Shown here in pieces: positions 1 through 29,514 of a stretch of DNA of 29,514 nt (the first letter of the stretch is position 1; each line of letters begins with the position of its first letter). The notes under the pieces were generated by a model. That model was not told the origin of the DNA, did not search any database, and saw only the letters and a list, made by a program, of their open reading frames with translations. Made by a program: the position numbers and the translations under genes. The stretch spans positions 1 through 29,514 of IMG/VR virus record IMGVR_UViG_3300008459_000262, one strand, 5' to 3'. The stretch comes from a virus.

Positions 1-825
1 ACTATTAATATATGGAATGATGCTCAACAAAATTCTCCCTCTACTATTGATTTAGGTACAACATTTGTAGAATCTGCTGCTATAAGAAAGTTAGAATATT
101 TTATAGGAGATAGAATATACCCAGGCAGAAAGGGTAACGGCATAAGATTTGGTAGTACAGTTAAACGTTTCTCAGATATAAATGAATGGAGTAGTGTAGG
201 TAATGATGGAGATCCTATTACAATATTAGTTAATGGATATGTAACTACAGATACGGGTAGCAATGCTCCTAATGTAGAAGAAATTAATAAAGAAAAGTCG
301 TCTATATACATGACTACTTCTCAAAAAATTCCTTTAATTCCGGGTGCTCTTATAAAAAATCCTTTTATATCTTCTATAGAACCTAATAATTATTTTTCTC
401 CTCAAATAATATTAAATAGTGATAGAGTAACTATTAACTCTAAAAAAGATGAAGTATTAATATATTCCCAATCTAATATAGAACTTAATACAGATAATAA
501 TATACTACTTAATGCAGGTGAAATAATCCATTTACATATAAATGAAAAAAATCCTAATACTAGAATTTTATTAGGTACTGGTCCTAATGGAGAAATACCA
601 TTTGAACCTGTATTATTAGGAGGACAAACACATGATTTATTATTAGAAATGTGTAATGTATTAACTACACTAGCTGGATTTTTATCTTCTGTAGTTGTAC
701 CAACAACAGAAGGAGGAATATTAGTAACAGGATGTAACGATGCTGGAGAGCAACTATTATCAGATGTATATAATATTATTAGAAAATTATCTAAAATCCA
801 ATCTACTAAAGTATATACTATATAA
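1..825 (+). CDS. Baseplate hub/spike-like protein, 3' part
   Basis: The reading frame is open from the first base of the window, so this is the C-terminal 274 residues of a longer gene; the ATG at 310 is internal and should not be taken as the start. An N-terminal part (about residues 27-105) has the pattern of a tail-hub OB-like segment (RKLEYFIGDRIYPGRKG, then GDPITILVNG). It is followed by a strand-rich stretch (about 130-185) with alternating Asn/Asp and Ile/Val, as in the beta-helical spikes of T4 gp5 or VgrG. The C-terminus looks helical. It sits just upstream of gp25- and gp6-like wedge genes, which fits a central baseplate role, and its stop overlaps the next ATG (TAATG). I recognise the general type, not a specific family, so hub/spike is an inference. 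Confidence 0.6.
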   Translation, partial: TINIWNDAQQNSPSTIDLGTTFVESAAIRKLEYFIGDRIYPGRKGNGIRFGSTVKRFSDINEWSSVGNDGDPITILVNGYVTTDTGSNAPNVEEINKEKSSIYMTTSQKIPLIPGALIKNPFISSIEPNNYFSPQIILNSDRVTINSKKDEVLIYSQSNIELNTDNNILLNAGEIIHLHINEKNPNTRILLGTGPNGEIPFEPVLLGGQTHDLLLEMCNVLTTLAGFLSSVVVPTTEGGILVTGCNDAGEQLLSDVYNIIRKLSKIQSTKVYTI

Positions 826-2246
826 TGGCATCCCCAATTAAAATACCACCTATTAATAATCAAGGATCCGGTCCAATTCAGACTACTCCTAATGTAGATG
901 TATATAGTACATCAAATACACCCCCTTCTCCACCCTCAACAGAGGGAAATGTAGCTTCATTAGCTAATCCACAAACTCTTAATACTTTATCTTCAGTTCA
1001 AGTTCCTAAAACTTTTGGAGATCAAGAAAAAAATCAAGCTAAACAACAAGCTATTCAAGCTTTAGCTAATTCTACTTTAACTAAATTAACTAAAGAAAAA
1101 GCAAATTTAATTCAAGCTGAGATTTTACTTGATGTCAATCATCAAAAAAAATTATTACAACTTCAACAACAAAATACTCCCACTAAAAAAGTAGTAAATG
1201 GTCAAACTGTAGATGTTCCTCCTCAATTAAGTGATGAAGAATATCAGAAAGCAGTAGTAACAGAAGATGCTAATTATGAAGCTGAAAAGAAAATTATTCA
1301 AGAAGCAAAAAAGAAAAATCAAGAGGCTTTAAATAAATTTTTAAAAGATCCTTTTAAAAAACAAAAGGAAGAAATTAAAAAAAGACAAGAAAATAGAAAA
1401 AAAGCACAGAGTAGAACCCAATCTGAGCGCCAAAAAGCAAGAAAAGCTAAGGCTAATGCTATATTGAAAAATGCTAAAAAAAGTTTAGTTCCTATTTTAA
1501 CTCTTCTTATAAGCAATAAAATAGCAGAACTTATATCTCAAAATAAAAAAATTAAAGAATTAGTTGATAATACTAATGCTATAATAATAGATGCTAATGA
1601 ATCCGGGGATCCAACTAAGTTAAATAGTGCTAAAGTAGTTAGAGATAATACTATTAAAATTATTCAAGATAATGAAGCAAAAATAACTAAAATTAGAGAT
1701 CAAATAAATAGAATTTCTACTTATATTACTATATTTAGCTTAATTGTTAATATAATCTCTGCTATCCCAATCCCAACATCTGTACCACCAGGTGTAGGTA
1801 TTCCTGTTAATTTAATTATCACATTTGTAAAAATATTAGATAAAGCAAATAGAATACTTTTAACATTAAGTGCTTTAATACCAATATTAATATCTAGTTT
1901 AGAAAGGGCTATTAGTATATTACAAGATCTTAAAGCTCAACTATTAAATATAAATGGAGAACTAGATGTTGCTTCTATAAGCGACGCACCAGGAACAGAA
2001 TTTTTATCCAATAGTACAGATAATACTGATGTAGACAATGGTTCTTTCCCTACAGAATATAGAGGATTTAAATTTGCCTTAAGAGAAGGAAAACTAATAG
2101 TTAGAGGATTTAAACAAAGATATGCTGTAGCTATCGATACTAATAATGTTGAAGTACTAAAAAGTGAATTATCTTTTACATTAGATCCAAATGACTTAAT
2201 AGATCAATTGAAAATAATAATAGATCGAGAAAATTTAATAGCTTAA
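825..2246 (+). CDS. Coiled-coil virion protein with hydrophobic segments
   Basis: This 473-residue protein is not assigned to a family. It has a Pro/Ser/Thr-rich N-terminus (about 1-50), then a long Lys/Gln/Glu-rich helical region (about 55-190) with coiled-coil character. Two strongly hydrophobic segments follow, at about 300-338 (broken by Pro/Gly) and 343-358, and then a mixed C-terminal domain (about 400-473). A long helical region with membrane-like segments recalls tape-measure or membrane-penetrating tail proteins, but the position between hub-like and wedge genes suggests a baseplate component. The ATG overlaps the preceding stop, implying translational coupling. Virion association is inferred from position only. 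Confidence 0.75.
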   Translation: MASPIKIPPINNQGSGPIQTTPNVDVYSTSNTPPSPPSTEGNVASLANPQTLNTLSSVQVPKTFGDQEKNQAKQQAIQALANSTLTKLTKEKANLIQAEILLDVNHQKKLLQLQQQNTPTKKVVNGQTVDVPPQLSDEEYQKAVVTEDANYEAEKKIIQEAKKKNQEALNKFLKDPFKKQKEEIKKRQENRKKAQSRTQSERQKARKAKANAILKNAKKSLVPILTLLISNKIAELISQNKKIKELVDNTNAIIIDANESGDPTKLNSAKVVRDNTIKIIQDNEAKITKIRDQINRISTYITIFSLIVNIISAIPIPTSVPPGVGIPVNLIITFVKILDKANRILLTLSALIPILISSLERAISILQDLKAQLLNINGELDVASISDAPGTEFLSNSTDNTDVDNGSFPTEYRGFKFALREGKLIVRGFKQRYAVAIDTNNVEVLKSELSFTLDPNDLIDQLKIIIDRENLIA

Positions 2247-2257
2247 TATTTATTTAT

Positions 2258-2617
2258 ATGAACGTAAAATTATTCAAAAAATTAATTAGAGAAGCAGTAG
2301 TCGAAGCACTTCATGAAGAATTACCGGATATTATTAATGAGGTAATGATTAAACAAAACAAACAAACACTACGTGAAAATAAATCATTTAATTTTACTAG
2401 TGCTGATGTATCTCCATTACCCGGAGATGTACGTAGTTCATTAATGGCTAAAATGGGTGCTGAATTTGGTTTTCAACCGCAACGCAATGATTTAAAAGTC
2501 ATTGATGCTGTTGATGAATCAACTGGGGAAAAAGTTAATCCATATTTAGCATTCATTAATGACGCAGCAGCAAATATGTCACCAATGGACAGATCAGGAT
2601 TAAGACAATTAGATTAA
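2258..2617 (+). CDS. Small acidic structural-block protein
   Basis: This 119-residue protein matches no family I know. Its first 30 residues form an amphipathic Glu/Lys-rich helix (MNVKLFKKLIREAVVEAL) containing I-R-E followed by Ala, the residue pattern of a T4 gp21-type prohead-protease site, so it may belong to the leader-bearing set found further downstream. The rest is polar, with a conserved-looking segment around LMAKMGAEFGFQPQ. It lies one base from the gp25-like gene, inside the baseplate operon. A structural or assembly role is inferred from position. The 11-base upstream gap is A/T-only and has no ribosome-binding sequence. Confidence 0.75.
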   Translation: MNVKLFKKLIREAVVEALHEELPDIINEVMIKQNKQTLRENKSFNFTSADVSPLPGDVRSSLMAKMGAEFGFQPQRNDLKVIDAVDESTGEKVNPYLAFINDAAANMSPMDRSGLRQLD

Positions 2618-2618
2618 G

Positions 2619-3032
2619 ATGGCTACACAAATAACAAGAGTTAACCCTTTAGATTTGCAAAAAAATATTGCAATTGGGGTATCTTTACCTTTTAATGGTC
2701 CTAATGGTAAACCTTTTAATAGTACATATAGTACTAAAGAGCAAATTAAATCTAATTTGATTAATTTAATACTTACTAATAAAGGTGAAAGAGTATTTAA
2801 TCCTGAGTTTGGGGCAGATTTAAAAAGAGCATTATTTGAAGGAATTACAGAATCTACTTCTGTTACTGTTCAAAGACTTATTATAGAAAATGTCAATATT
2901 TTCGTCCCAGAAGCTATAATATCTGAAGTAGACGTAATACAATCACCAGATAGTAATTCATTATCTGTAACAATAAAATATAACTTAAGAATATCGGGTA
3001 CCGCTGATCAAATAACAGTAGAATTTATATAA
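2619..3032 (+). CDS. 25: Baseplate wedge protein, gp25-like
   Basis: This 137-residue protein has the length and pattern of the T4 gp25 / GPW family, a small wedge protein at the sheath-baseplate junction of contractile tails where sheath assembly begins. The family signature is clear at residues 55-68 (KGERVFNPEFGADL), followed by a helix (KRALFE) and a C-terminal beta-rich part ending in hydrophobic strands (SLSVTIKYNLRISG). Despite the historical lysozyme name, the family is structural. It is immediately followed, with one base between, by the gp6-like gene. The gp25-gp6 order is common in contractile-tail gene clusters and supports the assignment. Confidence 0.95.
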   Translation: MATQITRVNPLDLQKNIAIGVSLPFNGPNGKPFNSTYSTKEQIKSNLINLILTNKGERVFNPEFGADLKRALFEGITESTSVTVQRLIIENVNIFVPEAIISEVDVIQSPDSNSLSVTIKYNLRISGTADQITVEFI

Positions 3033-3033
3033 A

Positions 3034-4869
3034 ATGGCAACAAACAGAGTATCATATTTAAATAAAACTTTTAGCGATTTTAAAACTAATCTTATAAATT
3101 ACGCTAAAACATATTTCCCTAATACATACAACGATTTTTCAGATGCTAATCCCGGGGCTATGTTTATTGAAATGGCTTCTTATATAGGAGATGTATCTTC
3201 ATTTTATGCTGATACTCAAATTCAAGAGACATTTTTGTTATATGCTAAAGAAAAGGAAAATCTTTATGCTTTATCTTATATGATGGGGTATCGCCCTAAA
3301 GTATCATATGCAGCTAATATTGTTATTGACATATTTCAACTAATACCCCCCATAAATTCCGGAGGAAGCACAATACCTGATTATAACTATGCCCTAATAA
3401 TACCAGAAAATACTCCTTTAACTTCTAAAAGTTCTGGTACTAAATTTTTAACTACTGAAAAAATAGATTTTAGAGATACTACTAATACTGAAATTACTTT
3501 TGTAGATGCTAACTATTTTCTTCTTAGAAAACAAGTAAAAGCAATATCTGCTGAAATTAAATCAACATCTTTATCCTTTAGCACACCACAAAAATTCCAA
3601 ATAGCTGTTATTAATGATACTAATATATTACAAATATTAGATGCTACTGATACTTTAGGAAATAAATGGTATGAAGTACCATATTTAGCCCAATCTTCTG
3701 TATTAAACAGTGTTACTAATCCTAATGCTAGTTCTGATGGAGTACCATATTTAGTTAATTATCAAAGAGTACCTCGTCGTTATGTTTCTAGATTTTTATC
3801 TGATGGGACTCTGCAACTAGAATTTGGAGCAGGATTATCTAATTCTTCTGATACTACAATTCTACCTAACCCAGATACTTTACAACTAGGATTAATACCA
3901 GGAGTATCTAATATTTTAAATAATTACAATAAAGCTACTCCATTTTTTACTCAAGAATATGGTTTAGCTCCAAGTAATGATATTACAATTAGATATCTTG
4001 TTGGAGGAGGAATTCAATCTAATGTACCTTCTAATGATGTAACAATAATTAACACAACATCTGCTTATTTTCCTAGTGGGGTATCCGGTAATTTAGCAAA
4101 TTTTATATTAAGTAGTATAGCTTCTAATAACCCAAATCCTTCATCTGGTGGTAGAGGAGGAGACGAAACTGAAGAAATTCGCAATAATGCCCTGTATGCT
4201 TATCAATCTCAATTACGAGCTGTAACTAGAGAAGATTATATGAATAGAGCATTATCTCTTCCTACAGAATATGGATCAATAGCTAAAGTATATGTTACAC
4301 AAGATGTAGCTAGTAATCCTTTACCTACATCAACAGTAGCTTATACTGAAGAGCGCAATCCATTATCATTAGATATGTACATATTAGCTTATAATTCTAA
4401 TAAACAAGTAATAATTGCCTCTACTACATTAAAGCAAAATTTAGCTGCTTATATTAATCAATATAGAATGGTTACTGATGCTATTAATATTAAAGATGCA
4501 TTTTATATTAATATAGGAATTAATTTTGATATAGTAGTACAAAGTGGATATAACAACAATGATGTTATTACTAATTGTATTACAAGACTAAAAGATTTTT
4601 TTAATATAAATAATTGGAATATTAATCAACCAATAATAATATCAGATGCTGTTAATATTTTACTTCAAACAAATGGTGTACAATCAGTAACAAAATTTGA
4701 AATAACAAATAAACAAGATTCTACCGGCACGACATATTCTCAATATGCCTATGACATACCAGGGGCAACTAGACAGGGTAATATATATCCTTCTGTTGAT
4801 CCATGTATATTTGAAGTAAGATATCCTGACACCGATATACAAGGTAGAGTAGTACCATTTGTAATTTAA
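3034..4869 (+). CDS. 6: Baseplate wedge protein, gp6-like (BaseplateJ type)
   Basis: This 611-residue protein is close in size to T4 gp6 (about 660 residues), the wedge subunit that forms the inner ring linking baseplate wedges. The N-terminus (residues 1-95) carries the family's features: LNKTFSDFKTNLINYAKTYFP, then NDFSDANPGAMFIEMASYIGD and LYALSYMMGYRPK. The middle is beta-rich and the C-terminal third includes the BaseplateJ-like stretch around TEYGSIAKVYVTQDVA. It directly follows the gp25-like gene. A 42-base gap with an A/T-rich motif separates it from the next gene, so this may be the end of a transcription or translation unit. Confidence 0.93.
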   Translation: MATNRVSYLNKTFSDFKTNLINYAKTYFPNTYNDFSDANPGAMFIEMASYIGDVSSFYADTQIQETFLLYAKEKENLYALSYMMGYRPKVSYAANIVIDIFQLIPPINSGGSTIPDYNYALIIPENTPLTSKSSGTKFLTTEKIDFRDTTNTEITFVDANYFLLRKQVKAISAEIKSTSLSFSTPQKFQIAVINDTNILQILDATDTLGNKWYEVPYLAQSSVLNSVTNPNASSDGVPYLVNYQRVPRRYVSRFLSDGTLQLEFGAGLSNSSDTTILPNPDTLQLGLIPGVSNILNNYNKATPFFTQEYGLAPSNDITIRYLVGGGIQSNVPSNDVTIINTTSAYFPSGVSGNLANFILSSIASNNPNPSSGGRGGDETEEIRNNALYAYQSQLRAVTREDYMNRALSLPTEYGSIAKVYVTQDVASNPLPTSTVAYTEERNPLSLDMYILAYNSNKQVIIASTTLKQNLAAYINQYRMVTDAINIKDAFYINIGINFDIVVQSGYNNNDVITNCITRLKDFFNINNWNINQPIIISDAVNILLQTNGVQSVTKFEITNKQDSTGTTYSQYAYDIPGATRQGNIYPSVDPCIFEVRYPDTDIQGRVVPFVI

Positions 4870-4883
4870 AGGTTATAGTCTAC

Positions 4884-4893
4884 CATATTTATA
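4884..4893 (+). promoter_or_regulatory. CATATTTATA intergenic motif
   Basis: A copy of the recurring (A/C)ATATTTATA motif lies 18 bases upstream of the ATG at 4912, in one of the few real gaps. The spacing fits a -10-like promoter element with a short leader, but the function is inferred. The reverse complement (TATAAATA) is the T4 late-promoter core in the opposite orientation. Confidence 0.35.
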
Positions 4894-4911
4894 TGTAGTA
4901 ATCATGTAATT

Positions 4912-6015
4912 ATGGCAATTTATAAAATATTTCCGGAAAAATCCGCAACGCTCTATTCATACTACCCAACTCTTAATTCTGGGTTAGATGAAATATTAGA
5001 ACTTAGTACTTTTGAATCAATTGAAGGCACTAATGAGGTAGCACGCCCTATTATTAAATTTCTACAGTCGGAAATAGTAGATATAATTGATAATAAAGTA
5101 AATGGAGCTAATTACAATATATCTTTACGTTTATCCTTAGCTAATGCTTCTCAAATACCTTTAAACTATACAGTCTATTGTCACCCATTGGTATATGACT
5201 GGAATGTAGGTAATGGCAGATTTGCTAATTCTCCTATTACAACAGATGGCACTAGCTGGATATATACAGACCAGCTAAGTGGAAGTGTATGGGTAGATCC
5301 AAACTCTTACCCAGCAGGAGCAACTGCTTCTTATTCTCCTAATGGCCCTATAGGAGGAGGATTATGGTGGGACCCACAATATACATCTTACGCTACTCAA
5401 TCTTTTAATCATGTATCTTCATTAGATATAGAAATGGATGTTACAGATATTATAGATGAATGGTATAATAATGATTATGATAATTATGGATTTATTCTAA
5501 AACATAACGATTTATTAGAATTTACTACTGCTTCTAAGTTTGAAACTAAATACTTCTCAGCAGAAACTCATACAATATATCCTCCATGTTTAGAAATAAA
5601 ATGGGATGATTTTATATATAACACTGGATCCTTATCTGTTGTTACTTCACCAAATATAGTAGCTACATTAGCTAATAATCAAAGTGAATATCAACAAGGA
5701 TCAGTACAACGTTTTAGAGTAAATGTAAGAGACAGATACCCCGCTAGATCATTTCAAGCTACTTCTATATATCTTACAAATAAAGCACTACCAACTGCTT
5801 CATATTATTCAATAAAAGATTTGGATACCGAAGAAATTGTCGTAGATTACGATACAACATATACTAAAGTAAGTTGTGATCCAACTGGTATGTATTTTGA
5901 TGTGTATATGAATGGGTTAGAACCAGAACGTTACTATCAAATATTAATTAAAACTACTATTGATGGTACAACATTAGTATTAGATGATAATTATTACTTT
6001 AAAGTTATAAGATAA
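4912..6015 (+). CDS. DNRLRE-like structural protein
   Basis: This is a 367-residue beta-rich protein. Residues about 1-225 resemble the DNRLRE domain, a jelly-roll module of secreted and virion surface proteins. Supporting features are an early PEKSATLYSYYP segment and a long stretch with many aromatics, then DIEMDVTDIIDEWYNN, a YGFILKHND strand, and a closing YPPCLEIKWDD strand. The C-terminal third (about 240-367) looks like a second beta-sandwich. It lies between gp6-like and larger tail proteins, so a peripheral baseplate or fibre-attachment protein is plausible. The stop overlaps the next ATG. The domain name comes from pattern recall and needs a profile search. Confidence 0.8.
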   Translation: MAIYKIFPEKSATLYSYYPTLNSGLDEILELSTFESIEGTNEVARPIIKFLQSEIVDIIDNKVNGANYNISLRLSLANASQIPLNYTVYCHPLVYDWNVGNGRFANSPITTDGTSWIYTDQLSGSVWVDPNSYPAGATASYSPNGPIGGGLWWDPQYTSYATQSFNHVSSLDIEMDVTDIIDEWYNNDYDNYGFILKHNDLLEFTTASKFETKYFSAETHTIYPPCLEIKWDDFIYNTGSLSVVTSPNIVATLANNQSEYQQGSVQRFRVNVRDRYPARSFQATSIYLTNKALPTASYYSIKDLDTEEIVVDYDTTYTKVSCDPTGMYFDVYMNGLEPERYYQILIKTTIDGTTLVLDDNYYFKVIR

Positions 6016-6359
6016 TGGCTGAACAAATTCCTATAGAAAAAATAGTATATGATAAAGATACTTTTAGTAAAGTAGTTGATACTCAATTTAGTCAATTATT
6101 AACTAATACTCAAGAAGAAGATACTCCAACTTTTACTATAGAAGATTTTTTTGAATTATATGAACAATTATTTTATCAAATTCCTAAAGAAGGAGATACT
6201 GATTCACATAGATATATTTTAGAAAAAGAAGCAGAATATTTAGGTGTTATAATTAATCAAGATGATATTCAAGCTTTATTGGATGAAATTACAATATTAA
6301 GACAACAAGTAATAGATACTCAAACTGCTCTTGATGAAATAAGTAAAACAATTAAGTAA
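6015..6359 (+). CDS. Small helical tail-region protein
   Basis: This 114-residue acidic protein has no recognised family. A central segment (about 38-85) is rich in Phe, Glu and Tyr (IEDFFELYEQLFYQIP), and the C-terminus (about 85-114) is a heptad-like helix (LDEITILRQQVIDTQTALDE) suited to a coiled coil. Its start overlaps the stop of the preceding DNRLRE-like gene, and the next large tail gene begins three bases after its stop. It is therefore probably co-translated with them and may be a linker or chaperone for the very large protein that follows. That role is a guess from context. Confidence 0.75.
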   Translation: MAEQIPIEKIVYDKDTFSKVVDTQFSQLLTNTQEEDTPTFTIEDFFELYEQLFYQIPKEGDTDSHRYILEKEAEYLGVIINQDDIQALLDEITILRQQVIDTQTALDEISKTIK

Positions 6360-6362
6360 TAA

Positions 6363-9300
6363 ATGGCAAATAATATATCAATAATAGATGGTACAATTAA
6401 TAGTACTCCACTTAGATTAAATACCCCTAATATAAAAATAGTAGGAGATGTACTTACTATTAATACAATTGATAGATATTCAGAAGAAGATAGAAGTTTA
6501 TTTTCTGCAGAAAATTTACAAGAAAATTTTGGAGGAAATAATGATTATATTGAACTTTATGTTTATGATATAAAAGGAAATTTATTAGATGTTGATCTTA
6601 ATTACTTTGAATATAAATTACCTTCATCAATAAGTCTTACCCCATCTGTTACTACTCCTCCTAATACAACAGGAAATATCCAAACCACTGATATAGGTAT
6701 AACTTCAACTTTATCTACCCCAACTAGCTCTTTATATCCTATAATTGAAATAGATCCTATCCAAGATTTACAAAATTTAGGATATTCATCAGGAGAATTT
6801 TCAGTTAGATATAATTTATTTCAAAATATTATATCGAATAATGTAAATTCTGCTTTATTTGTTAAAGAAATATCTCAAAATAGAACTGAGATTAGACTAG
6901 CTTCAATCAGCATACCAGATGATGAAATAGAACAAATATCTTTATCTTTAATAGATGAAATTAATAATTCTACATATTATGTTGATTATTTATTGAATTT
7001 TGGGAATAATGAGCAATATGTTGCTGTTAATGTCGCTCTAAATAAAGCTCCTGAAGGGTATGAGATATTATTTAAGTTATATGAACCTTTACCTTTAAAC
7101 ATACAGGAAAAACAAAGATTATGGGTTGTTAAAGAAAAAACATCTCCTTATATCTTTGATATAAACTTAGATAAATTAGTAATACCTCCTCCTCCTCCTA
7201 CACTAAGAGGTCCAAATTTTAATATTCCTATTAGTTTTAACCAGGGAACTGTATCTTCTACTTATCAAAATTATCAAACATTAGTAAGTGGCTTACAGTC
7301 TCTTCAAAACAATTCATATAAACAAATATTAAATTTATTAGCAACACAGAGCGCTAATATAAATGTTGATTATACTAGTTTTAATAATTTTGTATTTTTT
7401 GGATCCGCTTATCAAAGATTAGTTAATTTTTATGGTAAAGTTAAAGAAATTGAAATTTACAATAATTTTATAAATTCAAAATCATCATTAACTTCTTCTA
7501 CCCCTTCTCTTATAGTAGAAATAAATCAATATTCATCTAGTGTAAATGATATTGTTTCTAAATTTGATGGGTATGAAAGTTATTTATATTTTGAATCATC
7601 ATCATATACTTGGCCTAAAGTAGGATCCTCAAAACCTTTTATATTAGAGTCAACAGGATCAGGTAATGCTATAGCTTGGTATGGACTTCAAACAACATCC
7701 GCTTCTATTTATGATTCGGATAATTACAACAACTTAGAATATGCTGTTCCTCCTTTTATAAAAGAGGATGAAAATAATCAACCATTTTTGACATTTTTGA
7801 ATATGGTTGGTCATTACTTTGATAATATTTGGATTTATCTACAAGCAATACCAGATACTAATTTAGCAAATAATAATCTAAATTATGGTATATCCAAAGA
7901 TTTAGTATATAATCAATTATTATCATTAGGTCTTAAACTATATAATAGTCAAGCTGGTGAAGATGTTGATCAATATTTAATAGGAGCTAATACCGGTAGT
8001 TCAACTTGGAATAATAATACTACAATTACAGGTAGTTATTTAAATAATGTACCACGTAAAGATTTAGTCTCTGAATTATATAAGCGCATCTATCACAATT
8101 TACCTTTATTAATGAAACAAAAAGGTACAGTTGAGGGATTAGATAATCTAATGACTGTATTTGGTATTCCTAACAGAGAATATTATGTAATAGGTAGTAG
8201 TTCATTTTATACACCAACAGGCAGCGCTGTTACTGCTAGTATATTAAATGTTAAAGAGTATGGGGGTGGATTAAAATCAAGTTTAATACAAGGATATAAT
8301 AATGATAAAGTAAGAATAATAGGTAATAGTATTGTATCTAATACAATATATAGTGGCAGTATATTATCTCCTGTTTTAAGTTTACAAACATTCCCCCAAA
8401 CATCATCTCAATTTAGAGAAAATGATATGCATTATGTTGACATATCATTCTCACCACAAAATCAAATTGATAATTATATATCAGGAGCTATAGCATCTAA
8501 TGCACCTACTTGGAGCTTAGATGATTATATTGGAGATCCAGGATATATTTACAGTTCATCTTATTCTAATTTAGATGCACAACGTAAACTATATTTTGAA
8601 ACTGGTGTACCTGGGTATGCTCCATTTACAGCATCATTGTTAGATTATAATGGGTTTATTCGTTTAGTAGAATATTTTGATAATGCTTTATTTAAAATGC
8701 TTGCTGATTTTGTACCTGAACGAGCAAGCTTATCTACAGGTGTTACAATAAATTCACCTGTATTAGAGCGCAATAAAGTAGTATATAGTGTACCTCATGC
8801 TTATACTCAAAGCGTACCAACAGCAGAATATTCAGCATCAGGAATATCATCAGAATATGGTACTTTTTATAATGCTCTAGGAGGAGATAAGTCAGCTTGG
8901 TATGATGGTGACATATCAGGTAGTACTGTTGATGTCAATCAATATTTTAAAGATAACTATAACCCATATCTTTTAGGAAATACAGCATCATATAATGCCT
9001 GGCATTCAGCTAATGAGCAAATTAATTATAACACATTCCTACATTCAGATTGGAACGTATTATTAAATAACGTATCTCAAAATGCTATATCTAGATATAG
9101 ATTTAGTGATATACAAGGTATACCAAGAATAGTAGTATCCGCTTCTAAAGAAGCTGAATATATTATTTATACTTATGAACAAGTATATTATCCTGCTGAA
9201 TTGCAAGATTCATATTTATTTTTAAGATCATATAATACATCAAGATATGAAGGATGTAAAGTAACTAGCCAATTATATAACACATATACTGATGGAGATG

Positions 9301-11096
9301 ATTCGTATGGTAAAACAGCGGCTATTGATCATAATGTTCGTAAAATAGGATTATTTACTCAAATTGAAAGTAGCTCATTTTTACCAAAAAGAAATAATGT
9401 TCGACTAAAATATCTTATTGATGAATTTGGTAATTTAACTGAATTAAATCAAATAAATAAAAATTGGTGGGATCTTCAAAGAACATTTATAATGGGAGAT
9501 ACTGGTTCTGTAGCATTATTTGATAGTAAAAAATATAGCAATCAAAAAGCTACAGACGGTGAAAAACCAATATTTGATAGTGGATACTCATATTATCCTG
9601 TTTTGTATGGTAAAGGATTAGATACTCGATTATATTTTGAAACAGAAACTCCTAGTAATTATTATGCTGAAGCCACTAATCTTAGTTCTTCATATTTTTT
9701 AGTTGGATCTTCCTCATTAGGATACCCAATATCTGGAGGGATAGTAACTAAATTATTTAATAGAATAACCCAAGGAACAGAATATATGTCACCAGGGGGT
9801 CCTGGAGGAGGAGCTTATAATAGTTATCCTTCATATTCTATTCAAGAATCAGGATTACATTATATATATGTTAATCTAGACTTATCAGTAAATATGCCTA
9901 CCTATGGTAGTTCATCTTTTACTTTACAAGTATCTCATTCTTTAGTTGGAATTGGATCTCAAACCCAAGTCTACCAGTTTCAACAATCTACAGTCACAGG
10001 ATATTCTGGTGGTTTATATTTTCAAGGTACCCCTGCTTCTTCTCCTTTATTTGGTAATCCTGTTACAACTATTAAACAATTAACAGTAGGAGGAGTAACA
10101 TACCCAGCAGGATCAACTTTTTATAGATATCCAAGCACCTTTTACCAAAATTTTGATGGATTAGCTTGTACATTCTCAAACCCTATTGGAGATTTTGTAT
10201 ATTCTCCAACAGCCAATTCTGTAAGTTATAATAGTGTTGATCCTTTTCCTTCTTGTGGTTTTCCTACTAATGAAACTCCATGTCAAACAACAGGAGTTAC
10301 TTTATATAAAATTACTAACTTTAGTGATCCTACAAGTACTATAACTAAAAATTTTAATGTAACTTTACCAAACCAATCTCTAACCGATGGTAATAAAATA
10401 ACAGTTAAGCTTATACAAAATTATCAAAGTAACAGTAATATAACAGCTTCATTTGACAATACATTTAATAATAAATTTACAGTATATTCATTAGCTACTT
10501 TAGAAGGTAATTATCCTTTTACTACTAGAGAATATTTTTCTTACTTAATGATTAATCCTCCTCCTTTTTCTCTTGAAACAGTACCAACTGACGAAGTGAT
10601 ATTATCTGGGGACTTATCAGACTTCTATTCATCTAATTATCTTTTTTTACCTACATATGTTTCTGGCTCTACAACATATACTAGTAGTCTATATTCAACC
10701 TATGGAGATGTAGATTATCCTTTTCAACTTAATACATTTAGTATATTTACAGCCTATGACAAATCAGGTAGCTATTTTGAATCTAGAATAATCAATATTA
10801 GATATGATGATGGAAATGGAGTATACAGATTTAAATTAGCAAGTAATATTCCATTCTCATTAAGAGAACAATTAGTTAATTTATCAACAAATCCAAATGT
10901 ACAGTTTCTGTTTTTAATACGTAAAGAAGACGAAACTAATTCTCTATTAAAATTCCAAAAACGCCCAGGACTAACATCATACGGATTTCTTATCCCAGAA
11001 AATCTAGCACCCGATATATTAGAAAATATAGATACAATAACTAAACAAGTAAAACAAAAGTTATTAGCAGATCAACAAGGTACAACAAGTGGATAA
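6363..11096 (+). CDS. Giant (1577 aa) baseplate wedge / fibre-network protein
   Basis: This is the largest protein in the window and longer than T4 gp7 (1032 residues), its possible positional counterpart. The N-terminal third is beta-rich with a polyproline break near residue 275. Residues about 470-605 hold a helical module: FLTFLNMVGHYFDNIW at about 475, then a repeated Tyr/Leu helix, then LPLLMKQKGTVEGL and FGIP at about 580-603. This resembles the tail protein I / wedge segment of contractile-tail baseplates. The remainder is Ser/Thr/Tyr/Asn-rich beta structure typical of fibres and adsorption proteins, with Cys near 1290-1315. It is one uninterrupted frame with no frameshift. A gp7-like wedge fused to fibre-type domains is the best guess; receptor contact is speculative. 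Confidence 0.8.
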   Translation: MANNISIIDGTINSTPLRLNTPNIKIVGDVLTINTIDRYSEEDRSLFSAENLQENFGGNNDYIELYVYDIKGNLLDVDLNYFEYKLPSSISLTPSVTTPPNTTGNIQTTDIGITSTLSTPTSSLYPIIEIDPIQDLQNLGYSSGEFSVRYNLFQNIISNNVNSALFVKEISQNRTEIRLASISIPDDEIEQISLSLIDEINNSTYYVDYLLNFGNNEQYVAVNVALNKAPEGYEILFKLYEPLPLNIQEKQRLWVVKEKTSPYIFDINLDKLVIPPPPPTLRGPNFNIPISFNQGTVSSTYQNYQTLVSGLQSLQNNSYKQILNLLATQSANINVDYTSFNNFVFFGSAYQRLVNFYGKVKEIEIYNNFINSKSSLTSSTPSLIVEINQYSSSVNDIVSKFDGYESYLYFESSSYTWPKVGSSKPFILESTGSGNAIAWYGLQTTSASIYDSDNYNNLEYAVPPFIKEDENNQPFLTFLNMVGHYFDNIWIYLQAIPDTNLANNNLNYGISKDLVYNQLLSLGLKLYNSQAGEDVDQYLIGANTGSSTWNNNTTITGSYLNNVPRKDLVSELYKRIYHNLPLLMKQKGTVEGLDNLMTVFGIPNREYYVIGSSSFYTPTGSAVTASILNVKEYGGGLKSSLIQGYNNDKVRIIGNSIVSNTIYSGSILSPVLSLQTFPQTSSQFRENDMHYVDISFSPQNQIDNYISGAIASNAPTWSLDDYIGDPGYIYSSSYSNLDAQRKLYFETGVPGYAPFTASLLDYNGFIRLVEYFDNALFKMLADFVPERASLSTGVTINSPVLERNKVVYSVPHAYTQSVPTAEYSASGISSEYGTFYNALGGDKSAWYDGDISGSTVDVNQYFKDNYNPYLLGNTASYNAWHSANEQINYNTFLHSDWNVLLNNVSQNAISRYRFSDIQGIPRIVVSASKEAEYIIYTYEQVYYPAELQDSYLFLRSYNTSRYEGCKVTSQLYNTYTDGDDSYGKTAAIDHNVRKIGLFTQIESSSFLPKRNNVRLKYLIDEFGNLTELNQINKNWWDLQRTFIMGDTGSVALFDSKKYSNQKATDGEKPIFDSGYSYYPVLYGKGLDTRLYFETETPSNYYAEATNLSSSYFLVGSSSLGYPISGGIVTKLFNRITQGTEYMSPGGPGGGAYNSYPSYSIQESGLHYIYVNLDLSVNMPTYGSSSFTLQVSHSLVGIGSQTQVYQFQQSTVTGYSGGLYFQGTPASSPLFGNPVTTIKQLTVGGVTYPAGSTFYRYPSTFYQNFDGLACTFSNPIGDFVYSPTANSVSYNSVDPFPSCGFPTNETPCQTTGVTLYKITNFSDPTSTITKNFNVTLPNQSLTDGNKITVKLIQNYQSNSNITASFDNTFNNKFTVYSLATLEGNYPFTTREYFSYLMINPPPFSLETVPTDEVILSGDLSDFYSSNYLFLPTYVSGSTTYTSSLYSTYGDVDYPFQLNTFSIFTAYDKSGSYFESRIINIRYDDGNGVYRFKLASNIPFSLREQLVNLSTNPNVQFLFLIRKEDETNSLLKFQKRPGLTSYGFLIPENLAPDILENIDTITKQVKQKLLADQQGTTSG

Positions 11097-11114
11097 TTAA
11101 TTTTATAATTTTAA

Positions 11115-11124
11115 CATATTTATA
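11115..11124 (+). promoter_or_regulatory. CATATTTATA intergenic motif with GTATATAC
   Basis: A copy of the recurring motif lies 23 bases upstream of the ATG at 11148. It is followed directly by GTATATAC, a palindrome that also follows the copy at 16408. The paired elements make this one of the better promoter candidates. Function is not shown by the sequence alone. Confidence 0.38.
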
Positions 11125-11147
11125 GTATATACAACAAACATTAAACA

Positions 11148-11813
11148 ATGGCAATATTAAATCCTACAACGGTAACAGTAGATGCAATTTTAACAGACAA
11201 GGGTCGTGAATTACTAGCTCGTAACGATGGTTCATTTCAAATCACACAATTTTCTTTGGCCGATGATGAAATAGATTATACATTATATAATCCAAATCAA
11301 CCATCTGGATCCGCATTTTATGGTGAAGCAATTGAGGCAATGCCTATAATTCAAGCATTTCCAAATGATACACAAATAATGCGCTATAAGTTAGTAACAT
11401 TACCTCGTGGTACATCACGTTTACCTGTTATTAGTGTTGGATATAGTTCAATTACACTTAAACAAGGTGCTTCATTAACTATAACACCACAAACACTAAA
11501 CTATCTTGGGGCTGCAAGTTCATTTGAAACTAACGGATATATAGCTACTGTAGCGGATGTTAGATTAGTGTCTACTTTCCAAGGTACAGGTATTACAACT
11601 ACAACTGTTGGTCAACCTGATCTTAACACAACAACAGGTGCTGTACTATCAACATCAGCAATTGGTACATCATTTACATTAACTGCTACAACAGTTAATA
11701 CATTGTTTGGTAGTACCTTAACTACATTATCTACTACCCTTACAGTAATTGGTAGAGACAGTGGTGCTAGAATTACTATTCCTTTAAACATAGCTAAAGT
11801 ATCAACAACCTAA
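11148..11813 (+). CDS. Repetitive beta-rich structural protein
   Basis: This is a 221-residue protein. The N-terminal half begins with LNPTTVTVDAILTDKGRELLARNDGSFQITQFSLADDEID (read in two pieces, residues 4-23 and 24-43), a pattern I associate with structural proteins of marine T4-like phages, although I cannot name the family. The C-terminal half is very rich in Thr, Ser and Gly with alternating hydrophobics and ends in a strand pattern (SGARITIPLNIAKV) resembling an Ig-like domain. Its own intergenic leader carries the recurring ATATTTATA motif and the ATG is preceded by TTAAACA. It opens a run of three beta-rich virion-type genes. A decoration or fibre-tip role is possible but unproven. 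Confidence 0.8.
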   Translation: MAILNPTTVTVDAILTDKGRELLARNDGSFQITQFSLADDEIDYTLYNPNQPSGSAFYGEAIEAMPIIQAFPNDTQIMRYKLVTLPRGTSRLPVISVGYSSITLKQGASLTITPQTLNYLGAASSFETNGYIATVADVRLVSTFQGTGITTTTVGQPDLNTTTGAVLSTSAIGTSFTLTATTVNTLFGSTLTTLSTTLTVIGRDSGARITIPLNIAKVSTT

Positions 11814-11833
11814 TAAAATAATAAAATAAAAAT

Positions 11834-12820
11834 ATGTCATTTTCAAGATATAATACCGAAGATTCTGTAATAAGTGCCGAAACTGTAATTCGTGGGCTAT
11901 GGAGTGGAGATAATAATACACTAAGTACTTTTGCTACAGCTAGTGGATACACTGAATATTATTTAGATGTATATAACGGAGATCCTGCTCTTTCTTCATC
12001 AGCTGTTCAATTTGATATTCAATACGGACAGATTAATGGCTCTGGATCAGCCCCTATTAACAGTACAGTAGTAGGATACTCACCTTCTCGTATTGTATAT
12101 GGTCAATATAGAAATTTAGTTTATGGTACTGAGACAACAAATTTTAGTTTTGATGGTGGTATTACAACCGCTGAACAGATTTATGTAATTAATATTAATA
12201 GAGAAAGATATAAACAAGCATTACATCCTGGATCATTTAATCTAGCATTAGGAAGTGGAAGTGCAACTATTAGACTAACAGATGATAGTAATACTACATC
12301 ATTAACTAGATTTATTGGTGAAAATAGAGTATTTTATATAATTAGTGGAAGTAATGGTAATGCTTTTACAGCAAGTGCCGCTACTACAACTTATGGTATA
12401 ATGCTCCCTGATATGGGAATTGTAATACTAAATGTATCAGGCTCAAATTCAATAGCAGCATATGTATCTGCTTCTTCTTTAGCCACTAGTTCAGTTAATA
12501 ACCAAATAAGATTATATAACTCAATAGTATCAGGTAGTGCAACACAAGGATTCCAATTACAATCAGAAGAAGTAATATCATCACGTTATTTCTTTACACG
12601 TATTAAAAATAGTGAATATAATTATACTACTAACCCATCTATCATAGATGCTAATGGTAATTTATTATATACTACATTAATTAATAATCCACAAACATTC
12701 ATTACTACAGTAGGAATGTATAATGATAATAATGAATTATTAGCTGTAGCTAAATTAAGTAAACCATTAGTTAAAGATTTCACAAAAGAAGCCTTAATTA
12801 GAATCAAATTAGACTATTAA
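11834..12820 (+). CDS. Structural protein, paralogue A
   Basis: This 328-residue protein is rich in Ser, Thr, Asn, Tyr and Gly. Its C-terminal quarter is clearly homologous to the C-terminus of the next gene: an NSEYNYTTNPSI segment, then FITTVGMYNDNNELLAVAKL and SKPL before a final strand. The N-terminal parts are more diverged but both begin with a short polar stretch and the pattern SGSA/TGSI. The C-terminal motif (T-x-G-x-Y-N-D-x-N-E-L-L-x-V-A-K-L) is probably the conserved virion-binding or trimerisation part. The leader is an A-rich run (AAAATAAAAATAT) without Shine-Dalgarno. Family unknown; tail or baseplate-associated structural protein inferred. Confidence 0.82.
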   Translation: MSFSRYNTEDSVISAETVIRGLWSGDNNTLSTFATASGYTEYYLDVYNGDPALSSSAVQFDIQYGQINGSGSAPINSTVVGYSPSRIVYGQYRNLVYGTETTNFSFDGGITTAEQIYVININRERYKQALHPGSFNLALGSGSATIRLTDDSNTTSLTRFIGENRVFYIISGSNGNAFTASAATTTYGIMLPDMGIVILNVSGSNSIAAYVSASSLATSSVNNQIRLYNSIVSGSATQGFQLQSEEVISSRYFFTRIKNSEYNYTTNPSIIDANGNLLYTTLINNPQTFITTVGMYNDNNELLAVAKLSKPLVKDFTKEALIRIKLDY

Positions 12821-12823
12821 TGC

Positions 12824-13837
12824 ATGTCATCATTCAAACAATTAAACAAGGCGGATGTTACAACAGTAGATTATTCTGCTAATAAGCGATGGTCTTTTTC
12901 ATACACTTCTACTCCTACAGGTAGTATAGCTTTTTATAGAGGAAAAAATGAATTTTTTAACATAGCTGGCTCAACCACAACTAATAGACAATATCAATCG
13001 TCTATATACCACTCTATAAATCACTTATTTTATCAAAATTATACGAGTAGTATAGATACAGGTTCATTAATGTTTAATGTTAATACTTATGAATCTGCTT
13101 CTAGTCAACGTCCTACTTCTTCATATTTTATATATAATGCTAATCCATTATTTATAGATAATTTTCCAACCGCTTCTAATAGTACCATAAGTGTTTTAAA
13201 TATTGGTCAAACTATATATGGTTCAAAAATACTACCATATACATTTAATATTTCTGCTTCTGGTGTTATAATTAATGATGATGGAAATGGAAATTTATTT
13301 GATGTGTCCGCTTTAGGAGATAATTATATAGACTTTGATTATCTATCAGAATTAGCCCCAACATATTTTGATGATCCAACTCCTGGAGTAGGAGCATCTT
13401 TTATAGGAAATATATTCTATGCTCATGGTATGGTAGTTCTTACTAATCAAAGCTCCAGTTACCAAAATTTATTAACAGGATCTTTTAGTAGTACTAAAGT
13501 TTCATTTCAAAATGAACATATCATTTACGAAAATGAAATACGCTGTATAGTTAAAGAAAGCGATTTTAATTTATCATACAACCCCACCCTACTAAAATAC
13601 GGAAACCAATATATAGTACCTATATCAGGTAGCCCTAGTAATGGATACACAACAACAGGATCATTTGATAATACAACTATTAAGGATTTTGCTACTGGAT
13701 CAGTATTCCAGCCATATGTTACAACAATAGGTTTATATAATGATGATAATGAATTATTAATGGTTGCTAAATTAGGTAAACCAATAATGTTATCGCCAGA
13801 CACAGATATGACTTTTATTGTTAAGTATGATACCTAA
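12824..13837 (+). CDS. Structural protein, paralogue B
   Basis: This 337-residue protein is a tandem paralogue of the preceding gene and starts three bases after its stop. The shared C-terminus reads VTTIGLYNDDNELLMVAKL followed by GKPI, and upstream of it KESDFNLSYNPT aligns with KNSEYNYTTNPS of the partner. The N-terminal domains differ, so the pair probably arose by duplication and then specialised, for example into two related ring or fibre subunits. Its stop (TAA) overlaps the ATG of the ParB-like gene. The role is inferred from position at the end of the tail block and from composition. Confidence 0.82.
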   Translation: MSSFKQLNKADVTTVDYSANKRWSFSYTSTPTGSIAFYRGKNEFFNIAGSTTTNRQYQSSIYHSINHLFYQNYTSSIDTGSLMFNVNTYESASSQRPTSSYFIYNANPLFIDNFPTASNSTISVLNIGQTIYGSKILPYTFNISASGVIINDDGNGNLFDVSALGDNYIDFDYLSELAPTYFDDPTPGVGASFIGNIFYAHGMVVLTNQSSSYQNLLTGSFSSTKVSFQNEHIIYENEIRCIVKESDFNLSYNPTLLKYGNQYIVPISGSPSNGYTTTGSFDNTTIKDFATGSVFQPYVTTIGLYNDDNELLMVAKLGKPIMLSPDTDMTFIVKYDT

Positions 13838-14220
13838 TGATTAAACTCATTGACATATTAAAAGAAATTCAATCAATCCAATACACAAAACCAAATTTTG
13901 AGTTTGAATGGGAAGAAGCTACTCGTTACCCTGAATTTGTAGAAATGGGTAAAGAGGGATGGATTGAATTAGCTAATAATGGATATGAAACAAAATATTC
14001 TGAAATAAAGGATGTACTAGGTAATGTTGATTTAGAATTTGATAGTTTATTACCTGACAGAAAACAACGCTTTGAACAAGCATATGAATCAGGAAATATT
14101 GAAATGCCATTAGTTGTTAAGTTTTCTGATAATGACTATGATTTAATTGGAGGAAATACAAGACTTGCTGGATTAATAAGTAAAAATATAGACCCAACAT
14201 TATGGGTTGTTGAATTATAA
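13837..14220 (+). CDS. ParB/Srx-like protein with capsid-targeting-type leader
   Basis: This 127-residue protein begins with MIKLIDILKE, a 10-residue leader shared by several genes here and resembling the T4 internal-protein leader MKTYQEFIAE, which is cut after Glu by the gp21 protease. The C-terminal half has the ParB/sulfiredoxin-fold pattern: a PLVVKF strand, then DYDLIGGNTRLAGL (the GGxxRL nucleotide-binding motif) and a final strand LWVVEL. ParB/Srx folds include CTPases, nucleases and kinases, so the activity is open. The same module recurs inside the 687-residue protein at 16435. It directly follows the tail block with a TAATG overlap. Packaging into the virion is inferred from the leader. 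Confidence 0.82.
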   Translation: MIKLIDILKEIQSIQYTKPNFEFEWEEATRYPEFVEMGKEGWIELANNGYETKYSEIKDVLGNVDLEFDSLLPDRKQRFEQAYESGNIEMPLVVKFSDNDYDLIGGNTRLAGLISKNIDPTLWVVEL

Positions 14221-14231
14221 AATAAGTTATT

Positions 14232-14672
14232 ATGAATTGGTTATATGAATACGTCCCACTACGGGACGATTTTACTACGAACGATTATGGTTTTATTTAC
14301 AAAATCACTAATTTAGAGACAAATAAATTTTACATTGGTAAAAAATCATTTGTCCACAATAAGAAGAAAAAACTCACCAAAAAAGAGATAGCTGAACAAA
14401 CCGGTCCTGGCCGTCGCTCTACTACTAAAGTAGAACAAGTTGATAGCGGTTGGCGTAACTATTGGGGTTCATCTAAAGAACTACTAGCTGATATTAAATC
14501 GCTAGGTAAAGATAAATTCGAACGCGAAATAATAAAATTCTGCCCTACTAAAAAACAACAAACATATTACGAAATACAATACCAAATATCATATTCAGTA
14601 TTATTTACTGACAGTTATAATGATAATATACTAGGTAAGTTTTTTAGGAAAGATTTTGTTACGGCAGAATAA
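14232..14672 (+). CDS. GIY-YIG family endonuclease
   Basis: This 146-residue protein has a GIY-YIG nuclease core. G20-F-I-Y23 and Y34-I-G36 sit 10 residues apart on the two opening strands. A helix with R75 in the segment WRNYWGSS follows, and E114 (in TYYEIQY) is a reasonable metal-binding Glu. No separate DNA-binding domain is visible, so it is a minimal nuclease like small phage Seg-type or host-derived GIY-YIG enzymes. It lies directly upstream of the primase, where homing endonucleases often sit beside replication genes, but no intron or split gene is seen. It could equally degrade host DNA or process recombination structures. Confidence 0.85.
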   Translation: MNWLYEYVPLRDDFTTNDYGFIYKITNLETNKFYIGKKSFVHNKKKKLTKKEIAEQTGPGRRSTTKVEQVDSGWRNYWGSSKELLADIKSLGKDKFEREIIKFCPTKKQQTYYEIQYQISYSVLFTDSYNDNILGKFFRKDFVTAE

Positions 14673-14690
14673 TTTATTATATTGGTGGTT

Positions 14691-15626
14691 ATGGAAAATG
14701 CTGCCCTTCTAATATTATTGGAATCTGTGCTAGGTGCTAGTAACAAAACTAGTCGGGGCAATTACTCGTTCAAATGTCCATTTTGTAACCATCATAAGAA
14801 TAAACTCGAAATCAACTGCATAACAAACGCTAAAAGCGAGAATCCTTGGCATTGTTGGGTATGTGAAGCAAAAGGTAAAACCATTAGATCCCTTTTTAAA
14901 GGCGCTAAAGTAGCCGCTAATAAAGTAGCTGAACTAAATATGATTATATCTCCTGGTAAGGATGTAGATAAACATATTATATCTACTGCTCTAGAGCTAC
15001 CTAAAGAATTTATATCATTAACAGATATTGTTGAAAATAAGATTACCACTATTGAATCAAAACACGCCATTAAATTTCTACGTAAGCGTGGTATAACACC
15101 TGAAGATATTATTAAATATAATATTGGTTTTTGTAATGATGGTCCTTATAAAGAACGCGTTATTATTCCTTCATATGATGAAAATGGTATTGTAAATTAT
15201 TTTATTGCTCGCGCTTATAAAGAAGGACCTACAAAATATAAAAATCCTCCTATTGATGCTAAATCAGCTATTGGTTGGGAGTTATATATAAATTGGGACG
15301 CACCAATTATACTTGTTGAAGGTATGTTTGATGCTCTTACTATTAAACGAAACGTTATTCCCTTATTTGGGAAAATTATTCACGAAAAACTAATGAAAAA
15401 ATTAGTTGCATCTAGCGTTAATAGAATATATATTGCACTTGATCCTGATGCTATTAAAAATGCGCTTAAATACTGTGAGCAATTAATGGCTTATGGTAAA
15501 GAAATATACTTGGTAGAATTAACAGGTAAAGATGCAAATGAAATTGGATTTGAACAATTCTTAAATACAATTGAAAACACACAACCTCTAAATTTCCAGA
15601 GCTTACTAATGAAAAAACTTAAATAA
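14691..15626 (+). CDS. 61: DNA primase (DnaG/T4 gp61-like)
   Basis: This 311-residue primase makes RNA primers for lagging-strand synthesis. An N-terminal zinc ribbon has C29 and C32 with two His just after (CPFCNHH), then C55 and C58 (HCWVC). A TOPRIM domain follows, with E210 in ILVEGMFDAL and the D-x-D at 251-253 (ALDPDA), and KDANE further on. The frame also opens at a TTG nine bases upstream (14682), but the ATG at 14691 is the better start because other genes here use ATG. No helicase is in the window, so the replisome genes must be elsewhere. The stop overlaps the ATG of the nuclease gene, suggesting co-translation. Confidence 0.93.
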   Translation: MENAALLILLESVLGASNKTSRGNYSFKCPFCNHHKNKLEINCITNAKSENPWHCWVCEAKGKTIRSLFKGAKVAANKVAELNMIISPGKDVDKHIISTALELPKEFISLTDIVENKITTIESKHAIKFLRKRGITPEDIIKYNIGFCNDGPYKERVIIPSYDENGIVNYFIARAYKEGPTKYKNPPIDAKSAIGWELYINWDAPIILVEGMFDALTIKRNVIPLFGKIIHEKLMKKLVASSVNRIYIALDPDAIKNALKYCEQLMAYGKEIYLVELTGKDANEIGFEQFLNTIENTQPLNFQSLLMKKLK

Positions 15627-16408
15627 TGATAGACAGAAATGCAAATGTCATAAAAGACAATAAAATAAAACGCATTGTAGAATATAGTGCGGACAACAAA
15701 CAAATTAATATATTAGATCAACGTTTTTATAGACGTAATGATGAATATTATCCATCTGTTAGTAGTATATTAAATTATTTCCCTAAAAATCAATTCTTCC
15801 ACTCATGGCTTAAAGATGTAGGACATAATAGTGATATCATAGCATCTAAAGCTGCTACTGAAGGTACACAAGTTCACAACGCCATAGAAGCGTTTTTAAA
15901 TGGAGAACAAATAGAATGGCTAGATGAATATGGAACTGCTAAATATTCGTTAGATGTTTGGAAAATGATCCTTAAATTTGCTAATTTTTGGAATACACAT
16001 AAACCAGAATTAGTGGCTACCGAATACCATTTATTCTCAGACGCTCACAAATATGCAGGTACAAATGATATAGTATGTCGTCTTAATGATAAATTGTGGT
16101 TAATTGATATTAAAACATCAAATTCACTACATACAAGTTATGACCTACAGTTAGCTGCATATGCTAAAGCATGGAATGAAACACACAATGAACAGATTGA
16201 AGAAACGGGTATATTATGGCTAAAAGCAGCTACACGGGGCGCTGCTAAAGATAAAATACAAGGTGCTGGATGGCAACTTAAAACAATTGGTAATATTGAT
16301 ACTAATTTTGAAATGTTTTTAAAGATATATGATATATATAGACTTGAAAACCCCGATGCAAAACCACATACAGAATCGTTACCTACTACAATTAAATTAG
16401 ATATTTAA
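15626..16408 (+). CDS. PD-(D/E)XK nuclease (RecB/Cas4-like)
   Basis: This 260-residue protein has the RecB-family nuclease core. D148 lies in YAGTNDIVCRL, D161-x-K163 in LWLIDIKTS, and the downstream Q175-x3-Y179 motif in DLQLAAYAKAW. An upstream Glu in VATEYHLF is the expected first acidic residue. These motifs are all intact, so activity is likely. There is no four-Cys iron-sulfur signature of the Cas4/AddB type, so it looks like a phage single-domain exonuclease acting on DNA ends in recombination, repair or host-DNA breakdown. Overlap with the primase stop by one base places it in the same translation unit. A gap with the recurring motif follows. Confidence 0.92.
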   Translation: MIDRNANVIKDNKIKRIVEYSADNKQINILDQRFYRRNDEYYPSVSSILNYFPKNQFFHSWLKDVGHNSDIIASKAATEGTQVHNAIEAFLNGEQIEWLDEYGTAKYSLDVWKMILKFANFWNTHKPELVATEYHLFSDAHKYAGTNDIVCRLNDKLWLIDIKTSNSLHTSYDLQLAAYAKAWNETHNEQIEETGILWLKAATRGAAKDKIQGAGWQLKTIGNIDTNFEMFLKIYDIYRLENPDAKPHTESLPTTIKLDI

Positions 16409-16417
16409 ATATTTATA
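16408..16417 (+). promoter_or_regulatory. AATATTTATA motif with GTATATAC, abutting a stop
   Basis: The motif begins in the TAA stop of the nuclease gene and ends 17 bases before the ATG at 16435; GTATATAC follows as at 11115. It marks the start of the accessory block. It could be a phage promoter core or an RNA 3'-end or processing element; the sequence alone does not decide. Confidence 0.38.
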
Positions 16418-16434
16418 GGTATATACTATTTAAA

Positions 16435-18498
16435 ATGAATTTAGGTCAATACTTAGCAAAACTTATACTAGAAGATGATCAATCATCTATAGAAGATTAC
16501 CAATCCACAATAGCTTTATTCCCAGGTAATTTTAAACCTCCTTATAAGGGACACACAGAGATTGTTAGCAAACTATTAAAAGTAGCTGATCAGGTAGTAG
16601 TATTAATATCTCCTGAAATTAAAGATGGAGTTAGTGCAGATGAAAGTAAAGCAGTGTGGGATTTATATAAACCTGCTCTAGAAGGTTATGTTGAAATTAA
16701 AATATCAGCTTCCAATCCTTTTGATGAAGTTACTAAAGTAATTGAAGATAATCCTGATACTAATTTTATTGTAGCTTTAGGTAATGACAAAATGAATAAA
16801 GTATCAAGCATAGAAAAATATTCAAATGCTAAAGTATTTGATGCTGAAAATGTTGAAGGATCAGAAGCTACTAACTTAAGAATGGCTTTATTAAGTAAAA
16901 ATAATGAAGAAATAGAAAAATATTTACCTGATGGAATATCTGTAGATGAATTTCTTAATGCATTAAATATTAAACCAGCAGAAGAACCACAACCGGAAAC
17001 ACCTCCTGCTCCTCCAGCTGAACCGCCCACACCTGAGCAACCTACAACACCTGAGCAACCGTTACAAGAATCTCCTCCAATTAATTTTGAGGATGAATCA
17101 CCATATGAAGATTATGTAGCACAGAATCGCTCTAAAATAGAAAAAGCAGCAGCTGTATTTAATTTACCAATCCCAGATATGGAATATGCTTTTAATGCTG
17201 GGGGTGAAGTAGTATTAAATGATGATATGTGGAAGGAAATGGAAAATACTAAGTCTTACAATATGAAGACATTAGAAGATGCTATAGCACATTCATTAAA
17301 AATAGGTATCAATCCAAAACCATATATTGATGCTATCAAGAAACAAGAAGATATTCCATTACCTCTTGTATTACAATATGCTCAAGGTAAATATTATTTA
17401 GTTGGAGGTGAAGTTGTATTATCTATCTATAGATCATTAGGTGTAATACCAACTATATTATTAGCTACACTAAATCTACAAACTAAAACACTACCTAAAT
17501 CAATGAATGAAGGTATAGAAGATAGTAGAAAAGAAGCTATAAAAGAGTTTATAAAATATGCTATTAATGAGCTAGGCATACAAAAACCACCCTCAGGTAT
17601 TACTTTATCTAGAGATAATGATAAAGCAAAATCTCGTCGTACATTTGGTACATTTAATCCAAATAATGATAAAATTTGGGTATATGTAGATAATAGAAAC
17701 ATGGCTGATATATTACGTACATTAGCACATGAATTAATACATCGTAAACAAGATGAAGATGGACGTTTAGATCCAAATAGTGGTGAAACGGGTAGTGAAA
17801 TTGAAAATGAAGCAAATGCACAAGCCGGTATATTATTAAGAAAATTCGGTGAACAAAATAATAATATATACGAGGGAAAATATGGTGATCACTTATTTGG
17901 TGATAAAGAATCTGGAGTTAAAATAGGTTGGTACAATGATGAACTAGAAGAAGATACTCCTGCTGAATCAACATTATTTGATCTATTAAAAAAATATGCT
18001 GATTCAGAAGCGGAAACATATTCTAATATTAATTTAGATAATTTAGTTTCTACATTTAAAACAATTAAAAAACAATACCCTGAAATAGGAGAACCTAATG
18101 TAAGTGGGTACATTTATAGAGGTACATCTATACCTGAAGAAAAATTAGCAGAATTAGAAACAAATACTGCAACAGAACAATATAATCAGGGATATATAAT
18201 ACCAGACCAAACATATTCTTCAAGACGTAAAGTTCAATCCTGGAGTACAGAATATTTTCCAGCTGCTGGTTTTGCTGTTACAACAGCAGAACGTAAAGGC
18301 GGAAGACCAGTAATAATGCGAGCTAAAGCAGAAGATGCTGAATTATTCTTTAACCCAAAATTTATGGAAAAACTCAGCACACAACTTGAAGATGAAACAT
18401 TTAATATTACTAGACCTATCCCTGTAGATATAATGGTAATAGAAAACTATAAAGATGAATTTGAAGATATAGAATCAGGTTATTTACATAATAAATAA
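16435..18498 (+). CDS. Polyvalent protein: nucleotidyltransferase + ParB/Srx-like + metallopeptidase + ADP-ribosyltransferase
   Basis: This 687-residue multidomain protein begins with a leader ending LILE (residue 13), then has four modules. (1) About 25-180: a cytidylyltransferase-like nucleotidyltransferase with GNFKPPYKGH (31-40, the HxGH-type motif with H40) and SEATNLR (143-149, like the ISSTxxR motif). (2) A Pro/Glu/Thr linker (about 182-213), then about 220-345 with a ParB/Srx-like segment, IPLPLVLQY and VGGEVVL (323-329). (3) About 355-475: a zincin metallopeptidase, HELIH at 432-436 with E459 in IENEANA as probable third zinc ligand. (4) About 500-687: an R-S-E-type ADP-ribosyltransferase, with R562 in YIYRGTS, S602-W-S-T605 and E652-x-E654. 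The last module recalls T4 Alt, a packaged and injected toxin-like enzyme. Each activity is inferred from motifs; injection from the leader. Confidence 0.88.
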   Translation: MNLGQYLAKLILEDDQSSIEDYQSTIALFPGNFKPPYKGHTEIVSKLLKVADQVVVLISPEIKDGVSADESKAVWDLYKPALEGYVEIKISASNPFDEVTKVIEDNPDTNFIVALGNDKMNKVSSIEKYSNAKVFDAENVEGSEATNLRMALLSKNNEEIEKYLPDGISVDEFLNALNIKPAEEPQPETPPAPPAEPPTPEQPTTPEQPLQESPPINFEDESPYEDYVAQNRSKIEKAAAVFNLPIPDMEYAFNAGGEVVLNDDMWKEMENTKSYNMKTLEDAIAHSLKIGINPKPYIDAIKKQEDIPLPLVLQYAQGKYYLVGGEVVLSIYRSLGVIPTILLATLNLQTKTLPKSMNEGIEDSRKEAIKEFIKYAINELGIQKPPSGITLSRDNDKAKSRRTFGTFNPNNDKIWVYVDNRNMADILRTLAHELIHRKQDEDGRLDPNSGETGSEIENEANAQAGILLRKFGEQNNNIYEGKYGDHLFGDKESGVKIGWYNDELEEDTPAESTLFDLLKKYADSEAETYSNINLDNLVSTFKTIKKQYPEIGEPNVSGYIYRGTSIPEEKLAELETNTATEQYNQGYIIPDQTYSSRRKVQSWSTEYFPAAGFAVTTAERKGGRPVIMRAKAEDAELFFNPKFMEKLSTQLEDETFNITRPIPVDIMVIENYKDEFEDIESGYLHNK

Positions 18499-18507
18499 AA
18501 TTAAGTT

Positions 18508-19086
18508 ATGAGCGATAATTTACTAAAACGCGAATTTAAAACGCGCGACGTACAACGTATGCGCAACATTATTACTAAAAAAACGGGTGATAAAACTGGC
18601 ATACAGGTTGGATATAAAGCGGATCACGTTGATTATAAGGAAGGTGACGTTTGGGAAGAACGTGGTAAAAAATGGACTATTAAAAATGGTTTAAAGCAGA
18701 CTGTAACACGTTTTGATGATATTAAGAAGAAAATATTTGCTCCCATTACATGTCCTAACTGTAATAAACCTATGACTAAAGGACATATTGACAAATATAT
18801 GTTCTCAATCCATCAAAAATGTTCGGATTGTGTATTTGATTATGAAACTAAACTAAAGCGTGAAGGTAAATATGAAGAATATGAGCGTAACACAATTAAA
18901 CAGGGCGTTCAATACCATATTAAAGAGATGGAAGGTGTATTGCTAGAATTACTCATGAATAATTCTGAACAATTTGTTACTGAGAATGGTGAGATTGAGG
19001 AATGGAAAGGTAAAGGTCTCAATAATCAATTCGTGCAAGATATACAGGAGTATATTCAAAAACTTAAGGATACTATAAAGGACTAA
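18508..19086 (+). CDS. Zinc-ribbon hypothetical protein
   Basis: This 192-residue, basic and Glu-rich protein has no leader of the internal-protein type. A zinc ribbon is evident from C82-x2-C85 (CPNCNKPM) and C105-x2-C108 (KCSDC), with a Tyr/His-rich loop between. The N-terminal part (1-80) is basic with a GDVWEERGKKWTIKNG segment; the C-terminal part (115-192) is helical and acidic. I recall similar zinc-ribbon proteins in T4-like phages of marine bacteria, always uncharacterised. A nucleic-acid-binding role is plausible from the ribbon and basic N-terminus. Local base composition near the start is noticeably richer in CG dinucleotides than in neighbouring genes. Confidence 0.82.
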   Translation: MSDNLLKREFKTRDVQRMRNIITKKTGDKTGIQVGYKADHVDYKEGDVWEERGKKWTIKNGLKQTVTRFDDIKKKIFAPITCPNCNKPMTKGHIDKYMFSIHQKCSDCVFDYETKLKREGKYEEYERNTIKQGVQYHIKEMEGVLLELLMNNSEQFVTENGEIEEWKGKGLNNQFVQDIQEYIQKLKDTIKD

Positions 19087-19094
19087 TATTTATT
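19085..19094 (+). promoter_or_regulatory. AATATTTATT motif abutting a stop
   Basis: A copy of the recurring motif overlaps the TAA stop of the zinc-ribbon gene and lies 27 bases before the ATG at 19122. The interpretation is the same as for the other copies and equally uncertain. Confidence 0.32.
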
Positions 19095-19121
19095 AGTAAG
19101 CATAACTATTAAAATTAATCT

Positions 19122-19418
19122 ATGAATATGGATAATAATGTATGGACAGTACTAATCACAGCAATTACAGTTTTTGGAGGTAGTCAAGCGTTTCGTTACT
19201 ATGAAAGACGAGCAATGCATAAAGAAAGAGATGATGATTTTATTCGTCATGATTGTAAAGATCGCATATCTAAATTAGAAGCACTACTAGAAGAATCAGC
19301 ACGTGAAAAAGATGAAATGCGCTCTTTAATCATTAGACTAACATCAGAAGTAGCTGAATTACGTGTTAAAGTTGAGTATCTAACTAATGAAAATACTAAA
19401 TTATCTAAAAATAAATGA
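19122..19418 (+). CDS. Small membrane-anchored coiled-coil protein
   Basis: This 98-residue protein has one N-terminal membrane segment (about residues 7-25, VWTVLITAITVFGGSQAF) followed by a basic stretch (RYYERRAMHKERDDD). A long heptad-like helix follows (about 45-95; KLEALLEESAREKDEM continuing to the end). This one-helix anchor plus coiled-coil layout is seen in holin-associated, spanin-like and lysis-control proteins, but no endolysin is near, so the function is unassigned. MNMD gives two possible starts, 19122 or 19128. Its TGA stop overlaps the ATG of the next, leader-bearing gene (ATGA), one of only two TGA stops in the window. Confidence 0.78.
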   Translation: MNMDNNVWTVLITAITVFGGSQAFRYYERRAMHKERDDDFIRHDCKDRISKLEALLEESAREKDEMRSLIIRLTSEVAELRVKVEYLTNENTKLSKNK

Positions 19419-19672
19419 TAAAGTTAATCGACATATTAAAAGAACATGAAGAGGGGGAAGAATATCCCCCATATATGTTTTCACCAATAGGCTTTGGCTG
19501 TCACGTTTGTAATTACTACTATGTAGAAGATGATAAACATATGTGTAGTAATAAAGAATACCAAAAATATAAAGGTACTGATGAATTAGTTGATGATGAA
19601 GGTAATCAAATTAAAGATCCTTCAAAATGGTGCTCAAATTGGTTTGAACCAAAAACAAATAATAATGATTAA
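19415..19672 (+). CDS. Leader-bearing four-cysteine small protein
   Basis: This 85-residue protein begins with MIKLIDILKE, identical in sequence to the leader of the gene at 13837, so cleavage after E10 by a prohead protease is predicted. The mature 75 residues contain exactly four Cys: C29-x2-C32 (FGCHVCNYYY), C44 and C73 (KWCSNWF). They are set among many Tyr and Trp, a spacing suited to a zinc or iron-sulfur site (a high-potential iron-sulfur-like fold is one possibility). The family is not recognised. The start overlaps the upstream TGA, and its last codons overlap the next leader-bearing gene by eight bases. Virion packaging is inferred. Confidence 0.78.
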   Translation: MIKLIDILKEHEEGEEYPPYMFSPIGFGCHVCNYYYVEDDKHMCSNKEYQKYKGTDELVDDEGNQIKDPSKWCSNWFEPKTNNND

Positions 19673-20357
19673 ACTATCAGAACTATTAAATGAGAATAAA
19701 GTAGACTATTATGTAGATAGAGAAGGAAATCAATTCCAGACTATCGATGTAAATTATCTACAAAATCCTGGTCTAGTAATGGTAAAATATGATAATAGTA
19801 ATGAACCAATAGAATATGAAGGTAACTTTCAAGCAGACTTAAAATCAGGTATTATTAAGCGTTTAGATAGTGAAATTAATGAAGCTTTTTTTATTGGTGA
19901 AAATCAAACTATCACATGTGAAGAATGTGGATGGGAATGGGAATTAGAAGCAGGAGGAGATGATCCATACACTTGCCACAAATGTGGATGTAACAATAGT
20001 GATCAGATGATAGAGGAATATGATGTTGAAAATGCAGATGATATTAAAGAATTTGTCGAATTCATGCGTGAATATCAACAACAACTAAATGAGGCTGATT
20101 GTGACTGTTTACTTGAAGCTGAATATCAAGGCCGTACTGTGCCACTAGGTAAACCAATGCGTGGTGATAGTAAAAAATTTAAAGTATACGTTAAAAACCC
20201 CAAAACAGGTAAAGTTGTTAAAGTAAACTTTGGAGCCAAGGGTATGAACATCAAAAAGAATAATCCAGTAAGACGTAAAGCATTTAGAGCTAGACATAAC
20301 TGTGCCAACCCAGGTCCACGTACTAAAGCAAGATATTGGTCTTGTAGAAAATGGTAA
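19665..20357 (+). CDS. Leader-bearing zinc-ribbon protein with basic C-terminal domain
   Basis: The start is set at 19665 (MIKLSELLNE), although the frame is open 75 bases upstream, because the leader matches its neighbours. The 230-residue protein has a zinc ribbon (C85-x2-C88 and C104-x2-C107, CEECGWEW and CHKCGCNN). Two internal (L/I)-x-E-Ala sites follow: L141-N-E143 and L149-L-E151. The basic C-terminal domain (about 153-230) has KKFKVYVKNPKTGKVVKVNF, RRKAFRARHNC and ARYWSCRKW. I recall this C-terminal domain as a stand-alone conserved phage domain. Three cleavage-type sites suggest that the leader, acidic half and basic domain are separated in the capsid. The basic domain would suit DNA binding. 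These are inferences. Confidence 0.83.
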   Translation: MIKLSELLNENKVDYYVDREGNQFQTIDVNYLQNPGLVMVKYDNSNEPIEYEGNFQADLKSGIIKRLDSEINEAFFIGENQTITCEECGWEWELEAGGDDPYTCHKCGCNNSDQMIEEYDVENADDIKEFVEFMREYQQQLNEADCDCLLEAEYQGRTVPLGKPMRGDSKKFKVYVKNPKTGKVVKVNFGAKGMNIKKNNPVRRKAFRARHNCANPGPRTKARYWSCRKW

Positions 20358-20360
20358 ACA

Positions 20361-20756
20361 ATGATTAAACTACAAGACATATTATTTGAAATGATGCTTG
20401 GCGAAGATCGCTGCAAGCGCATTGCTGATCGCAAATACGATAAACCATCTGCCTATAAGTCAGGTGCTATTGTACGTTGCCGTAAAGGTAATATATGGAA
20501 AGGATTGAAGGAAGACGAGCAACTAGATGAAAAACAAAAAGAAACACTACGCACTTGGTTTAAACGCAAAGGTGCTCCTGGTAAAACAGGCGGTTGGGTA
20601 GATTGTAATACATGTCGCGAAGTAGATGGTAAAACTAAATGTAAACCTTGTGGTAGACAGAAAGGTGAAAAGCGAGCAAAATATCCATCTTGCCGCCCAA
20701 CAGTATCAGCATGTAAACAACCAGGTAAAGGTAAAAAATGGGGTAAAACAAAATAA
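20361..20756 (+). CDS. Leader-bearing basic Cys-rich protein (DUF5872-like)
   Basis: This 131-residue protein begins with MIKLQDILFE, so L8-F-E10 is a predicted prohead-protease site. The mature part is strongly basic. Residues about 14-50 have the pattern CKRIADRKYDKPSAY and GAIVRCRKGNIWKG. Residues about 65-125 have W79-V-D-C82 and C85, C94, C97 and the YPSCRPT segment, which I recall as a conserved phage domain (DUF5872; name from memory). It is three bases from the preceding leader-bearing protein, whose C-terminal domain is similarly basic and ends in Cys/Trp. Together they may be packaged DNA-binding proteins. The function is unknown and the DNA-binding role is inferred from charge. Confidence 0.82.
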   Translation: MIKLQDILFEMMLGEDRCKRIADRKYDKPSAYKSGAIVRCRKGNIWKGLKEDEQLDEKQKETLRTWFKRKGAPGKTGGWVDCNTCREVDGKTKCKPCGRQKGEKRAKYPSCRPTVSACKQPGKGKKWGKTK

Positions 20757-20760
20757 TATA

Positions 20761-23418
20761 ATGAGAGCAATAGATAAATTTATATTACACGTAGTCCATA
20801 ATTGGACAAATGGACTAAATGAAGCTTATAGCGAAAACGCTATTAAAACATTTATTAAGAAATTTAGTGAAGAGGCGGATGACCTTAATATCAGTATATC
20901 AGAAGATCAATTACGAAAATATATTGAACGCTTTGATGTTATAAAAAATTCCCCTAAAATTACTGAAAAAGATTTAGGTAAATACACAATAGGCCAACTA
21001 ATACGTTTAGTTACATCATCAACAGGTGCTGAAACATTAGATGATGAAGAAGACCAAACACCAGATGTAGTATACCAAGATAATGGTGTTACAATATGGA
21101 ATGGTTCTAAAGAAGGTAACTGTATAAACTATGGTAGAGGTGAAAAATGGTGTATTACTAGAGGATCATTTGGTAATTATCGTTATGATTCTTCTAAAGG
21201 CTACCCAACATTCTGGTTAGCTAAGAACTCCAATATATCAGACAGTGATAAATTAAGTTTTGTTGCTATACAGGTTAGAGATGTAGATGATGAGAATAAA
21301 AAGTATGTCTATACTAATAGACAAAACTCTCCATATGAATCATCACCAATGTCTTTTAGTAGATTAATGTCTGAAGTTCCTTGGTTAAATGATGTTCCAA
21401 ATATAAGATCTATATTAAAATATATTAAATTATCTAGTCAAGAAAAGGCAAGTAAAATATATCAAAGAAGTTCTATTAGTATCAGAGAATGGTCTAGATT
21501 ACCATTTAATGTTAAAAAACAATATTTAGTAGCTAGAAAAGACGCAAGTGCTTTATTTAGTGATGTAGAAAGAGAAGAATTTGTTTCAAAATATCTACCA
21601 AAATACCCAGAGTTAGCTAATTTTGTAGCTGTAACTCCTGGTATTATTGATACTATAAGTTTATTAAGGAATTTAGATAAATTTAATAATCAAGATAGAA
21701 GATCAATAACTGCTAATTTAAGAGATAAAATTAAAATTGATTATCTTACATCTGATGAATTATCATTTGATGTTAAAAAATTATTAGTAATACTAGATAA
21801 ATGGAATGTACCTACTACGGACAGATTATATGTTACTAAAGATGGCAGTACGATTGTTAAATTAAAATTTGGAGATGAAATGTCTGTAGGTTTATACCAA
21901 GCCGAAGATGATTACCCAAATGTTAAATTAAATCAACGAACAGCAAAATATTTACTTGAATATCCTAAATTAGATGAATTACCATTCAATAGTTTACTTA
22001 AATTGGCTACTGATGGTGTTATTAGCAATGAATTTATTAAAAAAGTTATTGAGAAAGCCAAATCAGAAGAAAATTCAGCTATTATAGTTAAACCAGTAGA
22101 GGGAGGTGAAATATTAGTGGATGCTAATTCATTCTCATCATACAAGATAGCAGATAATAAAATAACTAAAGTACCATTTACTGATGAAGAGGTACAAGCT
22201 GTCTTAAAAGATGAAAAGGATAATACCTCATTCCAACAAGGCATTGTTAACATAGTTAAAAATTCAGCGGATGCTTATGTAGATATACCTGCATCTATTG
22301 ATAAAGATTCCTTCATATCAATTATAAATTCAACTCCATATAATAGTAGAACATTTACATCCCCTAACGTATCTAGAGAACAAGTAATTCTTGTACCTGA
22401 TGGAGAAAGTGAATATACTTTATTTACAAGACCAACAGGAAATAGCGATATATATAATCTTAATACAGGATTAAATTATGGAAGAAGAGGTGATTGGAGA
22501 GATAGAGATAGTAATGATGGTATGGATGAAGGAGCATGGAGAGCTTATTTTGCATATTTAAGAAATGAAAATATAGTTTACGATGGAAGTAGATTACAAA
22601 ACTGGTTTAGAAGTGCATATGGTAATAATGATAATAAAAGAGGTTGGTTTAGAGCTCAACCACCACTTTCACCAACAGATCAATACGCAATAGCAGTAAC
22701 AAATGATAATTATTATGTTATCAATAAAGCTAATCCACGAGATTCCCTAAAACTAGCAGACTCAGGTAAATTAGTTAAAGCCAATATCCCATCAGCATTA
22801 GCTCGTCAATTATTAGGAGCTACACCAGATGAAGCCACACCTACAGCTCCAGGAGCTCAAGCTCCAGTAGCAGGCGTAACTAGAAGAGGTAGACCAGCAG
22901 GTGTACCTAATGCTCCACAAGCAGCACAACCGGCAGCAGCAGGAGGTGGTGATATAGATGTAGCTAACTTGATGGATGAAACAGGATTAGAAACAGCATT
23001 TATGCGTTTACCACGTGCTGACTACAGACGATTAAATGTAACAACTGGTGTACGTGTTAATCCAAATGGTGATAGAGGTGCTGCTCGCCGTAATAATCAA
23101 TTAGGTGGGGCAGGTAGTGTAGGTCGAGTTATTGAAGTTGGTCCTAGCAAAATATATATTATTCGATTAGCAAATCAACAAATAATTGCCTCTATCAATA
23201 TACAACCAGGTAATAGAAATTATGTATTATTTCCTAATGCTCAAGGTAATGTAATGGTACCAATGAATTCACCATCAGAATTAATGCAGGTATTACAACA
23301 ACGTAACTTAGCTGAGGTACGTAATTATTTAGTACGTGAATATGTTGCTAATAACCCACACCACTTAGATGAAGTAAAAGAAATGCTAAGAAAACACATA
23401 GCTGAAACCCGAAACTAA
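20761..23418 (+). CDS. Large (885 aa) putative internal virion protein
   Basis: The start is at 20761 (MRAIDKFILHVVHNW); the frame is open further upstream, but that part only overlaps the preceding gene out of frame. The N-terminus is an amphipathic helix ending L19-N-E21-Ala, a good prohead-protease site. Residues about 100-215 contain a Cys/Trp-rich domain with GNCINYGRGEKWCITRGSFG (about 119-138) and YPTFWLAKN, which I recall from other large phage proteins without known function. A long beta/alpha middle follows, then an Ala/Pro/Gly-rich linker (about 695-735) and a separate C-terminal domain (about 740-885). Size, leader and position suggest a packaged protein like other leader-bearing genes here. 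No catalytic motif is recognised. Confidence 0.82.
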   Translation: MRAIDKFILHVVHNWTNGLNEAYSENAIKTFIKKFSEEADDLNISISEDQLRKYIERFDVIKNSPKITEKDLGKYTIGQLIRLVTSSTGAETLDDEEDQTPDVVYQDNGVTIWNGSKEGNCINYGRGEKWCITRGSFGNYRYDSSKGYPTFWLAKNSNISDSDKLSFVAIQVRDVDDENKKYVYTNRQNSPYESSPMSFSRLMSEVPWLNDVPNIRSILKYIKLSSQEKASKIYQRSSISIREWSRLPFNVKKQYLVARKDASALFSDVEREEFVSKYLPKYPELANFVAVTPGIIDTISLLRNLDKFNNQDRRSITANLRDKIKIDYLTSDELSFDVKKLLVILDKWNVPTTDRLYVTKDGSTIVKLKFGDEMSVGLYQAEDDYPNVKLNQRTAKYLLEYPKLDELPFNSLLKLATDGVISNEFIKKVIEKAKSEENSAIIVKPVEGGEILVDANSFSSYKIADNKITKVPFTDEEVQAVLKDEKDNTSFQQGIVNIVKNSADAYVDIPASIDKDSFISIINSTPYNSRTFTSPNVSREQVILVPDGESEYTLFTRPTGNSDIYNLNTGLNYGRRGDWRDRDSNDGMDEGAWRAYFAYLRNENIVYDGSRLQNWFRSAYGNNDNKRGWFRAQPPLSPTDQYAIAVTNDNYYVINKANPRDSLKLADSGKLVKANIPSALARQLLGATPDEATPTAPGAQAPVAGVTRRGRPAGVPNAPQAAQPAAAGGGDIDVANLMDETGLETAFMRLPRADYRRLNVTTGVRVNPNGDRGAARRNNQLGGAGSVGRVIEVGPSKIYIIRLANQQIIASINIQPGNRNYVLFPNAQGNVMVPMNSPSELMQVLQQRNLAEVRNYLVREYVANNPHHLDEVKEMLRKHIAETRN

Positions 23419-23419
23419 T

Positions 23420-23429
23420 AATATTTATA
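23420..23429 (+). promoter_or_regulatory. AATATTTATA intergenic motif
   Basis: A copy of the recurring motif begins one base after the stop of the 885-residue gene and lies 18 bases before the ATG at 23448, the same spacing as at 4884 and 16408. An A-run (ATAAAAAACA) precedes the ATG. Confidence 0.38.
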
Positions 23430-23447
23430 CATATAATATAAAAAACA

Positions 23448-24032
23448 ATGAATCAACACGCATTACGTCTATTTGTACGCAGTCTTATAATGGAGGCTAA
23501 AGAAAAAAAGACTGAAAAAGAGTCTAAAAAACCAATGAAAAAAGAAGAAAAAGCTCCAAAAAGCTCTGGTAAATTAGTTGATCTTAAAAAAGAGCTTGCT
23601 GCTAAAAAAGAAGCTCTTAGTAAAGTAGAAGAATATAAAGATAATTTACAAGCTGCTAAATTTGCTGAAAAAGTTGGTGGTGAAGAATTTGCTGAAAGAA
23701 GTGGATTTGCTAAAGAATTAAATTCTCTTAATGCAAAGGGAATTGCTTTAGAACAAGAAGTTGAAAATACTATTACTAAAATCAAAGACGAAATTACGGC
23801 TCTTGAAGAAAAAACATTAACTGAAATCAATAAGATTAAAGAAATGATGGGGCTTGAATATGAGGATGGACAGAAAGATATAGTAGATGAAAAGAAAAAA
23901 ATGACATCTGCTCAAAAAGCCAAGAAAGAAGATATCGTAAAAGGTATGAAAAAATCAGATAGCTTTGGTAAATCTAAAAACGAAAAAAACAAAATGTACG
24001 CTACAGCTACTAAATTAGCTACTAAAAAATAA
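23448..24032 (+). CDS. Lys/Glu-rich coiled-coil internal or scaffold-like protein
   Basis: This is a 194-residue, highly charged protein. Its N-terminal helix ends L13-I-M-E16-Ala, matching the prohead-protease pattern (I-M-E then Ala). The rest is Lys/Glu/Ala-rich helix with coiled-coil character (about 45-130, LKKELAAKKEALSKVEEYK), then INKIKEMMGLE and a basic C-terminus ending in a Lys-rich tail. Composition resembles phage internal proteins (T4 IPIII) or the scaffolding core, both cut by gp21. It starts a sub-cluster of small proteins. The core-scaffold gene normally lies beside capsid genes, which are absent here, so an accessory internal protein is more likely. Confidence 0.82.
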   Translation: MNQHALRLFVRSLIMEAKEKKTEKESKKPMKKEEKAPKSSGKLVDLKKELAAKKEALSKVEEYKDNLQAAKFAEKVGGEEFAERSGFAKELNSLNAKGIALEQEVENTITKIKDEITALEEKTLTEINKIKEMMGLEYEDGQKDIVDEKKKMTSAQKAKKEDIVKGMKKSDSFGKSKNEKNKMYATATKLATKK

Positions 24033-24037
24033 TAATA

Positions 24038-24418
24038 ATGGAACAAAATAACCCAGTAGTAGGACAATTCGTATCAACATTGATGGCTTCACGTACGCAA
24101 GCTCATATATTCCATCTTCAAACACCTTCATTTGCTGCTCACACAGCTTTACAATTATATTATGAAGGTATTATACCTTTAACAGATGGCTTTGTTGAAT
24201 CATACCAAGGTAAACATGGTATTATTACTGGATATGGTAATATTGCATTGCAAGAATACCAAAGTTGCGAAGCAATAATTATGTTTTTTGAAACACTTTG
24301 TATGTATATTGAAAAAAGTAGAGGAATGGTTTGTCAAGATTCATATCTTCAAAATCAAATTGATACAATTGTTGAATTAATCAAATCTACAATCTATAAA
24401 TTACGCTTTTTAAAATGA
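24038..24418 (+). CDS. Dps/ferritin-like helical protein (DUF5856-like)
   Basis: This 126-residue helical protein lacks the leader. Residues 19-35 read RTQAHIFHLQTPSFAAH. The pattern H26-x-x-T-x-x-F-x-x-H35 is similar to the Dps signature (H-W-x-V-x-G-x-x-F-x-x-x-H), and acidic residues follow at about 50-54 (LTDGFVESYQG). Dps proteins are four-helix ferritin-like proteins that oxidise iron and bind DNA. I recall this phage family as DUF5856 (from memory). The length is shorter than typical Dps (about 160), so it may be only a ferritin-fold relative without ferroxidase activity. Its TGA stop overlaps the next leader-bearing ATG. Confidence 0.8.
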   Translation: MEQNNPVVGQFVSTLMASRTQAHIFHLQTPSFAAHTALQLYYEGIIPLTDGFVESYQGKHGIITGYGNIALQEYQSCEAIIMFFETLCMYIEKSRGMVCQDSYLQNQIDTIVELIKSTIYKLRFLK

Positions 24419-24750
24419 TAAAGTTAGCTAGTCTATTAGAAAAAGAAATGACACCTGCTCAAAAAGAATTCGCAGCATTGGCTCCTCCAAATGATAAAAT
24501 AACATATGCTGATAAAATTGCAGGTGCTAAAAAGAAAAAAGGAATTCAAAAAGAAGGTCATGGTGATCACGAAGTAGCAATGGCTATGGCTAGCTTAAAA
24601 TCAATAATTAAATCCTCAGTTACCCTATTGAATAAATTAGGCAACGAAGAACGCAATATACCAGGTTGGATTCAAGACCATATAACAAACGCTGAAAACT
24701 ATATTGATCAAGCGGCTCAAGGTTTTCACGAAATACACCATGATGAATAA
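24415..24750 (+). CDS. Leader-bearing small helical protein
   Basis: This 111-residue protein begins with MIKLASLLEK; L7-L-E9 fits the prohead-protease pattern, followed by a basic, Lys-rich segment (about 30-45, AGAKKKKGIQKEGHG). The C-terminal half (about 48-111) is a conserved helical domain: HEVAMAMASLKSIIKSSVTL, then GWIQDHITNAENYIDQAAQG, two antiparallel helices. I recall this domain in many phage proteins, sometimes alone and sometimes at the end of longer ones, with no known role. The start overlaps the TGA of the Dps-like gene and its end overlaps the next gene. Virion packaging is inferred from the leader. Confidence 0.8.
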   Translation: MIKLASLLEKEMTPAQKEFAALAPPNDKITYADKIAGAKKKKGIQKEGHGDHEVAMAMASLKSIIKSSVTLLNKLGNEERNIPGWIQDHITNAENYIDQAAQGFHEIHHDE

Positions 24751-25273
24751 ACAATTAATATTAGAAAAATACATTAAGGTAGCTGTTCGTAAAGCTCTTC
24801 AAGAGCAAGAAGAACAACAGAAAATAGCAGAGAAAGCGATGTATATGATATATCGTTTTCCTAAACTTAAAGAGTTAATGGAAGACTTAATGTCTCCTGC
24901 TTTTGGTCGTTACGTTAATGGTATTAATATAGTTGCTCCTAAACCAACAACATTCAAAGTTGACCTAACTAATGGTCAAGATTTTAGTATTAAATACATT
25001 GGTAAAGGTAATTTTCAAATTAAGGTAGCAGGTAAAAAATATGATCCACTCAATATAGGTGAATTAGAGCGTGCTTCACAAGGTATAGCTGATTTATTAG
25101 AATTAAATTACGCTCCTAAAGAAGCTGAAGGGGCACCATCAGGTGGGGGAGAACCACCACAACCCGGAGCTGAAGAATTAGGTGGAGATCTAGCATCAGC
25201 TGAAACACCTCCTGCTGAAACCCCTGCAGAAACACCACCAGCTGAAGAAGAAACACCACCAGCAGAAGCATAA
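24743..25273 (+). CDS. Leader-type helical protein with Pro/Glu/Thr tail
   Basis: This 176-residue protein uses the ATG at 24743; the adjacent ATG at 24740 is equally possible, giving one more Met. The N-terminal helix includes I6-L-E8 and L19-Q-E21 cleavage-type sites. The body (about 30-125) is a compact mixed domain (RFPKLKELMEDLMSP, then KVDLTNGQDFSIKYIGKGNF) with no recognised family. The C-terminus (about 130-176) is low complexity, rich in Pro, Glu, Thr and Ala, similar to linkers in the 687-residue protein and in the gene at 26353. The tail may be a truncated or lost linker to another domain. The start overlaps the previous stop by eight bases. Confidence 0.77.
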   Translation: MNKQLILEKYIKVAVRKALQEQEEQQKIAEKAMYMIYRFPKLKELMEDLMSPAFGRYVNGINIVAPKPTTFKVDLTNGQDFSIKYIGKGNFQIKVAGKKYDPLNIGELERASQGIADLLELNYAPKEAEGAPSGGGEPPQPGAEELGGDLASAETPPAETPAETPPAEEETPPAEA

Positions 25274-25290
25274 AAATAAAATAAAAATAT

Positions 25291-25491
25291 ATGTTAATTA
25301 ACGAAGTAAAGGCAGTACAAATTAAAGTAGGAAGTACTTTTAATATAGCTGACGACTTAGGAAAATTCAAAAAAGGTGAAGAAGTTACTGTAGATGATGT
25401 ACAAAATTCAGCTATGGATATTGTAGTAACATTATCTAACAACGCAGGAATTACAGATACTTTTTATCTTGATAGAGATGATGAAATATAA
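25291..25491 (+). CDS. Small hypothetical protein
   Basis: This 66-residue acidic protein is probably all-beta: VQIKVGSTFNIADDLGKFKK, then GEEVTVDDVQ and DIVVTLSN strands, an SH3-like or small barrel pattern. It opens with M-L-I-N-E, so I3-N-E5 could itself be a very short cleavage leader, but this is weak. The leader upstream is A-rich (AAAATAAAAATAT before ATG), the same string as before 11834. It is followed by a small inverted repeat and the exonuclease gene. Function unknown. Confidence 0.7.
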   Translation: MLINEVKAVQIKVGSTFNIADDLGKFKKGEEVTVDDVQNSAMDIVVTLSNNAGITDTFYLDRDDEI

Positions 25492-25495
25492 ATTT

Positions 25496-25509
25496 GGTTT
25501 ATCTAAACC
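25496..25509 (+). terminator. Weak inverted repeat GGTTT-N4-AAACC
   Basis: GGTTTATCTAAACC is a perfect inverted repeat right after the stop of the 66-residue gene, followed by an interrupted T-rich run. It could be a weak terminator or an operator half-pair; the stem is only five base pairs. Confidence 0.3.
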
Positions 25510-25546
25510 TATTTATTATCTTCATTTTTAAACAAAACTACTCGTT

Positions 25547-26308
25547 ATGAGTCAAATTAAGAGATTATTTTTCGACATTGAAACAGCACCAAATATTGGT
25601 TTGTTTTGGGAAGCAGGTTATAAAAAAACTATTAGCCCCGATAATATAATTAAAGAAAGAGCAATTATTTGTATTTGCTATAAATGGGAACATGAAGATG
25701 AAGTACATTCATTAACATGGGACAAAAATCAAAGCGATAAAAAAATGCTAGAACAATTCGTTAAAGTTGCTAATGAAGCAGACGAATTGGTAGGACATAA
25801 TGGTGATCGTTTCGATTTACCTTGGGTTAGAACACGCTGCTTATTACATAATATCTCAATGTTTCCTAACTATACTACAGTAGATACACTTAAAGTTAGT
25901 CGTTCTAAATTTAAATTTAATTCTAATAAACTTGACTATATTGCTCAAGTATTAGGTATAGGTAAAAAAATACATACCGGTTTTGATTTATGGAAACGAA
26001 TAGTGCTAGATAAAGATAAAGAAGCACTAGATCACATGGTTGAATATTGTAAAGGCGACGTAACATTACTTGAAGAAGTTTACCATAAGTTATCAGCATA
26101 TATTCCTGTTAAAACTCATCAAGGTATGCTAATGGGTAATGGTAAAGAATCATGCCCTTCATGCGGTTCTGATCAAATGAAATATACTAAAAAACGCATA
26201 TCAGCTACAGGTACTATGAGAGTACAATTTCAATGTAAAAAATGCGGTAAATATCATACTGTAGCAGAAAGAACAGCAGAAAACATCATGGCAGACGGGG
26301 AAAAGTAA
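25547..26308 (+). CDS. DEDDy 3'-5' exonuclease with zinc ribbon (YprB / RNase H-like type)
   Basis: This 253-residue protein has the DEDDy exonuclease motifs. D10-x-E12 lies in LFFDIETAP, D90 in GHNGDRFDLPW (84-92), and Y167 with D171 in YCKGDVTLL. The family (RNase H-like exonuclease, as in YprB) degrades DNA or RNA from the 3' end. A C-terminal zinc ribbon follows: C203-x2-C206 (CPSCGSD) and C230-x2-C233 (CKKCGKY), which may bind nucleic acid. It has no internal-protein leader, so it probably acts in the infected cell in repair, recombination or host-DNA turnover. It lies among leader-bearing genes but has its own 55-base gap, hence possibly its own promoter. Confidence 0.93.
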   Translation: MSQIKRLFFDIETAPNIGLFWEAGYKKTISPDNIIKERAIICICYKWEHEDEVHSLTWDKNQSDKKMLEQFVKVANEADELVGHNGDRFDLPWVRTRCLLHNISMFPNYTTVDTLKVSRSKFKFNSNKLDYIAQVLGIGKKIHTGFDLWKRIVLDKDKEALDHMVEYCKGDVTLLEEVYHKLSAYIPVKTHQGMLMGNGKESCPSCGSDQMKYTKKRISATGTMRVQFQCKKCGKYHTVAERTAENIMADGEK

Positions 26309-26316
26309 TATTTATT
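26307..26316 (+). promoter_or_regulatory. AATATTTATT motif abutting a stop
   Basis: A copy of the recurring motif begins inside the TAA stop of the exonuclease gene. The next ATG (26353) is 36 bases away, longer than the usual 17-27, so this copy either has a different role or the leader is longer. Confidence 0.3.
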
Positions 26317-26352
26317 GGCAAAGTAATTGCATTACATTTACAATAAAACATT

Positions 26353-26745
26353 ATGGAACTTATAAAGGAAGCAAAACGTTTTCAAAAATTAGCCGGTATA
26401 TTAAAGGAACAACCCGAAGATCAACAACCTGAGGAAGAAACCCCACCTGCGGACACTCCAGAAACTCCTCAAGGACCTATCAGTAAAGCTGAGGCTAAAC
26501 AAATGATTAGGGATACTAAAGGTAAATTCTTTACAGTAACATTTATTAAAAAAGATGGTACAACACGTGTAATGAATGCTCGTTTAGGAGTTAAAGCATA
26601 CCTAAAAGGTGGTGAATTACCCTATGATCCTGAAGAAAAAGGATTAATACCAGTATATGATGTAAAAACAAAAGATTATAGAATGGTAAATATTAATACC
26701 ATTACTAAATTAAAGATTGGTAATAACGAATACGAAGTAAGGTAA
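26353..26745 (+). CDS. Leader-type protein with SH3-like barrel
   Basis: This 130-residue protein has an N-terminal leader (residues 1-19, MELIKEAKRFQKLAGILKE) with two (L/I)-x-E sites, I4-K-E6-Ala and L17-K-E19. A Pro/Glu/Thr linker follows (about 20-42, PEEETPPADTPETPQ), then a compact beta domain (about 45-130): GKFFTVTFIKKDGTTRVMNA, LGVKAYLKGGE and YRMVNINTITKL. I recall this domain from phage proteins labelled SH3 beta-barrel fold. It may bind nucleic acid or another virion protein. Its stop overlaps the ATG of the phosphoribosyltransferase-like gene. Cleavage and packaging are inferred from the leader. Confidence 0.83.
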   Translation: MELIKEAKRFQKLAGILKEQPEDQQPEEETPPADTPETPQGPISKAEAKQMIRDTKGKFFTVTFIKKDGTTRVMNARLGVKAYLKGGELPYDPEEKGLIPVYDVKTKDYRMVNINTITKLKIGNNEYEVR

Positions 26746-27728
26746 TGATTAAACTAGTCGACATACTAAAAGAATTATTAGTAGAAGGAATTAATTTAGA
26801 TAAGACAACCGGTAAAACTATTATTAGTAATACTAATAATTCCGATGATTTACTATTTACGGGTGGTTTAAAAGAAGCTACTATTTCTGGAGTAGATGTT
26901 TGGTATAGCATTGAATATAATAAGGATAATCCCAATGCTGATGATATGGCTATACTAGCTGATAATATAAAAGAATTAAAAAATGTAGACCAGACTCAAA
27001 TTCATGATCTTATTAAAAAAGATATTGAAAAATTGCTTGATATATATACATTTAAACCAAAAACAGTATATTATTTAGATTCAAGCGCTCCTTTATCTAA
27101 ATTAATAGGAAATATAATTAAAGAAATAGATCCTAAAATTGATGTTTTACCTTTATATAAAATAAAATGGCCTTCTTCAAAAGACTTATTAGTTAGTAAT
27201 TATAAAGAACTAATTAGTTCTCCTAGCATTCTTTCTTCTGTAGAAGAAATAGCTCAGAAAGTATGGGAAAAAAATGATGGGAAATTTAAAAGTACAGGTA
27301 TACCACCTAAATATAGAGCTTATTTTAAATCTAAATATGACTTAGATAAAATATTAGAAAAAAATTCAATACTGTTTGTAGATGATAATATCCAAACAGG
27401 AACTGATTTTAAATCTATAAATGATAAATTTAAGGATAGCTCTCATATTGCTTTTTATACTGCTATAAGACTTAGTAGAACAGGGAAAAAAACAACTCCT
27501 GCTTCAATTGCTGCTAAATCAAATAAAATTCCTTCTATCTTTAAATTTACTGAATCAGATTTAAAACAGTTTAGTAATGGATTAGGATTAAAAAGTACAT
27601 ATAATGAACTTAAAAAACTACAAGACAAAGGATATGTAGAAAAAGGTTCTACTGTTCTTCCTAATGGAACAACATATTATTTCTTTAAAAATAAAGAACT
27701 AAAAATAGCAGACTTATTAAAAAAATAA
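26745..27728 (+). CDS. Leader-bearing phosphoribosyltransferase-like protein
   Basis: This 327-residue protein begins with MIKLVDILKE, the standard leader of this genome. Its body includes residues 212-222, VDDNIQTGTDF, a good match to the PRPP-binding loop (V-D-D-x-x-x-T-G-x-T) of type I phosphoribosyltransferases. A YYLDSSAPLSKLIGNIIKEI segment (about 107-126) fits the Rossmann-like helix upstream of it. The N-terminal 100 residues are beta/alpha and unassigned. Type I enzymes act in nucleotide salvage, but some toxin and effector systems use the same fold, so substrate and role are open. As a putative injected enzyme it might act on host nucleotide pools. It is followed by the strongest terminator in the window. 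Confidence 0.85.
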   Translation: MIKLVDILKELLVEGINLDKTTGKTIISNTNNSDDLLFTGGLKEATISGVDVWYSIEYNKDNPNADDMAILADNIKELKNVDQTQIHDLIKKDIEKLLDIYTFKPKTVYYLDSSAPLSKLIGNIIKEIDPKIDVLPLYKIKWPSSKDLLVSNYKELISSPSILSSVEEIAQKVWEKNDGKFKSTGIPPKYRAYFKSKYDLDKILEKNSILFVDDNIQTGTDFKSINDKFKDSSHIAFYTAIRLSRTGKKTTPASIAAKSNKIPSIFKFTESDLKQFSNGLGLKSTYNELKKLQDKGYVEKGSTVLPNGTTYYFFKNKELKIADLLKK

Positions 27729-27781
27729 CATATAGACAGATTCATAGCCTGTCGACTAATAAACAATATTATGCAGCTGTG

Positions 27782-27810
27782 GCGCACCTAGACGGTGCGC
27801 TTTCTATTTG
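27782..27810 (+). terminator. Rho-independent terminator
   Basis: GCGCACC, loop TAGAC, GGTGCGC makes a perfect 7-base-pair stem with a 5-base loop, followed by a T-rich run (TTTCTATTTG). The GC-rich stem stands out in this A/T-rich genome. It lies after the leader-bearing gene cluster and marks its likely 3' end. The first 53 bases of the gap hold only a weak GACAG/CTGTC inverted repeat (27735-27753) and no recognised RNA gene. Confidence 0.82.
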
Positions 27811-27830
27811 TATAATTAAAATAAAAACCA

Positions 27831-27840
27831 TATATTTATA
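27831..27840 (+). promoter_or_regulatory. TATATTTATA intergenic motif
   Basis: A copy of the recurring motif follows the terminator and is 11 bases before the ATG at 27852, where a new transcription unit would be expected to begin. Position after a terminator favours a promoter reading. Confidence 0.4.
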
Positions 27841-27851
27841 AAAAATTTTTT

Positions 27852-28106
27852 ATGAAAAAATCAGTACAATTTAGACAAGCAATGCAGCATATGCTGAATA
27901 CTGCTAAAAGCCAAGCAAATGTGAGAATTGTTAAAGCACCAAGATCACATCCACAAGAACCTACTCCGGTAGAACCCGAATTAAAGTCTACACCTCTTCC
28001 CGTAATAGAAAAATCTATTGTTTTAGAGGTTACAAAATCTATAGAAGATATACCTTCTTTTTCTACTGGTTCTGTAGTTAATTCCTATAAAAAACAGGCA
28101 AAATAA
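27852..28106 (+). CDS. Small basic hypothetical protein
   Basis: This 84-residue protein has a basic, helical N-terminus (about 1-25, MKKSVQFRQAMQHMLNTAKS) and a Pro-rich, acidic middle, with a basic end (NSYKKQAK). No family is recognised and no cleavage leader is visible. It is the first gene after the terminator and its leader holds the recurring motif. The low-complexity composition makes coding confidence moderate, but the frame, the A-rich start context and the fit to neighbouring gene spacing support it. Confidence 0.65.
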   Translation: MKKSVQFRQAMQHMLNTAKSQANVRIVKAPRSHPQEPTPVEPELKSTPLPVIEKSIVLEVTKSIEDIPSFSTGSVVNSYKKQAK

Positions 28107-28124
28107 AAATAGTATATTCAATCT

Positions 28125-28604
28125 ATGAATATATTTTACATAAACACAGACCCCATAACAGCAGCACAAGAATTATGCGATGATCACATTCGCAAAATGC
28201 AAATTGAATCTGCACAAATGTGCTGTACAGCTCATTGGGCTTCAGGTAGCGAAGCACCATATAAGAGAGCACATTTAAATCACCCATCAACTAAATGGGT
28301 TAGAGAATCTATACACCACTATAGATGGGTTGTAGAACATGGTTTAGAAGTATGTAATGAGTTTACTAAACGCTATGGTAAATCTCATAAAACACAAACC
28401 GTACTAGAATGGTGTCGTGATAATGAACCTAGTATTCCTGATAATGGATTCACAGAGCCACCACAATGTATGCCTGATGAATATAAGAAAACTAATGCTA
28501 TAGATGGATATAAAACATACTATATAGAAGATAAAATTAAAAATAAACAACTAACATACAATAAATTAAATAATACCCCAGAATGGATAAAAAAATCGTT
28601 ATAG
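28125..28604 (+). CDS. Conserved phage protein of unknown function
   Basis: This 159-residue protein resembles a conserved family of tailed-phage proteins I recall, which begins with an INTDPITAAQELCDDHIRKM-type segment followed by ESAQMCCTAHW. Later come NHPSTKWVRES, HHYRWVVEHGLEVCNEFTKR and YGKSHKT. The many His, Cys and Trp residues are conserved-looking. A distant link to pyrimidine-dimer glycosylase (T4 endonuclease V) has been suggested in annotations, but I cannot confirm it from the sequence. It ends in TAG, the only TAG stop seen here, and overlaps the next gene by 22 bases. A nucleic-acid role is a guess. Confidence 0.83.
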   Translation: MNIFYINTDPITAAQELCDDHIRKMQIESAQMCCTAHWASGSEAPYKRAHLNHPSTKWVRESIHHYRWVVEHGLEVCNEFTKRYGKSHKTQTVLEWCRDNEPSIPDNGFTEPPQCMPDEYKKTNAIDGYKTYYIEDKIKNKQLTYNKLNNTPEWIKKSL

Positions 28605-29514
28605 TTGGAGCCGGTGTAGCCGGTATTAACGCAGCAACTAAACTAGTAGACAATGGATACCCTGGAGAATTAATCACCATTATAGACAAAGGTAATGACC
28701 CACATAACCGCTTACCTGAAGAGGTAATGACAGGTATGCTAGGTGCTGGTGGATGGAGTGATGGTAAATTAACATATCACACAGCAATTGGTGGTCAACT
28801 ATCAAAATATTGTGGCGAAGAAAAAGCAATGGAATTAATGGATCAAGTTATTAGTAACTTCAGACGCTTCCACCCTAAACCAGAAGAAATATTCTGTTCT
28901 GACCCAGTAGCTGAACCAGACTTTATTAAACCATACTTTGGATTACGTTTATTTCCTGTATGGCATATTGGTAGTAATTATTTACATGAGATTGCTAAAG
29001 CATGGTATCAATATTTGTTAGATAAGGGTGTTCATTTTAAATGGAATGCTGAAGTAACTAATATCAATTTTGATATGAATAGAGTTACTATTAGTTATGG
29101 AATTGATATTCATAATTTATATTATGATGAACTAATATTTGCAGTAGGCAAATCAGGTATCGACTTTGCTCAAAAACTATCAGACAACTATAAATTACCA
29201 ACTGAACCTAAATCAGTTCAAATAGGTGTTCGATTTGAAGCACCACAAAAGTATTTTCAAAAATTAATAGACATATCATATGATTTCAAACTATATCAGA
29301 AGTATGAAAATGTTTCTCTACGTAGCTTTTGTACTAATAATAATGCCGCTTACGTGGCCGTGGAGGAAACGTACGGCGATGTTACGTACAACGGACATGC
29401 GAAAAAGGGCGAACAATTCCGAAACGATATGACCAATTTTGGTATATTGATGGAAATTAAAGGTATTGAAGATCCATTTAAATGGTCAAGGGATGTAGTA
29501 AGAAAATTACAACT
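28583..29514 (+). CDS. FAD-dependent dehydrogenase (COG2509-like), 5' part
   Basis: The frame is open from the ATG at 28583 to the window end (310 codons), so the gene is truncated by the window. Residues 5-14 read IVIVGAGVAG, the Gly-rich FAD-binding fold. G54-A-G-G-W-S-D-G-K-L63 corresponds to the GxGAGxFSDGKL motif of COG2509 (uncharacterised FAD-dependent dehydrogenases). Further on, R247-S-F-C-T and YNGHAKKG align with the RTFC and NGMS regions of that family. Its reaction is not known. Phage-borne copies would count as auxiliary metabolic genes. It overlaps the preceding gene, so it is part of the same unit. Local G+C rises to about 50% at 29341-29420. Confidence 0.88.
   Translation, partial: MDKKIVIVGAGVAGINAATKLVDNGYPGELITIIDKGNDPHNRLPEEVMTGMLGAGGWSDGKLTYHTAIGGQLSKYCGEEKAMELMDQVISNFRRFHPKPEEIFCSDPVAEPDFIKPYFGLRLFPVWHIGSNYLHEIAKAWYQYLLDKGVHFKWNAEVTNINFDMNRVTISYGIDIHNLYYDELIFAVGKSGIDFAQKLSDNYKLPTEPKSVQIGVRFEAPQKYFQKLIDISYDFKLYQKYENVSLRSFCTNNNAAYVAVEETYGDVTYNGHAKKGEQFRNDMTNFGILMEIKGIEDPFKWSRDVVRKLQ

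Follow-up and report, generated by a model that had tools for sequence, protein, structure and literature searches.

Organization of the locus

The window, that is, the whole stretch of DNA analysed, is a 29.5-kb virus record whose tail genes are T4-like by reading of its open frames. A rightwards-transcribed gene at 19665–20357 encodes a predicted 230-aa protein, and several other genes in the window start with a similar short leader. The features are as follows.

13837–14220, +, 127-aa leader gene of the same set (MIKLIDILKE)
16435–18498, +, 687-aa fusion with a leader-like start; N-terminal part cytidylyltransferase-like (phrog_395, 4.1e-7)
19415–19672, +, upstream Cys-rich gene, 85 aa, with leader MIKLIDILKE...
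19665–19694, +, leader of the 230-aa protein (residues 1–10, MIKLSELLNE), ending in L8-N-E10; same register as T4 IPII/IPIII
19695–19883, +, N-terminal domain (residues 11–73), ending in I71-N-E73/A; missing from several relatives
19884–19901, +, short peptide AFFIGE (residues 74–79) between two sites
19902–20018, +, zinc-ribbon module D (CxxC...CxxC; residues 80–118), assigned from sequence
20019–20093, +, acidic segment E (residues 119–143, net charge −6), ending in L141-N-E143/A
20094–20117, +, spacer ADCDCLLE (residues 144–151), ending in L149-L-E151/A
20118–20354, +, C-terminal basic module F (residues 152–230); phrog_7595 (E 4.8e-12, covering positions 8–96 of the 96 in the profile) and fold prediction
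20361–20756, +, next gene, 131 aa, Cys-rich and basic, with leader (residues 1–10) MIKLQDILFE
26745–27728, +, 327-aa leader gene (MIKLVDILKE) with a weak PRTase-CE match

The T4 prohead protease gp21 (Peptidase_S77) is described as cutting after L/I-x-E, with leader residues 4 and 7 serving in targeting and residues 8 and 10 governing processing (PMC9026906). An earlier, sequence-only reading had placed three prohead-protease-type sites in the 230-aa protein, and the translation of 19665–20357 has all of them at exactly the positions claimed (L8-N-E10, L141-N-E143-A and L149-L-E151-A). Two more good sites lie at residues 71–73 (I71-N-E73/A) and 77–79 (I77-G-E79-N), such that L8NE, I71NE, I77GE, L141NE and L149LE all conform to L/I-x-E. 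The leader MIKLSELLNE has the form of a T4-type capsid-targeting sequence (~10 residues, hydrophobic at 8, Glu at 10); that of T4 IPII and IPIII is MKTYQEFIAE (NC_000866). The motif [LIVMF]xE occurs 11 times in the protein against a shuffled mean of 5.2 (11 or more in 0.64% of 5000 shuffles), and [LI]xE[AGS] three times against 0.35 (0.32% of shuffles reach three); on these tests and those on joint linkers described below, a chance origin of the motifs was set aside.

Residues 1–151 have a net charge of −26 and residues 152–230 of +21. The two internal sites had been read as lying on either side of an acidic segment and just before a basic domain. The basic domain stands, but the sites do not flank the acidic segment; both are at the C-terminal end of the main acidic segment (119–143), where they bracket the 8-residue Cys-x-Cys peptide. 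The protein does not reach the Pfam gathering score of DUF5754 (PF19058; 16.8 versus 27.4 bits), and Pfam, PHROG and NCBIfam gave no match to a metallopeptidase or other polyvalent-protein effector domain.

The gene at 20361 encodes module H (about residues 16–51) and module A (residues 58–131), with internal sites at L49-K-E51 and L55-D-E57; its module A passes the gathering score of DUF5872 (PF19197; 33.4 versus 27.5 bits, 7.4e-8). Its product had been described as leader-bearing, basic and Cys-rich, all of which is confirmed, and as the same kind of product made in a second way, which needs correction: this gene, too, joins two modules and has sites inside the chain, so that both genes look alike in plan.

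All five window genes that match a strict leader pattern start with MIKL. The pattern occurs at 5 of 142 Met codons in the window and at 41 of 8875 non-Met codons (rate ratio 7.6); the corresponding figures at Met codons are 10/964 in G002 (rate ratio 4.1) and 6/1145 in G001 (3.0). On two long contigs, most leader genes are near tail and head genes. In the 687-aa fusion the middle is metallopeptidase-like (phrog_87, 7.3e-4; AHELIHRKQD) and the C-terminal part has no match; this protein too is a candidate polyprotein. A WYL_2 domain protein (2e-8) encoded at 26353–26745 has the leader-like start MELIKEAKRFQKLAGILKE.

Conservation of the sites among relatives

A scan of viral contigs with the 230-aa protein yielded at least 599 relatives, the best 80 of which were used, and the C-terminal module is in an open frame at all 80 of these loci. 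Its upstream context is readable in 78 of 81 frames, corresponding to 60 unique contexts (of the other three, one is cut short, one was missed by the pattern, and one is a different gene of locus L004). The conservation that the sequence-only reading had proposed to look for is present in these best 80 of at least 599 relatives: a Glu with a hydrophobic residue at P3 ([VLMI]-x-E) directly precedes module F in 60/60 unique contexts, and a second [LI]xE site with the Cys-x-Cys spacer is found in 58/60, the exceptions (L040 and L078) having a single site and no spacer. Among 23 aligned sequences including that of the window, L141, E143, C146, C148, E151 and A152 are invariant, as is L4 of the leader, and L8 and E10 are at least 90% conserved.

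The Cys-x-Cys pair of the 144–151 peptide (20094–20117) is kept in those 58 contexts though the peptide would merely be a cleaved spacer, and a metal or redox role for it is possible.

Two observations on the site before module F count against the proposed processing. The P3 residue at the module F site is V in 40, L in 11, M in 7 and I in 2 of the 60 contexts, and the predominant Val is outside the published L/I-x-E rule for T4, which counts against cleavage by a gp21-type protease. A second set of 80 loci, obtained by a scan with a diverse module F alignment, has a recognisable module start in 69, with [LIVMF]xE directly before the module in 41, a Glu with a non-hydrophobic P3 residue in one, and neither in 27; in nine of those 27 the motif is, by reading, one residue further upstream. 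In total, 50/69 fit the site and 19/69 are without it, which counts against the polyprotein reading.

Modules and joints

The relatives are mosaic proteins assembled from about nine modules that can be exchanged, and the acidic segment with its module F tail is preceded by very different material among them. In L007 the leader LNE is joined straight to AFFIGE, L001 has the order leader/N-domain/AFFIGE, L004 has an extra segment inserted at the LNE/N joint (leader/extra domain/N-domain/AFFIGE), the leader of L003 is followed by the zinc ribbon, and other relatives have long chains; by reading, these changes of architecture fall at LxE. Zinc ribbon D is located before the acidic segment in the window, and between modules H and A of another L004 gene (H-D-A / E-F). 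Two genes in L002 (H-A and D-E-F) correspond to a single gene in L078 (H-A-E-F); by reading, the linker of the L078 gene is similar to the leader of the D-E-F gene of L002, as though a fusion had joined two leader-bearing genes. When the first 80 loci are taken together with the window and with four 20-kb pieces from G001 and G002, the modules form 19 gene arrangements; a contig end truncates two of these, and two of the pieces show none. The patterns used for this count miss the window's 20361 gene.

Module cores were set by their own Cys, Trp and Gly patterns, independently of the motif, and linkers between cores were compared with shuffled versions. [LIVMF]xE is present in 80 of 89 linkers of non-redundant proteins (shuffled mean 42.4, maximum 57 in 2000 shuffles), with 159 motifs against 63.9 (SD 6.6), a 2.5-fold excess, and the reversed motif is at chance level (67 against 64.8). 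The shuffles take no account of relatedness among linkers, for which the control motifs serve as a guard. If the joint between acidic segment and module F is left out, 51 of 60 linkers have the motif (shuffled 30.2), with 103 motifs against 50.0, although the reversed motif is then also somewhat raised (67 against 49.9, SD 6.2). With near-identical linkers removed the values are 33/36 (19.0), 74 motifs against 35.4, and 42 against 35.9 for the reversed motif. [LI]xE is enriched in linkers (95 against 36.3) and [AGST]xE is depleted (34 against 73.2); Glu-x-hydrophobic, hydrophobic-x-x-Glu and hydrophobic-Glu are at chance level, as is [LIVMF]xE within the module cores (39 against 34.7).

This comparison of cores and linkers replaced a test on homology breakpoints, which was dropped: of 334 breakpoints, 173 have [LIVMF]xE no more than 3 residues away where 67 would be expected, but enrichment is also seen for the motif in reverse (108 against 39.9), so the breakpoint test is unspecific.

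The joints also bear on an alternative in which the leader alone is cut, the internal LxE motifs belong to acidic helical linkers between folded domains, and the multidomain protein otherwise remains intact within the head. Of all the elements the leader has the best support, the acidic linkers are Glu-rich, and some joints are without the motif (all six A-S linkers and two of four D-E linkers), the last of which counts against the polyprotein reading. However, it is specifically the hydrophobic-x-Glu order that is enriched in linkers, with control orders at chance and [AGST]xE depleted, and the Glu is right before module F in every unique context, exactly where stand-alone versions of the module start (see below). 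Retention of an intact protein after loss of the leader is accordingly unlikely.

Protease genes and stand-alone modules in related phages

gp21 (PF03420) was not found within the 29.5-kb window fragment, a point against the proposed processing; it is present in the 61.8-kb contig of L001, the closest relative among the best 80 of at least 599. Overall, PF03420 is found in six of eight contigs with relatives, and the two misses are 41- and 74-kb fragments. The phage comparison covers the genes of 14 of the 26 records matched by the 230-aa protein and of ten more, hand-picked, that came from matches to modules A and B and to the CRP-6 protein. Eight of these 24 named phages have gp21 (HTVC008M, C48C1, immuto, Melnitz-3, S-BM3, Sf-CH8, S-SM2 and S-T4), and every one of them has xE sites before its modules or at the joints between them. 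Among the 16 phages lacking gp21, 14 have modules as separate short genes, and two have an F-type module at the N terminus of an XkdF-type protease, namely Roseobacter phage CRP-6 (PF14550, 7.2e-18; L093 786–1475) and Aeromonas phage 4L372XY (1.9e-20; L140 1252–2175). The association between protease and fused modules is confounded by phage lineage.

Stand-alone C-terminal modules occur in two forms. Leaderless versions are found in five phages without gp21 (Kolga, HTVC111P, HTVC026P, HTVC202P and CRP-902) and start with a Met-Ala that aligns to E151-A152, i.e. at the predicted mature end. The other form, with its own leader as the sequence-only reading had suggested might exist in homologues, is found in C48C1, which has gp21 and in which a T4-type leader precedes the module (MKKFKQYIDE/G...LTE/A). 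In Pelagibacter phage HTVC008M, Flavobacterium phage immuto and Methylophilales phage Melnitz, the freed module F is predicted to begin with AEFQGKK, GEYRGKD and SEYQGKD. HTVC027P and HTVC203P, both without gp21, encode modules H and A in two neighbouring genes. In phage DSL-LC04 (L132 1182–1431) a module A open frame lies beside module B and is unannotated in the record.

In a by-eye alignment with T4 gp23, the position of FLTE/A is occupied by [LV]xE in the major capsid proteins of all 11 phages or contigs examined; five of the 11 have Val at P3, matching the Val before module F. All eight gp21 homologues, of ten, whose start was read have [LI]xE near their own N terminus. Among 26 contigs hand-chosen from the second set of loci, 13 having the site directly before the module and 13 lacking it, gp21 was found in two, both with the site, and PF14550 in none; nearly all of these contigs are fragments, which makes the comparison a weak one. 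The largest contigs without the site (152 and 102 kb) are without gp21 and the largest with it (147 kb) has gp21, although a 90-kb contig with the site is also without gp21.

Predicted structure of module F

AlphaFold models the whole 230-aa protein poorly (pLDDT 44.9, pTM 0.23), and the best-modelled part is zinc-ribbon module D (block pLDDT 72–78). Module F modelled alone from A152 gives a pLDDT of 90.2 and a pTM of 0.75, with two main strands and two helices, and is thus confidently predicted to fold autonomously when started at that residue. Foldseek, VIA-align and a sequence profile gave no clear match to solved structures (VIA-align Z at most 2.4; best profile E 0.87). Foldseek listed Cren7 chromatin proteins at E of 1.6 or more, and a DNA-binding fold is not claimed. 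A viral structure library gave 15 matches at E ≤ 0.001, including one XkdF and one ChaB entry, the remainder being uncharacterised or unnamed.

The predicted fold is relevant to the possibility that the fusions are scaffold like T4 gp22 and gp67, degraded and cleared during maturation, with modules that have no later role. T4 gp21 is reported to cut core proteins into many fragments (PMC9026906), and the sequences of gp22, gp67 and gp68 are full of such motifs. In the mosaic proteins, by contrast, motifs are at chance within module cores, module F has a compact and conserved predicted fold, and phages lacking the protease keep the modules as separate genes, all of which makes a purely scaffolding role very unlikely.

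Module-bearing proteins in cyanophage virions

The nearest experimental support comes from module-bearing relatives in the virion proteomes of two cyanophages, S-CREM2 and S-SZBM1. S-CREM2 ORF160 is reported from virions with 7 unique peptides and 13.1% coverage (PMC10665884), and by reading has modules of types A, C and H with xE sites at the joints; the assignment is supported by a match to phrog_727 (9.1e-49), which it shares with an S-SM2 protein. S-SZBM1_139, reported with 4 peptides and 10.5% coverage (PMC9146016), has by reading a module C after MTE. The virion tables of both phages also list cytidylyltransferases (PMC10665884, PMC9146016), with leaders MKNFSSFLTE/A and MRFRQFIIE/A. The S-CREM2 authors themselves state that such proteins might be preparation contaminants (PMC10665884). 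S-SZBM1 191, 192 and 194 are absent from the virion table of that phage (PMC9146016); 194 is a 707-aa mosaic in the same position between gp16 and gp17, and its absence counts against the reading of these proteins as capsid cargo.

Residues 17–70 of ORF160 (L145 7943–8836) match phrog_696 (4.8e-10), a family labelled major head protein; the source of that label may be virion proteomics. S-SZBM1_191 and _192 (L146 37312–38126) have leaders MKSFKSFLSE and MKTFKQYITE; the second of these closely resembles the leader of T4 internal proteins.

The same data bear on whether these are virion proteins at all. The leader and motifs could instead be, for example, the docking helix of a cytoplasmic host-takeover protein, and in its favour the two window genes are known from sequence, and S-SZBM1_194 is missing from the virion table. 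Against this, module-bearing proteins were detected in S-CREM2 and S-SZBM1 virions, most leader genes on two long contigs are near tail and head genes, CRP-6 has module F fused to a prohead protease of the XkdF type, and the viral structure library has an XkdF-annotated entry with this fold. A role outside the virion is therefore highly improbable.

Proposed processing and its implications

The 230-aa protein is probably a capsid-targeted pro-polyprotein of a T4-like phage that is cut by a gp21-type protease to free a basic module. The sequence-only reading of a polyprotein thus gains support from the comparison, through site conservation and stand-alone modules. From its sequence we infer that the protein would be located inside the capsid, be cleaved there and bind DNA.

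In the proposed sequence of events, the 10-residue leader would bring the precursor into the prohead core in the manner of the T4 capsid-targeting sequence. At maturation a gp21-type protease (Peptidase_S77) would cut after the Glu of [L/I/V/M]-x-E, which would take off the leader and sever the chain at 143 and 151, and probably at 73 and 79 too; these cuts are proposed because the sites are conserved, match the capsid-protein site of related phages and coincide with module boundaries. The 79-residue, +21 module (152–230) would be freed from the −26 half, such that a basic, probably nucleic-acid-binding module is kept near charge-neutral, by computed charges, until the head is assembled. By analogy with T4 internal proteins, the module would remain with the phage DNA and may enter the host by ejection. 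The 20361 gene would encode a second such polyprotein, both belonging to a mosaic family with modules meeting at protease sites.

A broader interpretation, to which we give somewhat better than even chances, is a general payload system of T4-like aquatic phages in which once-separate genes for small basic Cys-rich proteins, each with its own capsid-targeting leader, have been concatenated, the sites are both cleavage points and recombination joints, and the charge of the basic modules is offset by acidic segments and linkers up to their release by the prohead protease; the GC119-type proteins that cyanophages encode between gp16 and gp17 would belong to it. With protease sites doubling as recombination joints, cargo could be added, lost or swapped without new targeting. 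If correct, several families of unknown function that keep recurring in phages of aquatic habitats would be assigned a location and a route of processing, their bewildering fusions would be explained, and a DNA phage would be seen to produce its capsid cargo in polyprotein form, for cleavage by the maturation protease. The question of what marine T4-like phages load into their heads and deliver by injection would then be directly testable.

Comparison with known systems

No description of such polyproteins was recognised in the open-licence literature. The family names DUF5872, DUF5754 and DUF6321 and that of the cyanophage cluster T4-GC119 give no function; module A of the 20361 gene passes DUF5872, cyanophage proteins labelled GC119 have modules of the same kinds, and in the accessible part of PMC3037559 GC119 appears merely as a hypothetical protein of a gene cassette. 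Polyvalent proteins are described as multidomain phage proteins, predicted to be packaged with DNA, mosaic, and with processing proposed (Iyer et al. 2017, PMC5512222). The mosaic multidomain plan and the proposed processing are alike, but there the proposed agent is a metallopeptidase in the same chain, whereas the modules here are small, Cys-rich and basic and the prohead protease would be a separate protein.

Like the T4 core proteins gp22 and gp67, the 230-aa protein has acidic segments and would receive several cuts per chain; however, the T4 proteins are degraded to peptides, whereas the mosaic proteins have conserved cores between their sites, one of them at least with a compact predicted fold. 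In leader and cargo the protein resembles T4 IPI, IPII, IPIII and Alt, which have a 10-residue leader in which positions 4, 7 and 8 are hydrophobic or aromatic and position 10 is Glu; the internal proteins are likewise basic cargo, and a gp21-type protease is present in genomes related to the window. Alt is reported to be cut at both ends, at ITE-6 and LTE-619 (PMC5694885). Each T4 internal protein yields one mature part, whereas the proteins described here contain several unrelated small modules with sites at their joints.
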